Assembly: GCF_002272135.1 (NCBI RefSeq)
Contig: NZ_NPBF01000007.1
Span: 1-64,000, forward strand
Direction of reading: 5' to 3'
Length of the DNA: 64,000 nt
Source of the DNA: Virgibacillus sp. 7505
GTDB lineage: Bacteria; Bacillota; Bacilli; Bacillales; Amphibacillaceae
Shown here: in pieces, positions 1 to 64,000 of the stretch
Numbering within the stretch: the first letter of the stretch is position 1
How the letters are laid out: each line of letters starts with the position of its first letter
The notes under the pieces: model-generated
The model's input: the letters and a program-made list of their open reading frames with translations, nothing else
Told to the model about the DNA's origin: nothing
Databases searched by the model: none
Translations under genes and position numbers: made by a program

Positions 1-71
1 CCCCAATCTCCTGTATTATTTAACATGCAATTATCTTATGAACTTATTATTAATAAAATAAAGTTAATTAA

Positions 72-818
72 TTAAACTTTTTCAGTTATTGTTAATTGTT
101 GTTCCCATCTTAACTTCATTTCATCAATAATATATCTCAATTCATTGTCATCTAAATAATCCCATAATTTCACACTACCTGTTAGGTTAATATGCCGCGC
201 TGCATATCTGATATAGTCACGGCTTTTTATTTTATAATTTTCTTTTAACTCATTTAATGAAATTAATGTAGCTTCTACCATTTTTTTATTTCTTGAGATA
301 GTAGGGGTTTCCAAAATAATTCTGGCTATATCTTGATCTTCATTCTCCAACATTATACTTGTTAAGTAGAAAGGATCTTCATATTTTTCATTATAAGTAA
401 TATATCCAAACCACCAAAGACGTGCTAATCCGCTTCTCGAAAAGGGTCTCTCTCTAAAAAAATATCGATTCAAAATAAAATTCTTCTTATCTCCAGAGGT
501 ATGTTCTATAGGCCATCTTTCTCTCATATACTCCCAGTGAGTAACATGTGTCATAAAGGCCCACATTCTCTCATCCGCTACTTCCGAAAGAGTCAAGTCC
601 GAAAAACTTCTATAAATTATTTTTGAGTTTACAAAATCTAATTTTTCATTATTGGAAGTCTCTGTTTCCAAATTAATAGTTGCACATAGTGCTTTTGTTT
701 CTTCATCAATCATATCTTGGTAATTTTCTATAAAAGGCTTACTTGATAGATAATTTGGGACATTTACTTCCACATTACTTTTAAGTTTATTTAGATAATT
801 GGAGTTAAAACGATTCAT
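72..818 (-). CDS. DUF6339-like protein, third gene of the ATPase defence operon
   Basis: A 248-residue protein with no signal peptide or membrane segment. The best-marked part is a central aromatic/basic block: residues 83-102 carry an ERMWAFMTH...YMRERW pattern and residues 128-142 carry RSGLARLWWFGYITY. This pattern resembles the DUF6339 family, a recalled resemblance that was not searched. No catalytic motif is recognised. The start is preceded by GTGAGGAACT, and the ATG overlaps the stop of the upstream gene by 4 bases (ATGA), so translation is probably coupled. It is the last visible gene of the operon begun by the GHKL ATPase; only 71 bases remain to the window edge, so more genes may follow. 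A defence role is inferred from its neighbours only. Confidence 0.6.
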   Translation of the reverse strand: MNRFNSNYLNKLKSNVEVNVPNYLSSKPFIENYQDMIDEETKALCATINLETETSNNEKLDFVNSKIIYRSFSDLTLSEVADERMWAFMTHVTHWEYMRERWPIEHTSGDKKNFILNRYFFRERPFSRSGLARLWWFGYITYNEKYEDPFYLTSIMLENEDQDIARIILETPTISRNKKMVEATLISLNELKENYKIKSRDYIRYAARHINLTGSVKLWDYLDDNELRYIIDEMKLRWEQQLTITEKV

Positions 819-1702
819 AGTTCCTCACCATCTTCAGAGTCATCCTCCATAATTGAATATAATGCTTTTAATGATTTTGAGAACGGATCATTTAGTATCC
901 TTTGAGCCAAATTAATTGGTTCCTCGTAAGTATTCTCAGCTTCCGGATCTAGTCCAAGTGCATTTATTTTTTCAAATAGTATCTTAAACCATCGCAAATC
1001 AGAAGTTTCATTATAAAAATCATTGTCATCTGAAATCTCTTCACTCATAGCTTGTAGTGCAGCGGAAACTACAGGTATACCAATAAGTGAATGAAGAATT
1101 GGTTGTAGCTCATCTTGACCTGCCAAATTAGTATAAAGCGCATATATTTCTGAATTTAGACTTACTACAATGCGTTCAGTATTTAGAGTAATGGATATAG
1201 GCTCACTGCTATCACTTACATTCTTTTCAATTTGTATAATTGATTCCGAGTCACTTATTTGATCTTTTTCAATATTAATATTGAAATCATAACCAATAGC
1301 TAAAATATCACCCTTACTTACATTAAAAGTATAGCCTTTATAATCATCATCAAATTGAGAATTAGTATAATTCTCAATTTCAGTATTAGCTACAATAAAA
1401 GTACAAACCTCTATGCTTTTTTCAATTACAGATGCTTTTAAATTCACTTGTTGGACACTGGTAACGGAAGTCTCCAAAATTCTATTTTGTGTTTTAGCAC
1501 ATTCAATATGAACACAGTATTTGGCGTTATTATTTGCTATCAAATTTGTTAACTCTTTATTATTTAAGTCATGTTTAACTGTTAGAACAAATTCTTCTCT
1601 ATTCACATCGTAAGTAATATCAGTTTCATATGAGCTCCCTTGATAATCTCCGGAAAAATCAGCTAATACCGGATATGGAAAGTGCCTTTCTTTAACTTTC
1701 AT
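815..1702 (-). CDS. Protein of unknown function, middle gene of the ATPase defence operon
   Basis: A 295-residue protein that I do not recognise. The first two thirds alternate hydrophobic and polar residues as in a beta-rich fold. The last third looks helical and ends in a very acidic tail (MEDDSEDGEEL). There is no signal peptide, membrane segment or obvious nuclease motif. Its start lies inside the 3' end of the upstream ATPase gene (11-base overlap) behind GGAGG with 9 bases of spacing. Its stop overlaps the next gene by 4 bases. This tight packing suggests the three products act together, perhaps as a complex in which this protein is a substrate-recognition or adaptor subunit. That role is inference. 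Confidence 0.6.
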   Translation of the reverse strand: MKVKERHFPYPVLADFSGDYQGSSYETDITYDVNREEFVLTVKHDLNNKELTNLIANNNAKYCVHIECAKTQNRILETSVTSVQQVNLKASVIEKSIEVCTFIVANTEIENYTNSQFDDDYKGYTFNVSKGDILAIGYDFNINIEKDQISDSESIIQIEKNVSDSSEPISITLNTERIVVSLNSEIYALYTNLAGQDELQPILHSLIGIPVVSAALQAMSEEISDDNDFYNETSDLRWFKILFEKINALGLDPEAENTYEEPINLAQRILNDPFSKSLKALYSIMEDDSEDGEEL

Positions 1703-3488
1703 TTATTAGCACCTCCAAAGAAGCTCTAATTCTTTCATTTAATTCAATTCTTATTGTCTTTTTATCCGAATCATTAAAAGAAATTGGTCCGATTTGACTT
1801 TGGTTTATAACAAGAGACTTACCTGTTTCCAAATCAACTGCTTTCTTAATATCAGCCTTATAAGCTCTTGAATCTTCTCCCACAAAATTAACTGTCACAT
1901 TTCCTTTACCGCCTGTGTTAGTTGAGATCTTAAGGTCATAAATCCCTTCACTGTTTCCTACTTCTATTGAACGAACACTAGCAATGCTAATACTAGGACT
2001 ATTAGATTTGGTATTACTGGCTGTTTTCTTCCGTTCTATATCATTTTTATTATGTTTACTTTGTCGGCCTTTCTTTCTGCCAGCTAGTTTTGCAGTAGTC
2101 CTTTTCTTATTTCTTCTAGCCGATATTTTCATTGCTTTAGGTACAAATTTATTGTGATTTTCTACTAATTTGTTGCTATCATCTAAAGGATCTTCTTCAT
2201 TTAGGTGATCCGGTAAGAATTGATTAAACCCTTTAAAATCTATTTTATTTGTCTCTTCAGTAATACTCATTTCTTTTATTGTCTCTCTTATAAAATCACG
2301 TAATTCATTTATAACTTTCTTTGCATAATCTTCATTTTCATGCCTAGAAGACTCCCATTTATCATGAGTGGGAGGCTCAGTTTTTCTAAGAAGTTGATTT
2401 AACTTCTCTCCTCTAATAATTGATACCCCCGAGAATCTAAATCCCACTCTAAATCGGTCCATATGTGTGATTTTCATCCCTGTATTTCTAACTAAAGCAA
2501 CCCTTTTGGCATATTCTTCGTCTTTCTTTATGTAAAGATCAACTTCTCCTAAGCCAGCAATATCTTTAGTATATTTTCTTCCAAACTTAATTGCAGATAA
2601 ATATTGATCAGCATATAAACCTTTATCTATTTGAATATACTTATCTATTAAGCTCTTTAACGAAGAATGATCTATTGTAATCTCTCCAACAGTTACAACT
2701 AGCTTTCTTTCATGAATAGAAATAAAAAAGTTTTCGATAACAGCCTTTATGATCTTTTTTTTCCAGTCCTCATCTTTTAGAAAAGCAGCAATATACACGT
2801 CGGTACCTACTTCTGTGCGCTTAAACTGAGTTTTTATACTACTAGGGTTAGTGATGGGCTTTGTTTGACTCTTAATTCCGTAAAAACCAGTTCCTCTTGT
2901 TTCTTCGTTATTATATTTATGAGAAGCAAGTCTCGAGACTCCTTGAAACCCCTCTTCTCCATTAATGTTTAATGTACTATAGAATACCGTTCTCAAAATT
3001 GAACACGCAAAAGGAGCACTTTTTCCAATACCAAATGAACCTCCCGCACTCCCGCCTTTATTACTAATACCTACCGACTTTACAAGATTTTCCCAATCGC
3101 TTCCTTCGACATTTACTCCCTGTAATCCTTTAGTGTTATAATCACTAACTCTTAAAAAAGTGAATTCATCATTTTTCTCGAGCATATCTAGTCCCTGTGC
3201 AAAAAAAACTTTCGCTTGCTCAGGAGTTCTTTTATACTTTAAAGAAGATTCAAAAGCATTACTGAGTCCTTCTCTATCAGGAAATTCTTCTCTTTTAACA
3301 GTAAACTTACTAAAAGATACTTTTACTGGATTGTTTCTATCCAGAATAGCATCAGTAGAATTTTGTATAATTTCTCTAGCTAGTGATTCAATTTGGTTAC
3401 CACGAAAGCTTTCTACACCTGAATCATTTAATCCTTCTGGTTGCCCACCTTCAGCATTTATAGGAAAATACCATTGGTATTCCAACAT
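1692..3488 (-). CDS. GHKL (HATPase_c) ATPase, MORC/MutL-like, of a putative defence operon
   Basis: A 598-residue protein whose first ~170 residues read as a GHKL ATP-binding fold. The N-box is REIIQNSTDA (38-47; Asn43 the expected Mg ligand), the D-x-G-like box is RVSDYNTKGL (113-122), and the glycine-rich lid is GGSFGIGKSA (149-158). There is no histidine-kinase phosphoacceptor domain, so this is a MutL/Hsp90/MORC-like machine rather than a sensor kinase. Residues ~450-490 are a Lys/Arg-rich stretch that could bind nucleic acid, followed by a small beta-rich C-terminal domain. The start follows TATGGAGGCAAGAT, a good RBS. Bacterial MORC-like ATPases are known to cluster with C5 methylases and Vsr nucleases, as here. 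Role in DNA-targeting immunity is inferred. Confidence 0.75.
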   Translation of the reverse strand: MLEYQWYFPINAEGGQPEGLNDSGVESFRGNQIESLAREIIQNSTDAILDRNNPVKVSFSKFTVKREEFPDREGLSNAFESSLKYKRTPEQAKVFFAQGLDMLEKNDEFTFLRVSDYNTKGLQGVNVEGSDWENLVKSVGISNKGGSAGGSFGIGKSAPFACSILRTVFYSTLNINGEEGFQGVSRLASHKYNNEETRGTGFYGIKSQTKPITNPSSIKTQFKRTEVGTDVYIAAFLKDEDWKKKIIKAVIENFFISIHERKLVVTVGEITIDHSSLKSLIDKYIQIDKGLYADQYLSAIKFGRKYTKDIAGLGEVDLYIKKDEEYAKRVALVRNTGMKITHMDRFRVGFRFSGVSIIRGEKLNQLLRKTEPPTHDKWESSRHENEDYAKKVINELRDFIRETIKEMSITEETNKIDFKGFNQFLPDHLNEEDPLDDSNKLVENHNKFVPKAMKISARRNKKRTTAKLAGRKKGRQSKHNKNDIERKKTASNTKSNSPSISIASVRSIEVGNSEGIYDLKISTNTGGKGNVTVNFVGEDSRAYKADIKKAVDLETGKSLVINQSQIGPISFNDSDKKTIRIELNERIRASLEVLINES

Positions 3489-3831
3489 ATCTTGCCTCCA
3501 TAGATCTTTTATTGTTGAATTGTACTAGTCTTATAATACCATATATTATTTTCTTCTTCCCAATAAATGTGAATCAATGGCTAAAAGAGACCAACTAGAA
3601 GTATGTCCTCTAATTTACGCGACCATTGATGTTTATATGATTTAACTACATACTTGTATTGCAGATACAGTTACATACACAAACTAAAGAGCCTAGACAC
3701 TAGCTGTCTATTTGACACTATATTAATTAAATAGACTTTTTTCTTTTTCTATTAAAAAGAGGTTTGTATTTAAAGCATAAAATTTAATCTGACCTTCATT
3801 CATTGTGATCGAACCATAATTTAAATTACTT
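3489..3831. other. Intergenic region between ATPase operon and methylase, with plus-strand hairpin
   Basis: No gene is supported here. The part near 3489-3600 should hold the promoter of the leftward ATPase operon; a TATTAT hexamer lies about 50 bases upstream of its ATG, but no convincing -35 was found. On the plus strand GTCTATTT (3706-3713) pairs with AAATAGAC (3729-3736), followed by six Ts, which reads as a terminator although no plus-strand gene precedes it. A second small palindrome, TAGACA/TGTCTA, overlaps it at about 3694-3710. Confidence 0.4.
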
Positions 3832-5502
3832 TTATTCTAAATACTCCAACATCTTTCTTGCAACAGCATTAGCCAACTTTGGAGGAACTGCGTTACCAAT
3901 TTGCTGGTAACGCTCATCTTTTCTGCCTTCAAAGGCAAAACTATCTTTAAAAGACTGTAATCTAGCTGCTTCCCTAATACTTAAAGCTCTTGCTTTAGTA
4001 GGATGTTGCCACATTGATTTACGAACATTAATGACTGTGGGAGATGGTTCATCATAATTTAAACGTAAGTAAACTGTGTTTTGAGTCCTAGATGCATCCT
4101 TATAGGATTCTTTCATATTATCCGGTAGGCTATGAAAATTCTTTCCTCCACTTTCTAGTATTTGTTTATATCGTTGCTGAATTAAATCTGAACTTTTAGT
4201 ATTAATGTGATCGAATAATAATTTGTTCTCTATCCCCTCACGGTAATATCTTATAAGTTCATTACTATTTTTATTAACATAAATGCTCTCCTCATAGGAT
4301 TCAATATCCTGTTGAGGCTCAATATCTTCTAAGTCATAAATTGCATCTCTTACTGTATAAACCTGTTTTGAATACGGCTTAGGTAATGTAACTTTTTCTT
4401 TTGTCTGATAAATACCCAACATCATAAATCTTTTTCTCCGTTGCGGCACACCAAATTGAGAAGCATCTAGTACACCACTATCTAGTGAATATCCGTAATA
4501 AGGAAATAGCCTCTTTAAATATTCAACTACATTATAAGAATAGACACCAATATGAACTTTAAACAGCTTATCCTTTACTAGACTGAATTTATCACAGTCT
4601 ATATTTTCATCTTTAAGTTCCTTGCAACGAGTTAAAAACCGATTTAGATCAATAAAATCTTGGATCTTATCTTTTATCAAACCTGATGATGTTGATCTTT
4701 CTAATATGATACCCAAAGCTTCTATGGCATTAGTGATCACCAAATCCATGTCTAAATCTTTTTTAGATTTACTAAGAATAGAGAGAATTTGTTTTATTTC
4801 ATTTTGTTCTTTACTACCTTTTAAACGAATTTGATCACTGCTTTTAATTCTACGTTCAATCGTACGAATACGGGAAATTAGAAAAGGTTCATTTATTAAA
4901 GGTTCCGGAACATCAGATAACTCTATGTAATTACTAATAATCCTTCTTAAACTATCGCTATCAAAATTTAGAAGTTCTATATAATCTCTTTTGTAAAGCG
5001 GGTCATGCTCTTCTGAAGAAATCGAATCTAAATGTCTCTTTGAACTAAAATCATTTTCATCGTTTTCTATAAAGTTTGTAACAAAAAACTTATGAACTGG
5101 TGAATCTATAGATTTTACATTTTCCATAAGAAATGCAATTGGTCTAATATCTCTAATTGCTCTTGCATATTCCTTTACAAGCTGATTATTCCCTGATATC
5201 AAGTAATTTTTTTGACGATTTGCATTAGAGAATCCTTGGCAAGGTGGACCTCCTATTATTACAGTTTTTCTTGGATTTAATTGAAGATCCTTAAAATTGA
5301 TCTTTGAGATATCACTTGTATCAGAGGCTTTATCTTTTAATATAAGTTCTTTTCTACCCCCATGGTTTCTGATAAAGGTTTTTTGAGCTGCTATATTTAG
5401 CTCTACTGCACCTACTGTAGAGAAATACCCTGTTTGCTCAAATCCATTGCTTAAACCACCTGCCCCCGAAAATAAATCGATTATTTGATACTGTTTAGTC
5501 AT
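3832..5502 (-). CDS. dcm: DNA (cytosine-5) methyltransferase
   Basis: A 556-residue C5-cytosine methylase. The SAM motif I is DLFSGAGGLS (residues 9-18), motif IV is GGPPCQGFS with catalytic Cys88, and motif VI is MENV (126-129). Motif VIII (QRRKRF) lies near 356, an EPSPT element follows near 475, and the C-terminal QIGNAVPP motif X is near 536. The stretch between motifs VI and VIII is unusually long (about 200 residues), making the protein larger than a minimal ~330-residue C5 enzyme. The start has AAAGGGA nine bases upstream. A vsr gene diverges from it 227 bases away, the usual partner that repairs T:G mismatches left by 5-methylcytosine deamination. No matching type II endonuclease is visible. 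Target sequence unknown. Confidence 0.9.
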   Translation of the reverse strand: MTKQYQIIDLFSGAGGLSNGFEQTGYFSTVGAVELNIAAQKTFIRNHGGRKELILKDKASDTSDISKINFKDLQLNPRKTVIIGGPPCQGFSNANRQKNYLISGNNQLVKEYARAIRDIRPIAFLMENVKSIDSPVHKFFVTNFIENDENDFSSKRHLDSISSEEHDPLYKRDYIELLNFDSDSLRRIISNYIELSDVPEPLINEPFLISRIRTIERRIKSSDQIRLKGSKEQNEIKQILSILSKSKKDLDMDLVITNAIEALGIILERSTSSGLIKDKIQDFIDLNRFLTRCKELKDENIDCDKFSLVKDKLFKVHIGVYSYNVVEYLKRLFPYYGYSLDSGVLDASQFGVPQRRKRFMMLGIYQTKEKVTLPKPYSKQVYTVRDAIYDLEDIEPQQDIESYEESIYVNKNSNELIRYYREGIENKLLFDHINTKSSDLIQQRYKQILESGGKNFHSLPDNMKESYKDASRTQNTVYLRLNYDEPSPTVINVRKSMWQHPTKARALSIREAARLQSFKDSFAFEGRKDERYQQIGNAVPPKLANAVARKMLEYLE

Positions 5503-5729
5503 TATATTAAATCCCTTTCTATGCCTTCATCTCAGAACGTATATTCTCATAATATTATTAGCAGCATACCTTATATGAAAATAAATTTCAAGTAGATAAA
5601 AACATCAATTTAAGCTTATTACGCGGTTTTTATAGTAATCTTAGAATAAATTCTAGAACTTTTAGTAGCGAAACAATTGCATAAGGTTACAAATATAGGG
5701 TAAGCAATAATATTAAAGGAGGAATATAA

Positions 5730-6155
5730 TTGAAAGACAACTCGGCTAATGAACAACGAAGAAAAAACATGCAAGCCATACATTCAAAAAATACATCTAT
5801 AGAGATAAAGACTGGAAAAGCTTTGTGGAATAGAGGAATTCGCTTCAGAAGAAATGTATCTTCTCTTTATGGGAAGCCCGACTTTGCAATTAAAAAGTAT
5901 AAGGTAGTTCTTTTTATAGATGGGTGTTTTTGGCATGGTTGCGAATATCACGGAAATATGCCGAAAAGCAATAAAGAATATTGGTCAAAGAAATTATCCA
6001 GAAATAAAGAACGTGACATAGAAGTTACTAATCATTATATATCAGAAGGATGGAATATATTGAGAATATGGGAACATGAATTAAAATATAATTTCGAGGA
6101 GACCATAACTAAGATTGTCTCTTTTATAAATGAAGCAAAGCAATTAAAATTATAA
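5730..6155 (+). CDS. vsr: Very short patch repair endonuclease (Vsr)
   Basis: A 141-residue Vsr nickase. In this family the enzyme nicks 5' of the T in a T:G mismatch that arises when 5-methylcytosine deaminates. Visible family features are the opening MQAIHSKNTSIE-like segment, GKPDFAI with the catalytic Asp, and the GCFWHGC block with conserved Trp and His. EYWSKKLSRNKERD and a GWNILRIWEHEL ending follow. The start codon is TTG, chosen because AAAGGAGGA lies six to seven bases upstream and the family match begins at once. It is divergent from the C5 methylase and is expected to work at that enzyme's target sites. Confidence 0.9.
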   Translation: MKDNSANEQRRKNMQAIHSKNTSIEIKTGKALWNRGIRFRRNVSSLYGKPDFAIKKYKVVLFIDGCFWHGCEYHGNMPKSNKEYWSKKLSRNKERDIEVTNHYISEGWNILRIWEHELKYNFEETITKIVSFINEAKQLKL

Positions 6156-6486
6156 TTTAAGATTAAACTTGTGCTGAAAATCTCAAAAAAGCAAATCAGC
6201 AGTGATTCTTAACTAAGAAGAAAAAGCAAAGACTCTTTCTAACCTAATTTACTACCCTAACCTATTGGTATTATCAATTTTTAATTAACAAATTGATCTA
6301 ACATCACTCACTTTAAATAATATACAATTAAATTAATAGGGTGGAAATACAATACAAAAAAGAAGCCTAAAGTAAAGTATCGTATCAACTGATAATTATA
6401 CTCAGAAAACACGACGCTTTCTTAAGACTCCATAGTTGTAAATAGAAAATATATTTAAAACCAAACCACTGATACTTAGTATTTTA
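6156..6486. other. AT-rich convergent intergenic region
   Basis: Lies between the 3' ends of vsr (rightward) and the DUF262 gene (leftward). No open frame, strong hairpin or repeat is apparent. A CGTATCA heptamer near 6373 resembles part of the rlmH attachment core, but the match is short and on the opposite strand, so no attachment site is called. Confidence 0.3.
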
Positions 6487-8160
6487 TTACTTAAGACTCC
6501 ATTTACTCTTTAATAAGTCAATCAACTTTTTCTGTCTATCTTCCAGGACTTTAGGAGTCCATTCATCTTCCTGTAAGACTTGAGTTGTTAACGCAAAAGT
6601 TGTTATTCCATTTTTTGATTGGAAATAAGATTTTTTCTTTTTACTAAAATCATAGTTTCTTGCTTGAGAATTTTTAGCTCGAGTTAACAGGACTAAATTT
6701 CCTAGTTTATGCACATATTCCGATGGTTTCTTAAAATTAACTAACCAATCACTATCTTCTTTTGGCGTTTGCGGAAGCACATGTTCAACTGTAATAACTG
6801 AGTGATCATAAAACGGTTGTCCATTGGTTAGTAAGGAATCTAATCGGAGCAATACATACCTTCTTACTGTATCTTTTAAATCTATATAGACATCTCCATT
6901 AAGCTTTTCCAAGACCGCCTTTTTATCGTCTTCTGACACTTTTAACAAAGATTCTTTCGAAAACACTTCAATCCCCTTTTCCATTTGTCTCAAAATCTGG
7001 GAATACTTGGACATTCGCCAATTGAAATTTTTTCGCAATACCATACTAACTCCTGCAAACTGTTCTAATAGGTCTAAGAACTCTTCTAATTTTTCGTTAA
7101 ATTCTCGCATGTAGTACATTGCTACAGGAATCCAATCATTATTATCAATTCTATTTAGCAGGCTTAATACTTTTATAATCTTTGGTTGTCGGCTGTAAAA
7201 TGATCGATAATCAACAAGTTTTAGATAAATCTCACTATATGGAATTAATAAATCATCTATGAAGTGTTTACCATTTACATTAGAGAAGATCTCCTCGTAC
7301 TCATCCTTATAATTTGCACTTCCTTTTCTTTTCTGAATAATCATTCGTATGTGATCAAATAACTTATTGAACCTATCCCGTCCTAAAGTTACTTCGACTT
7401 CCTCCCATTTGTTTGTATATAAATCATGTTCATCTTCAGGTATTGTGCCAATTACACGTGCTTTAAAGATATCACTAGGGAGTAAATCTAATCCACGATC
7501 ATTCAATACAGTAAAAATTCGAAAAGCAGAATCAAAATTTGGAGTAGAGACCACAACAATAAAACAGAGGGTAGCTAAAACTAAAGGTAGTATTTTCACA
7601 GTAGATTCATCTAAGTCATTTAGGCGTTCCATATAATATATCGCATTGTCTCGAATCGCTTTTTGACTGTCCGTTTTGAATGGTGTATTTTTTGCTATCT
7701 TATGTGTCATACCTTTTTTTTGGATGTATTTTTTTAGGAATTCATCATCTCTATTCCGTAAATGTAGCCTATACGTATCCTTTGTGCCTAAAATCTTACT
7801 TCCTTTTTGAACCACCATCTGTTCAATATCATCAGCATAGTCATCACTAAGAATATCCCTTAGAACAGAAAATAAGATAGTAAGTGTTGTTAAGCGTTGT
7901 TGGCCATCTAACACTTCTGATTTTGGACCATCATTCTTTACTAAAACCACGCTGCCTAGAAAATAAGGTTCATCTACATTATTAATATTATTTTCTGCAA
8001 TATCATAATGTCTAATAAATTCTAATATATCATCCAAAAGTTCCCCAGCTTCATCTGTTGACCATGAATAAGGCCTTTGAACAGAAGGTATAGTAAATAA
8101 ATAGTCATCTGAAAAAACCTTATGTAAAGGAGTCTCCTGTGCTGTTAATTTTGTCTTCAT
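6487..8160 (-). CDS. DUF262/DUF1524 (GmrSD-like) HNH restriction protein
   Basis: A 557-residue protein with the two halves typical of GmrSD-type modification-dependent restriction factors. The N-terminal DUF262 half has a VQRPYSW box near residue 30 and an LDGQQRLTTL box near residue 85, the ParB-like NTPase signature. The C-terminal DUF1524 half has VEHVLPQ, KLGNLVLLT and a following Asn, the His-Asn-His nuclease triad. An ATG 33 bases further upstream is possible, but the start at 8160 is preferred because AGGAGGA sits seven bases before it. Such proteins typically cleave DNA carrying modified (for example glucosylated) cytosine. It stands alone next to the rlmH attachment site. The substrate here is unknown. 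Confidence 0.85.
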   Translation of the reverse strand: MKTKLTAQETPLHKVFSDDYLFTIPSVQRPYSWSTDEAGELLDDILEFIRHYDIAENNINNVDEPYFLGSVVLVKNDGPKSEVLDGQQRLTTLTILFSVLRDILSDDYADDIEQMVVQKGSKILGTKDTYRLHLRNRDDEFLKKYIQKKGMTHKIAKNTPFKTDSQKAIRDNAIYYMERLNDLDESTVKILPLVLATLCFIVVVSTPNFDSAFRIFTVLNDRGLDLLPSDIFKARVIGTIPEDEHDLYTNKWEEVEVTLGRDRFNKLFDHIRMIIQKRKGSANYKDEYEEIFSNVNGKHFIDDLLIPYSEIYLKLVDYRSFYSRQPKIIKVLSLLNRIDNNDWIPVAMYYMREFNEKLEEFLDLLEQFAGVSMVLRKNFNWRMSKYSQILRQMEKGIEVFSKESLLKVSEDDKKAVLEKLNGDVYIDLKDTVRRYVLLRLDSLLTNGQPFYDHSVITVEHVLPQTPKEDSDWLVNFKKPSEYVHKLGNLVLLTRAKNSQARNYDFSKKKKSYFQSKNGITTFALTTQVLQEDEWTPKVLEDRQKKLIDLLKSKWSLK

Positions 8161-8356
8161 TGTCATTCCTCCTACCATATAATTCGATTTCATTCAATTG
8201 TGAAATTAAGTTTCAGAGCGATAACTACTAACAATCTAACACAAATAGTTTATAAAATTTATTATTAATCTATTTTAGGTTTAGCCTAGCAGTAATACAA
8301 TAGATATGAAGATATTCATATCACCATTTAATCTCCCCACGGAATTAGTTATACAG

Positions 8357-8374
8357 TTACTTATGATACGGTTC
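8357..8374 (-). other. SCC-type attachment core at the 3' end of rlmH
   Basis: On the minus strand the last codons of rlmH read GAACCGTATCATAAGTAA, close to the staphylococcal SCC core GAAGC-TATCATAAATRA, which Ccr serine recombinases use. The boundary between conserved core genes on the right and AT-rich defence genes on the left falls exactly here. The second copy expected at the far end of the element and the ccr genes are not inside the window, so integration by this route is inferred. Confidence 0.55.
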
Positions 8375-8836
8375 CCCCTTAATAATCCGAAACGCCCGAT
8401 AAACCTGCTCCACCAACACCAGCTTCATCAACTGATGCGGAAATGTCATTTTCGAAAACGATAGCGGATAATCACTCCGCTGCATAACTTCCTCACTCAA
8501 TCCCAATGATCCTCCAATCACAAAAACAATCTTACTCTTTCCATACGTTGCTAAACTGTCAATTTTCGACGCGAGTTGTTCGGATGTGATCATTTGGCCT
8601 TTTATTTCCAGGGAAATGACGTAGTCGTCGGGGCCGATTTTCGACAGGATGCGGTCGCCTTCTTTTTGTTTGACGATTTGCATGTCTGCTTCGCTCAGGT
8701 TCTCCGGGGCTTTTTCGTCGGGTACTTCGACTAGGTCTACTTTGGCGTAGGCGCCGAGGCGTTTAGTGTATTCCTCGATGCCTTGCTTGAGGTATTTCTC
8801 CTTTAGTTTACCGACGCTGATAATGGTAATCTTCAT
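8357..8836 (-). CDS. rlmH: 23S rRNA (pseudouridine-1915-N3) methyltransferase RlmH
   Basis: A 159-residue SPOUT methylase of normal family length that methylates pseudouridine 1915 in helix 69 of 23S rRNA using SAM. The SAM-pocket segment [13 protein letters not shown] is at about residues 105-117, and the C-terminal knot ends in [14 protein letters not shown], the expected ending. In B. subtilis and S. aureus this gene lies near the replication origin and its 3' end is a hot spot for genomic islands; a defence island starts directly beyond its stop here. Confidence 0.97.
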
Positions 8837-8969
8837 ATGTTTGCCTTCTTTCCGTCCAATTTGTCTCTATCTGTCATTATATAGCTGATTGGCGGAGTTT
8901 ACACAGTGTTTTATGAAGAATGATGGAGTAGATTTCGTGTACTTTGAGGGATGGTCTTCCATTTCAGAA

Positions 8970-9146
8970 TTATTTCCTACGATATTTATTCACTTCTCTG
9001 CCATATACGACCATGCTTATTACAAATAAGATAGTGGAAAGCCAAGTCACAATGCCGCTCCATTCTCCATCCAAGAGCGTTACATTGATAAGATTACTAA
9101 TGTGCATAACGGCTATGATAATAATCAGAGTCGTGAGTGTTCTCAT
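8970..9146 (-). CDS. Small two-helix membrane protein
   Basis: A 58-residue open frame starting MRTLTTLIII, with AGGAGG eight bases upstream of the ATG. Two hydrophobic segments (about residues 5-22 and 33-47) are separated by a short polar loop containing LDGEWSG, and the protein ends in a basic tail, EVNKYRRK. The layout fits a small integral membrane protein, but I do not recognise a family. It sits alone between rlmH and the DUF3899 gene, on the same strand. The start and RBS are clear, so it is probably expressed; function unknown. Confidence 0.55.
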   Translation of the reverse strand: MRTLTTLIIIIAVMHISNLINVTLLDGEWSGIVTWLSTILFVISMVVYGREVNKYRRK

Positions 9147-9248
9147 ATGGTAAACCTCCTAAATATCACACTTCAAGTCAGTGATAGTTTTCATCTTTAA
9201 AATAGAGTCTCTTTTAATTACGTATACCCTACACTTAAGTTCCATCAA

Positions 9249-9281
9249 AAACAGCCCCTCCTGCTCGCACAGAAGAAGCTA
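9249..9281 (-). terminator. Rho-independent terminator of the opp operon
   Basis: Read on the minus strand, AGCTTCTTCTG pairs with CAGGAGGGGCT (several G-U pairs) around a six-base loop and is followed by GTTTTTG. It lies downstream of the DUF3899 gene that ends the opp operon. Confidence 0.6.
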
Positions 9282-9322
9282 CTCTTATATGCTTTGTTTT
9301 CTTTTCTATACCCCTCCTCTTC

Positions 9323-9694
9323 TTAAAGCATAAATATAATAATAATCACAGAGGTAAGTATAGAGCTAGTCCCTACTATAAAAGTGCTTTGCGTAATACG
9401 AGCAGCTAAATTAGCTTTGAAAGTCCTCATGTTAGGATCATTTCTCATTTGGCTGTCTGCCTGTTCTGCAGAGCGCGATTTACGAACCATGCGTTCACCG
9501 ATTATTTGGAAGCCTTGGATCAATGGAGTTAGGAATCCTGTATGCAGGATGAGTGCTATTGCTGCGATTATGATTAGGATGAGGCCGATTAAGAATGCGA
9601 TATTAGATACATCTGCTAAAGAAAATGGAGCAGTAACTGTTGCGATGTACCAACCGAGGAGGGTTAAGAAGAATAGAGAGACTTTCCACTTCAT
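9323..9694 (-). CDS. DUF3899-type small membrane protein
   Basis: A 123-residue protein with membrane segments near residues 6-24 and 30-52 and a C-terminal one ending in IIIIFML. Between them lies a basic, charged stretch (RMVRKSRSAEQADSQ). The layout and the ALILHTGFLTPLIQGF segment resemble DUF3899 proteins of Bacillaceae, a recalled match. Longer in-frame starts exist, but 9694 is chosen because AAAGGAG lies eight bases before it. It follows the peptide-binding lipoprotein gene by 72 bases and ends the operon. Role unknown; association with peptide transport rests on position only. Confidence 0.6.
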   Translation of the reverse strand: MKWKVSLFFLTLLGWYIATVTAPFSLADVSNIAFLIGLILIIIAAIALILHTGFLTPLIQGFQIIGERMVRKSRSAEQADSQMRNDPNMRTFKANLAARITQSTFIVGTSSILTSVIIIIFML

Positions 9695-9766
9695 TTTACG
9701 TGCTCCTTTCATATGTAACGGAAAGCGAGATCTGTCAGAGATCCCGCTTTCCATCATTTCAATATG

Positions 9767-11368
9767 TTACTCAGATACTTTTTCTGCCCATTTCAGGTAA
9801 GGGTAACGGTTTACCGGATAGACAATGTTTTCGAAGTTCTGTGAAGTCAGGTAGTTGTTTGTATAATGGTAGATTGGGTTGAATGGCAGATCTTCCATTA
9901 ATACTGCTTCTGCTTGGTGCAATAAGTCATAACGTTTTTCTGGGTCTTGTTCTACTTTGGCATCGGCCATAAGCTGGTCGTATTCTTCATTCACCCAGTT
10001 TGTGCGGTTGTTCGGGCTGTCACCTAGGTAGTAATCCAGGATGACAACTGGATCTACAAGGACGCCAATCCAGCCCATGCGAGCCATTTGGAAGTTTCCT
10101 TGCTGTGTTGTATCCAGGTATGTTTTCCACTCTTGGTTTTCAAGCTTCACATCAACGCCAAGATTGTCTTTGTACATTGCTTGTACTGCTTCCGCAATTT
10201 TCTTGTTGTTTTCTGCTGTGTTATAAGCGATGGATACTTCCGGCAGCTCTGTCCAGCCTTCTTCTTCCATTCCTTCTTCCAGAAGCTTTTTCGCTTCTGC
10301 TGCGTCTTCTTCGAAGTATTCGCCGCCAGCTTCACGGAAATCGCCTTCTGGTGTTTCCACACCTGGTGGTACAAATGCATATGCTGGTGTTTCACCTGAT
10401 TTGGTCACGTTCTGTGTCAGGGTTTCGCGATCCACTGCAAGCGTGAATGCTCTTCTGATTTTTTCATTTGTGAATGGTTCTTTTTCTACATTGAACATGT
10501 ACATGTACGTACCGAAGTATGGTACTTCGCTATATTCTTCTGATTCCTTCTCTTGCTCAATCACATCAGATGGCAATGTTTGAATCAGATCCAGCTCACC
10601 TGTCTTGAACATTTGATAGTAAGTTGTTGCATCGTTGACGATCTTGTAGGTTACTTTGTCGAGTTTTACAACACTGTTATTCCAATAGTTTTCATTCTTT
10701 TCGATGACTACTTCACTGTCATGCGCCCATTTCGTCAGCTTGAATGGTCCGTTACTTACATACGTATCTGCTTCTGCAGACCAAGCGCTATTTTCTTCCA
10801 CAAGCTCCTGTTTTACCGGATAGAATGTCCACATGGTCAATAGTTCGTCGAAGTAGCCAAGCGGTGCTCCTAGTTCTACTACAAGTGTTTTATCGTCTTG
10901 TGCAGTAATACCAACGTCTTCTACCGCGCCATCACCTTTGTTATAAGCTTCTGCACCTTTGATATAGTACATGTAGAATGCGAAGGAGCTGCCTGTGTCC
11001 GGATTCAAAACACGTTTCCAGCCGTACTCAAAGTCTTGTGCTGTTACGTTGCTGCCATCGGACCATTTTGCATCGTCACGAAGGGTGAATGTGTACGTTT
11101 TGCCATCTTCGGAGACATCTACATTTTCAGCGGCTCCAAGAACTGGATTTCCGTTTTCATCCTTTGTATAAAGACCTTCAAATACGTGATCCAATACCCA
11201 GCCGGATGTCGTATCTGTTGCAAGTGCCGGATCCAGATCCGGCGGCTCACTCATTGCATTCACTGTGATTTCCTGCGGAATGTCTGCTGCGCTTCCTCCT
11301 GAGCTGCCATTACTGCAGCCTGCAGCAACGATTACAAGTATCAGCATACCTACTAGCCATTTTTTCAT
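9767..11368 (-). CDS. oppA: Oligopeptide/dipeptide ABC transporter substrate-binding lipoprotein (OppA/DppE-like)
   Basis: A 533-residue extracellular solute-binding protein of family 5. It starts with a lipoprotein signal peptide whose lipobox is VAAGC near residue 18, so it should be anchored to the outer membrane face by the diacylated Cys. Family landmarks are EPPDLDPALATDTTS, GKTYTFTLRDDAKWSDG, the YVSNGPFKLTKW segment and PFNPIYHYTNNY near the C-terminus. The start is the ATG after AAGGGGGAAGATGTT; an upstream in-frame TTG overlaps the RBS and is rejected. It is fed by the permease and ATPase genes upstream in the operon. Spacing to oppF is 14 bases. Peptide preference cannot be read from sequence. 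Confidence 0.9.
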   Translation of the reverse strand: MKKWLVGMLILVIVAAGCSNGSSGGSAADIPQEITVNAMSEPPDLDPALATDTTSGWVLDHVFEGLYTKDENGNPVLGAAENVDVSEDGKTYTFTLRDDAKWSDGSNVTAQDFEYGWKRVLNPDTGSSFAFYMYYIKGAEAYNKGDGAVEDVGITAQDDKTLVVELGAPLGYFDELLTMWTFYPVKQELVEENSAWSAEADTYVSNGPFKLTKWAHDSEVVIEKNENYWNNSVVKLDKVTYKIVNDATTYYQMFKTGELDLIQTLPSDVIEQEKESEEYSEVPYFGTYMYMFNVEKEPFTNEKIRRAFTLAVDRETLTQNVTKSGETPAYAFVPPGVETPEGDFREAGGEYFEEDAAEAKKLLEEGMEEEGWTELPEVSIAYNTAENNKKIAEAVQAMYKDNLGVDVKLENQEWKTYLDTTQQGNFQMARMGWIGVLVDPVVILDYYLGDSPNNRTNWVNEEYDQLMADAKVEQDPEKRYDLLHQAEAVLMEDLPFNPIYHYTNNYLTSQNFENIVYPVNRYPYLKWAEKVSE

Positions 11369-11382
11369 AACATCTTCCCCCT

Positions 11383-12345
11383 TCAAATTTGATTATTGTA
11401 AAGATGACACGCAGTCCAGTGCTTCTCTTTCACTTCGCGCCACTCTGGCACTTTCTTGGCACATACATCCATCGCAAATGGACATCGTGTCCGGAAACGA
11501 CAGCCGCTCGGCGGGTCGACTGGACTTGGCGGATCGCCGTCCAACACGATTCGTTCACGTCTTTCAGCTTCGGGATTTGCGATAGGAATAGCAGATAATA
11601 GCGCTTTTGTATACGGATGAAGCGGATCGTGAAACAGCTCATCACTGTCTGAGAGCTCCATCATTTTCCCTAAGTACATGACACCAATTCTGTCACTGAT
11701 GTGCTTGACCATGCCTAAATCATGGGCAATGAATAAGTATGTCAGATCCTCTTGTTCTTTTAAATCCTCCAGCAGGTTGATAACCTGTGCCTGAATTGAT
11801 ACATCAAGTGCTGATATTGGTTCATCGGCAACGATAAATTTCGGTTCAACCGCCAGCGCCCGGGCAATCCCAATCCGCTGCCGCTGCCCGCCGCTGAATT
11901 CATGCGGGTAGCGTTTGGCATGCTCTGGCTGCAGCCCAACTCTTTCTAATAGCTCATACACACGATCCTGCCGGTTTTTGCCTGTCGCTAATTTATGCGC
12001 ATCAATCCCTTCAGCAATAATGTCGCCAACACGCATCCTTGGATTCAATGAGGCGTGCGGATCCTGGAAGATGACTTGAATTTCCCGGTTTATCTGTCGC
12101 TTTTGCTTCTTATTTAACTGACTCAAATCCAGGTCATTGTAGACGATCTTGCCTGAGGTTGGGTCTTCCAAGCCGACTATCGTTTTGCCGAGCGTTGATT
12201 TACCGCTGCCGCTTTCTCCTACCAGGCCGAATGTTTCGCCTCGTTTTATTTCAATGGAGATATCATCGACAGATTTAACGGTCTTCTCTTTGCCAATCGG
12301 AAAGTATTTCTTCATTTGCTCGATCTGGATGATCGTTTCTGTCAT
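11383..12345 (-). CDS. oppF: Oligopeptide/dipeptide ABC transporter ATP-binding protein (OppF/DppF-like)
   Basis: A 320-residue ABC ATPase. Visible are Walker A GESGSGKST, the Q-loop VIFQDPHASLNPR, the ABC signature FSGGQRQRIGIARAL, Walker B FIVADEPISALD and the H-loop IAHDLG. The C-terminal oligopeptide_ABC extension has the cysteine-containing CRFRTRCPFAMDVC segment that may hold an iron-sulfur cluster in this subfamily. The start MTETIIQIEQ is chosen over a longer frame because its ATG overlaps the oppD stop by 4 bases and GGGAGG lies eight bases upstream. It pairs with OppD to power import. Confidence 0.93.
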   Translation of the reverse strand: MTETIIQIEQMKKYFPIGKEKTVKSVDDISIEIKRGETFGLVGESGSGKSTLGKTIVGLEDPTSGKIVYNDLDLSQLNKKQKRQINREIQVIFQDPHASLNPRMRVGDIIAEGIDAHKLATGKNRQDRVYELLERVGLQPEHAKRYPHEFSGGQRQRIGIARALAVEPKFIVADEPISALDVSIQAQVINLLEDLKEQEDLTYLFIAHDLGMVKHISDRIGVMYLGKMMELSDSDELFHDPLHPYTKALLSAIPIANPEAERRERIVLDGDPPSPVDPPSGCRFRTRCPFAMDVCAKKVPEWREVKEKHWTACHLYNNQI

Positions 12346-13364
12346 GACAACTGCCTCCCTGCTGCAACCAATTCTTTGAGGGCTGGTGATCTGGAATCGT
12401 TCAGCCAGCATTTCGCTTCATGTCCGCTATCAATCGAAAAAGCAGGAGGCATTTCTGCTACACACACGTCCATCGCATATTTACACCGTGGTGCAAACGG
12501 ACAGCCCTTCGGAGGGGAAAATAAATCCGGCGGTGCACCTTCGATTGGTACTAAGCGCTTTTTATCCCCAGCATCTATATCCGGAATCGACTCCAGCAGT
12601 CCCCATGTGTAAGGGTGCTTTGGATTATGGAATAATTCATTAACCGGAGCTGTTTCAACAATCATGCCGCCGTACATGACAGCAACCCGTTCCGCTGTCT
12701 CTGCAACAACTCCAAGATCATGGGTAATCAATATAATAGAAGTATCCATTTCGTCTTTTAGATTTTTCATTAAATCCAGTACCTGTGCTTGAATGGTTAC
12801 ATCCAATGCTGTCGTCGGTTCATCCGCAAGAAGTACCTTCGGATGACAAGCCAGCGCGATGGCAATCATGATCCGCTGGCGCATCCCGCCGCTGAATTCA
12901 TGCGGATACTGCTCATAACGTTCGGCAGGGTTTGAAATGCCGACACGCCGGATCATGTCAATCGCGCGTTCCTTCGCTTCCTGTCCCTTGATGTTTTGAT
13001 GCGCCGTAATACTTTCTGCGATTTGTTTACCGACCTTCATTGTAGGGTTCAAGGAAGTCATCGGATCCTGGAAGACCATACTGATCTGTGAGCCTTTCAC
13101 CTTTTGCATATCCCGCTTGGATAGCTTTAAGAGATCCTGCCCTTCTAAAAGCACTTCTCCGTTTTTTATTTTGCCTGGCGGAGTTGGGATCAGGCCCATG
13201 ATGGATTGCACGGTCACACTTTTCCCGCTGCCGCTTTCGCCGACTATGGCTAGGATTTCTCCCTTATCGACATGAAAGGAAACATCCCGGACAGCTTGTA
13301 CTTCTCCTCCATATGTCTTAAAACTCACTTCCAAATTATTCACTTCCAGTAAGCGTTCCAACAT
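12342..13364 (-). CDS. oppD: Oligopeptide/dipeptide ABC transporter ATP-binding protein (OppD/DppD-like)
   Basis: A 340-residue ABC ATPase with Walker A GESGSGKSV, Q-loop MVFQDPMTSLNPT, signature FSGGMRQRIMIAIAL, Walker B VLLADEPTTALD and H-loop ITHDLG. A C-terminal Cys-containing tail (CPFAPRCKYAMDVC) is typical of the peptide-importer subfamily. It begins eight bases after oppC and overlaps oppF by 4 bases, so the two ATPases are probably made in equal amounts as a heterodimer. Confidence 0.93.
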   Translation of the reverse strand: MLERLLEVNNLEVSFKTYGGEVQAVRDVSFHVDKGEILAIVGESGSGKSVTVQSIMGLIPTPPGKIKNGEVLLEGQDLLKLSKRDMQKVKGSQISMVFQDPMTSLNPTMKVGKQIAESITAHQNIKGQEAKERAIDMIRRVGISNPAERYEQYPHEFSGGMRQRIMIAIALACHPKVLLADEPTTALDVTIQAQVLDLMKNLKDEMDTSIILITHDLGVVAETAERVAVMYGGMIVETAPVNELFHNPKHPYTWGLLESIPDIDAGDKKRLVPIEGAPPDLFSPPKGCPFAPRCKYAMDVCVAEMPPAFSIDSGHEAKCWLNDSRSPALKELVAAGRQLS

Positions 13365-13372
13365 CCCACCTC

Positions 13373-14317
13373 CTATTTAGTTGCTTTCGGATCAAGTGCG
13401 TCTTGCAGGCCGTCGCCGAATGCGTTAAACGCAAACATGGTGAGGGCAATCATGAAACCTGGGAAGAAGAGTCGCCACCACTGCCCGCTGAGAATAACGC
13501 CTAAGGAATCGTTCGCCATCGTTCCCCAGCTGGCAAAAGGAGCCTGAACTCCTAATCCGAGAAAGCTTAAGAATGACTCCGCGAAAATGGCGGATGGTAT
13601 CGTAAAGGTTAGGTTCACGATGATGATACCTGCTGTATTTGGAATCAAATGCCGCCAAATGATTTTGGGGTGGGAGGTCCCCATCTTTTGGGCAGCCAAT
13701 ACATATTCCCGTGACTTCAGCTGGAGTATCTGACCGCGTATAATCCTGGCCATCCCTACCCAGCCGGTAACCGACAGCGCAATGATGATCGATGTAATAC
13801 CTGGCTCCATAATCACCATCAGCAGGATGACAATAAGCAGGTAAGGAATACCGTACAAAATTTCAACGATTCGCATTAAAATACTATCAATCCGGTCACC
13901 GAACTTGCTTCGGCCGGCCATGTAACCAGAGATACCTCCGATTGTTACCCCAAGGATGATATCGATGGCTGCGGCAATGAGCCCGATGGTAAGGGAAACC
14001 CTGGCGCCATACCAGGTTCTCGACCAGACATCTCGTCCTAAGTCATCGGTTCCGAACCAATGCTCACTGTTTGGTGCAACATTGGTGTTTACCAGATCCT
14101 GTTTGGCCGGATCGAATGGAACCATATGCGGACCGGCTATTGCCAGAAATCCAATCACGAGCAGCAGGGTGAACCCAAGCACTGCCATCTTGTTTTTTAG
14201 TACCGAAAGGATTGTTTCCTTCCACACGCTCATGCTCGGGCGCTGGATAGGGTCATGTCCTCTTTTTTCTGGTGATAAGGGGCGAAAAAGGGAATCATCC
14301 ACGCGTTTAGCTTCCAT
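13373..14317 (-). CDS. oppC: Peptide ABC transporter permease (OppC/DppC-like)
   Basis: A 314-residue inner-membrane permease. The N-terminal cytoplasmic segment includes SPEKRGHDPIQRPSM, followed by the first membrane helix near residue 40 and the family GTDDLGRDVWSRTWYGARVSL motif. The EAA loop reads YVLAAQKMGTSHPKIIWRHLIPN. The ATG at 14317 is preferred (GGAGG eight bases before it) to an in-frame GTG five codons upstream. The start follows the oppB stop after one base, which suggests coupled translation. Confidence 0.92.
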   Translation of the reverse strand: MEAKRVDDSLFRPLSPEKRGHDPIQRPSMSVWKETILSVLKNKMAVLGFTLLLVIGFLAIAGPHMVPFDPAKQDLVNTNVAPNSEHWFGTDDLGRDVWSRTWYGARVSLTIGLIAAAIDIILGVTIGGISGYMAGRSKFGDRIDSILMRIVEILYGIPYLLIVILLMVIMEPGITSIIIALSVTGWVGMARIIRGQILQLKSREYVLAAQKMGTSHPKIIWRHLIPNTAGIIIVNLTFTIPSAIFAESFLSFLGLGVQAPFASWGTMANDSLGVILSGQWWRLFFPGFMIALTMFAFNAFGDGLQDALDPKATK

Positions 14318-14318
14318 C

Positions 14319-15245
14319 TTACTCCCCTCCACTCGTTAGTTTTATTCTTGGGTCAATATAGCGGTAAGATAAATCGATGATGAATAATGTCACGACCAGC
14401 AATACACTGAAGAAGATCGTTGTTCCCATGATGACTGGATAGTCCCGGTTGAAAATACTATCAACGAAGTATCGGCCGATGCCCGGAATTGCGAATATTT
14501 TCTCAATAACGAATGTTCCGGTAATTAGGGATACAAATAAAGGTCCTATGAAAGAAATAACCGGCAGGATAGCATTTCGAATGCCATGCCTGATGACTAG
14601 CTGTGTTTTTGATAATCCTTTTGCGTCTGCTGTCTTGATATAGTTCTGGTTTGTTACTTCGAGCATACTGGAACGCATAAAGCGCGCGATAACAGCAAGC
14701 GGCGTAGCAGCTAATGCTAACGTTGGCAAGATGGAATGCTGCCATGTTCCCCATGATGCAACAGGCAGCATGCCCCACTCTACGGCAAAATACTTGATTA
14801 GCAGCGGAGCCAGGATAAAGCTCGGAACAGATATACCGATTATCGCGATGAACATCGATGCGTAATCGAGCACTTTGTTATGATTCAAAGCTGCGACGAT
14901 CCCTAACAGCAATCCTAGAGCCAAGGCGATGACCAAAGCCTGTAAGCCTAGTAAGGCGGATGCTGGTGCACCATCAGCGATGATGGAATTCACTGATCTT
15001 GTTTCGGATTGAATGGAGAATCCTAAATCGAATGTCACCAAATCCCTCATATACAGCACATACTGCACGGCTATTGGCTCATCCAAGTTGTATTTCGCCC
15101 TGATATTTTGCAATACTTCTTCCGGAAGCACGTCAGCGTCTGAAGCAAATGGATCACCTGGAATGAACTTCATGATCAAAAATGTCAAACTCGCAATGAC
15201 CCAGATTGTCAGCAGCATGATAAGCAATCGTTTTACAATATACAC
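14319..15245 (-). CDS. oppB: Peptide ABC transporter permease (OppB/DppB-like)
   Basis: A 308-residue permease with the usual six-helix pattern. It opens MYIVKRLLIMLLTIWVI, has the periplasm-facing FIPGDPF segment, and carries the EAA loop YIKTADAKGLSKTQLVIRHGIRN. It starts with GTG behind GGAGGTGAACCC and follows the M55 peptidase gene by 34 bases. Together with OppC it forms the membrane pore. Confidence 0.92.
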   Translation of the reverse strand: MYIVKRLLIMLLTIWVIASLTFLIMKFIPGDPFASDADVLPEEVLQNIRAKYNLDEPIAVQYVLYMRDLVTFDLGFSIQSETRSVNSIIADGAPASALLGLQALVIALALGLLLGIVAALNHNKVLDYASMFIAIIGISVPSFILAPLLIKYFAVEWGMLPVASWGTWQHSILPTLALAATPLAVIARFMRSSMLEVTNQNYIKTADAKGLSKTQLVIRHGIRNAILPVISFIGPLFVSLITGTFVIEKIFAIPGIGRYFVDSIFNRDYPVIMGTTIFFSVLLVVTLFIIDLSYRYIDPRIKLTSGGE

Positions 15246-15279
15246 GGGTTCACCTCCACTATTTTTCTAGCTGATACGC

Positions 15280-16128
15280 TTATGCATTCACACTGCCAAG
15301 CACGCCATTTGTCGCTGTCATTGCGATAATCACACAGCCCCACATATGCTTGTACGCTGTGACAATATCATCACACGTAAAGCGGATGCTTCGCGGACCA
15401 GTCAGTTCCACCGTAGGAAGTGTTGTCGTCATCATGGCCTGCTGCGGTCCTTTGAACACGATGTTAAAGGTGACAGGCCCTTCAATTGTTTGCGGCTTAA
15501 AGCTCTTGATGTCTTTCACCGCCAGTTCTGCTTTTTCGCGGATCTCTTTGCGGGCAACCTCTGGGTGAAGCAGCTCGGCTGCAAACCGGTCAACAGCTCG
15601 TTTTGTCACAGCACCTTTTACATCGGGCAATGTTTCTTGCACCTCTTTTACATACGCATCATCACCGCTGATGAAAATCGCCGGAACATTAAAGCCGCCT
15701 GCAACTAGCGTGTTCATTTCCGTCTCGCCGACAACTCGGTCATTGATCTTCATTTCATTCACACAGATGCCTGCCAGTGTATGGCTAATGACTGTACGTT
15801 CTGATCCAGCTTCACGTCCGTGATGTCCCACGAACATAATGCCATCGAAGGTGTCATCCAAGCCTTCCAGCTGGCACATGACGCGGTTGTTGCCAGATAC
15901 CAGTCTTGCACGCGGATCCAGCTCTTCTACCAGTATGTTGGACATATTGCCATGCCCATCGGCGACGACAACCTCTTTTGCTCCGCCATTATAGGCTCCT
16001 TCAATAGCTGCATTCACATCTGCTGTCATCAGCTTTCTGAAACGCTGGTATTCGGAATTTGTTTTTAACTGCTGATTGGTTGCAACACCTGAGATACCTT
16101 CCATATCTGCCGAAATAAATATTTTCAT
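15280..16128 (-). CDS. dppA: M55 family D-aminopeptidase (DppA-like)
   Basis: A 282-residue cytoplasmic zinc peptidase of family M55. DppA of B. subtilis removes D-Ala from the N-terminus of D-amino-acid peptides, as in recycled cell-wall peptides. Landmarks are ISADMEGISGV (metal-binding Asp and Glu), VVADGHGNMSN with the metal His, and VGHHGREAG. The second of two adjacent ATGs is preferred because GGTGG then sits six bases upstream. As in the B. subtilis dpp operon, the gene precedes the permease genes, which supports a role in degrading imported peptides. Confidence 0.9.
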   Translation of the reverse strand: MKIFISADMEGISGVATNQQLKTNSEYQRFRKLMTADVNAAIEGAYNGGAKEVVVADGHGNMSNILVEELDPRARLVSGNNRVMCQLEGLDDTFDGIMFVGHHGREAGSERTVISHTLAGICVNEMKINDRVVGETEMNTLVAGGFNVPAIFISGDDAYVKEVQETLPDVKGAVTKRAVDRFAAELLHPEVARKEIREKAELAVKDIKSFKPQTIEGPVTFNIVFKGPQQAMMTTTLPTVELTGPRSIRFTCDDIVTAYKHMWGCVIIAMTATNGVLGSVNA

Positions 16129-16194
16129 CATGACCCACCTTTGAATGATAATTATAAATTTTCTAACTAATCAGCTTAAAAAAAAGCGTACTGC

Positions 16195-17253
16195 TCAAAA
16201 AGGAAACGTTGATTGTTCATCGACACTATTCACAAAGGCTTTTACTAGATCCTTTGTTGCGATCAAGTCGCCCACGTCTACAAGTTCGATGCTGGAATGT
16301 GTGTAACGGGAAGGAATTGATAATACGCCTGTCGGAATGCCTTTGTTGGCGTACGTGACTGCACCGCCGTCTGTCCCAATCCCAGTGAATACTTCTAGTT
16401 GATACGGGATGTGATTTTCCTTTGCTAGCTGAACGAGCAGCTTTTTCATCGTGTTTGGAACAATTAAGCTAGCATCCATCACTTTAATACCTGTCCCATT
16501 TCCTAAGCTGAGGGTCTGATCCATTGTTTGCTCAAACGTATCGCTTACTGCAGTTGTATCGATTGCGATAGCGACGTCGGCATCAATATGTTCGGAGGCT
16601 GTTTTTGCCCCTCGTAATCCGACTTCTTCCTGGACAGTGAACAAGCAAATGAGCTCGCCTGCGAAATCCTGCTCTATTTCTTCTAAGACCTGCAGGATCA
16701 CAGCACACCCTGCCCGATCATCCAGCGACTTGGCGCGGATTTTAGGTTTTTCAGAAGTCCCGAGAATCTGCAGTTCAGACCCCCAAGTGACAGGAGTTCC
16801 AACCTCTATGCCTATTTCCACTGCCTCTTGATAAGAGCTTGCTCCAACATCTATGTACAGCTGACTATGCTTTCTCACCTTTTGCGCATCATCAAATTTA
16901 GCAAAGTGTGCTGAAAGCGTTCCGACTACGCCATTGATATGACCTTCCTCGCCTAGCACCTTTACCGGCTGGGCAATAAGATTGCGGTCATCGTTGCCGC
17001 CCAGCTTTTCAAAGCGAAGTAATCCATTAGCTTCTATCTTCTTCACAATAAAGCCGACTTCATCCATATGAGCTGTTAACAGAATGGCTGGTCCTGGCTT
17101 CGCCCCTTTTTTCTTGGCGATGACATTGCCAATAGGATCTATTATCACTTCATCTGTCTTACTGGTTAGATAATCTTTTAGAAAATAACTAACCTCCTGC
17201 TCGTAGCCGCTTGGGCCCTGCAGGCTCGTCAGCTTCTTTACTAATTCAATCAA
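16195..17253 (-). CDS. M42 family metallo-aminopeptidase
   Basis: A 352-residue member of the M42 glutamyl-aminopeptidase/endoglucanase-M-like family. Zinc-ligand segments are LTAHMDEVGF (His, Asp), KSLDDRAGC (Asp), TVQEEVGLRGA (catalytic and metal Glu pair), AIDTTAV (Asp) and a late His in SRYTHSS. These enzymes form tetrahedral dodecamers and trim N-terminal residues from peptides. It starts with TTG; GGAG lies eight bases upstream. The gene follows the Lrp-type regulator by 15 bases and so heads the peptide-processing operon. Confidence 0.9.
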   Translation of the reverse strand: MIELVKKLTSLQGPSGYEQEVSYFLKDYLTSKTDEVIIDPIGNVIAKKKGAKPGPAILLTAHMDEVGFIVKKIEANGLLRFEKLGGNDDRNLIAQPVKVLGEEGHINGVVGTLSAHFAKFDDAQKVRKHSQLYIDVGASSYQEAVEIGIEVGTPVTWGSELQILGTSEKPKIRAKSLDDRAGCAVILQVLEEIEQDFAGELICLFTVQEEVGLRGAKTASEHIDADVAIAIDTTAVSDTFEQTMDQTLSLGNGTGIKVMDASLIVPNTMKKLLVQLAKENHIPYQLEVFTGIGTDGGAVTYANKGIPTGVLSIPSRYTHSSIELVDVGDLIATKDLVKAFVNSVDEQSTFPF

Positions 17254-17268
17254 GAGAGCAGCTCCTTC

Positions 17269-17715
17269 CTAGAGATATTCGAATGTATTCTTGTAGTTTT
17301 CTAATTGAATGATCGTATTGATCTCTGTGATGCCGTCGATGCCGTCGAGCTTGAGCATACAGTCCTTTATATCCTCCTGGCTCCGGACATTGATTTGAAT
17401 CAGCAGCTGATAGTTTCCGCTAGTCATCGTGATATAGCGAACTTCTTTTATCCTGCTGAGTGCTTCCCTTACCTTCGTAATCGTTCCTTGCTTTGTTTTT
17501 ATTTGAATAATCGCTCCAGCCTTCAAACCAAGGGCGATTGGATTCACTACGCCTACTACTTCAATGATGTTGTGCTGTACTAAGTTTTTATAGCGAAGTC
17601 TGATTGTTTTCTCCGTCACTTTCAATTCACTTGCTATTTCTGAAAATGCCAAGCGGCCATCCTTGGATAACATTCGGATAATACCGCGGTCCAGCTCATC
17701 GATTTGATACTCCAC
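17269..17715 (-). CDS. Lrp/AsnC family transcriptional regulator
   Basis: A 148-residue regulator of standard length. An N-terminal helix-turn-helix (about residues 5-60: LDRGIIRMLSKDGRLAFSEIA...TEKTIRLRYKNL) is followed by a RAM ligand-binding domain (residues 68-140) that senses amino acids and drives octamer assembly in this family. It starts with GTG behind AGGAAG. As first gene of the leftward peptide operon and divergent from the amidohydrolase-S9-pcp genes, it probably controls both, answering to an amino acid released from peptides. Whether it activates or represses cannot be told. Confidence 0.9.
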   Translation of the reverse strand: MEYQIDELDRGIIRMLSKDGRLAFSEIASELKVTEKTIRLRYKNLVQHNIIEVVGVVNPIALGLKAGAIIQIKTKQGTITKVREALSRIKEVRYITMTSGNYQLLIQINVRSQEDIKDCMLKLDGIDGITEINTIIQLENYKNTFEYL

Positions 17716-17791
17716 TAATCTTCCTACTTTCGGACTTTTCTACTATTATACTCCCCTTTTTGATACATAACCTTACATTGAAGAACATTTA

Positions 17792-17807
17792 CAATATTCA
17801 AATATTG
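17792..17807. promoter_or_regulatory. Palindrome in the divergent control region of the peptide-utilisation genes
   Basis: CAATATT-CA-AATATTG is a perfect 7-2-7 inverted repeat between the lrp-type gene and the divergent amidohydrolase gene. It lies about 40 bases upstream of an ATTATA hexamer (TATAAT for the leftward genes, 17745-17750). AT-rich palindromes of about 15 bases are typical Lrp/AsnC operators. Binding by the adjacent regulator is inferred. Confidence 0.5.
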
Positions 17808-17903
17808 ATTTACTATCGTAATTAGGAATTAGGTATAGAGGGTATTATATTGGATAAATTTTCAGAAATCAATGATAATTTAGATATTTATGGAGGTTAT
17901 TGT

Positions 17904-19031
17904 ATGAAGGCCATAACAAATGTATCTGGCGTAGACGGAACAGGAAACACATTTAGTGATACAACTATTTTAATCAAGGACGGAAAGTTCACTTCTATCG
18001 ACGCATCCAGTATTCCTGATGGCTATGAAATCATTGATGCTAGCGGCACATACTTCACCCCTGGATTAATTGATGTACACACCCATTTGGGTGTGCATGA
18101 AGAAGGCATAGGAAAAGAAGGTCACGATTTTAATGAAACAAGCGCAGCAGCCACGCCACAGGTGCGCGCAATCGATGGGATAAACCCGCAAGATCGAGGA
18201 TTTGAGGATGCCAGACGTTCTGGTGTTACGACTGTCCAGGTTATGCCTGGAAGTGCCAATGTCATTGGCGGGGAAATGTGTGTGTTAAAAACAACAGGGA
18301 CGATCGTGGATGACATGGTCATCCGCAATCCTTCCGGTCTGAAGGCTGCCACAGGAGAAAACCCGAAACGATTCCACGGTGATAAAGGAAGAATGCCGAC
18401 GACTAGAATGGGTATCGCTGCCATACTTCGTGAGAAATTTATTGAGGCGCAAACCTATCTGGAAGACCGCAAAGCTGGCAAGGCATCCAGAAACTTAGGA
18501 TTAGAGCATATCGTCAAAGTATTAAATAAAGAAATACCCCTCCGCGTTCATGCCCACCGTGCGGATGATATCGTCACTGTTTTACGCTTGAAAAAAGAAT
18601 TTGATATTGATTTGACGATTGAGCATTGTACCGAAGGACATCAAATAGCACCGTTCATCGCTAAACATGATATTCGTGTATCCGTAGGGCCGACAATGAC
18701 ACCACGCTCCAAAATAGAGCTTGCCGATAAAGGCTGGAACACACTGCTGGCCCTGGCAGAAGAGTCTGTCCCATTCTCTATCACTACCGATCATCCTGTC
18801 ATTGCGATTGAGCATTTAATGACAAGTGCGATTTTAGCTGTTAAATATGGCTTGTCGGAAGAAGAGGCTCTTAAAGCCATTACACTAAATGCGGCGAAGC
18901 ATCTAGGCGTAGATGATAGAGTCGGTTCTGTTGAAGCTGGCAAGGATGCTGACTTTGTCCTCTGGACCGGCAACCCATTTGATTTGAGAAATAAAGCAGT
19001 ACAAACCTATATAAACGGCGAATTAGTATAA
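17904..19031 (+). CDS. Amidohydrolase (imidazolonepropionase-like metal-dependent hydrolase)
   Basis: A 375-residue TIM-barrel amidohydrolase. The HTHLG motif after IDV near residue 59 gives two metal His. HAHRADD and IEHCTEGH supply further metal His, and TTDHPV supplies the catalytic Asp. The start ATG is chosen because GGAGG lies seven bases upstream; a TTG 54 bases earlier lacks a site. It leads the rightward arm of the peptide-utilisation cluster and precedes an S9 peptidase. Substrate unknown; a dipeptidase, isoaspartyl peptidase or cyclic-amide hydrolase would fit the neighbours. Confidence 0.82.
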   Translation: MKAITNVSGVDGTGNTFSDTTILIKDGKFTSIDASSIPDGYEIIDASGTYFTPGLIDVHTHLGVHEEGIGKEGHDFNETSAAATPQVRAIDGINPQDRGFEDARRSGVTTVQVMPGSANVIGGEMCVLKTTGTIVDDMVIRNPSGLKAATGENPKRFHGDKGRMPTTRMGIAAILREKFIEAQTYLEDRKAGKASRNLGLEHIVKVLNKEIPLRVHAHRADDIVTVLRLKKEFDIDLTIEHCTEGHQIAPFIAKHDIRVSVGPTMTPRSKIELADKGWNTLLALAEESVPFSITTDHPVIAIEHLMTSAILAVKYGLSEEEALKAITLNAAKHLGVDDRVGSVEAGKDADFVLWTGNPFDLRNKAVQTYINGELV

Positions 19032-19131
19032 GAATGCACGGCAGGTTTCTTAATAGACCAGGCTTATATGGAGAAACTTGTCCCATATCATGACAAATAA
19101 ATAGATGTCCCATGACAGGAGGCAGCAAACT

Positions 19132-21117
19132 ATGACAGCAAACGGTCTTTCAGCACAAGATTTATTCGAATTCTCATTCTTATCGGATCCTCAGCTATCA
19201 CCAGATGGCAATTGGGTTGTTTTCGTGAAGCGAGTAATCAATGAGAAAGAAAAATACCAATCAAATCTATTCCTGATGCACGTGGACTCAAAGGAAATCA
19301 CACAATTTACCCAAGGTGATTTCTCAGATGTGCAGCCGAGATGGTCACCTGATGGACGATACATATTCTTTGTGTCTAATCGCTCCAAGAAGCAGCAAAT
19401 ATGGAACATTGCTTTTAACGGTGGTGAAGCAAGTCAGGTTACCACTTTTAAACGAGGTGCATCTCAGCCCGTTTTGTCACCAGACGGGAAGAAGCTTATC
19501 GTTTCCGTATCGCTGTCCGCATCAGACAGTCTGAAGGAAAAGGAAACAGCACAGGAAAAGAAAGAGGAAAAACTAAAGCCATATATCACAACGAACTTGC
19601 AGTACAAATCCGATGCGAAGGGTTTTTCAGACGAAACCTTCGAGCATCTCGTATTAGTAAACTTGGAAACTGGTACAAAATCCTTATTAACAGACGGGCA
19701 ATATGATCATCATTCACCTGCATTCTCACCTGATGGAATGCGCCTTGTTTATATCGCCAACCGTTCAGAGGATCCTGAGCAGACATTTTACTCAGATATC
19801 TATCAGTTGGATTTAACTACAAATGATACAGAGAAACTTACGCACAGCGACAAACGATTCTACACGCCAAACTACTCACCTGATGGAACAAAGCTCTCTT
19901 TATTAGGTGATGATATGGAATACACAGGAGCAACGCTCACTAGAGTCTGGACCCTGGATCTTGCAACAAAGGAACTCTCCTGTTTAACGAGTGAATGGGA
20001 TGTAGAGTGCAATGATGTCGCCATCAATGATATGGGCACAGGAGCTGCAAGTGCTGGCGCCATCTGGAGCAAGACAAACGATGCCCTATACTTCTTAGCA
20101 AGTGAACTAGGCTCAACTAACCTATACAAAGTAACATTAGATAAACAAATCACCACCGTTGTTGGCGGGAAACGTCAGGTTTATGCATTTAGTACAGATA
20201 TGGAACAAGACCGGCTTGTATATGCGGTAAGTCATACTGGTATTCCTGGCGATCTTTTTGAATCAACCTTTTCTGGAAGTGAAGAGCAGCGTTTAACAGC
20301 AATCAATGAGCAGTTTCTTGAAACGAAAGAAATATCAATTCCTGAGGACTTCCGCTTCAAAGCGACTGATGGAACCGAGCTGCAAGGCTGGATTATGAAA
20401 CCAACAGGCTTCAAGGATGGCGAAACGTATCCACTTGTCCTAGAAATTCATGGCGGTCCGCATGCGATGTACAGTCATGCTTTCATGCACGAGTTTCAGG
20501 TGCTTGCTGGTAAAGGCTATGGTGTCCTGTTCATGAATCCCAGAGGAAGTCATGGCTATGGGCAGCAGTTTGTCGATGCAGTGCGCGGTGACTATGGCGG
20601 TATTGACTATGATGACGTGATGGTCGCTGTAGATTATGCTTTGGAGAATTATGGCTGGATTGATTCTTCCCGCTTAGGTGTTACTGGCGGAAGCTATGGC
20701 GGCTTCATGACGAATTGGATCGTCGGCCATACGAACAAGTTCAAAGCGGCAGTTACACAGCGCTCGATCAGTAATTGGCTCAGCTTCTATGGTGTGAGTG
20801 ATATCGGCTACTTCTTTACCGAATGGGAGCACAAAACGACAGTTATGGAAGATCCCGAAGAGCTGTGGAGAATTTCTCCGCTCCGTTATGTAAAAGATGT
20901 GGAAACACCACTGCTTATTTTGCATAGCGAAAACGATTATCGCTGCCCGATTGAACAAGCCGAACAATTGTATATCGCATTGAAACAGCAAAAGAAACCT
21001 ACACGTTTTGTACGTTTCCCAGAATCAAATCATGAGCTGTCCCGAAGCGGAGACCCTGGTTTGCGTATTATTCGTCTTACTGAAATAACGAACTGGTTCG
21101 ATCAGTATTTGAAATAA
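19132..21117 (+). CDS. S9 family prolyl-oligopeptidase/acylaminoacyl peptidase
   Basis: A 661-residue cytoplasmic serine peptidase. The first ~390 residues hold repeated beta-propeller signatures of the TolB/PD40 kind (SPDGNWVVF, SPDGRYIFFVS, SPDGKKLIVS, SPDGMRLVYIA, SPDGTKLSLL). The C-terminal alpha/beta-hydrolase has the nucleophile in GGSYGGF, the acid in ENDYRCP and the His in ESNHELS. The start follows GGAGG by nine bases; an upstream in-frame ATG overlaps that site and is rejected. It lies about 100 bases after the amidohydrolase and 15 before pcp. Likely trims imported peptides. Confidence 0.92.
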   Translation: MTANGLSAQDLFEFSFLSDPQLSPDGNWVVFVKRVINEKEKYQSNLFLMHVDSKEITQFTQGDFSDVQPRWSPDGRYIFFVSNRSKKQQIWNIAFNGGEASQVTTFKRGASQPVLSPDGKKLIVSVSLSASDSLKEKETAQEKKEEKLKPYITTNLQYKSDAKGFSDETFEHLVLVNLETGTKSLLTDGQYDHHSPAFSPDGMRLVYIANRSEDPEQTFYSDIYQLDLTTNDTEKLTHSDKRFYTPNYSPDGTKLSLLGDDMEYTGATLTRVWTLDLATKELSCLTSEWDVECNDVAINDMGTGAASAGAIWSKTNDALYFLASELGSTNLYKVTLDKQITTVVGGKRQVYAFSTDMEQDRLVYAVSHTGIPGDLFESTFSGSEEQRLTAINEQFLETKEISIPEDFRFKATDGTELQGWIMKPTGFKDGETYPLVLEIHGGPHAMYSHAFMHEFQVLAGKGYGVLFMNPRGSHGYGQQFVDAVRGDYGGIDYDDVMVAVDYALENYGWIDSSRLGVTGGSYGGFMTNWIVGHTNKFKAAVTQRSISNWLSFYGVSDIGYFFTEWEHKTTVMEDPEELWRISPLRYVKDVETPLLILHSENDYRCPIEQAEQLYIALKQQKKPTRFVRFPESNHELSRSGDPGLRIIRLTEITNWFDQYLK

Positions 21118-21132
21118 AAAGGAGAATTATAT

Positions 21133-21729
21133 TTGAACATCTTACTCACAGGATTTGAAGCTTTTTTAGGAATGACATCCAATCCTACAGAAGTGATTGT
21201 CCGCAGCTTGGACGGAGAAACAATAAATGGGAACAAAATAATCGGCAAGGTACTCCCTGTGGATTTCAAGAAAACGTCCAGCGTTATCATAGAACATATC
21301 GACGAATACCAGCCTTCTGCTGTCATTTCTTTAGGACTGGCGGCTGGCAGAAATAGAATCACCCCGGAAAGAATCGCGATAAACTGCATGGATGGAGAAG
21401 CAGACAATGCTGGAAATCAGTATGACGGGCAAAAGATATTTGAGGATGCACCTGATGCCTACTTCTCGACCTTGCCTATTAAAGATATGGTGGCGAAACT
21501 GCAGGAACATAATCTGCCAGCAAAGATTTCGAACAGCGCCGGTACTTATTTATGCAACCAAACGATGTACACAGTCAGACATCATATCGAAACAAATAAG
21601 CTGGATATGATTTCAGGATTCGTGCACATACCAGCACACCATGAATTGGCATTAAATAATCCTAAGCTTCCTTCCTGGTCAGTAAAGGATTTGGAAGAGG
21701 CTGTCCGGGTCATTGCCGGGGAAATCTAG
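21133..21729 (+). CDS. pcp: Pyrrolidone-carboxylate peptidase (pyroglutamyl peptidase I)
   Basis: A 198-residue C15 cysteine peptidase that removes N-terminal pyroglutamate. Catalytic segments are ITPERIAIN (Glu), SNSAGTYLCNQTMY (Cys) and SGFVHIP (His), all present. The N-terminal LLTGFEAFLGMTSNPTE segment differs from the common GFDPFGG form but keeps Asn-Pro. It is slightly shorter than the usual 200-215 residues. It starts with TTG after AAGGAGAATTATAT, just downstream of the S9 peptidase, and closes the rightward peptide cluster. Confidence 0.93.
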   Translation: MNILLTGFEAFLGMTSNPTEVIVRSLDGETINGNKIIGKVLPVDFKKTSSVIIEHIDEYQPSAVISLGLAAGRNRITPERIAINCMDGEADNAGNQYDGQKIFEDAPDAYFSTLPIKDMVAKLQEHNLPAKISNSAGTYLCNQTMYTVRHHIETNKLDMISGFVHIPAHHELALNNPKLPSWSVKDLEEAVRVIAGEI

Positions 21730-21742
21730 AATCTACTTAAGA

Positions 21743-21774
21743 GGGGAAAGTCCATAGTTGGACTTTCCCCTTTT
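21743..21774 (+). terminator. Terminator after pcp
   Basis: GGGGAAAGTCC and GGACTTTCCCC form an 11-bp perfect stem with a six-base loop, followed by TTTT. It ends the amidohydrolase-S9-pcp unit. Confidence 0.85.
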
Positions 21775-21946
21775 ATGCTGTATTAATACCATGAAACGAT
21801 GTAACACTATGTTTCCAGCCTAGCTCTTACTTCAGCCTTGGGTACGACGGCACAAGTATTTGTATTACTTTCCTAGGAAGAGAAATCTCATGATGAAAAC
21901 TTACAATATAGCATATTTGCAAAGGAAATCATTCCCAATATAAAAA

Positions 21947-21969
21947 TCGACAAATAATGGTAGAATATA
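21947..21969 (+). promoter_or_regulatory. Conserved promoter-proximal motif of the first Rap-like gene
   Basis: TCGACA followed by AATAATGGTAGAATATA. The part ATGGTAGAAT reads as an extended -10 (TG-n-TAGAAT), 40 bases before the ATG. The same TCRAC...ATGGTARAAT arrangement precedes the other two Rap-like genes. The TTTGTCGA complement resembles a Spo0A box. No good -35 was found. Confidence 0.5.
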
Positions 21970-22000
21970 TGTATATACTCAATTACAAGGGAGCTTTGTT

Positions 22001-23038
22001 ATGGAAAGCCTTGATATCGCAGGTCATCTGGATAATTGGTCATTGAGTATCAGACTCGACAAAAAAGAAGCTGCACGCAGCATCTATGAATCGTTGAGTA
22101 AACACACTGTCGAATATGATACAGAAACACTTGTCACTTATTTGTTGATTGAAAGCCGTTACCACACTATTCTTGGAAATTTACAGGAAAGTAAGCATTC
22201 GTTGGCCAAAGCCCGAGAATATGAGGAGAATTTCACAGAGTTACACAAATACCAACACTTCCTTACTGAAAGTAATATCTACTATTTTGAAAAGCAGTAT
22301 CAGGATGCACTTGCAAGTTTGGAAAAAGCTGAAAAGTATATTAGCCTCTTAATGGATCCTGCGGAGATAGGCGAATTTCACCTTATTAAGGCAATGGTCT
22401 ATTATTACCTCGATATCACAACCTTATCTGCTGTACATGCGGCAAGAGCTGCGGAAAGGTTCAAATCACTTGAACCACTCAATTTCCTGCTTGCTCGAAC
22501 GGAGTTAGTCCAAGGCATGAACTATCTGGATATGTCAGATTATGAGATGGCAGAAGAGCACCTTCACAGAGCATTATCCACATGTAAAAGAATTGAAAAT
22601 CAAAGTTTATTAGCTTCTACTAACTTGAATCTAGGACTCTTGTACGTCACACGTGAATTGCCGGCCACAGCTATTCGCTACCTGGAGGATGCTTTAGCGG
22701 GAAAACAAGAGCGTATTGAATTAAACATTTTGTATCTGCTGGCAGACTCCTATTGGAAGACTAATCAAACTACGAAGGCCCTGAAAGCTTACACAGAAGG
22801 CTTTCAAAAGAGCCTCGACAGGGACGATACGAAGATGAAATGGGAATTTGCCATGCTTCATAAAAAGTATGAGGACCGGCACAACTTTGAAAGTGTTTGG
22901 CAGGAGGGTATAGAGTACTTTCGTAAAGTTAACGATAAATTCAATGTTAGGCTCTTTTCAAAGGAACTTGCACAGTATTATACTGATAATAAGCAATACG
23001 AACTTGCGACCAAATATTATCTCTTGGCTTTAATCTAA
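22001..23038 (+). CDS. Rap-like TPR response-regulator phosphatase/peptide sensor
   Basis: A 345-residue all-helical protein of the RRNPP/Rap type. An N-terminal helical segment (residues ~1-65, with LDNWSLSIRLDKKEAA resembling the NDWY-I-R opening of Rap proteins) precedes tandem TPR units over ~75-345 (for example YFEKQYQDALASLEKAEKY and YVTRELPATAIRYLEDAL). No DNA-binding helix-turn-helix is seen, so it probably acts on a protein partner. It is shorter than B. subtilis Rap proteins (~375-390). A small exported-peptide gene follows after 12 bases, as in rap-phr cassettes. Strongly similar to the protein at 48091-49143 and less to that at 59894-60958. Target and phosphatase activity unproven. 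Confidence 0.82.
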   Translation: MESLDIAGHLDNWSLSIRLDKKEAARSIYESLSKHTVEYDTETLVTYLLIESRYHTILGNLQESKHSLAKAREYEENFTELHKYQHFLTESNIYYFEKQYQDALASLEKAEKYISLLMDPAEIGEFHLIKAMVYYYLDITTLSAVHAARAAERFKSLEPLNFLLARTELVQGMNYLDMSDYEMAEEHLHRALSTCKRIENQSLLASTNLNLGLLYVTRELPATAIRYLEDALAGKQERIELNILYLLADSYWKTNQTTKALKAYTEGFQKSLDRDDTKMKWEFAMLHKKYEDRHNFESVWQEGIEYFRKVNDKFNVRLFSKELAQYYTDNKQYELATKYYLLALI

Positions 23039-23050
23039 GGAGGCGATCCC

Positions 23051-23194
23051 ATGAAAAAAGTAGTGTTTTCCGCAGTACTAATTGGAACTATCATTATCAG
23101 TGGTTTGATCGGTTATTCTAATCAAGATGGCTTCGCAGATAAAAAAGGTGATTTTGGCAGCGCAGTATTTTCTTTCAACATACTAGATAAATGA
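23051..23194 (+). CDS. Phr-like secreted signalling peptide precursor
   Basis: A 47-residue open frame starting MKKVVFSAVLIGT behind AAGGAGGCGATCCC. Two lysines and a hydrophobic stretch of about 17 residues form a secretion signal; a short polar tail ending DFGSAVFSFNILDK follows. It starts 12 bases after a Rap-like gene, the position and layout of phr genes, whose products are exported, cut to a short C-terminal or internal peptide and re-imported by Opp. The core D-F/L-GS-A/T-VF-x-F is shared with the peptide gene at 49160-49297. The mature peptide cannot be fixed from sequence. Confidence 0.75.
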   Translation: MKKVVFSAVLIGTIIISGLIGYSNQDGFADKKGDFGSAVFSFNILDK

Positions 23195-23201
23195 GCAGTA
23201 T

Positions 23202-23226
23202 AGCCTCTCTTATGGGGCTTTTTTTT
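23202..23226 (+). terminator. Terminator after the first rap-phr-like pair
   Basis: AGCCTC pairs with GGGGCT (one G-U) and is followed by a run of eight Ts, just after the peptide gene stop. Confidence 0.7.
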
Positions 23227-23261
23227 GTACAAGCAGAAGCAAGTTTTTTATATTTTACTAA

Positions 23262-23303
23262 AAAATGAGGCTTTTCCTTTTAGCTAAAGGCAAGCCTCAT
23301 TTT
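23262..23303 (-). terminator. Terminator of cutC
   Basis: AAAATGAGGCTT and AAGCCTCATTTT are perfect 12-base arms with an 18-base loop. On the minus strand the stem is followed by a T run, so it serves the leftward cutC unit; it may also act on the plus strand. Confidence 0.8.
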
Positions 23304-23358
23304 GCAAGCAACTTAGATAAACATAGTTTGATTAATAGGTATATGAAGCATTACCATT

Positions 23359-23991
23359 TCAACCAACTATCTTTGTCCCATGAACCTCTCTAATATGTAA
23401 AGCGGATGTGATCAAATCAAGATTTTCAGTAGAAATGCCTCCACCAGGAAGGATAATGATTCTGCCATTTGCATAGTCTATATATTCTTTTAATCTGACT
23501 AAATTATCTTCGACTCTCGTATCTAACGGGCCTCCATGGGTTAGGATTCGATGCACCCCGTGTTCCACCAGCCAATCAATCGCTTTAAGCTGATTTTCAG
23601 GGCTTATATGGTCAAACGCCATGTGAAAGGTTATCTCCAGTCCTTTTGCTACATCCAATAAAGGAATCATAGCGTCTTCATCAATCCAGCCAGTATCAGT
23701 TAAGCAACCCAGTACCACGCCATCTGTTCCTAATTCCATTAAATGGACAAGATCTCGCTTCATCATGTCCACTTCCTCTTTACTAAAAACAAAATTTCCG
23801 CCTCTTGGTCTAATCATGCTCATAACCTTCATGTCTTTACCATGGCAATAATTGATAGTTACTGCCGCTACACCGTGACTTACAGTTGTCCCCCCAACTG
23901 CAAGATTGTCGCAAAGTTCAATCCTGTCAGCACCTTTAGCGATAACTTCGGGGACATTCGTAAAATTCTCTACACAGACTTCTTTAAGCAT
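23359..23991 (-). CDS. cutC: CutC family protein (copper homeostasis-type TIM barrel)
   Basis: A 210-residue TIM-barrel protein of the CutC family. Landmarks are ELCDNLAVGGTTVSHG, IRPRGGNFVFS, LTDTGWID, TFHMAFDH and ILTHGGPLD, then IILPGGGI near the end. Family members were linked to copper tolerance, but their biochemical activity is unsettled. The ATG at 23991 is chosen because AAGGTGG lies eight bases upstream; longer in-frame starts lack a site. It follows a lipoprotein gene by 41 bases and may be co-transcribed with it. Confidence 0.88.
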   Translation of the reverse strand: MLKEVCVENFTNVPEVIAKGADRIELCDNLAVGGTTVSHGVAAVTINYCHGKDMKVMSMIRPRGGNFVFSKEEVDMMKRDLVHLMELGTDGVVLGCLTDTGWIDEDAMIPLLDVAKGLEITFHMAFDHISPENQLKAIDWLVEHGVHRILTHGGPLDTRVEDNLVRLKEYIDYANGRIIILPGGGISTENLDLITSALHIREVHGTKIVG

Positions 23992-24032
23992 ATGTATATC
24001 CACCTTACTTATAATATGGCTTGCTTTCATTC

Positions 24033-25136
24033 CTATTGGTAATTAACAAACGCTGGTGCAGGATCCAGTTCCAGAACCTCTTCCGGTGTCATGACAGGTT
24101 CGTCTTTCTGGTAAAATACCTTGAATCCTCCATATTGGATAGGCTGATTATGTACAAGCTGATGATAACCTGATCGTTTGAGAGCTGCAATACCGTGGCC
24201 GTCGTTATTCAGGACTACTTCCACGTTTTCTTTTGGATGGATGGCTTCCTTATTGTTGATGATAATGTCTGCAAATTGGTGGACGACGACTACCTTGTCT
24301 GGAAGACCATTCTCAGATGCTAGATTTGATACATAATCAATCGCTTCCTGTACATTCCCGCCATCGACATGTCCCAAATCTTCACCGGGAATTTGTCCTT
24401 CTTTCACATGAAATTCCGTATCAATGGCTAAATGCACATAAGGCAATTTCAAATATTTCTCCAATGATTTTACTTGATTCATGATATTGTCTTGACCCAA
24501 TTGAACATCGAGGATCAGCAGCGCATTATTCTCTTCGGCTAACTTCGCATATGTTTCGATATCCTCGTCAGATGTCGGGTGCATATAAAGCCCATCCTCC
24601 CCAGGATTTCGCTGGGCAACTGTTGCGATCAATTCAATAGCTGGGATAGCCGGTCTCTCCGGGTCCAGTTCGGAATAAGCCTTGGTTTGTTCTTTCAATT
24701 TATCCATTAATTCTTCAGGGCTATACTCCCCCAGAATCCCCATGCTAGTAGAACTAGGATGACCATAATAGGAAACGATTCTATTTTTCTGGAGCGGTCC
24801 TTCTGTTTCATCTTCCGTTCCCTTTTCCAAGGTCTGACCTAAAGGAACACTTCTCTCCGTGTCATCTCCATGCGCTTCTGTTTTTGGCATTTCCGCCAGC
24901 TGCGTTTCCGTGTAATGACTTTGCAGCGGTTGGGCTTCCTCAGAAGGTTCCATAGCTTGATAGCTTGGCTGAGACGCAGGTTCTGAAGAAGTTGCTGCCT
25001 GCTCATCCGAGCTCATCTCTGATCTTTCTTTTGACTTCAGCTCTTGGTCTTGTGAAGTTACATCCTGCGAACAGCCCGCCAACAATAAAGCCGGAATGAC
25101 TGCAAGGCTAGCGCCTGCCATAATTAGTTTTTTCAC
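24033..25136 (-). CDS. Secreted lipoprotein of unknown function
   Basis: A 367-residue protein with a lipoprotein signal (ALLLAGC lipobox near residue 20), so it should sit on the outer membrane face. Residues ~25-125 are a low-complexity linker rich in Ser, Glu, Gln and Pro. From about residue 130 (NRIVSYYGHPSSTSMGILGEYS) a globular domain of ~235 residues follows. It has alternating strand/helix elements (LLILDVQLGQD, VHLAIDTEFHV, VVVHQFADI, VEVVLNNDGHG) that look like a TIM barrel with Asp/Glu/His at strand ends, as in a hydrolase. The start GTG follows AGGTGGG. I do not recognise the family. Confidence 0.7.
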   Translation of the reverse strand: MKKLIMAGASLAVIPALLLAGCSQDVTSQDQELKSKERSEMSSDEQAATSSEPASQPSYQAMEPSEEAQPLQSHYTETQLAEMPKTEAHGDDTERSVPLGQTLEKGTEDETEGPLQKNRIVSYYGHPSSTSMGILGEYSPEELMDKLKEQTKAYSELDPERPAIPAIELIATVAQRNPGEDGLYMHPTSDEDIETYAKLAEENNALLILDVQLGQDNIMNQVKSLEKYLKLPYVHLAIDTEFHVKEGQIPGEDLGHVDGGNVQEAIDYVSNLASENGLPDKVVVVHQFADIIINNKEAIHPKENVEVVLNNDGHGIAALKRSGYHQLVHNQPIQYGGFKVFYQKDEPVMTPEEVLELDPAPAFVNYQ

Positions 25137-25350
25137 TTTATCCCACCTGTAGTTTAAGAGTATTTCATAAGTTGAGAGTGGTCCTGCACCAAACAAATGA
25201 ATAATATAAATCTAACATATATTAAAAGCTGCCTATTAAACTTACCACTTAGAAAATATAGATAAACCTCCACTTCGCCACCAAGCTATCAATCTTTGGT
25301 CTATATAGAGAGTAAGACTCTACGTAAATTGCAGCCTACCAACAGTAAAC

Positions 25351-25378
25351 AGCCCCTCTGCTCTAACAGAAGGGGGCT
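25351..25378 (-). terminator. Terminator of the hxlR-type gene
   Basis: AGCCCC-TCTG pairs with CAGA-AGGGGGCT around a six-base loop. Nearly the same hairpin sequence recurs at 26363-26388 and, more diverged, at 9254-9281. Confidence 0.6.
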
Positions 25379-25502
25379 CTCTTCAGTATTCAATTTAAAT
25401 ACTAAGTGATTAGCTGCTACTTTTTGTTTAAATTTGAATATCATATCCACTCAATCTTTTGAAAAACCACCTATGTCATTCGTACAACTTTGCAGAAAGG
25501 AG

Positions 25503-25841
25503 TTAATTATGACGGTTTTTTTCTCCCCATTCACATAATTGCTCCAAAACAGGTAATAGCGTTTCTGCTTTAGGGGTGAGACTGTATTCCACTTTAGGTG
25601 GGATTTGAGGATATTCTTTACGTCTGACCATCCCATCTGCTTCCAATTCTTTAAGCTGGGAACTTAACATCTTATAAGTGATTGGCTCTAGCTTTCTTTT
25701 CATTTCATTAAAACGAACTGGTTGATTTTCTGCCAATAGGTAAAGGATTAGCATTTTCCACTTACCTCCAACAACGGAAAGCGTATAACCAAATGGCGTC
25801 TCCCGGACATTCCCCTTCTCTTTATAATCAGCCATCCCCAT
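25503..25841 (-). CDS. HxlR family winged-helix transcriptional regulator
   Basis: A protein of about 112 residues with the HxlR pattern: PFGYTLSVVGGKWKMLILYLL, FNEMKRKLEPITYKMLSSQLKELEADG and the wing YPQIPPKVEYSLTPKAETLLPVLEQLCEWG. No Cys-based sensor is seen, so the inducer is unclear. The start is uncertain: ATGs at 25841 and 25835 and a nearby GTG all follow GGAGAGGATA at different spacings. It diverges from the ridA-like gene with a gap of about 105 bases and is a likely regulator of it. Confidence 0.85.
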   Translation of the reverse strand: MGMADYKEKGNVRETPFGYTLSVVGGKWKMLILYLLAENQPVRFNEMKRKLEPITYKMLSSQLKELEADGMVRRKEYPQIPPKVEYSLTPKAETLLPVLEQLCEWGEKNRHN

Positions 25842-25946
25842 ATGAACACTATCCTCTCCGGTAGTATCTATCAAAAAAGTGCGTACTATTTCCCTTTATA
25901 TATTCATTTTATACTTACCTTAATTCAAATAAAAGGAGAGAAAAAC

Positions 25947-26330
25947 ATGAAGGATATCAAAACGTATAACCATGACCTTTGGGATCACGGTATCAGTCAA
26001 GGATACAGCGTGAACGGTACGATTTACATCTCAGGCCAATTTTCACATAACGAGGAAGGCATATTCATTTGCGAGGATAATATCGAAGCACAGACACGAC
26101 AAACGCTCGAAAACCTGGATCGTGTACTGAAGGAAATTGATGTCACAAAGTCCAACCTTGCTTATGTGGAAGTCTATTTGACAAATCCCAAAGAGCATAG
26201 CGAATCCGTTATCAAGCTTTTCAAGGAATATCTAGATACTCATCGTCCAGCAGGCAGCCTCATCGGCGTCACCTATCTGGCATTTCCAGAGCAGTTGATC
26301 GAAATTTCTGCTATCGCACACACTGAATAA
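25947..26330 (+). CDS. RidA/YjgF family protein
   Basis: A 127-residue RidA-superfamily protein. Homologues form trimers that hydrolyse reactive enamine/imine intermediates, though many subgroups have other roles. The family features are YSVNGTIYISGQF, TRQTLENLDRVLKE, YVEVYLTNPK and RPAGSLIGVTYLAFPEQLIEISAIA; the usual Arg near residue 105 is present as HRPAGS. The ATG follows AAAAGGAGAGAAAAAC. It is divergent from an HxlR-type regulator. Confidence 0.87.
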   Translation: MKDIKTYNHDLWDHGISQGYSVNGTIYISGQFSHNEEGIFICEDNIEAQTRQTLENLDRVLKEIDVTKSNLAYVEVYLTNPKEHSESVIKLFKEYLDTHRPAGSLIGVTYLAFPEQLIEISAIAHTE

Positions 26331-26362
26331 TAAAGCTGTTTGGGGAACTCCAATCTAAAACT

Positions 26363-26388
26363 GCCCCCTCTGCTATCACAGAAGGGGC
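26363..26388. terminator. Bidirectional terminator between ridA-like gene and licT
   Basis: GCCCC-C-TCTG and CAGA-A-GGGGC form the stem with loop CTATCA. On the minus strand CAGTTTTAG follows. It separates two convergent genes. Confidence 0.65.
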
Positions 26389-26393
26389 TCTCT

Positions 26394-27242
26394 TCATTTC
26401 AACTGCTGATAAGACGCCAACCGATGAATATGCACTGCCAGATAGGCAAGCTCTTCCTTCGGCAGCATTGTACCGTGGACTTGTGAGATGTAGTTCTCGA
26501 TCTTGAAGGCGATGTCCATGGCTTGCGGGTACAGGTTGGCGATTTGTTCGAACAATAGATTTTCTGGGTCGTCGAGCATGCTGTCAGCGTAGAAGCGCTC
26601 GACGAAGAATTTCACGTGCGTGATGAAGCGGCCGTAATGGATGTTGTCGGTGTCCATTTTGATTTGCAGGGCGTAGCGGACAAGGTTGACGATGCCGCCG
26701 ATCATTTTTGCATATTTCATCCCGTCGTTCGATTCCTGCTTTTCGCCTTGGGCATTGATCAAGTGGAAGGCGATATTGGCTGCTTCCTCTTTCGGCAGCT
26801 CGATCTGAAACTGCTTGTTAATCAGCTTCAAGGCATACGTGCCAACCTCAAATTCTTCCTGGTAGAAATTCTTGATTTCCCAGAACACCCTATTTGTGAT
26901 ATTGATATTCTTTTTATAGCGTTCGACCGCGAAATGCAAATGGTCCATTAGCGTGAAATAGATACCTGTGTTCAGCTTTGTGCCGAGCTGCTGCTCGGCA
27001 TGCTGAACAATTTGCTGTGTCAGGTCGATAAATGCTTGCGGGATGGAGTCCAGCAGGCGCAGGAACTCTTTGGCTTTGACGTTTTCTATCGGCATAAAAG
27101 TCTGGTCAGCTTGATCCTCTTTGATGATGCTGCCGGCTTTTTGCCCATAGCCGATTCCTTTGCCGAATAGGATATATTCTTGTCTTTCTTCGCCCTCCAC
27201 CAGCACGACGCTGGAATTGAGCACTTTTTTGATCTTAATCAT
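26394..27242 (-). CDS. licT: LicT/BglG family transcription antiterminator
   Basis: A 282-residue antiterminator. Residues 1-55 are the co-antiterminator RNA-binding domain (MIKIKKVLNSSVVLVEG...GKGIGYGQKAG). Two PTS regulation domains follow (about 65-170 and 171-282) with phosphorylatable His in IVQHAEQQLG, MDHLHFAVER, RFITHVKFFVERF and AVHIHRLASYQ. When beta-glucoside is present it binds an RAT hairpin in the leader and blocks termination. A matching RAT and terminator are present upstream of the PTS gene at 30623-30692. The start at 27242 has AGGTGAGG upstream. It follows bglH by 30 bases, so it controls its own operon. Confidence 0.93.
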   Translation of the reverse strand: MIKIKKVLNSSVVLVEGEERQEYILFGKGIGYGQKAGSIIKEDQADQTFMPIENVKAKEFLRLLDSIPQAFIDLTQQIVQHAEQQLGTKLNTGIYFTLMDHLHFAVERYKKNINITNRVFWEIKNFYQEEFEVGTYALKLINKQFQIELPKEEAANIAFHLINAQGEKQESNDGMKYAKMIGGIVNLVRYALQIKMDTDNIHYGRFITHVKFFVERFYADSMLDDPENLLFEQIANLYPQAMDIAFKIENYISQVHGTMLPKEELAYLAVHIHRLASYQQLK

Positions 27243-27272
27243 CGGCCTCACCTATCCTCTGCGGTGTATCTA

Positions 27273-30580
<3,308 letters not shown>

Positions 30581-30622
30581 CCCTAACCCTCTCTTTCTCG
30601 ATGCGACGGGTAGAAAGAAAAC

Positions 30623-30671
30623 AAAAAAGGACCTAATACGGCAAATGAAGAAATCTTGCCGAATTAGATCC
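30623..30671 (-). terminator. Leader terminator of the bgl operon (LicT-controlled)
   Basis: On the minus strand GGATCTAATTCGGCAA pairs with TTGCCGTATTAGGTCC, followed by six Ts. Its 5' arm overlaps the RAT, so RAT formation with LicT excludes the terminator. Confidence 0.9.
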
Positions 30672-30692
30672 TGCCTGCATTACCAGTCACAT
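30662..30692 (-). promoter_or_regulatory. RAT ribonucleic antiterminator of the bgl operon
   Basis: The minus-strand leader reads TGTGACTGGTAATGCAGG then CAGGATCTAAT. This matches the LicT/SacY-type RAT pattern (TGTTACTGATAAAGCAGGCAA...CCTAAA) at most positions and overlaps the following terminator. Confidence 0.85.
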
Positions 30693-30719
30693 GTCTAATG
30701 GTTTTATTTAACTGACTTC

Positions 30720-30748
30720 AGTATACATCACCAAAATGTAAGCGTCAA
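30720..30748 (-). promoter_or_regulatory. Sigma-A promoter of the bgl operon
   Basis: TTGACG (30743-30748 read on minus) and TATACT (30720-30725) are spaced by exactly 17 bases, about 30 bases before the RAT. The promoter lies inside an imperfect inverted repeat (ATCACCGAAATGT and ACATTTTGGTGAT, one mismatch). Confidence 0.8.
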
Positions 30749-30750
30749 CA
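30737..30750. promoter_or_regulatory. cre site overlapping the bgl -35 box
   Basis: TGTAAGCGTCAACA matches the CcpA consensus TGWAANCGNTNWCA with one mismatch and covers the -35 hexamer, so carbon catabolite repression by promoter occlusion is expected. Confidence 0.75.
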
Positions 30751-30919
30751 TTTCGGTGATGATAATTAAAAATCCAGAGCATCTGAACAAATAACACATG
30801 CACAACACCTGGTTCAGATTAATAAATACAGCAGTGCAGTTCCAACGCTTTTTATTCAACTACAAGGATACCTAACGATGGAGCGGGAAATAATAGACTC
30901 ATTATCAAGATAATCCATT

Positions 30920-31642
30920 TTGAAAAAGGATGTGCCTTATTTGGATTTTTTTCAAAGCCAGCAAACACTTACAACTTTTGAATGGGTGCTTCGAGCAGTC
31001 GTTTCGTTTATCTTTTTATTAATTGTGGCTAAAGTGCTTGGTCAGCGTTCCATATCGCAGCTGAGGCTCCTTGATTTTGTAATTGCATTAGTTGTTGGAA
31101 ATATTATTGCCCACCCTTTATCCGATGAAGAACTTGGTCTCAAAGGATCCATCGTTACTACTATCGTATTGGTGCTCTTATACCTGGCAGGGATTTTTCT
31201 TATTTTAAGATGGCCTTGGTTTCGGAAATTGATCAATCACAAGCCTATTCCAATTGTCCGGGATGGAGAAATTCTCTACAAAGGCTTACGCCATGCCAGA
31301 ATATCGATTGACGTTCTGCTGGAAGAATTACGAAAAGGAAAAGTAGTGGACGTAAAGAAAGTGGCTTTAGCGCTTTGGGAAGCCGAAGGGAAAATATCGT
31401 TCTTTCTGGACCCTAAATATGAACCTCTTACTCCGGAAACGATGCAGATTAACATGCAGTCTTTTAACATGCCTAGAACAATCATAAAGGATGGAAGAAT
31501 CATTTATGAAGAGCTGAAAGAAACCTCTAAGGATGAGAACTGGGTCGTGTCCCACTTAAGCACTACGTATCAGACAGAAGTTAAACATGTACTGCTTGCT
31601 ACAATCGATAAAGAGAAACTTAATGTATTTTTGTATCGGTAA
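30920..31642 (+). CDS. DUF421 membrane protein (YetF/YcaP family)
   Basis: A 240-residue protein with three membrane helices in the first ~115 residues (WVLRAVVSFIFLLIVAKVLGQRSISQLRLLDFVIAL is the family signature). A cytoplasmic DUF421 domain follows, with KPIPIVRDGEILYKGL, a LLEELR segment, VKKVALALWEAEGKISF and a second repeat-like half, PRTIIKDGRIIYEEL. B. subtilis relatives are spore or cell-envelope proteins of unclear role. The start is uncertain: TTG at 30920 has no strong RBS and an in-frame GTG follows four codons later. Transcribed alone. Confidence 0.85.
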   Translation: MKKDVPYLDFFQSQQTLTTFEWVLRAVVSFIFLLIVAKVLGQRSISQLRLLDFVIALVVGNIIAHPLSDEELGLKGSIVTTIVLVLLYLAGIFLILRWPWFRKLINHKPIPIVRDGEILYKGLRHARISIDVLLEELRKGKVVDVKKVALALWEAEGKISFFLDPKYEPLTPETMQINMQSFNMPRTIIKDGRIIYEELKETSKDENWVVSHLSTTYQTEVKHVLLATIDKEKLNVFLYR

Positions 31643-31660
31643 TTTCAAGGTTCTGTATTC

Positions 31661-31696
31661 AAAAAGCCGCATCTATTGAGGATGCGGCTTCTTCTT
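31661..31696. terminator. Bidirectional terminator between DUF421 gene and permease
   Basis: AAGCCGCATC and GATGCGGCTT form a 10-bp stem with a seven-base loop. T-rich on both sides, it lies between convergent genes. Confidence 0.85.
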
Positions 31697-31706
31697 ATCG
31701 TTTATT

Positions 31707-33122
31707 TCAACGCTTCTCTTTTCCTTCTCCATCCTCTGTAAGTTCTTCGGAAAATTCCGTTACCAGGTTTTGAAGAGGCGGACCAAATGCTGCTTTCCTT
31801 CGATTGCGGGATTTTACAGCCAAGTAGATGAGTGTATAGAATACAACCATGACAATTCCTGAAATCAAGCCGGTTTCCTGCCCTGGAACAAAAGGCATGC
31901 AAAGTAAAACGATAATCATACTTATTAAAGCAATCCAGGAATTATAGGGAAATCCCGGCATTTGGCAAATGCCATTAGGCGGACAGCCATGCTTTTTGCG
32001 GTGGCGGATATGGCTCGCCATAATGACGGCGTAAGTGAAGATCAATGCAAATCCCCCGGTGCTGATCAACACCAAATATGCCCTTGGAAATAGAAGGCCG
32101 AATCCCAGTCCCAGCAGCATGGCGAGTCCGGAAAACAGAATCCCGCGATAAGGAACATCTCCCTTGTCTCTCAGCCAGCTCGGCGCATGTCTCTCATCGG
32201 TCAGGGATCGAATCATTCTGCCTAGACCAAAGATGGCAGCCAGCATCGCTGATAAAATGGCTGAAATAAGAACAATGTTTATTGCAGTCCCTGCCCAGCC
32301 TATGCCCCAGCGATTAAGGGAAGCGACCATTGGACTGGTGTTTTCATTCAGTGATGCAGTTGGAATAAGCGGCAGCAATACAGCAGCATAGAGGACATAA
32401 AGACCAACCAGCGAAAAAACTGTATAACGGATCGCTTTGGGAATTGTTTCACGTGGATTCTCTGCTTCTGAGGCAGCAAGCCCGATAATTTCAAAACCTG
32501 CATAAGCAAAAACGATCAGCAGCATACTTCCGGCAAGTCCTCGAAGTCCGCCTGCCATCAGTGGTTCATCCGCCAGCGCCCCCGCCCCAACTGGTCCTGA
32601 TCCCGGAAGCCATCCAAAGATCAACACGACAGCTGTAACGATAAAGAAGATGATGGCAAATATTTTCACACCAGAAAGCGCACTCTCCAGTTTTCCAAGC
32701 TTATCAGCACCCAATAAATTAATAAGCGTCACGCCAATAATAACGGATCCCCCGAGCAACGCAATCGAGATATTCGGGAACCACTGCCGGAACAAAATAC
32801 TAATGGCAGTAGCTTCACTGGACATAGACAATATGGTGCCCGTCCAATAAAGCCAGCCAACTACAAACCCTGCCCCTTGCCCCAGGTTCTGGGCCGCAAA
32901 GGTGCTGAATGACCCCATAGAAGGATTGGCCACCGTCATCTCAGACAGAGCATACAAGATAAAGTAAACCAGCACACCCGCCAAAATATAAGCAATTATA
33001 ATGGAAGGTCCCGCTGCTCGGATGGCTACCGACGAACCAAGGAAAAAGGAACCCCCTATTACGCTCCCCAACGCCATCATCGTTAACTGTGTAGCAGACA
33101 AACCTTTACCTTTTTTCTCCAT
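31707..33122 (-). CDS. APC family amino acid permease
   Basis: A 471-residue permease with about 12 membrane segments. The opening LSATQLTMMALGSVIGGSFFLGSSVAIRAAGPS is the unwound TM1 substrate site typical of the amino acid transporter group, and FAYAGFEIIGLAASEAENPRETIPKAI is the TM6/TM7 signature. The C-terminal cytoplasmic tail is charged. The ATG at 33122 is chosen because GAGGAGAAAATC precedes it; longer in-frame starts lack a site. Substrate not predictable; it is a single-gene unit. Confidence 0.9.
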   Translation of the reverse strand: MEKKGKGLSATQLTMMALGSVIGGSFFLGSSVAIRAAGPSIIIAYILAGVLVYFILYALSEMTVANPSMGSFSTFAAQNLGQGAGFVVGWLYWTGTILSMSSEATAISILFRQWFPNISIALLGGSVIIGVTLINLLGADKLGKLESALSGVKIFAIIFFIVTAVVLIFGWLPGSGPVGAGALADEPLMAGGLRGLAGSMLLIVFAYAGFEIIGLAASEAENPRETIPKAIRYTVFSLVGLYVLYAAVLLPLIPTASLNENTSPMVASLNRWGIGWAGTAINIVLISAILSAMLAAIFGLGRMIRSLTDERHAPSWLRDKGDVPYRGILFSGLAMLLGLGFGLLFPRAYLVLISTGGFALIFTYAVIMASHIRHRKKHGCPPNGICQMPGFPYNSWIALISMIIVLLCMPFVPGQETGLISGIVMVVFYTLIYLAVKSRNRRKAAFGPPLQNLVTEFSEELTEDGEGKEKR

Positions 33123-33291
33123 GATTTTCTCCTCAAAGTCGTGATATGTGTAATTATTATCTGCTGTTATGAGGAAATAATTCTTGAAGAATTGGTGTAG
33201 GAAAATAACGTCCTGCATGAATATCCGAAAATCATCTCCCTAAGATGAAAATCATCACCTTCAAATAACTCGGTAATCTTGCTACCCTAAA

Positions 33292-33305
33292 TGAAAGCGC
33301 ATTCA
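33292..33305. promoter_or_regulatory. cre site upstream of the rhamnosidase gene
   Basis: TGAAAGCGCATTCA matches the CcpA consensus with one mismatch, 116 bases before the GTG start. No clear -35/-10 pair was found, so whether it represses by roadblock or occlusion is not settled. Confidence 0.65.
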
Positions 33306-33420
33306 TAGATAGGAGGGGAAGCGATTCATAACCTATAGGAAACAATGATTTTGGTGCAAACATGCAGGACAGTTACACCCTTTTATGAATTAGCATTTCT
33401 AAAAAAGAGGAGGTTTTATA

Positions 33421-36400
33421 GTGAAAGCTAAAAGATCACCACACATTGCCATATATCTTTTGATCATTTTTACTTTCTTATTAATATCTGTCACTCCTGC
33501 TAATATTACTAGTGCCAAAAAAATTAAGAAAGAAACTGAAATTAATAATTTAAAGGTTAATTACCAAGACAATCCTATAGGAGTGGAATCAGATGGCATA
33601 CGGTTCAGCTGGTTGCTCTCTTCTAATGTTATAGGACTGAATCAGAAAGCTTACCAGATAACCGTCAAGGACGAAAAAGGTGAAAGAGTTTGGGATAGCG
33701 GTGTTGTGAAAGATTCGAAATCGGTTGGTATTTCCTATAACGGTCGGGAGCTTGATTTGGAATCGCGCTATACCTGGTCTGTTGAAGTAACGCTATCAAA
33801 TGGAAAAGAAGTAAAATCGGATTCTGCCTATTTTGAGACAGGGACTGATTTTGGAAATGCAGACTGGATTTATCATAAGCAGGAGGCTGAGGACTACTTC
33901 AATGAAAATGTAGGCGCTTCTCTTAATGCAACCATAGAAGAAGGTGGCTTCACGCTGAATTGGGGCATGAAAAATAAGACAAACGGACTTGTATGGAGCT
34001 TTAATGGTACCAATCTTATACAGAGCGTAACTAAAGACGGGGTAACCAAACAGATTGGGACTGTAGATCTGAAGGACAGGATTTCATTAAAAGAGTCCTT
34101 TGATTTGGAGGTCTCAGCAAACTCAAAAGCCATCAAAACCTACATCAATGGAGATTTGGTAAATACAATTCCTAAAACCTACGCTATCGAAGGACCATAT
34201 ATTGCCCTGACAGCGAGCCCTGCATCCAGAAATACTCCAGCACAAAAGGCGAGCTTTAAGGATGTAGCTGTGACTTTGGATAAGAAGGAAGAGCCGATAA
34301 CAGAGTTCAATGGAGGTGCACCAGATGATAAAGGCGCCCTAGTACTGAGCGGTGCAACGGCTTACCAAAAGAATTACCAAGGCAAACCTGTACAGTACGA
34401 GGATGAATTAACCTCCATGCCTATGTTCCGAACAGAGAAGGATTTAAAAGGAAAAGGAAAGATTGATTCGGCCCGTTTATATATCACTTCATTAGGTGCT
34501 TATGAAGCTTATATTAACGGGAAAGAAGTAATGGTTACGAACGAAGATGGTACAAAACTGAACGATACATTTAACCCGGGTTGGACTGACTATCACAGTT
34601 ACGTTAATTATCAGTCTTATGATGTTACCGACTATATGAAAGGAAACAGCGTGGCTTTAGGGGTTAAGGTTGGTACTGGCTGGTATGGCGGGCAGGCGGG
34701 CAGTAATGGCGGCGGTAATATTTACAATGAAATTGGTGACGATTTAGAGAAAGAATTAGCACTTCTCTCAAAACTTGTTATTACCTATAAGAACGGGAAG
34801 CAAGAAGTCATCACTTCCAATCCAGATGAATGGAAAGTATCCACAGAAGGCCCGATTAAGCTTAATGATTTCTTTATCGGAGAAAACTATGATGCCCGTA
34901 TGGAGGAAAATGTAGCTGGTTGGGATAATACTGGATTTGATGATTCTGACTGGAGTAAAGTAAGCGAGTTTGATTACGATGGAGATCTTGTGGCTAGCAG
35001 TGAAGGTGCTGCTTATATGCTGAAAGAAAACAAGATACAACCTGCACCAAATAAAGACACATTTATTTTTGATCCGAATGATATTGATTATTCCAACGAA
35101 GAATTGAAACTAGGTGAAGTAAAACGCAAAACAGTTGATCCGACAAAAGATATCAAACTCGCGAAAGGAAAAACGCTCATAGTGAATCTCGGTCAAAATA
35201 TAGCTGGTGTTCCAGGTATCTCCGTCTCCGGGGCTGAAGGCACGACGGTCAGTATGCGCGGAGCTGAGATGCTTAATGATGGAAGAGATCACGAAAAGAG
35301 CAGTTTTGGGAGTGACGGGCCAAAAGGAACACTTTATTGGGCAGGTCTTACTCGCGGCAGGGAAAAAGATCAAAACTGGTATACAGACCACTATACCTTG
35401 AATGACAAGCGAGTACAGAATTACCTTCCAAGTTTCACGTTCCACGGCTTCCAGTATCTCGAAATCACAGCAACTGATGACATCGTTATACAAGATGTGT
35501 ATGGACAGCCAATCACGTCATCGACCAATCATACTTTATCGATTAAAACGAATAATGAAAATGTTAATAAATTGTTCCAGAATGCTCTTTGGGGACAAAA
35601 AAGCAACTTCTTATCGATACCTACCGATACGCCTGGACGGTCAGAGCGTTTAGGCTGGACAGGTGACATACAAGTATTTGGTGATACTGCTCTTTACAAT
35701 TTTGACTCCGTTGCTTTCTTGAACAATTACTTGGATATACTCAAGGATTATGCTAAGAACAATGATGGTTATATTGCAGATTATCTGCCGACCATTAACA
35801 AAGCTACCGCTACAAACGCTGGCTGGTCGGATGTTATCATTACGCTGCCATGGGACATTTATATGCACACTGGCGACATTACTGTTTTAGAAGAAACCTA
35901 CGAGATAATGCAGAAGTACATGGGAAATGTCATGACTGACGGCATGAAAGCTACTTATGGGGATTGGGTAGCCATGGAAGGGACTGCTCCACAGTTCATG
36001 AGTGCCATGTACCAAGCACTGGATGCTCAGAGAATGGCGGAGATTGCTACACTGCTTGGTAAAACCAATGATGCTGAAATGTACACGGAAGAATCACAGC
36101 GCGTCATTGATTTGGCAACGGAGAAATACGTGGATGAAAACGATAATCTCCTTTCTGTCAGTGCTGACAACTTCAACCGTGGTTTCTTGATTGAACTATT
36201 CAAAGACAATTCCCAGACAAGTATCATTTGGGCACTTAAAATGGGAATGTATGACTCCGAAGAGCAAAAACAGAAGTTCATCGAAAATCTCTTGAAAAAT
36301 ATCGCTAATGAAAACCGCTCTGAAAGATACAATGCCGGTGAAAACACACTCTCTACAGGGTTCCTGGGTGTAAATGAGTTATTACCGGTGCTTACAGAAA

Positions 36401-37023
36401 ATCAACTTTCTCCTAAAGCCTACGATATTTTACTGCAAGATAATATGCCTTCCTGGCTGAATCATGTCAAGCTTGGTGGAACTACCACTTGGGAACGTTG
36501 GAATGCATATACAAGCGAGTACGGCTTTGATGATGCTGGTATGAACTCCTTCAACCATTACGCCTATGGCTCCGTAGTCGAGTGGATGGTGGAATATATG
36601 GCAGGTATACAAAAGGATGAGCAAAATCCAGGCTTCAAACACATTATCTTGCAGCCGACCATGGATACAGGTGAAAAGTATAATGACCAAAAACGTATTG
36701 ATAGCGTAAAATCAGATTTCGACTCCTATTATGGAAAAGTAGTTTCCAATTGGAAATCTGACGATGGAAAATTGAAGTCATATGAAGCGGTTGTTCCAGC
36801 AAATACTTCCGCGACACTTTATTTGCCAGTTGACGATGTCTCAGTTGCGAAGAATATTCCGGGTGTTACGTACAAAGGAAATGAGGAACGCTCCGGCATT
36901 AAGGTAGCAGTATTCGAACTGCAAGCTGGCGGATATAAGTTCAGTGTGAATAAAGGAAAGCTTAAGGCAGAATTGATGGACGGATATGTAGTAGATAAAG
37001 CCAAAGGAAAAAGCGGCAAGTAA
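33421..37023 (+). CDS. Secreted alpha-L-rhamnosidase (GH78)
   Basis: A 1200-residue secreted enzyme starting with GTG behind AGGAGGTTTTATA. Residues 1-31 are a Sec signal peptide with no lipobox or sortase motif. Domains in order are a fibronectin-like N-terminal part (~45-140) and a lectin-like insertion (~145-290, with LNWGMKNKTNGLVWSFNG and a KTYINGDLV strand). Then come the Bac_rhamnosid_N segment (~345-480, YEAYINGKEV...VKVGTGWYGGQ), a beta domain (~590-690), the (alpha/alpha)6 catalytic domain (~705-1060) and a C-terminal beta domain. The catalytic region shows DTPGRSERLGWTGD and TTWERWN, expected to supply acid and base Glu/Asp. It removes terminal rhamnose from plant glycosides or polysaccharides. 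No rhamnose catabolic genes lie nearby. Confidence 0.92.
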   Translation: MKAKRSPHIAIYLLIIFTFLLISVTPANITSAKKIKKETEINNLKVNYQDNPIGVESDGIRFSWLLSSNVIGLNQKAYQITVKDEKGERVWDSGVVKDSKSVGISYNGRELDLESRYTWSVEVTLSNGKEVKSDSAYFETGTDFGNADWIYHKQEAEDYFNENVGASLNATIEEGGFTLNWGMKNKTNGLVWSFNGTNLIQSVTKDGVTKQIGTVDLKDRISLKESFDLEVSANSKAIKTYINGDLVNTIPKTYAIEGPYIALTASPASRNTPAQKASFKDVAVTLDKKEEPITEFNGGAPDDKGALVLSGATAYQKNYQGKPVQYEDELTSMPMFRTEKDLKGKGKIDSARLYITSLGAYEAYINGKEVMVTNEDGTKLNDTFNPGWTDYHSYVNYQSYDVTDYMKGNSVALGVKVGTGWYGGQAGSNGGGNIYNEIGDDLEKELALLSKLVITYKNGKQEVITSNPDEWKVSTEGPIKLNDFFIGENYDARMEENVAGWDNTGFDDSDWSKVSEFDYDGDLVASSEGAAYMLKENKIQPAPNKDTFIFDPNDIDYSNEELKLGEVKRKTVDPTKDIKLAKGKTLIVNLGQNIAGVPGISVSGAEGTTVSMRGAEMLNDGRDHEKSSFGSDGPKGTLYWAGLTRGREKDQNWYTDHYTLNDKRVQNYLPSFTFHGFQYLEITATDDIVIQDVYGQPITSSTNHTLSIKTNNENVNKLFQNALWGQKSNFLSIPTDTPGRSERLGWTGDIQVFGDTALYNFDSVAFLNNYLDILKDYAKNNDGYIADYLPTINKATATNAGWSDVIITLPWDIYMHTGDITVLEETYEIMQKYMGNVMTDGMKATYGDWVAMEGTAPQFMSAMYQALDAQRMAEIATLLGKTNDAEMYTEESQRVIDLATEKYVDENDNLLSVSADNFNRGFLIELFKDNSQTSIIWALKMGMYDSEEQKQKFIENLLKNIANENRSERYNAGENTLSTGFLGVNELLPVLTENQLSPKAYDILLQDNMPSWLNHVKLGGTTTWERWNAYTSEYGFDDAGMNSFNHYAYGSVVEWMVEYMAGIQKDEQNPGFKHIILQPTMDTGEKYNDQKRIDSVKSDFDSYYGKVVSNWKSDDGKLKSYEAVVPANTSATLYLPVDDVSVAKNIPGVTYKGNEERSGIKVAVFELQAGGYKFSVNKGKLKAELMDGYVVDKAKGKSGK

Positions 37024-37091
37024 AATGATTCCTTTCTTTGGATACTAAATCAATCGTAAATCGCTGAAACAAAAAAAGAATTTTTAAAATC

Positions 37092-37136
37092 AAAGTGCCC
37101 GATACCCACTCATTTACGTGGGTATCGGGCACTTTT
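37092..37136. terminator. Strong bidirectional terminator between the rhamnosidase and oxidoreductase genes
   Basis: AAAGTGCCCGATACCCAC and its exact complement form an 18-bp perfect stem with loop TCATTTAC, T/A-rich on both flanks. Confidence 0.9.
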
Positions 37137-37154
37137 GAATTCGAAGCGTATATT

Positions 37155-38171
37155 TTACTTTAAGTTCTTAACCCCAGTCTCCAGCATTTCCATCTGCAGC
37201 ACAGTCTGTTCATCCGTAATGGTCTTATCTTTACCATTTATGACAGCTTCATATAAGTCGTCATAGACCCTGCCATAATCCCCATCTACAGATTTCACTT
37301 TTTCTTCATGGATTGTACCGTCTTCATCAATGTAAGTCAGTACACCATAATGGTCTAATGTATCGACTCCAAAGTCCTTGTTTTCAGGCATATAAAATTG
37401 CTTCAAATGTTCTTCCTGACGGTCTTTTGTTTTTTTTACAAAGCTTCCCTTTTTGCCATAAACAACAAAGCTTGGTCTTTCTTTCAGTCTGAAGTAACTG
37501 GATTTTACCGATACCTTTAGTGTGCCGTAATATAAATCCAAATCAAAGTAATCGTTCATTCTGCCCTGTCCCAATAATTGTCTTACGTCATAATGGACAT
37601 GATCTGGCTTGCCGAAATAGCTGATAACCTGATCTAATGTGTGGCAGCCATGTCCATATAAATAGGATTCAGCTGGATCAAAGGAATGAGCAGACTGGGG
37701 TACTTCGGGACGATAGTAGTCATAATGCATTTCCACTTCCAGCAAGTCCCCCAATTTCCCTTCCTCAATTACCTTTTGAACGGTTAAGAAGTCACTGTCA
37801 AAACGTCTGTTTTGATATGCCTGTACAAGTAATCCTTTTTGTTTTGCCAGTGCAAATATTTCTTTCGCCTGTTCGGAGGTTTCCATAAATGGCTTTTCGA
37901 CCAAGCAGTGTTTATTATGTTCCAGTACTTGCTTGGCGTACTCAAAGTGGCTGTCATGTTTTGTACAAATAACAATAAGCTGGATGTCCTTGTCATGCAA
38001 TAGCTCATCCAAATCAGAAGTGTAGGTTACTCCTGCAATCTTATCCCAATTATCATGATCTGGATTTCTTCTATATATTGTTTTGACCTTGATGTTCTCT
38101 CTTTGCTGTACGAATGGCAGATGATATCTGTTTGTGCTTTTTCCGTTTCCGATATAACCGATAGTAAGCAT
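37155..38171 (-). CDS. Gfo/Idh/MocA family oxidoreductase
   Basis: A 338-residue NAD(P)-dependent dehydrogenase. The Rossmann fold opens LTIGYIGNGKSTNRYHLPF. The EKPFMET motif with catalytic Lys lies near residue 95, and the C-terminal half has the expected HGCHTLDQVISYFGKP segment with the catalytic His. Family members oxidise or epimerise sugars and inositols. The ATG at 38171 follows AGGAGG by six bases. A single-gene unit between two terminators; the substrate is not predictable. Confidence 0.87.
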   Translation of the reverse strand: MLTIGYIGNGKSTNRYHLPFVQQRENIKVKTIYRRNPDHDNWDKIAGVTYTSDLDELLHDKDIQLIVICTKHDSHFEYAKQVLEHNKHCLVEKPFMETSEQAKEIFALAKQKGLLVQAYQNRRFDSDFLTVQKVIEEGKLGDLLEVEMHYDYYRPEVPQSAHSFDPAESYLYGHGCHTLDQVISYFGKPDHVHYDVRQLLGQGRMNDYFDLDLYYGTLKVSVKSSYFRLKERPSFVVYGKKGSFVKKTKDRQEEHLKQFYMPENKDFGVDTLDHYGVLTYIDEDGTIHEEKVKSVDGDYGRVYDDLYEAVINGKDKTITDEQTVLQMEMLETGVKNLK

Positions 38172-38255
38172 TAGCAGCCTCCTAAAATGTAATGTTATGT
38201 ACGTGATCAATTCTAAGCGACGGACTTTCTTCAGCTACTTCCACGTTGTCGTATG

Positions 38256-38302
38256 AAAAAGCACCCCCTGGGATGGATAAGTTCATCATACCAGGAGGTA
38301 CT
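38256..38302 (-). terminator. Terminator of the mannose-type PTS operon
   Basis: On the minus strand GTACCTCCTGG pairs with CCAGGGGGTGC (one mismatch), with an inner ATGATG/CATC extension, followed by TTTTTC. Lies just after the IID gene. Confidence 0.75.
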
Positions 38303-38327
38303 TCTCTATTTCATATAGAATTACTTC

Positions 38328-39239
38328 TTACATCAAGCCGATAGCATGGAAGCCAATACCGATTGCGAACAATCCAAGGATCATGACAATCGGAGAAACT
38401 TTCTTTCTAAGCAGCCACATGCAAAGCAGTGTGATCAATAGACCTGCCAAACCTGGGATCAAGCTGTCCAAGTTATCTTGTAAGGTCGTTACACTGGTCT
38501 CACTTAACGATCGGCCGGCAGCCTGCTGTTCCAGAGCCGTCCTGATGCCTTCCGAGCCTTCCGGTAATTCATCCCAATCGATATAAGCACCTTCGTCGAG
38601 CTGAACTTCAGATACAGTTGGCGCGAATGCAACGGATACCCACCTGTTTACAAGTGACCCTAATATGAACATCCCGAGTATCGAGGCGCCCTTGGTTATA
38701 TCCTGCAGCAAGCCGCCAGATAAGTCTTCGGTGATTTTGGAACCAGCTTTGTAGCCAAGTTCCTGTGTATACCAAGTGAATCCCATACGAATGAGGTTCC
38801 ATAAAACAAAGTAAAGAATTGGGCCGAGAATGTTACCAGTCAAAGCAAGAGAAGCAGCCAATGCACCAAGAATCGGTTTCACCGTGAACCAGAAGGTTGG
38901 ATCCCCGATACCTGCCAATGGTCCCATCATTCCGACTTTAACACCTTGGATAGCCTTATCGTCAACTGGGGCACCATTAGCACGTTCTTCTTCAAGCGCT
39001 AACGTTACTCCGATGATCGGTGAAGCAACGTATGGATGCGTATTGAAAAATTCCAAGTGACGCTGCAATGCTGCAGCACGGTCTTCTTTCGTTTTATATA
39101 ATCTTTTGATTGCGGGAATCATGGAAAATGCCCAGCCGCCGTTTTGCATACGCTCGTAGTTCCAGGAGCCTTGAATGAAAGTGGAACGCCACCAAATAGC
39201 AACGCGATCTTTTTTGGATAACTTCAATTGTTCAGCCAT
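38328..39239 (-). CDS. manZ: PTS mannose/fructose/sorbose-family IID component
   Basis: A 303-residue membrane subunit. It opens with cytoplasmic LSKKDRVAIWWRSTFIQGSWNYERMQNGGWAF, the family signature, and has VKVGMMGPLAGIGDPTFWFT. About residues 115-215 and 265-303 are hydrophobic segments. With IIC it forms the sugar channel. The start follows AGGAGGAGGAGAAAA. It is the last gene of the manXYZ-type operon, 18 bases after IIC. Confidence 0.93.
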   Translation of the reverse strand: MAEQLKLSKKDRVAIWWRSTFIQGSWNYERMQNGGWAFSMIPAIKRLYKTKEDRAAALQRHLEFFNTHPYVASPIIGVTLALEEERANGAPVDDKAIQGVKVGMMGPLAGIGDPTFWFTVKPILGALAASLALTGNILGPILYFVLWNLIRMGFTWYTQELGYKAGSKITEDLSGGLLQDITKGASILGMFILGSLVNRWVSVAFAPTVSEVQLDEGAYIDWDELPEGSEGIRTALEQQAAGRSLSETSVTTLQDNLDSLIPGLAGLLITLLCMWLLRKKVSPIVMILGLFAIGIGFHAIGLM

Positions 39240-39257
39240 TTTTTCTCCTCCTCCTTT

Positions 39258-40064
39258 TTAATAGTCATCGATGATCTTGCCTAACGGATCTCCAGTGTTT
39301 CCGTTTCCGCCACCACCTGAACCGCCTTGTTTCGTAAGTGCTAGATAAATAAGTGCAAGTGCTACACCGATACCGCCAAGACCCAAAAGTGTGATGGACG
39401 GGATTGTAGCTAATACAAAACCAATCGCGAAGAATGGCCATACTTCTCTTGTTGCCATCATGTTGATAACCATTGCATAACCAACCGCTACTACCATTCC
39501 TCCGCCGACTGCCAAACCGTCTGTCAGCCATGCTGGCATCGCTGTAAGCAAGTCTCTAACCGGCGCTGCGCCAATCGCTACAATCAATGCAGCCGGGATC
39601 GCAATACGCAGACCCTGCATGATGATTGCGATGATATGCCACATATCAATCTTTCGGAAGTTCCCTTCCTTCGCTGCTGCATCCATCAGATGCACAATAC
39701 CTGTCGCCAGCGTACGAACGATGATTGTCAAAAGCAAACCTGCAACTGCAAGTGGAACTGCAATCGCGATTGCAGAAGTAACACCTTCTTCACCTTGACC
39801 ACCCAAAACTAAAATAATTGCAGATGCAACTGAGGCCAATGCAGCATCCGGTGCTACAGCTGCCCCAATGTTTGCCCAGCCTAAAGCGATCAGCTGAAGG
39901 GTTCCGCCCAGTATAAGACATGGAACTACTTCTCCTGTAACTAAGCCGATTAACGTACAGGCAATGATTGGCTGGTGGAAGTGGAATTCATCTAAGATTC
40001 CTTCGACACCGGCTAAAAATGCCACGATAACAACTAATATGATTTGAATCATCGTCAAATCCAT
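39258..40064 (-). CDS. manY: PTS mannose/fructose/sorbose-family IIC component
   Basis: A 268-residue integral membrane subunit, hydrophobic throughout. The AFLAGVEGILDEFHFHQPIIACTLIGLVTG opening is the family hallmark, and the C-terminal tail is glycine-rich (GGSGGGGNGNTG). Two ATGs two codons apart are possible; 40064 gives an opening (MDLTMIQ) like homologues and AGGAGG ten bases upstream, whereas the one at 40070 is only four bases from it. It translocates the sugar while IIAB phosphorylates it. Confidence 0.92.
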   Translation of the reverse strand: MDLTMIQIILVVIVAFLAGVEGILDEFHFHQPIIACTLIGLVTGEVVPCLILGGTLQLIALGWANIGAAVAPDAALASVASAIILVLGGQGEEGVTSAIAIAVPLAVAGLLLTIIVRTLATGIVHLMDAAAKEGNFRKIDMWHIIAIIMQGLRIAIPAALIVAIGAAPVRDLLTAMPAWLTDGLAVGGGMVVAVGYAMVINMMATREVWPFFAIGFVLATIPSITLLGLGGIGVALALIYLALTKQGGSGGGGNGNTGDPLGKIIDDY

Positions 40065-40099
40065 GATCATTCATCCTCCTTTTTATCTGATTGTCAGGA

Positions 40100-41071
40100 T
40101 TACCTTTGTTTGTTTAACTCTGCTTGAGCCCTTCTCAAAATCTCGTCCATATTGCCTTTGGAATCGCCAGGCACCTTACGTACATCGAATTTGAGACCCT
40201 TTTCTTTCAGCTTCGCGAACGTATCGATATCGTCCTGGCTGAAGGCAAGTACCTTATTCGGCTGCACTTTACCAGGTGAGTGGGCCATCGAACCAACATT
40301 GATTGTTTCGAGTGGTACGCCGCCTTCTACTGCTCTGAGCGCATCCTGCGGGTTCTCGAAAAGAAGCAGTGCGCGCTGACCGCCAAAGTGCTGATCATCC
40401 TTTGCAAGTTCGATCATTTTATTGATTGGCACAACGTGTGCTTTTACACCTGATGGAGCGGCCTGCTGAATCAACTTCTTACGAAGATCATCCTTTGCTA
40501 CCTCATCAGATACGACGATGATGCGTGTAGGATTTGTATTCTTCGTCCAAGCAGTCGCAACCTGACCGTGAAGCAAACGCGTATCGATCCGTGCCAATAC
40601 GTAATCGAATGTACCAGGAGCACCCGCATTGGATGGCCCTGCCGCAGCAGCTGCTGCTGGAGCTGCTGGCTCTAAAGCTTCCGGTTTTACTTGAACCGCT
40701 TCTTTCGCAGTGCTAAGAATTTTCGAAGCAATCTCATGCGCCGTCTCCATGGAGAAGCGCGATGCAAAAGCTTCAATCAGCATTGCCAGGTTTAAGCCAG
40801 CTACAATCGCCCATTTATCCTCGTTCCCCTCAATCAAGCTGTTGGCTTGGTTGAAAGGAGTTCCACCCCAAAGATCGACTAAAAATAATACTTGATCCTT
40901 GTTGTCGAAAGAGGCGATTGCTTTTTCCATTTTTAACTTTACATCCGCGGGTCCTTCGCTTGGCATCAATGTAACAGCTTCTACATTTTTCTGTTCTCCG
41001 AAGATCATCGTCCCGGATTGCAAGATACCAGTAGCAAATTCACCATGCGTGGCAATGATAATCCCTACCAT
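40100..41071 (-). CDS. manX: PTS mannose/fructose/sorbose-family IIAB component
   Basis: A 323-residue cytoplasmic phosphotransfer protein. IIA (1-135) carries the active His in IIATHGEFATG. A Pro/Ala linker (about residues 137-155, with PAAPAAAAAAG) is typical of fused IIAB. IIB (155-323) carries the second His in ARIDTRLLHGQVATAW. The ATG follows AGGAGGTAAAAAG. As first gene of the IIAB-IIC-IID operon it lies below a ~295-base leader with a cre and a long terminator-like hairpin. No LevR-type activator or sigma-54 promoter was found here. Confidence 0.94.
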   Translation of the reverse strand: MVGIIIATHGEFATGILQSGTMIFGEQKNVEAVTLMPSEGPADVKLKMEKAIASFDNKDQVLFLVDLWGGTPFNQANSLIEGNEDKWAIVAGLNLAMLIEAFASRFSMETAHEIASKILSTAKEAVQVKPEALEPAAPAAAAAAGPSNAGAPGTFDYVLARIDTRLLHGQVATAWTKNTNPTRIIVVSDEVAKDDLRKKLIQQAAPSGVKAHVVPINKMIELAKDDQHFGGQRALLLFENPQDALRAVEGGVPLETINVGSMAHSPGKVQPNKVLAFSQDDIDTFAKLKEKGLKFDVRKVPGDSKGNMDEILRRAQAELNKQR

Positions 41072-41160
41072 CTTTTTACCTCCTATTAGCATTATTGTTA
41101 AAGCTGGAATACACATGGGTCAGCTCGCCTAAAGCGATCACTTATTCGATGGAAAACAAT

Positions 41161-41252
41161 AAAAAAGGCATGAGTAAAAAGCAGATTAATGGAAGATATA
41201 GGTACAGAAGGACCCTTTACTCCGTTTTAATCAATGCTTTTTTACTCATGCC
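41161..41252 (-). promoter_or_regulatory. Long terminator-like hairpin in the leader of the mannose PTS operon
   Basis: GGCATGAGTAAAAAGCA (41167-41183) pairs with TGCTTTTTTACTCATGCC (41235-41252; one extra T). The stem is extended by GATTAA/TTAATC, leaving a 37-base apical loop. On the minus strand it is followed by TTTTTT, so it terminates transcripts running towards manX, 90 bases before its ATG. It may simply end the manO transcript or act as a regulated attenuator. Confidence 0.7.
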
Positions 41253-41306
41253 TGATCGAATCAGTAACACGTAAAAAATAATTGCGATAGCTTTTTAATT
41301 TTATCT

Positions 41307-41320
41307 TGCAAGCGCTTTAA
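41307..41320. promoter_or_regulatory. Candidate cre in the mannose PTS leader
   Basis: TGCAAGCGCTTTAA matches the CcpA palindrome TGAAAGCGCTTTCA with two mismatches. It would lie about 45 bases downstream of the predicted transcription start, a roadblock position. Confidence 0.5.
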
Positions 41321-41372
41321 TTATGCATTAAAAAAATAAAGCACTTGAGTTCTTTAGTGAGCTTCCAAAAAT

Positions 41373-41401
41373 ATTGTAGCACACCATTTTTCCCCTTACA
41401 A
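41373..41401 (-). promoter_or_regulatory. Predicted sigma-A promoter of the mannose PTS operon
   Basis: On the minus strand TTGTAA and TACAAT are spaced by exactly 17 bases, about 300 bases before manX and downstream of the manO stop. Confidence 0.6.
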
Positions 41402-41456
41402 GACTATAAAGTCAAAAATTTAGTTCATTCTTACCAGATAACAATTTTAGATATTG

Positions 41457-41825
41457 TTACTTTTTAACTTTACTTTTTATCCCACGCTTGATGACATCAA
41501 AGAATCCTAATGATTTCACCATATGATTCGGATCGACATATTCACGAATAGCTCGGAAAACTCTTTTTGGATCTTTAGAAGAAAATGTATATGTCCCGTT
41601 ACGTTTTGTTTTGATGGCATAACGCGGAATCCATTTCCCTTTCAACAGAACAGAAGCTATCACAAGATCAACTTCTTCCCAAGGAATCTGAATAAACTTA
41701 CGCGCATCACGATTATTAAAGAATTCAAACCCTTTATCTCCGATCATGATCTTCCCATATTCTGACATTTTATGTGAGGTTGCATCAACAACTAGATCGA
41801 CTTTTGTATTGATTGACTGAACCAT
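41457..41825 (-). CDS. manO: DUF956 family protein (ManO-like)
   Basis: A 122-residue DUF956 protein: SINTKVDLVVDATSHKMSEYGKIMIGDKGFEFFN, then IQIPWEEVDLVIASV and a late basic tail ending KRGIKSKVKK. In lactic acid bacteria this family is encoded with mannose PTS operons (manO) and is thought to influence their function. The position directly upstream of manXYZ and on the same strand fits that. GGGGGAAATCAA precedes the ATG. It diverges from a class B PBP gene. Confidence 0.82.
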   Translation of the reverse strand: MVQSINTKVDLVVDATSHKMSEYGKIMIGDKGFEFFNNRDARKFIQIPWEEVDLVIASVLLKGKWIPRYAIKTKRNGTYTFSSKDPKRVFRAIREYVDPNHMVKSLGFFDVIKRGIKSKVKK

Positions 41826-41967
41826 TTGATTTCCCCCAATTCTTTTACTAATGATAATTATACATGCAATGCTAGTTTATGCAAAAAGTACTTCAAACTA
41901 TGGTGAAGCAATACAAGGCCAATGCTATAATGGAATCTATATGGAAAAAAAGGAGACAAGGAACAAT

Positions 41968-44022
41968 ATGACTAAAAAAAGGAAGAAAAGACGTGCGCTG
42001 CTTCCTTTCCGTCTTAATATTTTATTCGGAATTGTTTTCCTGCTATTCTCTGCCTTAGTTCTGCAGCTTGGAGTTGTACAAATCATCAATGGCGAAGAAC
42101 ATCAGGCAGTGTTGGAAGAGACAACGAATGATATCGCTGAGATTTCAGTTCCGCGCGGTATGATATATGACAGTGGAGGAAATGTAATAGTAGGGAATGA
42201 ACCAGTATATTCGATTACATACACCCCGCCAAAGAACGGAGACCCTGCTGACAAGCGGCTCGATATCGCCACCAAACTCGCCGGCATCATTAAAATGGAA
42301 GATAAATCCACAGAAAAAATCACTGAGCGTGAATACAAGGAATATTGGTTCTTATTGCATACAGAAGAAGCGAATAAACGCATAACCGCTTCTGAAAAAG
42401 CATCACTAGATGATACGGAAGTGTACGACACAACACTTGAGCGTATTACAGAGAAAGATTATAAAGAGCTTGAAAATGATGAGAATGCGAAACAGATCAT
42501 TGCCATCAAGCGTGAGCTGGATAGTGCGACCGAACTTGTTCCACATGTCATCAAGAACAAGGACGTAAGTGAAAGGGAATATGCGACGATTGCTGAGAAT
42601 ATGGGTGACATGTCCGGTATCAATGTGACAATCGATTGGATACGTCATTATCCGTATGACGGTTCTCTTCAAGGTATTCTTGGCAGTATCAAGACTGGTA
42701 TCCCAGAAGGAGAAAAGGATTATTATCAATCACGTAACTATCAATTGAACGACCGGATCGGCACAAGTGGTCTGGAGATGGAATATGAAAGCCTCCTGAA
42801 AGGTGACAAAAAACGCGTACGTTATGTAACGGATAATAATAACAACATTGTTTCCCAAGAAGTAATTTCTGAAGGACAGCGCGGTCAGGATCTTCAGTTA
42901 TCTATCAATATGGATTTCCAAAAGGAATTGGATAAGATTGTACGGGATGAACTGAAGGGTGCTATCAATAGGCATCCGGGATTAAACCGTTACGTGGAAG
43001 ATGCGATGGCAGTCATGCTCAACCCAAACACCGGCGAAATTTATGCTGCCAGCGGACAGCACTATAACCGTGAAAACAATAAGTATGAATCTGCCGATAC
43101 GAACACTGTCTTTAGCGCGAACGCAGTCGGGTCAACTGTTAAGGGAGCGACCTTGCTTGCCGGGTATCAAGAGGGCGTCGTGAATATGGGAGATGTATTC
43201 ATCGATAAAAAAATGAAAATTGCAGGTACTGAACCCAAAGGATCTTATAAAGATATGGGTCCAACCTCTGACTTGCAGGCTTTACAGAAATCTTCCAACG
43301 TATATATGTTCAATATCGCTCTGCGCCTAGGCGGCGAATACCATTACAAATACAACCAAAGTGTGTCATTTGATCCTGATTCTTTCCGGGTATTGCGCAA
43401 CTATTATAATCAAGTCGGATTAGGTGTGGAAACCGGTATAGACTTGCCTTCTGAATCTACCGGTTACGTAGGGAACGCAGGTTTAGCTGGTAACCTGATG
43501 GACTTTTCGATAGGTCAGTATGACACGTATACCACCATGCAATTAGCTCAGTATATCTCAACGATCGCAAATGGCGGATACCGTATTAAGCCTCATTTCG
43601 TTAGTGAAATACATGATCCCTCTAATGAAAAAGACAAATTAGGTCCGCTAACAGAAACAGTGTCTCCCGAAGTACTGAACAAGATTACTGCAACTGATGA
43701 ACAAATTGAACAAGTGAAGACTGGCTTTAAGAGGGTCTTCCAAACAACGGACGGTACTGCTTATCGTCATCTTACAGATAAGGCAAAAAGCTATAATATC
43801 GCTGGTAAGACAGGAACTGCACAAACAAGTAAAAATGGTACGGACTTGGAAAACTGGACATTGATCGGCTATGCAGATGCAGACAATCCTGAAATCGCAT
43901 TCGCTATCGTAGTGCCAAACCTAGGCATTATCAGTGGCGGAAATCAGTATCCAATAACATATAATATTGCCAATCGTGCTCTTACGTACTACTACGAGCA
44001 TACTGCGCCTGAAGAAAAATAG
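41968..44022 (+). CDS. Class B penicillin-binding protein 2 (PbpA/PbpH-like transpeptidase)
   Basis: A 684-residue elongasome-type transpeptidase. A basic cytoplasmic N-terminus (MTKKRKKRR) and one membrane anchor (about 18-40) lead into a pedestal domain with ISVPRGMIYDSGG. The penicillin-binding domain then shows the three active motifs: SxxK in ANAVGSTVKG (nucleophile Ser), SxN in KSSNVYMF and KTG in IAGKTGTAQ. It cross-links lateral-wall peptidoglycan during rod growth. The start at 41968 matches homologue openings; AAGGAACAAT precedes it. An extended -10, TGCTATAAT, lies about 40 bases upstream. Confidence 0.92.
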   Translation: MTKKRKKRRALLPFRLNILFGIVFLLFSALVLQLGVVQIINGEEHQAVLEETTNDIAEISVPRGMIYDSGGNVIVGNEPVYSITYTPPKNGDPADKRLDIATKLAGIIKMEDKSTEKITEREYKEYWFLLHTEEANKRITASEKASLDDTEVYDTTLERITEKDYKELENDENAKQIIAIKRELDSATELVPHVIKNKDVSEREYATIAENMGDMSGINVTIDWIRHYPYDGSLQGILGSIKTGIPEGEKDYYQSRNYQLNDRIGTSGLEMEYESLLKGDKKRVRYVTDNNNNIVSQEVISEGQRGQDLQLSINMDFQKELDKIVRDELKGAINRHPGLNRYVEDAMAVMLNPNTGEIYAASGQHYNRENNKYESADTNTVFSANAVGSTVKGATLLAGYQEGVVNMGDVFIDKKMKIAGTEPKGSYKDMGPTSDLQALQKSSNVYMFNIALRLGGEYHYKYNQSVSFDPDSFRVLRNYYNQVGLGVETGIDLPSESTGYVGNAGLAGNLMDFSIGQYDTYTTMQLAQYISTIANGGYRIKPHFVSEIHDPSNEKDKLGPLTETVSPEVLNKITATDEQIEQVKTGFKRVFQTTDGTAYRHLTDKAKSYNIAGKTGTAQTSKNGTDLENWTLIGYADADNPEIAFAIVVPNLGIISGGNQYPITYNIANRALTYYYEHTAPEEK

Positions 44023-44090
44023 AAATCCAATTAAATTATATTAAAGGAATATCCTAGAACTCCACCAAAGTTTAGATATGTATTTAATTA

Positions 44091-44130
44091 GGGCATGTTG
44101 TCCGGCATCACCGGATACATGCCTTGTATT
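44091..44130 (+). terminator. Terminator after the PBP gene
   Basis: GGCATGTTGTCCGG pairs with CCGGATACATGCC (one bulge and a mismatch) around CATCA, followed by TTGTATTATTTT. Confidence 0.7.
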
Positions 44131-44263
44131 ATTTTAAAATGTAAAATAAAAACCGATATGCCCCTCACTTTTCAAGTATAATAAAGCCTATTCAGATAGT
44201 GCATATAATATTTGTTGGAAATAATACTATATATATGACGAAATCAAAGAACGAGGTTAAAAA

Positions 44264-45709
44264 ATGAGTAAAACTAGTTTTGCGGATTACCATGTAGGTG
44301 AAGAAATAAAAAGAGCACTAGATGTGTTAAAATACGAAACTCCAACAGAGGTTCAAAGTGAAGTCATACCATTAGCATTGGAAAATAAAGATCTTCTCGT
44401 AAAAGCTCAAACAGGAAGCGGTAAGACTGCCTCCTTTGGTATTCCCGTCTCCGATATGGTGGTATGGGAGGAAAAGAAACCACAGGCCTTAGTCCTTACC
44501 CCGACTAGGGAGCTTGCGGTTCAAGTCCGTCAAGATATCACGAATATCGGCAGGTTTAAGCGTATTAAAGCAGTAGCTGTTTATGGAAAAGAACCTTTTA
44601 AGAAGCAAAAGGATGAATTACAACAAAAAACACATGTAGTCGTTGGCACGCCTGGAAGGGTCATGGATCATATTGAACGCGAGACCCTAGTCTTGGATCA
44701 AATAAAGTATCTTATCATAGATGAAGCTGATGAGATGCTTAATAGAGGTTTCATTGATGAAGTGGAAGCGATCATTAAAAAGCTGCCTTCTAACCGAGTA
44801 ACCATGGTGTTTTCTGCTACCTTCCCTAAAGATATTGAAAATCTTTGCCTTAAATATATGAAAGACCCTGCGCGTATTGAGATTGAATCTACCGGAGTCA
44901 CAGCTGATACCATTGAACATTTATTAATCGAGGCAAAAGAAGAAGATAAGATTTCACTTCTCAAAGACGTCACAGTTGTAGAAAATCCAGACAGCTGCCT
45001 GATTTTCTGCCGAACGAAAGAACACGTAGATAGTGTATATAATGAGCTGAATGAAGCTGGTTATCCTTGTGAGAGGCTCCACGGGGGACTAGAACAAGAA
45101 GACCGTTTTGCTGTTATGGAAGGCTTCAAAACGGGAAAATTCCGATATCTGGTGGCGACCGATGTAGCTGCCCGAGGTATTGACATTGATAATGTGAAAC
45201 TTGTCATCAACTATGACGTTCCAATGGAAAAAGAGGCTTATGTACACCGAACTGGAAGAACCGGCCGTGCCGGAAATAAAGGAAAAGCCATCACATTCTC
45301 GACTCCTTATGAAGGAAAATTCATAAAAGCGATTGAAAGGTACATCGGCTTTGACATACCTACTACAGAAGCTCCCGATCGTCTAGAGGTTGCTGGCGGA
45401 AAAGACGCTTTTGAAGAAAAACTTAGCAGCAAACGCATTGTTAGAAATAATAAAACTGCCCGAATTAATCAAGATATTATGAAGCTCCATTTCAATGGCG
45501 GTAAAAAGAAGAAAATTCGTGCTGTTGATTTTGTTGGAACGATCGCAAAAATCCCTGGAGTCTCAGCAGAAGATATCGGCATTATAACTATCCAGGATCA
45601 AATGTCATACGTCGATATTCTGAATGGAAAGGGCTCAATTGTCTTACAAGCCATGGAAAATACGACTATCAAAGGGAAAAAGTTAAGAGTGAGTAAAGCG
45701 ATTAAATAA
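44264..45709 (+). CDS. dbpA: ATP-dependent RNA helicase DbpA (DEAD-box)
   Basis: A 481-residue DEAD-box helicase. Helicase motifs are AQTGSGKT (I), PTRELA (Ia), DEADEM (II), FSATFP (III), RGIDI (V) and [10 protein letters not shown] (VI). The C-terminal ~75 residues ([25 protein letters not shown]...[15 protein letters not shown]) form the DbpA RNA-binding domain that recognises hairpin 92 of 23S rRNA, so it acts in 50S assembly. Length matches B. subtilis YxiN/DbpA. Single-gene unit. Confidence 0.95.
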
Positions 45710-45721
45710 ATTATAGAACGT

Positions 45722-45757
45722 AAATCCCCCTCCTTTTAAAGATAGAGGGGGATTTTT
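45722..45757 (+). terminator. Terminator after dbpA
   Basis: AAATCCCCCTC and GAGGGGGATTT form an 11-bp perfect stem with a 12-base loop, followed by Ts. Confidence 0.9.
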
Positions 45758-45860
45758 GCTTCCATTAGAATCCAATAACAAAATAAGACGAGTAGCAAGG
45801 TTAGCATTCAAGTTTGAGATAGTAATTTATCTACAGTACTGCTAAATGAACATTAACAAA

Positions 45861-47147
45861 TCAAGATCGTTGGCGCAGGTCATCGAGCGATTTCACAACT
45901 GTATGCGGAATCGGCTTCCATTCAATTTTCTTGAACAACGCAACGATGGAGATTGGCAGATAGGTAAACAAAAAGAGCGGGAAAGTGAACAGATAAAAGA
46001 TTTTCTTCCAGTTTGGACAACGGATTTTACTCCACTCCATTATGGTTGTAATAAGCCCAAGTACAAACAGCAATCCATAAATCCACAGAACCCCTAAAGC
46101 TCCGCCTATAAGATAGGTCTCAAACAGTCCTTTTCCTTCTACTGATACTAGTAAAAGTATCAGTACATTACCGATAAGGCAGAGAATAGAAACAATCACT
46201 ACAGGCAGCACCGTCATCATCATATCAAAGCATGAAAATCTATTTCCTTTTCCACGCAACATACCATAAGATAGCTCTTTACCATATTTCATGAAGACCT
46301 GGTAAAATCCCTTAGCCCAACGCAAACGCTGTTTCCAGGATTGACTGAATGTTGAAGGCTGTTCGTCATAAAATACTGCGCTGCTGCAATATCCAATCTT
46401 TTCACCTTTAATAATCTGAGCGACCGTGAATTCGATGTCTTCTGTAAGAAGATGATGGACCCAGCCGCCATTTTCTTTAAAAACATCAGCATTCACTAAG
46501 AATCCGGTTCCTGAAACGGCACAACTTGTTTTAAGAAACATCCTTGGACGGTTAAGGAACTCTGCTTCATACAAAAACCAAAGTGCATATCCAGATGTAA
46601 TCCAATTTTGATCATAGTTTTTGGAGTTCCGGTAGCTCGTTATAACCCTGTATCCTTTATTAAAGGTTTTGTTCATCTCGAGAATGTAATTCTCATCAAG
46701 AAGATTATCCGCATCAAATACAAAGTATCCATCGTAATTTTTAGATGAATAGTCCATTTCAATGATATTCAGTATATGCTTAAGCGCATATCCCTTCCCA
46801 ACCAGCTTATCATTGAAGCGTTCCGCGACAATCGCTCCTGCTTCCCGGGCAATGCGGGCTGTATTATCCGTACAGTTGTCAGCAATGACGAAGATATCAT
46901 ATAACTCCTTAGGATAATTCTGGTTTTTTATACTTTCGATCAACTGTCCGATAACGAGCTCTTCATTTCGAGCCGGAATTAAGAAAGCGTATTTACGAAG
47001 AGGAACTTCTTTCTCACCTGATTCTTTGGTTTTTCTCGCTTTAAAGGCAACAATTATGTAGACTACTTTATAAACAAATACCAATGTAAATAATAAACCT
47101 ATGAAGAAAATGAATTGACTTAAAATCTCCAACGTATCTTTGACCAT
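45861..47147 (-). CDS. Processive-type family 2 glycosyltransferase, membrane-bound
   Basis: A 428-residue GT2 enzyme of the cellulose/chitin/hyaluronan-synthase-like layout. One membrane helix (about residues 8-34) is followed by the GT-A domain with FLIPARNEE, VIADNCTDNT and the DXD motif FVFDADN near residue 147. TED near residue 235 and the QRLRW motif near residue 277 follow. Three C-terminal helices (about 310-335, 345-372, 383-410) would form a channel. It probably makes an extracellular polysaccharide or transfers sugar to a lipid. No operon partners; substrate unknown. Confidence 0.87.
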   Translation of the reverse strand: MVKDTLEILSQFIFFIGLLFTLVFVYKVVYIIVAFKARKTKESGEKEVPLRKYAFLIPARNEELVIGQLIESIKNQNYPKELYDIFVIADNCTDNTARIAREAGAIVAERFNDKLVGKGYALKHILNIIEMDYSSKNYDGYFVFDADNLLDENYILEMNKTFNKGYRVITSYRNSKNYDQNWITSGYALWFLYEAEFLNRPRMFLKTSCAVSGTGFLVNADVFKENGGWVHHLLTEDIEFTVAQIIKGEKIGYCSSAVFYDEQPSTFSQSWKQRLRWAKGFYQVFMKYGKELSYGMLRGKGNRFSCFDMMMTVLPVVIVSILCLIGNVLILLLVSVEGKGLFETYLIGGALGVLWIYGLLFVLGLITTIMEWSKIRCPNWKKIFYLFTFPLFLFTYLPISIVALFKKIEWKPIPHTVVKSLDDLRQRS

Positions 47148-47649
47148 AATACACCCCGCATCTTAGAATAATAGTCTGATAGTTTATTTCTTCATCCATT
47201 TCCATCTGATTTCTTTCATGATGACTCTAAACAAACTCATGTCATTTTAGTTTCCAAGGAAATATTCTAAAATAATTAATAGCGCAATCGCAGTATTTCA
47301 CTTCTTTGTACCCTAATATAAATGTAACAAACATAGATTTTCTCTCAGCACGTTTCTTGTAAAGATTTGATTAATTAGGCTAACACAAAACGGCGCCTTC
47401 CATAGGATAGGCGCCGATTCTTATAAGAACCTGTCTAAAAGCAGTTTTATCTGTTATAGACATTTATATTTACATTAAAAAAATATAGTATTTTCTTAAA
47501 GGAATAAATGCCGGATTTACTAAATCTTATTTATAAATTGTGACAGCCTTCATAAATAATAGCATCCTGCTTTAGATGCCAGCTTATTTGATGGAATACT
47601 GCTGCAAAGCTCATTATTTATATCATTACGTAAAGGAGAATTGAGATCT
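47148..47649. other. Intergenic region with an orphan hairpin
   Basis: About 500 bases upstream of two divergent genes with no supported coding sequence. CGGCGCCT and AGGCGCCG (47391-47416) form a GC-rich 8-bp stem. On the minus strand the stem is followed by TTTTGTG, a weak terminator, although no minus-strand gene precedes it. It may be a leader element of the GT2 gene about 240 bases downstream. AAAGGAG at about 47634 belongs to the next rightward gene. Confidence 0.4.
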
Positions 47650-47871
47650 ATGTACTTTATTTCCGGAATCATTTTTATTGCCATTTCAATTGTAATGTTC
47701 TTTTTCGTTGATTTGTTTTCTAGGGCTTTTCCGCATGAAGTAATGCTATCTGATGAAGATGTGATGCAAGGGTATTATCAAACCGGTTCCCTATGGTATC
47801 CCATTATTGCTGGGATAATCGGCTTATTTTTCATTGTGCTGCATTTTCTGCTGCATGGAAAAACAAACTGA
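47650..47871 (+). CDS. Small two-helix membrane protein
   Basis: A 73-residue protein with helices at about residues 2-22 (YFISGIIFIAISIVMFFFV) and 50-68. They are separated by an acidic loop with LSDEDVMQGYYQTG. I do not recognise the family. The ATG at 47650 is preferred over an in-frame TTG three codons earlier because AAAGGAG is only two bases from the TTG; spacing to the ATG is long (11). Single gene followed by a terminator. Confidence 0.6.
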   Translation: MYFISGIIFIAISIVMFFFVDLFSRAFPHEVMLSDEDVMQGYYQTGSLWYPIIAGIIGLFFIVLHFLLHGKTN

Positions 47872-47884
47872 TCACGTCTACACT

Positions 47885-47914
47885 AAAAGCCCTCCTAAGA
47901 AGGAGAGCTTTTTT
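47885..47914 (+). terminator. Terminator after the small membrane protein gene
   Basis: AAGCCCTCCT pairs with AGGAGAGCTT (one mismatch) around AAGA, followed by TTTTTT. Confidence 0.75.
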
Positions 47915-48031
47915 CTTTGTATATTTTAGATCATCAGCTCTGTCTCATTATTCTTTATTTCTGTTCCAGGATATGAAATACTTTAATCTTACTAATATCT
48001 CCTTCCAATCCCTAGTTTTCCAATTCAACAA

Positions 48032-48055
48032 TCAACAAAAAATGGTAGAATTGTA
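48032..48055 (+). promoter_or_regulatory. Conserved promoter-proximal motif of the second Rap-like gene
   Basis: TCAACA followed by AAAAATGGTAGAATTGTA, the same arrangement as before the genes at 22001 and 59894. TAGAAT lies 45 bases before the ATG. Confidence 0.5.
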
Positions 48056-48090
48056 TCTGATAATAATATTTATAAAAGGAGCCTTTCACT

Positions 48091-49143
48091 ATGGGACGCA
48101 ATCTCCCGAATCACTTCGATATTGCGGCTCTGATGGATAATTGGTCTGTCAGTATACAGCTTGATAAAAAAAATACTGCTGCAACTATCCATCAAGAGCT
48201 TAGGAAACATATTAACGAGTTTGATGTCGAGACGCTTATCACATATTACCTCTTTGAGAGCCGCTATTATTTGATATTAAAAGACGCTTTAAATAGCGTT
48301 GCATCACTTGATAATGCAAAAGCACACCAAGACCACTTCCATGATACCCACCGATATTTCTTGCACTTAGCAGAAGGTATTCTTTTCTATGATGAAGGAG
48401 ATTACCAAAATGCACTTCATTATTTTGAGAAAGCTGAGTATTACATCGAACACCTGGATGATCCTATAAGTATAGGTGAATTCCACCTTCGAAAAGCCAT
48501 GACCTACTATTTTCTCGACATTACCAACCTGTCTGTTCTGCACACTGCAAGAGCTTCAAAAATATTCAAATCTACTAAAAGACTGGAATTCCTGCTTGCA
48601 CGGACACACATGCTGCAGGGATTGAATTACATAGATCAGCTCAACTACGACTCAGCTGAAAAATCTCTTCTCAAAGCTTTAACAATTTTCAAGGAAAAAG
48701 AAAATCTAAATTTTATCTCTTCTACAAATCTTAATCTAGGCGTGCTTTATGTGAAGCGTGGTTTGCCGGCTATGGCAATTTCCTATCTTAATGCAGCATT
48801 GCAAGGAAAACAAAAACGAATTGAATTAAAAATCTTATACTTATTAACTGATTGTTATTGGAAATCAAATCAACCTTCTAAAGCGATAGCATGCTATAAA
48901 GAAGGATTTCAAGCAAGCATTGAAGAAAATGATATGACAAAGAAATGGGAATTCGCAATGCTACATAAAAAATATGAAGACAGGCTGAATTTTGAGATTG
49001 TCTGGCAGGAGGGGATAAATTATTTTCAAAGAGTAGAAGATAAATATAACGTCAGGCTTTTTTCGAAAGAACTAGCGCAATACTATGCAGATAACAATCA
49101 GCATGATCTTGCAATGAAATACTATCTGTTAACTCTTACATAA
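48091..49143 (+). CDS. Rap-like TPR response-regulator phosphatase/peptide sensor
   Basis: A 350-residue TPR protein highly similar to that at 22001-23038. It shares the MDNWSVSIQLDKKNTAATI opening, the GEFHLRKAMTYYFLDITNLSVLHTARA block and the KKWEFAMLHKKYEDRLNFE...VWQEGI C-terminal segment. No helix-turn-helix or membrane segment is seen. The start follows AAAGGAG by nine bases. A Phr-like peptide gene starts 16 bases after its stop. The two pairs are most simply a duplication. By analogy it would bind a response regulator and be inhibited by the re-imported peptide; that is inference. Confidence 0.82.
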   Translation: MGRNLPNHFDIAALMDNWSVSIQLDKKNTAATIHQELRKHINEFDVETLITYYLFESRYYLILKDALNSVASLDNAKAHQDHFHDTHRYFLHLAEGILFYDEGDYQNALHYFEKAEYYIEHLDDPISIGEFHLRKAMTYYFLDITNLSVLHTARASKIFKSTKRLEFLLARTHMLQGLNYIDQLNYDSAEKSLLKALTIFKEKENLNFISSTNLNLGVLYVKRGLPAMAISYLNAALQGKQKRIELKILYLLTDCYWKSNQPSKAIACYKEGFQASIEENDMTKKWEFAMLHKKYEDRLNFEIVWQEGINYFQRVEDKYNVRLFSKELAQYYADNNQHDLAMKYYLLTLT

Positions 49144-49159
49144 AAAGAGGAGGATTTGT

Positions 49160-49297
49160 TTGAAGAAGGTTATTTTTTCATTGGTACTGATAGGTACTAT
49201 TGTTATAAGTAGCTTAGTCGGATATGCAAATCATCATAGAATTACAGAAAAGCCAACCGATCTTGGCAGTACAGTATTTCTCTTTAAGGATAAATAA
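49160..49297 (+). CDS. Phr-like secreted signalling peptide precursor
   Basis: A 45-residue open frame starting TTG (MKKVIFSLVLIGTIV) with AGAGGAGG six bases upstream. A lysine pair and a hydrophobic signal stretch are followed by a short tail ending DLGSTVFLFKDK. It has the same layout as the peptide at 23051-23194, and the core D-L-GS-T-VF-L-F is shared while flanking residues differ, as expected if each peptide is specific to its own receptor. It was missed by a longer-ORF view because of its size and TTG start. Confidence 0.72.
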   Translation: MKKVIFSLVLIGTIVISSLVGYANHHRITEKPTDLGSTVFLFKDK

Positions 49298-49315
49298 ACA
49301 CTTTACGAATTAAAG

Positions 49316-49346
49316 AACGGACATCATATGATACTGATGTCCGTTT
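49316..49346 (+). terminator. Terminator after the second rap-phr-like pair
   Basis: AACGGACATCA and TGATGTCCGTT form an 11-bp stem with loop TATGATAC, followed by TCTC. Confidence 0.75.
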
Positions 49347-49393
49347 CTCATTTGAGAACTTCTTTATCCAGGAGGATACAAGGCTATCATTTC

Positions 49394-50491
49394 TTAGCTG
49401 ATCTTCAAAACTGGCTTCAATGCAACTCCAGCCTTTGAATCAGCAAAGGCTTCGTTAATCTGGTCGAAATCATAGAACTTCACCAGTCTGTCGAATGGGA
49501 ATAATCCCTTCTTGTAATAATCAATGAGCTTTGTAATGAACAGTTTCGGTACTGCGTCTCCTTCAATAACACCAATCATGGCTTTGCCTTCGGCCATAAT
49601 GTCATTATGCACATCGATTTCCATTGTCGGCGTCACCCCTACGATAGCACTTACTCCAAGCGGGCGAAGTGCATGCAAGGACTGGCGGACAACTGGAGGT
49701 ACACCCGTTGTATCAATTGCGTAATTTGTACCGCCATTTGTAATAGCCTTGATTTCCTTAACTACATCAACCTTTGAACCATTGAATACATCTGTAGCGC
49801 CTAATTCCTTCGCCAGCTCCAATCTTCTGTCATGTACATCAACAGCGATAATTCGCTCGCAGCCAGCAATTTTGGCAGCCATGATAGCACTCAAGCCAAC
49901 TGCTCCGCAGCCATAAATAGCGATTGTTGAACCGAATTCTGGTTTCAATTTATTCAGAACAGTACCACTGCCCGTTTGAATTCCACAGCCAAGCGGTCCG
50001 AGCAATGCTAGATCAACATCTTTGTCCACTTTCACGACATTACGCTCATTCACGATGGCATATGTACCAAAGGAGGATTGTCCGAAAAATGTAGAAACCT
50101 CGTGGTCATGCTGATGAAGTCGATGTGTATGATCCTCCATTTTGCCGTCAAAGTTCAATTCGTTGAAACGCACACAAGCTGCTGGGTGTGCAGATAAGCA
50201 ATTTTCACATTCTCCACAGGATGCGAACGACAAAACAACATGATCACCAGCTTCAAGATTGCGGACACCACTGCCTGTTTTCTCGATAACACCGGACCCT
50301 TCATGCCCCAGTACTACCGGAAAAGGTGATAACCCCGCATCCCTGGCAACTGCATCTGTATGACAAACACCAGAAGCCACGACTTTGATTAATACTTCAT
50401 TGGCTTTTGGTTCCTGCAAATCCACTTCCTCGATCTTGAAATCTTCTCCTTGCGCATGTGTAACTGCAGCTGTGATTTTCACAAATGTCAC
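49394..50491 (-). CDS. Zinc-dependent alcohol dehydrogenase (aryl-alcohol type)
   Basis: A 365-residue medium-chain dehydrogenase. Catalytic zinc ligands are in SGVCHTD and GHEGSG, and the structural zinc cysteines are in CGECENCLSAHPAAC. The NAD fold is IYGCGAVGLSAIMAAKIAG. A His-rich stretch (MEDHTHRLHQHDH) near residue 120 matches aryl-alcohol/benzyl-alcohol dehydrogenases. It starts with GTG at 50491 or a GTG three codons later; both have partial RBSs. Single gene, convergent with the second rap-phr-like pair. Substrate likely an aromatic or aliphatic alcohol. Confidence 0.87.
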   Translation of the reverse strand: MTFVKITAAVTHAQGEDFKIEEVDLQEPKANEVLIKVVASGVCHTDAVARDAGLSPFPVVLGHEGSGVIEKTGSGVRNLEAGDHVVLSFASCGECENCLSAHPAACVRFNELNFDGKMEDHTHRLHQHDHEVSTFFGQSSFGTYAIVNERNVVKVDKDVDLALLGPLGCGIQTGSGTVLNKLKPEFGSTIAIYGCGAVGLSAIMAAKIAGCERIIAVDVHDRRLELAKELGATDVFNGSKVDVVKEIKAITNGGTNYAIDTTGVPPVVRQSLHALRPLGVSAIVGVTPTMEIDVHNDIMAEGKAMIGVIEGDAVPKLFITKLIDYYKKGLFPFDRLVKFYDFDQINEAFADSKAGVALKPVLKIS

Positions 50492-50644
50492 CCTAACCTC
50501 TCATTTAATTTCTTAATAAGGTCCTGAGAAATATGTTCGAACGTTACTCTAGTCAAAGATCTCTCTGCTATTTAACGCTGATATGGAGTAATATTGTCTT
50601 ATAAGTGAAATAGTATACCGCCCTAGAGAGGATGTGGATGCAAG

Positions 50645-51619
50645 ATGATTAGATTCGGTGTTGTCGGAACAAATTGGATTACCGAGAGATTCATTGCAGC
50701 TGGCAGACAGCATGGGGATTTTAAAGTCACAGCTGTTTTTTCCAGATCGGAAGAAAAAGGACAAGCATTTACGAAGAAACATCAGCTTCAATTCGCCTTT
50801 ACAAATATAAGCGAGATGGCTAAACATGATGGAATAGACGCCGTCTACATAGCCAGTCCCAATGCCCTTCATGCGGAGCAAGCCTTATTGTTTATGGAGA
50901 ATGGCAAGCATGTTCTTTGCGAAAAGCCTTTTGCCTCCAACAGCACGGAAGTATCACAAATGATCCAAAAAGCAGAACAAGAAGGCGTCGTTCTCATGGA
51001 AGCTATGAAATCTACATTCATGCCCAACTTCCTTTCCGTCAAAGAACATCTGCATAAAATCGGCCCTGTACGATCTTACTTTTCTTCCAGCTGCCGGTAC
51101 TCTGTATTCTATGACGATTTAAAAGACGGGTCGCTGCCAAACCTATTCAATCCAGCCTTGTCTGGAGGAGCTTTAATGGATCTTGGTGTTTACACTATCG
51201 CACCATTGGTTGCACTGTTTGGCAGACCAACATCAATCCAAACGACCGGCACCCTTTTGGAATCAGGCGTCGACGGACAAGGGCATATGCTGCTTGACTA
51301 TGATGAAGTCAAAGCGAGTGTCATGTTCTCCTGCATCACGAACTCCTATCTTCCTACGGAAATCATCGGTGAAAAAGGTACGATTGTAGTTCACCATATC
51401 TCCAGTCCAAAAGGTGCAGAAATACATTATCCTGACGGAACAAGTGAAGACATTAGCAGGCAGCAGGATTATGACCCGATGTACTACGAAATAGCCGAGT
51501 TCATCCAGCTCATCCAAACGAATACGCCGCAGTCTTCTGTCAATACATGGGAAAATTCAATTATTACCATGGAAATACTTGAACAGGCGAGAAATCAGAT
51601 GGGCGTACCAATTAACTAA
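50645..51619 (+). CDS. Gfo/Idh/MocA family oxidoreductase
   Basis: A 324-residue NAD(P)-dependent dehydrogenase. It has the nucleotide-binding opening IRFGVVGTNWITERFI, the AVYIASPNALH motif, the active-site VLCEKPFASN (Lys near residue 97) and GGALMDLGVYTIAPL, all typical of the trans-dihydrodiol dehydrogenase-like subgroup. The RBS is weak (GGATGCAAG). Divergent from the alcohol dehydrogenase with about 150 bases between. Substrate unknown. Confidence 0.87.
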   Translation: MIRFGVVGTNWITERFIAAGRQHGDFKVTAVFSRSEEKGQAFTKKHQLQFAFTNISEMAKHDGIDAVYIASPNALHAEQALLFMENGKHVLCEKPFASNSTEVSQMIQKAEQEGVVLMEAMKSTFMPNFLSVKEHLHKIGPVRSYFSSSCRYSVFYDDLKDGSLPNLFNPALSGGALMDLGVYTIAPLVALFGRPTSIQTTGTLLESGVDGQGHMLLDYDEVKASVMFSCITNSYLPTEIIGEKGTIVVHHISSPKGAEIHYPDGTSEDISRQQDYDPMYYEIAEFIQLIQTNTPQSSVNTWENSIITMEILEQARNQMGVPIN

Positions 51620-51636
51620 CTTAATTAGGTCTAATT

Positions 51637-51672
51637 AAAAATGACACTTCTCTGCGAGAAGTGTCATTTTTC
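51637..51672. terminator. Bidirectional terminator before the quinone-detoxification operon
   Basis: AAAATGACACTTCTC and its complement form a 15-bp perfect stem with loop TGC and flanking A/T runs, between two convergent units. Confidence 0.9.
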
Positions 51673-51687
51673 TATATAATACAGTTA

Positions 51688-52347
51688 TTATTGATTGCCT
51701 TTCTTAACCCACTCCGCAACAGAAACCGTACGTTTCGCTTGGTGCTTCACAGCTGCTTCCACATCTTCAATCATCTTACCGTCTTGACCCACTGTTACAC
51801 TCGTACCGTAAGGGTTGCCTCCAGCTGCGAATAGAACTGGATCTGTGTAGCCTGGTGTTGCAATGATTGCACCCCAGTGCATCATGGATGTGTAAAGGGA
51901 AAGCAATGTTGCTTCTTGTCCGCCGTGCGGGTTTTGCGCAGATGTCATGGCGCTGACTACTTTGTTGATTGTTTTGCCGGTTGCCCATAGACCGCCTTGA
52001 AGATCAAGGAATTGCTTCATTTGGGATGGCATGTTACCGAAACGTGTTGGCACGCTGAATATAATTGCATCAGCCCATTCCAAATCGGCAGAAGACGCAA
52101 CAGGTACGTCTTTTGTTGCTTCTGCTTGTGCTTTCCAAGCTGGGTTCGCATCAATGACAGATTGTGGTGCAAGTTCCTGCACTTGCAGTACCTTCACTTC
52201 CGCGCCAGCTTCTTTCGCTGCTTCTTCTGCCCATTTTGCCATTTGATAGTTTGTTCCGCCCATGCTGTAATAAACTACCGCTAATTTTACGTTTTCCATT
52301 GTTTCATTCTCCTTTGTTTTTCCGAATAATTTAGATAGAAAGCTCAT
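51688..52347 (-). CDS. NAD(P)H:quinone oxidoreductase, WrbA-like flavodoxin
   Basis: A 219-residue flavodoxin-fold FMN enzyme. The phosphate loop is [13 protein letters not shown], the quinone/FMN segment is [19 protein letters not shown], and [15 protein letters not shown] is the WrbA signature. It reduces quinones by two electrons. Two in-frame starts each have a good RBS: ATG at 52347 (GAGGAG, eight bases) adds 16 residues, [16 protein letters not shown], to the core that starts at 52299 (AAAGGAG, nine bases). Third gene of an operon with the dioxygenase (21-base gap) and nitroreductase. Confidence 0.88.
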
Positions 52348-52368
52348 TTGATTTTCTCCTCTATTGTC

Positions 52369-53304
52369 TTAATCCACTTCTCTTACTTCAAAAGGAAGGA
52401 CATTATTTTCAATTTTCTCTCTGTGCTGCTCATACTGCGCTGGCAGCATCAAATTCTCACCCATTGTTTCCTGTGATTCATCAATAGCAAATCCTGGAGG
52501 ATCTGTTGCGATTTCGAATAAAATTTCACCGTGCTCCCGGAAGTAGATGGCATTGAAGTAGTTCCTATCTTGAACGCGTGTGACGCCATAGCCAAGCCCA
52601 TCCACATACTCACTCCAATCAAGCTGATCCTGATCATCGCTTGCACGCCATGCAATGTGGTGAACAGTACCGACGCCCATTTGGCTTTTTCCGCTCGTTG
52701 TGAGTTTAATATCAATGATATTACCGATATCGCCTATAGCTTGGTAGCGGACATAATCACCCTCTTCTCCTACTTTCGCCAACCCCATTTGCTCGAGCAG
52801 CTCTGCTGTTGCACCAGGAGTCTTAGAGAAAAGTGTCGCACCTCCGAATCCTTTGATCGCAACGTCAGGTGTCACACCACCAAACGTCCATGTATTTGTT
52901 TCGCCTGCTTCTCTTTCCACAATTTCTAAATGCAGTCCATGTACATCATCAAATTGTAAGTATTCCTCCCCGAAACGTTCCGCTTTCGTAAACGCAATTT
53001 CGAATTTTTCCAGTCTGTTCTCCCAGAAAGTCAATGCGCCTTTTGGAACCACATAGGATGTGACGCCAACTTGACCGTCACCGATTCTGCCTTGATAAGC
53101 ATTCGGCCAAGGGAAGAAGGTGATGATTGTGCCTGGTTTACCTTTTTCATCTCCAAAATAAAGATGGTATGTGCCGGGGTCATCGAAATTCACAGTCTTT
53201 TTCACGAGACGCAGTCCTAGTACACCAGCATAAAAATCAGTGTTTTCCTGTGGATGACCTACAATTGCGGTAATATGGTGAATGCCTTGTGTTTGCTTTG
53301 TCAT
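52369..53304 (-). CDS. mhqO: Ring-cleaving dioxygenase, VOC family (MhqO/MhqE-like)
   Basis: A 311-residue two-domain glyoxalase-fold protein. It opens GIHHITAIVGHPQENTDFYAGVLGLRLVKKTVNFDDPGTYHLYFGD, the family hallmark with metal His, and has a second half with GTVHHIAWRASDD and EHGEILFEIATDPPGF (metal His and Glu). In B. subtilis MhqO and MhqE act on hydroquinones and are induced by catechol and methylhydroquinone. Its placement behind a nitroreductase and MhqR-like operators supports this. RBS AGGGAGTGTATAGAC. Confidence 0.87.
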   Translation of the reverse strand: MTKQTQGIHHITAIVGHPQENTDFYAGVLGLRLVKKTVNFDDPGTYHLYFGDEKGKPGTIITFFPWPNAYQGRIGDGQVGVTSYVVPKGALTFWENRLEKFEIAFTKAERFGEEYLQFDDVHGLHLEIVEREAGETNTWTFGGVTPDVAIKGFGGATLFSKTPGATAELLEQMGLAKVGEEGDYVRYQAIGDIGNIIDIKLTTSGKSQMGVGTVHHIAWRASDDQDQLDWSEYVDGLGYGVTRVQDRNYFNAIYFREHGEILFEIATDPPGFAIDESQETMGENLMLPAQYEQHREKIENNVLPFEVREVD

Positions 53305-53324
53305 GTCTATACACTCCCTATTTT

Positions 53325-53945
53325 TTATTGGTAACTAACAAATTCACTCGTCGGTCTGCGATATCCTCTTGGTTTTCTGCTTTCTGTTTTTTCTTTGCCG
53401 ATAGTAATCATCAGCACGGCTTCATATTGATCAGATATATTTAGTTCCTCTTTAACTTTGTCGGAGTCAAAGCCGATCATCGGACAAGTATCCCAGCCTT
53501 TTTCCTTAGCCGCCAGCATGAACAGCATAGCGGAAAGGGACGCATTACGGATTGCTTCATCCCGGTGAAATGCCTGCCCTCGTTCTTCATAGAAAGAAAC
53601 AGTATCATTCACCATAAGGTCATATTCTTGTTTATTGATGACACCTAATAAATTCAAGCCTTTATAAATGTCGGCTGCTTGCTCGAAGGCTTGTTTATCG
53701 CCTAGTACAAGTATCACTGCCGAAGAACTCTCAACCTTGTACTGTCCATTTGCTGCATCTTTCATTTTTTGTTTCTTTTCAGGATCTAAAACAACCACGT
53801 AATTCGTGTGCTGCAGGTTGAACGCTGATGGACCTAGCTTCACCACATTGAAGATCTCATCAAGTTCTTTTTTTGTAATCGGTTTGTCCGGGAGAAAGTT
53901 GCTTGCCGATCTCCGCTTATTTACTAACTCGATAAAATCTGCCAT
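53325..53945 (-). CDS. mhqN: Nitroreductase family FMN oxidoreductase (MhqN-like)
   Basis: A 206-residue nitroreductase. The N-terminal NKRRSASNF motif binds FMN phosphate, LGPSAFNLQHTNYV is the second FMN segment, and the late AAKEKGWDTCPMIGF is typical. B. subtilis MhqN is the first gene of an mhqNOP operon induced by quinones through the MarR-type repressor MhqR. Here it is first in an operon with a dioxygenase and a quinone reductase and has three copies of the expected operator upstream. No mhqR lies in the window. Confidence 0.85.
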   Translation of the reverse strand: MADFIELVNKRRSASNFLPDKPITKKELDEIFNVVKLGPSAFNLQHTNYVVVLDPEKKQKMKDAANGQYKVESSSAVILVLGDKQAFEQAADIYKGLNLLGVINKQEYDLMVNDTVSFYEERGQAFHRDEAIRNASLSAMLFMLAAKEKGWDTCPMIGFDSDKVKEELNISDQYEAVLMITIGKEKTESRKPRGYRRPTSEFVSYQ

Positions 53946-53965
53946 CTCTTCTTCATCCCCTCATT

Positions 53966-53983
53966 TACCTCGAATTCGAGATA
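53966..53983. promoter_or_regulatory. MhqR-type operator, copy 1
   Basis: TACCTCGAATTCGAGATA, a palindrome centred on CGAATTCG, lies in the leader of the nitroreductase gene. Confidence 0.7.
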
Positions 53984-54008
53984 TATGATTAAAAAATATA
54001 AATCCATT

Positions 54009-54026
54009 TACTTCGAATTCGAGATA
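54009..54026. promoter_or_regulatory. MhqR-type operator, copy 2
   Basis: TACTTCGAATTCGAGATA, centred 43 bases from copy 1. Confidence 0.7.
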
Positions 54027-54049
54027 TTAACTTTCTAGAAGAGGTTTTT

Positions 54050-54067
54050 TATCTCGAATTCGAGATA
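54050..54067. promoter_or_regulatory. MhqR-type operator, copy 3 (perfect palindrome)
   Basis: TATCTCGAATTCGAGATA is a perfect 18-base palindrome at the predicted transcription start, directly abutting the -10 hexamer. Its centre is 41 bases from copy 2. It matches the known B. subtilis MhqR site. Confidence 0.85.
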
Positions 54068-54097
54068 ATTATATATCAGTTTAATTTATCCTGTCAA
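54068..54097 (-). promoter_or_regulatory. Sigma-A promoter of the quinone-detoxification operon
   Basis: On the minus strand TTGACA (54092-54097) and TATAAT (54068-54073) are both consensus, spaced by 18 bases, immediately upstream of operator copy 3. Confidence 0.85.
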
Positions 54098-54120
54098 CAG
54101 GTTATTGCCATTATTTTTTA

Positions 54121-54155
54121 AAACGCAAAAAGACCGGCACCATGTACCGGTCTTT
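54121..54155 (-). terminator. Terminator of cstA
   Basis: AAAGACCGG and CCGGTCTTT form a 9-bp stem with a nine-base loop. On the minus strand TTGCGTTTT follows. Confidence 0.8.
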
Positions 54156-54162
54156 CCCCCTT

Positions 54163-55956
54163 TTAGACAGACTCTCTTCTTAGCGCTACATCCGGTCTAT
54201 TCCAATTCTGCATCCAATTGCGGATAGCTGTCACCATGATGACAAGTCCGAGGACGAGCATGATAATCGATAGGATACCGTTAAGCAGGTTGTAGCCAGC
54301 TGCTTCTGCATTTAAGTATACATTCGTTACCATCCAATACCCTGCGTAGTTGACCGTCACGTACAGATACGCGAGCGGGATTAGGCAGGTGAGCATATAG
54401 CGGCGTTTATCTGCGATCTTCAGTATGATGGTCGCTCCAATAATCAATCCGATGGAAGCCATCAGCTGGTTGGATACACCGAATAATGCCCAAACGGAGC
54501 TGATATCTCCGGAGAACAGCAGGTATCCCCACAGCAAGCAGGCGAGCGCACTGGCGAAAATATTACCTGGCAGCCAGTCGACACGTTTAAGCGGCTTGTA
54601 AAAGACACTGCCGAAATCCTGGATCAAGTAGCGCGCGACACGTGTACCGGAATCAATCGCTGTCAGAATGAACAATGCCTCGAACATGATCACAAATTGG
54701 AAGAAGAACGATGCCAAATTGTCGAACCAGGAGATGGATGTGAATATAAACGTCATCCCGACCGCCAACGTAACGGCTCCTCCTGTCCTTCCTTCCAGAT
54801 CAAGTCCGATCGATTCACTCAGACTCGCCAGGTTCACTGTACTCATATTGAGTGTCTGGAAAACAGCTGGCGTGGAGTTGATCGCAAAATAGTCCCCCGG
54901 ATGAAGAGCTGTTGCTGCAATCAAGGCCATGATTCCCACGACACACTCTACAAGCATCGCACCGAAACCTACCGGCTTGATGTCACTCCAGCGATTGATC
55001 ATTTTAGGTGTCGTACCAGAACCTACAAAAGCGTGGAAGCCTGAGATTGCCCCGCAGGCAATCGTGATCGAGATGAACGGCCAAACGGGACCATTCATTA
55101 CTGGTCCTCCACCACCGACGAACTCGGTGAATGCCGGCATTTGAATTGCTGGGTTTACAACGAATACCCCTAGAATCAATGCCAGGAATACCCCAATCTT
55201 CAAGAAACTGCTTAAATAATCACGCGGTGCCAGCAATAACCACACCGGCAATGCAGCAGCAAAGAATGCATAAATCGGTAAAAGAATGGATAATGTCTTT
55301 ACATCTAATGTTAAAAAGTCCCCTAGTGGCGTATCAACGATAAGCGGTCCCACAAATACGCCAGCCATGATCAGCGCGAAACCGACGATAGTAGCCAGCT
55401 TCAGATTACCAGTTTTACGATGATACAATCCGACAGCCATTGCAATCGGAATCGTGATACCAACCGAGAATGTCCCCCACGGATTCTCTTCCAGTGCATG
55501 CAATACAACCAAGGATAAGCCCGCCATCGTAATCGTGATAATGAATAGCATGGCAAGTCCTGTACAGAAACCGGCAACAGGTCCAAGCTCCCGTTTCGCA
55601 ATTTCCGCAACCGACTCTCCCTTTTGCCGCATGGATGCAAACAAGACAACCATATCATGGACAGCTCCCCCGATAACTGCACCAATCAATAGCCATAACA
55701 AACCTGGCAAGTAGCCGAACTGTGCTGCCAAAATCGGTCCAACAAGCGGACCTGCCGCAGCAATTGCCGCGAAATGGTGTCCGAATGACACCCATTTGTT
55801 TGTCGGCACATAATCCTTGCCATCCTCCAGCTCATGCGCTGGTGTTTTCTTTGAATCATCCAGCTTGAGCACCTTTACCGCCATGAATGTTCCATATAAG
55901 CGGTACACAATCATCAAAATACAAATCGACCCGATTACCATTGTAATCGCATTCAT
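54163..55956 (-). CDS. cstA: CstA family carbon starvation protein (pyruvate/peptide transporter)
   Basis: A 597-residue polytopic membrane protein with about 15-16 hydrophobic segments. The N-terminal PTNKWVSFGHHFAAIAAAGPLVGPILAAQFGYLPGLLWLLIGAVIGGAVHDMV is the CstA signature. Members import pyruvate or peptides during carbon starvation in enterobacteria and B. subtilis (598 residues). The ATG at 55956 follows GAGGGGG by nine bases. No LytST-type partner or cre was seen upstream. Confidence 0.92.
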   Translation of the reverse strand: MNAITMVIGSICILMIVYRLYGTFMAVKVLKLDDSKKTPAHELEDGKDYVPTNKWVSFGHHFAAIAAAGPLVGPILAAQFGYLPGLLWLLIGAVIGGAVHDMVVLFASMRQKGESVAEIAKRELGPVAGFCTGLAMLFIITITMAGLSLVVLHALEENPWGTFSVGITIPIAMAVGLYHRKTGNLKLATIVGFALIMAGVFVGPLIVDTPLGDFLTLDVKTLSILLPIYAFFAAALPVWLLLAPRDYLSSFLKIGVFLALILGVFVVNPAIQMPAFTEFVGGGGPVMNGPVWPFISITIACGAISGFHAFVGSGTTPKMINRWSDIKPVGFGAMLVECVVGIMALIAATALHPGDYFAINSTPAVFQTLNMSTVNLASLSESIGLDLEGRTGGAVTLAVGMTFIFTSISWFDNLASFFFQFVIMFEALFILTAIDSGTRVARYLIQDFGSVFYKPLKRVDWLPGNIFASALACLLWGYLLFSGDISSVWALFGVSNQLMASIGLIIGATIILKIADKRRYMLTCLIPLAYLYVTVNYAGYWMVTNVYLNAEAAGYNLLNGILSIIMLVLGLVIMVTAIRNWMQNWNRPDVALRRESV

Positions 55957-56250
55957 ATTGTTCCGCCCCCTCAAAGCAGAAGTTATCTACCCCTCCACTA
56001 TACGGGACAAATCAACGATTGATAGCGTTTACATTACGGAAAGCGTAAATCTTCGGGTGAGTTGCAGGATTGGAAGGTTGAAATGCAATACACCCGCTGT
56101 GACACTATCTGCTTTATTCAGAATAAGAACCCAACTTGACAATAAACCGAAACAGAAGATGCTATAGTCTGACATCATGGAAAAATACAAACGAATGGTT
56201 TAAACCTCCATACCAAATGGTATATAGATGAAAAAGAAGGAGTGATACTA

Positions 56251-56661
56251 ATGAAACATGTGAAAGCACTTTTGATCAAATTCATCATGATTTTAGCTGT
56301 TTTATGGATTGTATTCACCCTTATGTTCGACGCAGAATTCAGTGATACACTGCTGATGAGTGTTGTGTTGACGGTCGCTGCGTATGTAATCGGTGACTTA
56401 CTGATTCTAAGAAAAGCAGGTGATCGTGATAAGTCAGATGGCGATTTTAAAAAGCGAAATACAATCGCTACGATCAGCGATGCTGTTTTGACTTTCATCG
56501 TTCTTTGGGCGTTAGGGGAAGCTTTATTGAATCCTGATGATAATGTTGTGATGGCATCTTTGATTTCTACAGTAGTAATTGGCATTGCCGAATGGTTCTT
56601 CCACCGTTATGTCAATAATAAAGTGATCAGAGACCGCCATGCCCATACTGTTGCGTACTGA
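56251..56661 (+). CDS. DUF2512 (YndM-like) membrane protein
   Basis: A 136-residue protein with four hydrophobic segments (about residues 7-25, 30-50, 75-95 and 105-122). A charged loop (LRKAGDRDKSDGDFKKR) separates the pairs and the C-terminus is basic. The LLIKFIMILAVLWIVFT opening and GIAEWFFHRYV ending resemble the DUF2512/YndM family. The start follows AGAAGGAG by eight bases. Function unknown. It is a single gene followed by a terminator. Confidence 0.8.
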   Translation: MKHVKALLIKFIMILAVLWIVFTLMFDAEFSDTLLMSVVLTVAAYVIGDLLILRKAGDRDKSDGDFKKRNTIATISDAVLTFIVLWALGEALLNPDDNVVMASLISTVVIGIAEWFFHRYVNNKVIRDRHAHTVAY

Positions 56662-56690
56662 CCTGTATTCTAGTGAAAATAGTTAGTAGA

Positions 56691-56722
56691 AGGAATCCCT
56701 GAGATCGGGGGTTCCTTTTAAT
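56691..56722 (+). terminator. Terminator after the DUF2512 gene
   Basis: AGGAATCCC and GGGGTTCCT form the stem around GAGATCG, followed by TTTTAATTT. Confidence 0.7.
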
Positions 56723-56975
56723 TTCGATTGTAAAAAAAGAGAAGAGGTAACGGGCTATTTGAAATTCAGACGACAAAAATAGTAAATAAATACACTCTTT
56801 AAATGTCTTGTGCTTCCATTTAACTCGGAATGTCATGCTAAAGTGTATGTGAAACTATATATACAATCTTCCGGGACTTGGACGATATTAGTCTTAGGCC
56901 TTGTATTTGACTATTCACGCCTTGGATTTGTACTTCCATCCCTGCAGTATATTACCGCTATTATTGTTCTTGGAA

Positions 56976-57010
56976 AAATAAAAGCACGGACAGAATGACT
57001 GCCCGTGCTT
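56976..57010 (-). terminator. Terminator of the 57013-57366 gene
   Basis: AAGCACGGACAG pairs with CTGCCCGTGCTT (one mismatch) around AATGA; on the minus strand the stem is followed by a T-rich tract. Confidence 0.75.
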
Positions 57011-57012
57011 CT

Positions 57013-57366
57013 TCATGCTGTTTCATCGTGCCGTGTTTTTCTAATTCTTATAAGTACCATTTGCCATATCATTAAGAAAGTTAATCCCCAATAGTAAAAT
57101 TGATTGAAACCAAATCCTGTATCTTGTGCTGGCCTTACTATATTCAACACCGTCAAAAAGAAGAGAAAGATTGCCAGACAGAAAAGATCATAGATCAAAT
57201 TTCTCCCCGCCAAAGCCCCGCCAATTACTAAAATAACGGCAGCAGCAGCTAGCCAACTGCTTTGCATAAACCGCAGAGCGCTTATTTCCGGATAATAATG
57301 AGCTATTAGCCATAAAGTTATGATAGCAAAGGTAGCAATGCGCAGCCAAATCGAAAAAGCTTTCAT
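57013..57366 (-). CDS. Small polytopic membrane protein of unknown function
   Basis: A 117-residue protein with four hydrophobic segments (about residues 6-24, 35-50, 57-77 and 88-105) and a basic C-terminus (RIRKTRHDE). It ends just before a terminator and starts behind GGGGGATTGGG. I do not recognise the family. The next gene upstream on the same strand, at 57458-57784, is also a small membrane protein; the two are 91 bases apart and may share a transcript. Confidence 0.7.
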   Translation of the reverse strand: MKAFSIWLRIATFAIITLWLIAHYYPEISALRFMQSSWLAAAAVILVIGGALAGRNLIYDLFCLAIFLFFLTVLNIVRPAQDTGFGFNQFYYWGLTFLMIWQMVLIRIRKTRHDETA

Positions 57367-57457
57367 CCCAATCCCCCTTACAATGCCGTTTTAGTTACCA
57401 TACCAGAAAAAGTAAGAAAGAGTATATAACGGACTCGAAAAGAATGCCACTCCTTGT

Positions 57458-57784
57458 TCAAGGCAGGAAGGCAAGTGGTACAGTATAAATTAAAACAGCT
57501 GCAATAAAGAATCCAATCATAATATAACTTTGAATTCTCCAAAACTTCTTCATCTCTGCTTTTGATTGAAATGGCATGGAAGCCAGCAAGGAAATAATCA
57601 TTATAAATAGACCTATACACAAGACAATGCCAGAGCTAAGAAGCAGAAACATGCGTACAAGGCTTTCTAAAAATTCTTCAAAGCTCGCGAACCAGTCACT
57701 AATGGAAGCCGCTACTTCCCCTATTCCATAATCCTCTTCTGTTGTAGAAGCCTTCAGCAATACGAATTTATGTAATAAGTTCAT
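57458..57784 (-). CDS. Small membrane protein of unknown function
   Basis: A 108-residue protein with a soluble N-terminal part (about residues 1-40, acidic: STTEEDYGIGEVAASISDWF). Two or three hydrophobic segments follow (about 43-66 and 88-108). GGGGGG lies eight bases before the ATG, so expression is likely. No family recognised. Confidence 0.65.
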   Translation of the reverse strand: MNLLHKFVLLKASTTEEDYGIGEVAASISDWFASFEEFLESLVRMFLLLSSGIVLCIGLFIMIISLLASMPFQSKAEMKKFWRIQSYIMIGFFIAAVLIYTVPLAFLP

Positions 57785-58109
57785 AATCGCAGCCCCCCTT
57801 CCCTGCTTCAGAAGTATAATGCTTACACACCCATTATTTTTAAACCCGACTCATTAAAGTATAGCATGTAAAATTAGAGCCGGAAGGAAAACAAGTACTC
57901 CCACCATCATAAGAATTCTCCTGACCTCTAAACGTAGCAATCTTTCTTCCATCGCTCTTTTAGTACGTGTATAAATGGAAAAGGTCGCTAATTGAGATTA
58001 AACTCCATATTACTTTTATGTAGATGAATCACGTATATATGTAGCATATGTCCCCTAGGAAGGAAAATCAGCTGATAAAAGCGTATAGATAATGGAAGGA
58101 GGAAAGAAT
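57785..58109. other. Intergenic region
   Basis: 325 bases between divergent units. No supported gene, repeat or strong hairpin seen. The last ~15 bases hold the GGAGG site of the short leader peptide at 58110. Confidence 0.4.
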
Positions 58110-58190
58110 ATGAACACTATACATATCTATCTCACATCATTTCATACTCGGCTCGTGTGTACTGCTGCCCTGAACGGTACGTCCTCATGA
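58110..58190 (+). CDS. 26-residue leader peptide overlapping the VOC gene
   Basis: A short open frame starting MNTIHIYLTSFHT and ending LNGTSS. The RBS GGAGGAAAGAAT is the best in this stretch, whereas the following VOC gene has no visible RBS. The stop overlaps the VOC start by 4 bases (ATGA), so translation of the VOC gene probably depends on the leader. No similarity to a known attenuation peptide; codon content shows no run of a single amino acid. Confidence 0.5.
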   Translation: MNTIHIYLTSFHTRLVCTAALNGTSS

Positions 58191-58570
58191 CACAAGTATC
58201 CTTTTCCCATGTCCTGCAGATTTTCCCATGCCCAGATATACAGATAACTGCAGCTTATTACAAAAAAATAGGATTCCGATCTGTTCCTTATCTTAATAGT
58301 ATGGAGCCGCATATATGCCTCTACCGTGATACTATCGAACTGATTTTGACGCAATCAGCAATTCATAAGATCTTCCCAAATCGTATACAGTATGGCTACG
58401 GATATGATGCGTATTTCATTACAGACAAACAGGCAGCAATGCAGCAGGAATTTTTAGACAAAGGGATCACTATCGTCCGCCCATTAATGATTACTGACTA
58501 CGGTAATAAGGAGTTTGTTTTTGAGGATATTGACAGCCGATGGATAGCTGTGGGAAATAAAATCTCATAA
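58187..58570 (+). CDS. VOC (glyoxalase/bleomycin-resistance) family protein
   Basis: A 127-residue single-domain VOC protein. SHVLQIFPCPDIQITAAYYKKIGFRSVPYLNSMEPHICLYRDTIELILTQ is the first half of the fold; YDAYFITDKQAAMQQEFLDKGI and DYGNKEFVFEDIDSRWIAVG are the second. Potential metal ligands are His and Glu in these strands. The ATG at 58187 overlaps the stop of a short leader peptide. A GTG 30 bases earlier is possible. Function within the superfamily not predictable. Confidence 0.75.
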   Translation: MTQVSFSHVLQIFPCPDIQITAAYYKKIGFRSVPYLNSMEPHICLYRDTIELILTQSAIHKIFPNRIQYGYGYDAYFITDKQAAMQQEFLDKGITIVRPLMITDYGNKEFVFEDIDSRWIAVGNKIS

Positions 58571-58572
58571 GA

Positions 58573-58606
58573 AAAGACCGTGTTCCATTCAGGAAACGGT
58601 CTTTCT
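58573..58606 (+). terminator. Terminator after the VOC gene
   Basis: AAAGACCGT and ACGGTCTTT form the stem with an inner GTT/AAC extension, followed by CTTTAT. Confidence 0.7.
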
Positions 58607-58625
58607 TTATATACACCTATATAAA

Positions 58626-59039
58626 TTATGCACGGTTCTTAATGCCGCCGCTTACTTCTTCGGGCTTTATCGTTTTAATTTTCTTTATGAAATAATAATG
58701 CTTAATCAGACCTAGTACAATTAATACGATTTTCACAAGCCATATATCAATATAAAATACCGAAAACAGAATGAAGGCATCCGCTATTATGTTGATTCGG
58801 ATTTTTTCTTTCAGAGTCATGCCTTTCTTTTCTTTGATAGCCAGTACATATTTAGTATAGAAAGTGGTGCTTTTAAACCAATCATCAATTCGTTTGGAGC
58901 TTTTTGCATAACAAAATGCAGCTATCATCAAGAACGGGCCGCCTGGCAATACCGGCAAAACGATTCCTGCTATCCCGAAGCCTAAGAAGATGGTTCCAAG
59001 CAGGAAGAATAGGACGTTCTTCAGTTTTTTTATGATCAT
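58626..59039 (-). CDS. DUF454 (YbaN-like) membrane protein
   Basis: A 137-residue protein of the YbaN/DUF454 family. The signature is FLLGTIFLGFGIAGIVLPVLPGGPFLMIAAFCYAKSSKRIDDWF, with two membrane segments. A polar YVLAIKEKKGMTLKEK loop and two further hydrophobic segments follow. The RBS is weak (AGTTAGGTG directly before the ATG). Function of the family is unknown. Single gene. Confidence 0.85.
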   Translation of the reverse strand: MIIKKLKNVLFFLLGTIFLGFGIAGIVLPVLPGGPFLMIAAFCYAKSSKRIDDWFKSTTFYTKYVLAIKEKKGMTLKEKIRINIIADAFILFSVFYIDIWLVKIVLIVLGLIKHYYFIKKIKTIKPEEVSGGIKNRA

Positions 59040-59174
59040 CACCTAACTTTATAAATACCTTTGATTACCTCGCATTATATCAAAAAAACAAGATTGAAAG
59101 TAAGCAGTTATATCGCTAATGGTAACACCCTTACGACAACTGTAAGAAATCTGTCAATATAATGGAAAAGTATA

Positions 59175-59204
59175 GTAAAAAAGCTCTCATCATTATGAGA
59201 GCTT
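59175..59204 (-). terminator. Terminator of the STAS gene
   Basis: AAGCTCTCAT and ATGAGAGCTT form a 10-bp stem with loop CATT; Ts follow on the minus strand. Confidence 0.75.
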
Positions 59205-59212
59205 CCATTTGC

Positions 59213-59704
59213 TTATTCTTCTACTTTTCTAATTTCCATGCCCTTCCGCTTTAATAGGCTTTTGAGTCCCGCGCGGAATGTGGAATACGACTCGAATCCT
59301 TGGAACCCAGAATTAGATAGGACTAGCTTCTGAACCAATTTAGCTGAAAACCCGACGAATATCGTTTCGACTCCCATCAGCTTCAGCGCCTCTGTCAGAT
59401 TCTTTATATTTGCACTTAGCTCCCTGTATCCTATTGTGTCTATATCCAAGTAGTTGATGCCAGTAAGATCAATGATGACTGTATCTGCATCACCATCCAC
59501 GACGCTGCTTACGATTTTATCTTGTATATGAGTAAAACGCTCTACAGAAAATGTACCAGTCAGCGGAACGAGCATTGTATTCGGTACGATGGATGGAATC
59601 ATCGGTGCGGATAATTCCTTGATCATTGCTTCATATTCTGCCAGTTTCTTCTTCAGCTGTTCATTTTCCTGCTGCAATTCTTCTTTACTAGCTATGTCCC
59701 TCAT
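59213..59704 (-). CDS. STAS-domain protein (RsbR/RsbS-type stressosome-like)
   Basis: A 163-residue protein with an N-terminal coiled coil (about residues 5-32, KEELQQENEQLKKKLAEYEAMI). A STAS domain follows (about 42-150; MLVPLTGTFSVERFTHIQ, DTVIIDLTGINYLDIDTIGYRELSANIK). In stressosome proteins the phosphorylatable Ser/Thr lies at the start of this helix; here the Thr in DIDTIGY is the candidate. No globin-like sensor domain precedes it, so it differs from full-length RsbR. It probably switches partners in a sigma-B-type or related pathway. Single gene. Confidence 0.82.
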   Translation of the reverse strand: MRDIASKEELQQENEQLKKKLAEYEAMIKELSAPMIPSIVPNTMLVPLTGTFSVERFTHIQDKIVSSVVDGDADTVIIDLTGINYLDIDTIGYRELSANIKNLTEALKLMGVETIFVGFSAKLVQKLVLSNSGFQGFESYSTFRAGLKSLLKRKGMEIRKVEE

Positions 59705-59843
59705 CACCTTACTGTGAATTTTTCCTCTCTATCTATAGCAGTATTATACACGCTCTTCCTGAGATATAGTATATACTTTCCCCCTTCGCACATTCTGTAA
59801 TCTTCTTGTAACTTACATATTTATGCATGTTTATCTACAAATT

Positions 59844-59866
59844 TCGACGGAAATGGTAAAATATAA
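59844..59866 (+). promoter_or_regulatory. Conserved promoter-proximal motif of the third Rap-like gene
   Basis: TCGACG followed by GAAATGGTAAAATATAA, one base shorter than the other two copies. TAAAAT lies 37 bases before the ATG. Confidence 0.5.
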
Positions 59867-59893
59867 CGAAAGACAACTATAAAGGGGACGCAT

Positions 59894-60958
59894 ATGGATA
59901 GGAGTTTGCTCGTATTAGATCAAGATTTGACAGCGGCTTTAGAGGATTGGTATATGCATATCCGGCTTGGGAAAAGGCAAGAAGCCTCTGATATGTATCA
60001 TGAATTGTCAAACCGGGCAGAGGAACTGAAACAGGAGGATACACTTTACATAGTCTTTTTACTGCTCTCCTGCAGGTTTCATGTGCTTGTATCGGATTTG
60101 AAGAAAAGTAAATATTATCACGAGGAAGCAGGCAAGTATAAGCATGCTTTCGTTCCTGTATTACATTATTATTATCATCTTGCTGAGGGTATGCGCTTAG
60201 GTGAGGAAAAGGAATATATGTGTGCACTGGCTTCCTTTGAACTGGCGGAGGAATATCTCCCCTCTATTGATGATGAAGTAGAGCAAGGTGACTTCCACTT
60301 CCGCAAAGCGATGACGTATTACTACTTGGACATTTCATCTCTTTCTGTCTTCCATACAGAATATGCAGTGAACGTATTTGAAAAACACCCCGATTACCGC
60401 TACCTGCTTGCTCGCAGTCTTTTAATGCGAGGACTGAACTTTATCGATCAAAAAGAATTCACGCAAGCAGAGAACGCTTTAAATGATGCCCTTTCTCATA
60501 CAGATTTCAAAAATGAAGGTGCTTTGGCTGCATTAATTCAACATAATATCGGGAACTTATATGCTGCACAGCAAATGCCATTAGCAGCTATCCCATATTT
60601 AATGGCTGCCCGGAAGTATCGGACATATCCTGCTTATTTGAAGACCTTATACCTTTTGGCAGATTCTTATTGGAAAACTGGGCAGCAGGACAAGGCAATG
60701 GATGCATATCAGGAAGGATTCCAGCTTAGCATCGAGGAGAAAGATGATATATTCAAGTGGGAATTTGCTATGCTGCACAAGAAGTTTGTCGATCATGCAA
60801 ATTTCGAAACAGTGTGGACAGAGGGAATTGACTTCTTTTTAGAGCAAGGCGATAAGTTCAATGTGCGAACTTATGCCAGTGAACTGGCAGCGTACTTTAC
60901 GGAAACCGGACAAGACGATATGGCTATCTATTATTACAAATTAGCTTTGCAATCCTAG
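59894..60958 (+). CDS. Rap-like TPR protein without an adjacent peptide gene
   Basis: A 354-residue TPR protein paralogous to those at 22001 and 48091 but more diverged. It keeps the W-Y-M-H-I-R-L-GKRQEA opening, the QGDFHFRKAMTYYYLDISSLSVFHTEYAV block and the FKWEFAMLHKKFVDHANFETVWTEGIDFF segment. The start follows AAAGGGG by six bases. Only 53 bases separate its stop from the next gene, and no small exported-peptide frame is present, so it is either peptide-independent or senses a peptide made elsewhere. Confidence 0.8.
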   Translation: MDRSLLVLDQDLTAALEDWYMHIRLGKRQEASDMYHELSNRAEELKQEDTLYIVFLLLSCRFHVLVSDLKKSKYYHEEAGKYKHAFVPVLHYYYHLAEGMRLGEEKEYMCALASFELAEEYLPSIDDEVEQGDFHFRKAMTYYYLDISSLSVFHTEYAVNVFEKHPDYRYLLARSLLMRGLNFIDQKEFTQAENALNDALSHTDFKNEGALAALIQHNIGNLYAAQQMPLAAIPYLMAARKYRTYPAYLKTLYLLADSYWKTGQQDKAMDAYQEGFQLSIEEKDDIFKWEFAMLHKKFVDHANFETVWTEGIDFFLEQGDKFNVRTYASELAAYFTETGQDDMAIYYYKLALQS

Positions 60959-61011
60959 TCCACGGAGATTACAACAAGAAACGGCAGAAGTATCATTATA
61001 AGGAGGAGCAT

Positions 61012-61890
61012 ATGTCTCATCATTTAGTCTTACTAAAGCCGATTTCCGAGGAAGATGCCCAGGCATTGCTGCCGATCTGGTCAGACGCAGCAGTAACAAA
61101 ATGGACACGTTATCCTGTTTTACAATCTTTATCAGAAGTGAAAAACCGTATCAAGCAGCTGGAACAGACGAAGCATACCAGCCGGTACACAATTCGTCAG
61201 CACGATGATCAGGCCGTCATTGGCACTTGTGGATTCAAACGTTTGAACTTCCTGCATGAAACAGGGGAGATCGAATTCGAGCTCGGCAGTACCTTTTGGC
61301 GCCAGGGCTTCATGACCGCAGCTCTCCAGGAACTTTTGCACATCGGCTTTGATAGATTGCAGCTGAATCGGCTCGAGGTCAAGGTCAATGCTGATAATAT
61401 TCCGTCTCAGCGCTTGGTCAGACGTGCAGGCTTCCGCCAGGAAGGCATCATTCGTCAAGGAAGGAAATGGGATGGGAAGTTTCAGGATGTTCTTCTCTTC
61501 AGTCTGCTTCAATCTGAATTTCGATCCTCCGCCGCAGTTGAACCAATCGGACAGCTCGAGCTGCTGCGCTTGCTGAACCTGACAAAGAGCTCTTCGACAT
61601 ATATGAATGAAATTGTTAGTGAAGTGAATGATCATGTCGTACGCCTAGCCGTCATTGAAGGGGACTATCATTGGCATAAGCATGAGGATTGTGATGAAGC
61701 GTTCTTTGTACTCGAGGGAGAGTTATACATAGACCTCGATGAAAGGACAGTCAGCTTACAGCCAGGTGACCTATTCACAATTCCTGCTGGTGTTATGCAT
61801 CGGACCCGTTCCAACCAGCGGACCGTGAATATCTGCTTCGAAAAAGCTGTAAATGAAATAACCGGAAGCAAAAAGGAGACATCTTTATAG
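61012..61890 (+). CDS. GNAT acetyltransferase fused to a cupin domain
   Basis: A 292-residue fusion. Residues 1-165 form a RimJ/RimL-type GNAT fold (GTCGFKRLNFLHETGEIEFELGSTFWRQGFMTAALQELLHIGFDRLQLNRLEVKV, then NIPSQRLVRRAGFRQEGIIRQGRKWDGKFQD), with acetyl-CoA-binding signature around WRQGFMTAAL. Residues ~190-290 form a cupin: HWHKHEDCDEAFFVLEGELYIDLD (metal His and Glu) and LQPGDLFTIPAGVMHRT (late His). Each half is normally a separate protein. The cupin may sense or bind a small molecule or metal controlling the acetylation. Substrate unknown. AAGGAGGAGCAT precedes the ATG. Confidence 0.85.
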   Translation: MSHHLVLLKPISEEDAQALLPIWSDAAVTKWTRYPVLQSLSEVKNRIKQLEQTKHTSRYTIRQHDDQAVIGTCGFKRLNFLHETGEIEFELGSTFWRQGFMTAALQELLHIGFDRLQLNRLEVKVNADNIPSQRLVRRAGFRQEGIIRQGRKWDGKFQDVLLFSLLQSEFRSSAAVEPIGQLELLRLLNLTKSSSTYMNEIVSEVNDHVVRLAVIEGDYHWHKHEDCDEAFFVLEGELYIDLDERTVSLQPGDLFTIPAGVMHRTRSNQRTVNICFEKAVNEITGSKKETSL

Positions 61891-61905
61891 ATGCCTCCTT
61901 TTTGC
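61870..61905. terminator. Bidirectional terminator overlapping the end of the GNAT-cupin gene
   Basis: AAAAAGGAG-ACATC pairs with GATG-CCTCCTTTTT around TTTATA, between two convergent genes. Confidence 0.85.
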
Positions 61906-62331
61906 TTAATTATCAATAAGTGCGCTAAGCTCTGCTTGGAATACTTTTACTTCATCTTGATTATATGTGCTTAACTGTACCGTCACAATACCATTGCCGC
62001 GACGTTTTGGGACAGTCTCGATCACTTCAACGACAACCCGAAGCTCATCATCTGGATAAACCGGCTTTATGAATTGAATATTGTTCATTCCGGTCCCCGC
62101 GACTACATGCTCCCCGTAAACACCAGTCTCAACCCACAGCTTGAAGGATGTACTCATTGTCTGCATTCCTGACGCAATCAGATTACCAAAGCGCCCTTGC
62201 TTGGCCTTCTCTTCATCTATATGCATATATTGGGGATCGTACACTTTTGCAAATGCAATAATGTCTTCTTTAGAAAGCTTGATGCTTTTCGTTTCATACC
62301 GCTGTCCTGCTTCAAATTCACTGAATTTCAT
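61906..62331 (-). CDS. MaoC/hotdog-fold dehydratase-like protein
   Basis: A 141-residue hotdog-fold protein. FAKVYDPQYMHIDEEKAKQGRFGNLIASGMQTM carries the hydratase-2 motif with catalytic Asp and His, followed by a NNIQFIKPVYPDDELRVVVEV strand block. Members hydrate enoyl-CoA thioesters. The ATG at 62331 follows GAGGTG by six bases; a GTG three codons earlier overlaps that site. Single gene, convergent with the GNAT-cupin gene. Could be a standalone enoyl-CoA hydratase or a thioesterase-like protein. Confidence 0.85.
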   Translation of the reverse strand: MKFSEFEAGQRYETKSIKLSKEDIIAFAKVYDPQYMHIDEEKAKQGRFGNLIASGMQTMSTSFKLWVETGVYGEHVVAGTGMNNIQFIKPVYPDDELRVVVEVIETVPKRRGNGIVTVQLSTYNQDEVKVFQAELSALIDN

Positions 62332-62340
62332 TTCTGGCAC

Positions 62341-62984
62341 CTCTGTTTCTGTCTGCTTTACTGCTTATAATTTCACTTATATTGTCTCTGCTCGAAGCAG
62401 CGACATGTATATGAATTCATGTCGGTATTATATAGAATAAATTCAGGGATGTACACCGTGTTATATATCAGATTCACCATGCAAATCGTACAAAGCAAAA
62501 ATTTCATGTTTAGTTCGTGGTCAAACAGGGTAATTTATATGAGTTAAATAAGAGCGGTGTATAACAAGGATCATCCTTATGTTGGATGATAACTATGGCT
62601 GTGTATTCACTGAATAGATGGAAATATGTGTAGAGGAAAGGAGGAATTTACTCCCTTTACTTGCTGATTTATTATGGTTAATACAATTCAACTTACTGAA
62701 TCCAAAACCTTTCAAGTACGCTTTGAAAGCTTTTTTGATTACATTTTTTAAATCAAATTTCAGTATGGTTAAGGAGCTTTTGCGCACAATATGTTACATG
62801 TAAGCAGAACGATGGATTAAACCTTAAATCAAGAAGTATGGGTGATAACAGTTAGATACATTTTCCTCATATGACAGCTTAGCTGGTTCTTTTCCGATGC
62901 CCTTAGCGAAACGCAGGATATTGAAGCCAGTTTAACTGAATTTGTTGTCCTTGTATAACCGTATACCATGGAGTTGACAAAAGA
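62341..62984. other. Intergenic region with no recognised gene
   Basis: About 640 bases. Short open frames on both strands at 62593-62803 show no family pattern and no convincing RBS-start pair. A small hairpin (ATCATCC/GGATGAT, about 62570-62590) is followed by no T run. The last stretch has GGAG 11 bases before the transporter ATG. It may be a decayed gene, but nothing supports a specific identity. Confidence 0.35.
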
Positions 62985-64000
62985 ATGAAATTTAACAAGA
63001 AGAAAATCAACGTTGTAGATATTCAAACAGCGAAGAAAAGCGTATTTGCTACCGGAGTAGGAAATGCGATGGAATGGTTTGATTTTGGGTTATATTCCTA
63101 TTTGGCTGTTATTATCAGTCAAAACTTTTTTAGTGCTGTACAAAATGATGAGTTAAAATTAGTGTTTACCTTTGCGACATTTGCAATTGCTTTCTTAATG
63201 CGCCCTTTAGGCGGTATTATATTCGGTAAAATCGGTGATAGATCCGGAAGAAAAGTCGTTTTAACAACCACAATCATTTTAATGGCCTTTTCTACATTAC
63301 TCATCGGGTTATTGCCTACTTATGATCAAATTGGAATCTGGGCACCGATATTGTTATTAGTCGCCAGAATCATCCAAGGTTTCTCGACTGGTGGTGAATA
63401 CGCTGGTGCAATGGTCTATATTGCCGAGTCTTCTCCTGATAATAAGCGTAATATCCTGGGAAGCGGATTGGAAATTGGTACACTGACAGGTTATATATTG
63501 GCTTCCCTTGTTGCCAGCATACTCTTTATCGCTTTATCGGATGAACAGATGGCCTCATGGGGATGGCGAATCCCGTTCTTGCTTGGATTACCGTTAGGAC
63601 TTATCGGTTTGTACTTGAGAAAGAGCTTAGAGGAATCGCCGATTTATGAAAACGAACTTTCGAATAATGAAGGACAGGAACAAGAGGAAGAAAGCTTCCT
63701 GTCTATACTGAAAAACCACAAAAAAGATATTATTGTTTGTTTCGTAGCTGTTGCATTCTTCAATGTGACAAACTATATGCTGTTATCTTACATGCCTTCT
63801 TATTTAGATGAAATCATTGGCTTATCCAGTACAGTAGGTACCGTATTGATCACACTTGTCATGATCATCATGGTGCCACTGACATTACTGTTCGGCCGAC
63901 TCAGTGATAAAATCGGAAACAAAACGGTATTCTTAATTGGTTTAGGCGGATTAACACTCCTTTCTGCGTTTGCTTTTTATTTAGTGAACTTGAATGGGCT
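62985..64000 (+). CDS. MFS transporter of the MHS (ProP-like) family, partial at right edge
   Basis: The window shows about the first 338 codons and no stop. The opening [41 protein letters not shown] is the metabolite:H+ symporter signature, and the MFS motif A reads [31 protein letters not shown] is the second signature. About 9-10 of 12 expected membrane helices are present before the edge. ProP-like members take up proline and betaine in osmotic stress, but related ones carry carboxylates. The ATG has only a weak GGAG 11 bases upstream. Confidence 0.88.

Follow-up and report, generated by a model that had tools for sequence, protein, structure and literature searches.

The locus at the start of this contig raises the question of what three overlapping genes, a putative GHKL ATPase and two partners of less obvious nature, do beside a DNA methylase gene. 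The window, meaning the whole 64,000-nucleotide stretch of Virgibacillus sp. 7505 that was analyzed (NZ_NPBF01000007.1, positions 1 to 64,000), begins at base 1 of its contig (C7), and sequence is readable only rightward from there. All three genes lie on the minus strand and are read in the order A, B, C: A (1692–3488; 598 aa) is a candidate paraMORC2-type GHKL ATPase matching the PADLOC model PDC-M33A with an E value of 6e-186, B (815–1702; 295 aa) matches PDC-M33B (E 4e-85) and C (72–818; 248 aa) matches both PDC-M33C (E 1e-64) and, as the earlier note had proposed, Pfam DUF6339 (E 1.9e-48). The overlaps given in that note were found again, 11 bases between A and B (1692–1702) and 4 bases between B and C (815–818); because ORFs were started at the first possible start codon, these overlaps are upper limits, as are the methylase overlaps and the A/B/C/methylase spacings. 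Since all three proteins match PDC-M33, ABC, which the earlier note had put forward as the best candidate for an undescribed immune system, is not undescribed; its ATPase, too, agrees with a family published in 2008. Judged by these profile matches, A-B-C is the PADLOC candidate PDC-M33, with nothing essential different. The PDC-M33 system rule, which we take to ask for a match to each of the models A, B and C in three neighbouring genes, describes the arrangement in the window; the models themselves carry no functional description.

The three genes form a conserved unit. Order and strand were kept in 81 of 81 related loci with contig sequence past B, which bears out the proposal that they act together; the full sample comprised 85 loci, the other four of which stop inside B or a few bases from its end. 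Because A, B and C share strand and order in 81 of the 85, the linkage is not due to chance. Strong matches to A, B and C fell in an identical set of 11 of 299 genomes of the same order, so the three-gene co-occurrence that the earlier note asked to see is present, and the A/B/C distances co-vary (r 0.958, 0.951 and 0.946). Across the region, promoter-like and terminator-like sites were no commoner than in shuffles. The functions of A, B and C are predicted, which leaves some room for an ordinary housekeeping operon or an annotation accident. Against this stand a scattered occurrence (9 of 159 genomes of the family have a strong A, and the genus's nine remaining genomes, one of which is of the same species, gave no match), plasmid carriage, a variable site and defence neighbours, and we regard this reading, already disfavoured, as very improbable.

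The triad was also found on plasmids, one of them conjugative, near AbiG, and on five contigs from viral collections; one plasmid-borne copy is that of Lactococcus lactis (NZ_CP094475.1). A second genome of the species has unrelated sequence following rlmH, with ORFs like those of type I restriction-modification. The end of rlmH resembles an SCC attachment site; a staphylococcal-type SCC element there was nevertheless rejected, as a search of the genome for a large serine recombinase (PF07508) found none and matches to the SCC-site pattern numbered only four versus two for a control. Five ABC loci have a neighbouring GHKL gene (cluster c8), and the only one scored (L098) matches MzaB with an E value of 3e-72.

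Protein A carries three conserved segments that correspond to GHKL motif I or N-box (3351–3374, residues E39–D46), motif II in the variant form D-x-N-T-x-G (3126–3143, residues 116–121) and motif III, GGSFGIGK (3021–3044, residues 149–156), all encoded on the minus strand and conserved in alignments. No full-length A protein departs from the catalytic motif residues (82 of 82; three loci with split A were excluded). Alignments also revealed ExxxH (E371 to H375; 2364–2378, minus strand), given as the paraMORC2 signature in the family description, towards the C-terminal end of an S5-fold domain behind the GHKL domain (PMC2292703), with E371 in 81 and H375 in 82 of the 82 proteins, and in 14 of 14 aligned more distant relatives (12 distinct), including Z1-linked ones. 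Classical MORCs are marked by GhXhhpXXRhl in their S5 domain. With its GHKL motifs intact, A appears to be a MORC/MutL-like GHKL protein, as first noticed, and fits the paraMORC2 family; this assignment is motif-based and weakly supported by Pfam, as HATPase_c_3 touched just 5 of 29 A N-terminal regions (best E 0.006). The basic stretch remarked on earlier is present (residues ~447–495; 2004–2150, minus strand) and is followed by a better-conserved C-terminal region, but it is not a family feature, being a linker that varies and is often Gly-rich across 19 sequences. No Pfam match to the PD-(D/E)XK domain DUF4263 was obtained in A (E up to 1) or in 19 members (E up to 0.01). Against PDB sequences, the A profile gave three weak matches (best E 0.045), none convincing, and the N-terminal part of A gave zero profile matches.

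Protein B was called unrecognised with an acidic tail in the earlier note; the tail at its end is there, and the protein matches PDC-M33B. Its structure model suggests an Ig/FN3-like beta-sandwich, a second beta region and a helical C-terminus. The fold search, well tested for residues ~10–149 only, returned as best match for that segment a beta-galactosidase domain (Z 8.7, rmsd 2.2 over 90 residues), which is generically Ig-like, and the B profile had zero matches among PDB sequences. That B might be the RE-fold nuclease predicted in 2008 was rejected, as B matched the DUF4420 profile with an hhalign probability of 0.3% and a separate DUF4420 gene fits that role in Z1 operons.

Protein C is predicted to be all-helical. 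Its fold searches gave no significant match (best PDB E 0.96; best viral E 0.84), the best VIA match reached Z 5.8 over 67 residues with an rmsd of 2.7, and the four weak profile matches to PDB sequences, headed by a designed protein (E 0.0007), were not convincing. A missing fold match for B or C is no proof of a new fold. The absence of a visible nuclease held up on closer inspection: no recognisable restriction endonuclease was found in profile scans of A, B and C, and no nuclease fold was seen in the structure models of B and C. Still, C has conserved polar residues (N64 in 53, R101 in 52, R133 in 50 and D61 in 48 of 53 sequences), and ABC could be a complete ATP-dependent restriction enzyme with a novel nuclease site in C or B and the methylase as its cognate partner. 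A methylase lies directly beside ABC in 32 of 85 loci, and ATP-dependent C5-methylase systems with a separate ATPase and nuclease are known, as described for CglI/NgoAVII (PMC4267653, in the parts concerning these enzymes). The Ig-like N-terminus of the B model and the all-helical C model without a significant fold match speak against a hidden nuclease, as does the presence, in most related Z1 operons, of a DUF4420 nuclease alongside the DUF6339-like protein, so that C would not be needed there as the nuclease. We consider this reading possible, though rather doubtful. A HEPN RNase, for which we take the criterion to be a conserved R-x(4-6)-H, was rejected for C: the R-x6-H of the window protein (R84 to H91) is not kept, H91 occurring in only 40 of 53 sequences, and no equivalent R/H pair was seen by eye in aligned DUF6339-like proteins of Z1 operons.

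A gene for a predicted C5-cytosine methyltransferase of 556 aa (3832–5502, minus strand; Pfam E 6e-57, PDLC03225 E 2e-158) lies upstream of A in the same direction; the protein has an insertion of ~180 aa (residues ~145–325; 4528–5070, minus strand) between motifs VI and VIII. A Vsr mismatch endonuclease gene (5730–6155, plus strand; E 1.6e-27) is its divergent neighbour and probable accessory. An adjacent DNA methylase, one of the criteria for type II restriction-modification, is thus present in the window and is a candidate cognate enzyme. The idea of a methylase subfamily exclusive to ABC was rejected: long-insert matches, counted full-length or in pieces, occurred in 9 of 299 genomes, three of them with ABC, and among these three the methylase adjoins ABC only in the window.

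The associations that the earlier note suggested checking were upheld for the methylase and Vsr. A C5-methylase was found near 48 of 80 ABC loci (the best 80 of at least 393 relatives) and Vsr near 10 of these 80, compared to 3 and 0 of 60 loci of the control defence gene GmrSD, respectively; since ABC loci supplied the sequences for the methylase, Vsr and Z1 profiles, the ABC counts are somewhat favoured over the control. Within one order the methylase was near 10 of 17 ABC loci, and in two smaller sets near 2 of 7 and 2 of 5. The control took 60 of 94 genomes with a match, mainly the strongest first, leaving out the window's genome, G244, G282, G290, G302 and G307, whose ABC or middle-group loci were already in the set, and G366; G226, G234, G306, G352, G353 and G381 were kept despite an A homologue, which in G306 lies in the control locus itself (L203). 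Counted over whole genomes of the order, C5-methylase genes occurred in 8 of 11 with ABC versus 133 of 288 others, a difference that is not significant (p 0.12, with p-values being too small because loci are related by descent); in the other 3 of the 11, none was detected with the profile used.

The C5-methylase is not obligatory for ABC, as 35 of 85 loci have a flank without one. ABC could accordingly be a methylation-independent immune or abortive-infection module, with methylases merely sharing its defence islands. Several observations would fit: methylase distances follow those of A less tightly (r 0.695); a methylase is present in 2 of the 14 loci of a middle group, whose third gene is a different one; on a Lactococcus plasmid AbiG is close to ABC and the gene table, which is incomplete, lists no methylase for the stretch; and the methylase adjoins a MutH/Sau3AI-type gene in at least five loci (L135, L146, L149, L156 and L174) and a FokI/AlwI-type gene in L151 and L169, so that there it may belong to a separate restriction-modification system. 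However, with a C5-methylase in only 3 of 60 control loci of the same order, island membership alone cannot explain 48 of 80 or 10 of 17, and we hold this reading to be unlikely.

An effector further left, as the earlier note had entertained, is unlikely as a general rule. The readable gene after C (at least 130 aa; 77 relatives) was a methylase in 20, a ~1,000-aa protein in 11 and varied in the rest. Z1 helicase and DUF4420, the remaining suggested associates, were not found in a profile scan of the window, whose left edge is the contig end. Among 109 window-type loci, Z1 occurred at only 9 and the gene for the PD-(D/E)XK protein DUF4420 at none, compared to 11 of 14 for DUF4420 in a related operon; the 109 loci (17 + 7 + 80 + 5) include at least 13 places present twice (for example, L062/L103, L067/L136 and L075/L115), so at most ~96 are distinct, and profiles A9–A11 were built from the same far loci in which they were counted.

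Both genes belong to this related, larger operon, which reads Z1 helicase, paraMORC2, X, DUF6339, C5-methylase and DUF4420 nuclease. The nesting of a related triad within a larger Z1/DUF4420 operon is new in this analysis. A and C are homologous to their counterparts there, clearly so for C (hhalign probability 96.7%, E 3.9e-10), and B possibly so: its match to X is weak (probability 26%, E 7e-4), and X is the likelier relative of B than the DUF4420 nuclease. The C profile missed the third gene of the middle group at all 14 of its loci, and that gene gave a weak, collinear match to DUF6339 (probability 24%); L089, one of eight members scanned, matched Pfam DUF6339 just under the cut-off (E 9e-5).

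That no nuclease gene is conserved with ABC, together with the C5-methylase being the sole flanking family to reach half of the 85 loci, would also suit a nuclease-free clamp, in which A traps or compacts and silences foreign, unmethylated DNA like eukaryotic MORCs; human MORC2 is described as a clamp that compacts DNA by ATP hydrolysis (PMC12216690, in its account of that protein). DNA binding by ABC is itself predicted, however, an unlinked host nuclease could serve, and the 2008 prediction for the family, in its paraMORC2 passages, is looping to help a nuclease in restriction-like systems (PMC2292703). We give this reading a low probability.

We instead somewhat favour A-B-C as the central part of a DNA-defence module of the restriction type, a helicase-less and nuclease-less paraMORC2 variant of the larger operon. 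A, as a paraMORC2 GHKL protein, would be a clamp powered by ATP, with B and C as its dedicated adaptor or recognition subunits. The neighbouring C5-methylase, where present, would supply the self mark, and Vsr would repair mismatches arising from methylation. The ABC complex would clamp shut around foreign DNA in an ATP-dependent manner and stop its use, either via a cryptic or recruited nuclease or via trapping. We infer complex formation, DNA clamping, methylation sensing and an anti-phage effect alike. A bolder and distinctly improbable version is restriction free of nuclease and helicase, in which a MORC relative senses the missing 5-methylcytosine of its partner and compacts or silences incoming DNA, as a bacterial counterpart, possibly a relative of the ancestor, of eukaryotic MORC silencing, with the Z1/DUF4420 operon adding cutting. 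As a minimal module of three genes on chromosomes and plasmids, without a nuclease or helicase to obscure what the ATPase itself does, ABC makes the action of a bacterial MORC-like clamp on DNA directly testable, and it gives reason to see DUF6339 and B as dedicated paraMORC2 partners. Should ABC protect without cutting, it would bridge bacterial immunity and eukaryotic MORC silencing.

Among known systems, the literature searched yielded no publication naming PDC-M33, no anti-phage test for PDC-M33, DUF6339 or paraMORC2, and one paper naming paraMORC2, the 2008 prediction by Iyer, Abhiman and Aravind, whose relevant passages describe it as a GHKL family with ExxxH (PMC2292703). A resembles that family in its GHKL motifs, ExxxH, C5-methylase and Vsr neighbours and Gram-positive distribution; the paraMORC2 text, however, stresses SFII helicase and RE-fold nuclease partners, both of which ABC lacks, and the constant partners of the window type are B and C, unlike in that account, although its Figure 2 may already draw the A-B-C operon. 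Of the restriction-modification context given for paraMORC2 (methylase, Vsr, helicase and RE-fold nuclease), the methylase and Vsr are present in the window, and Z1 and DUF4420 were not found there. Mza (mzaABCDE) is similar in pairing a GHKL protein with a methylase context; its models gave no match to A, B or C at E up to 1, and between A and MzaB-like GHKL proteins at most the N-box matched. GHKL-Shedu VcSduA, a paraMORC3 and an experimentally validated anti-phage system, has, as its description reads, a fused PD-(D/E)XK nuclease (DUF4263), whereas A shows none (PMC12137116). CglI and NgoAVII likewise combine a C5-methylase with a separate ATPase, but in the sections describing them the ATPase is a DEAD-Z1 protein and the nuclease a PLD protein, and ABC has neither (PMC4267653). 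The six-gene system that Miller et al. (2022) call 'type I' is outlined with a Z1, PD-(D/E)XK and C5-methylase core (PMC9523054), from which the window type departs in being without Z1 and DUF4420. The related Z1 operon fits that system, with three core and three additional genes and DNA-repair endonucleases nearby, a match we infer because the relevant text leaves the three additional genes unnamed and prints DUF4220 (PMC9523054); A and C of the window are homologous to two genes of this Miller-like operon, and B possibly to a third.

Genes A (1692-3488), B (815-1702) and C (72-818), read as ORFs on the minus strand within the first 3.5 kb of the window, overlap by 11 (A/B) and 4 (B/C) bases, as the earlier note had described. 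Contig NZ_NPBF01000007.1 begins at window base 1, where the visible sequence left of C ends. PADLOC-DB models matched all three proteins (PDC-M33A, E 6e-186; PDC-M33B, E 4e-85; PDC-M33C, E 1e-64), and the proposal of an undescribed immune system must therefore be withdrawn: ABC is real, conserved and already a listed phage defence candidate (PDC; PMC11514479). PDC-M33 and DUF6339 were named in none of the papers found by a literature search. The new elements are the placing of A in a family, a connection between the triad and a Z1/DUF4420 operon, the methylase enrichment measured against a control, and an ABC version lacking a recognisable helicase or nuclease; no paper stating these additions was found by the search, which covered text of the 2008 paper on the family (PMC2292703).

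Conservation was assessed in 85 loci, comprising the best 80 of 393 relatives in genome contigs retrieved with a profile of A, together with five viral-collection contigs. By record title, the best 80 were mostly Bacillota, joined by small numbers of proteobacterial, Thermosipho and other entries; many were metagenome bins. All three genes occurred on one strand in the order A-B-C in 81/85 loci, confirming that they form one unit and co-occur elsewhere; in the remaining four, the contig stops inside B or a few bases from its end. A script identified 80 of the 81, and L156, an Oceanobacillus locus that failed solely through an extra DUF6339-like C fragment upstream of the operon (6410-6781), was added. 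Computed with first-possible starts, the median spacings were overlaps (A-B, -17; B-C, -1; 76 loci), and pairwise distances correlated at 0.958 for A-B (78 loci), 0.951 for A-C (75) and 0.946 for B-C (74). Among 299 genomes of the order, the same 11 held strong A (E < 1e-100), strong B (E < 1e-70) and strong C (E < 1e-40), and the same 15 shared more distant A (E 8e-53 to 2e-59) and weak B. Strong A was found in 9/159 genomes of the family and 8/398 of the phylum sample. In L065, L109, L139 and L170, A is broken into two ORFs, which suggests decay or sequencing errors; B is likewise split in L109.

No Pfam family matched A above the cut-off. HATPase_c_3, the only family matched by more than one of 29 A N-terminal regions scanned, was touched by five (best E 0.006). 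The GHKL motifs are evident in the alignment of A (N-box E, N and D; a variant D-x-N-T-x-G; GGSFGIGK), and their key residues were invariant in 82/82 full-length sequences, a set that leaves out three loci with split A. An ExxxH motif, described for paraMORC2 in the 2008 paper (PMC2292703), was also present in A (E, 81/82; H, 82/82), extending to 14/14 aligned relatives (12 distinct) from the Z1-linked operon and from a middle group of more distant relatives. By these motifs, A is best filed as a paraMORC2 GHKL ATPase, and its earlier reading as MutL/MORC-like is upheld by motif. The third gene of the middle group encodes another protein of ~250-395 aa (for example, L082:8892-10064 and L089:11363-12550), whose long form in L082 matches ZorC at its C-terminal end (EH signature, E 2e-5).

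AlphaFold models of B (pLDDT 91.8, pTM 0.61) and C (pLDDT 92.0, pTM 0.89) were locally confident. B is modeled with an N-terminal Ig/FN3-like sandwich (best VIA Z 8.7, rmsd 2.2, 90 residues), further strands and a helical C-terminus, and C as all-helical, with no significant match in fold searches; N64, W86, R101 and R133-L-W-W are kept in C. No nuclease signature was recognised in either of the two, in line with the earlier note.

Upstream of A, profiles placed a C5-cytosine methylase (3832-5502, same strand as ABC) and Vsr (5730-6155, opposite strand), followed by a GmrSD-like gene (DUF262/DUF1524; 6487-8193; PADLOC best match Orf5, E 5e-159) and rlmH (8357-8836). A second genome of the species resembles the window up to the rlmH stop codon and no further, so the stretch after rlmH is variable within the species; in place of the window's GmrSD, Vsr, Dcm and ABC genes it carries three different ORFs, followed within the same 11 kb by ORFs that by eye resemble type I HsdM, HsdS and HsdR. 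No large serine recombinase was found in the window's genome, and by that test this is not an SCC element. The window's methylase carries an insertion of ~180 aa between motifs VI and VIII (4528-5070); other long ABC-linked methylases have extra length at the same place, with no similarity to this insertion by phmmer.

A C5-methylase was in the flank of 50/85 loci and the immediate neighbour in 32/85, overlapping A or C in L099, L100, L101, L105, L106, L122 and L139 (first-possible starts). Compared to 3/60 GmrSD control loci of the same order, it accompanied 10/17 ABC loci of that order (Fisher p 4e-6) and 48/80 overall (p 2e-12), p-values that ignore kinship among loci; two smaller ABC sets gave 2/7 and 2/5. 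Vsr (10/80 versus 0/60) and Z1 (7/80 versus 0/60) were also found beside ABC. The co-occurrence with methylase and Vsr, which the earlier note had proposed to look for, is thus real, and the control comparison indicates that a shared island alone does not account for the methylase link. The methylase is not obligatory: 35/85 loci had none nearby, the profile used found none in 3/11 ABC genomes of the order, and the genome-wide difference (8/11 versus 133/288 others of the order) was not significant. It adjoins a MutH/Sau3AI-like gene, labelled from a scanned cluster member, in L135, L146, L149, L156 and L174, and a FokI/AlwI-like gene in L151 and L169; the methylases of those seven loci may therefore serve other enzymes. 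On plasmids, ABC is accompanied by a methylase in Planococcus and Priestia, in the former also by Vsr, and an 8-kb stretch of a Lactococcus conjugative plasmid has ABC near AbiG genes with no methylase in its incomplete gene table.

Other neighbours recur. A charged ~77-aa protein, absent from the window, lies upstream of A in 31/85 loci (within 400 bases in 28; for example, L104:7742-7975); one member scanned against Pfam and two against PADLOC gave no match. A large protein (mostly ~800-1200 aa; for example, L169:11438-14362), with a zinc-ribbon-like N-terminal stretch in some, is beside ABC in 12/85 loci, directly after C in 11; Sigma70_r4 was the sole Pfam match of one scanned. In L098, L100, L101, L102 and L109, the genes after ABC are a methylase, a GHKL gene, which in L098 is MzaB-like, and Z1; this arrangement may combine ABC with an Mza-type system.

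The most distant A relatives sit in a different, regular operon (14 loci, L271 a fragment only) with Z1 helicase (13), X, a ~312-aa protein (13), a DUF6339-like gene (12), C5-methylase (13), a DUF4420 PD-(D/E)XK nuclease (11) and Vsr (8), the X, DUF6339-like and DUF4420 profiles being built from these same loci. The independent C profile matched the DUF6339-like gene in 12/14 (E <= 3e-3), and also an unrelated-looking ORF in L260 (E 2e-3). Both DUF6339-like proteins scanned (L264 and L266) passed the Pfam cut-off (E 7e-7 and 8e-7), and all three scanned proteins downstream of the methylase matched DUF4420. Profile comparison related the DUF6339-like family to C (probability 96.7%, E 3.9e-10) and, weakly but collinearly, X to B (26%, E 7e-4); DUF4420 did not match B (0.3%, E 0.22). 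Among 109 window-type loci, with at least 13 places counted twice, Z1 occurred in nine and DUF4420 in none, and profiles of neither matched anywhere in the 64-kb window.

The most likely reading of ABC is a putative DNA-targeting immune module, in which A would act as an ATP-gated clamp, B and C would be partners specific to it, and self DNA would be marked by the methylase in those loci where it belongs to the module. As this version lacks a recognisable helicase and nuclease, either a hidden or host nuclease would do the cutting or the predicted clamp alone would be enough; the latter is plausible by analogy, as human MORC2 is described as compacting DNA through ATP hydrolysis (PMC12216690). 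A restriction-like role for the module is supported by its kinship with the helicase- and nuclease-bearing operon, which is similar to the six-gene 'type I' system reported by Miller et al. 2022 (PMC9523054); that paper describes three core genes and three further ones that it does not name, and spells the nuclease domain DUF4220.
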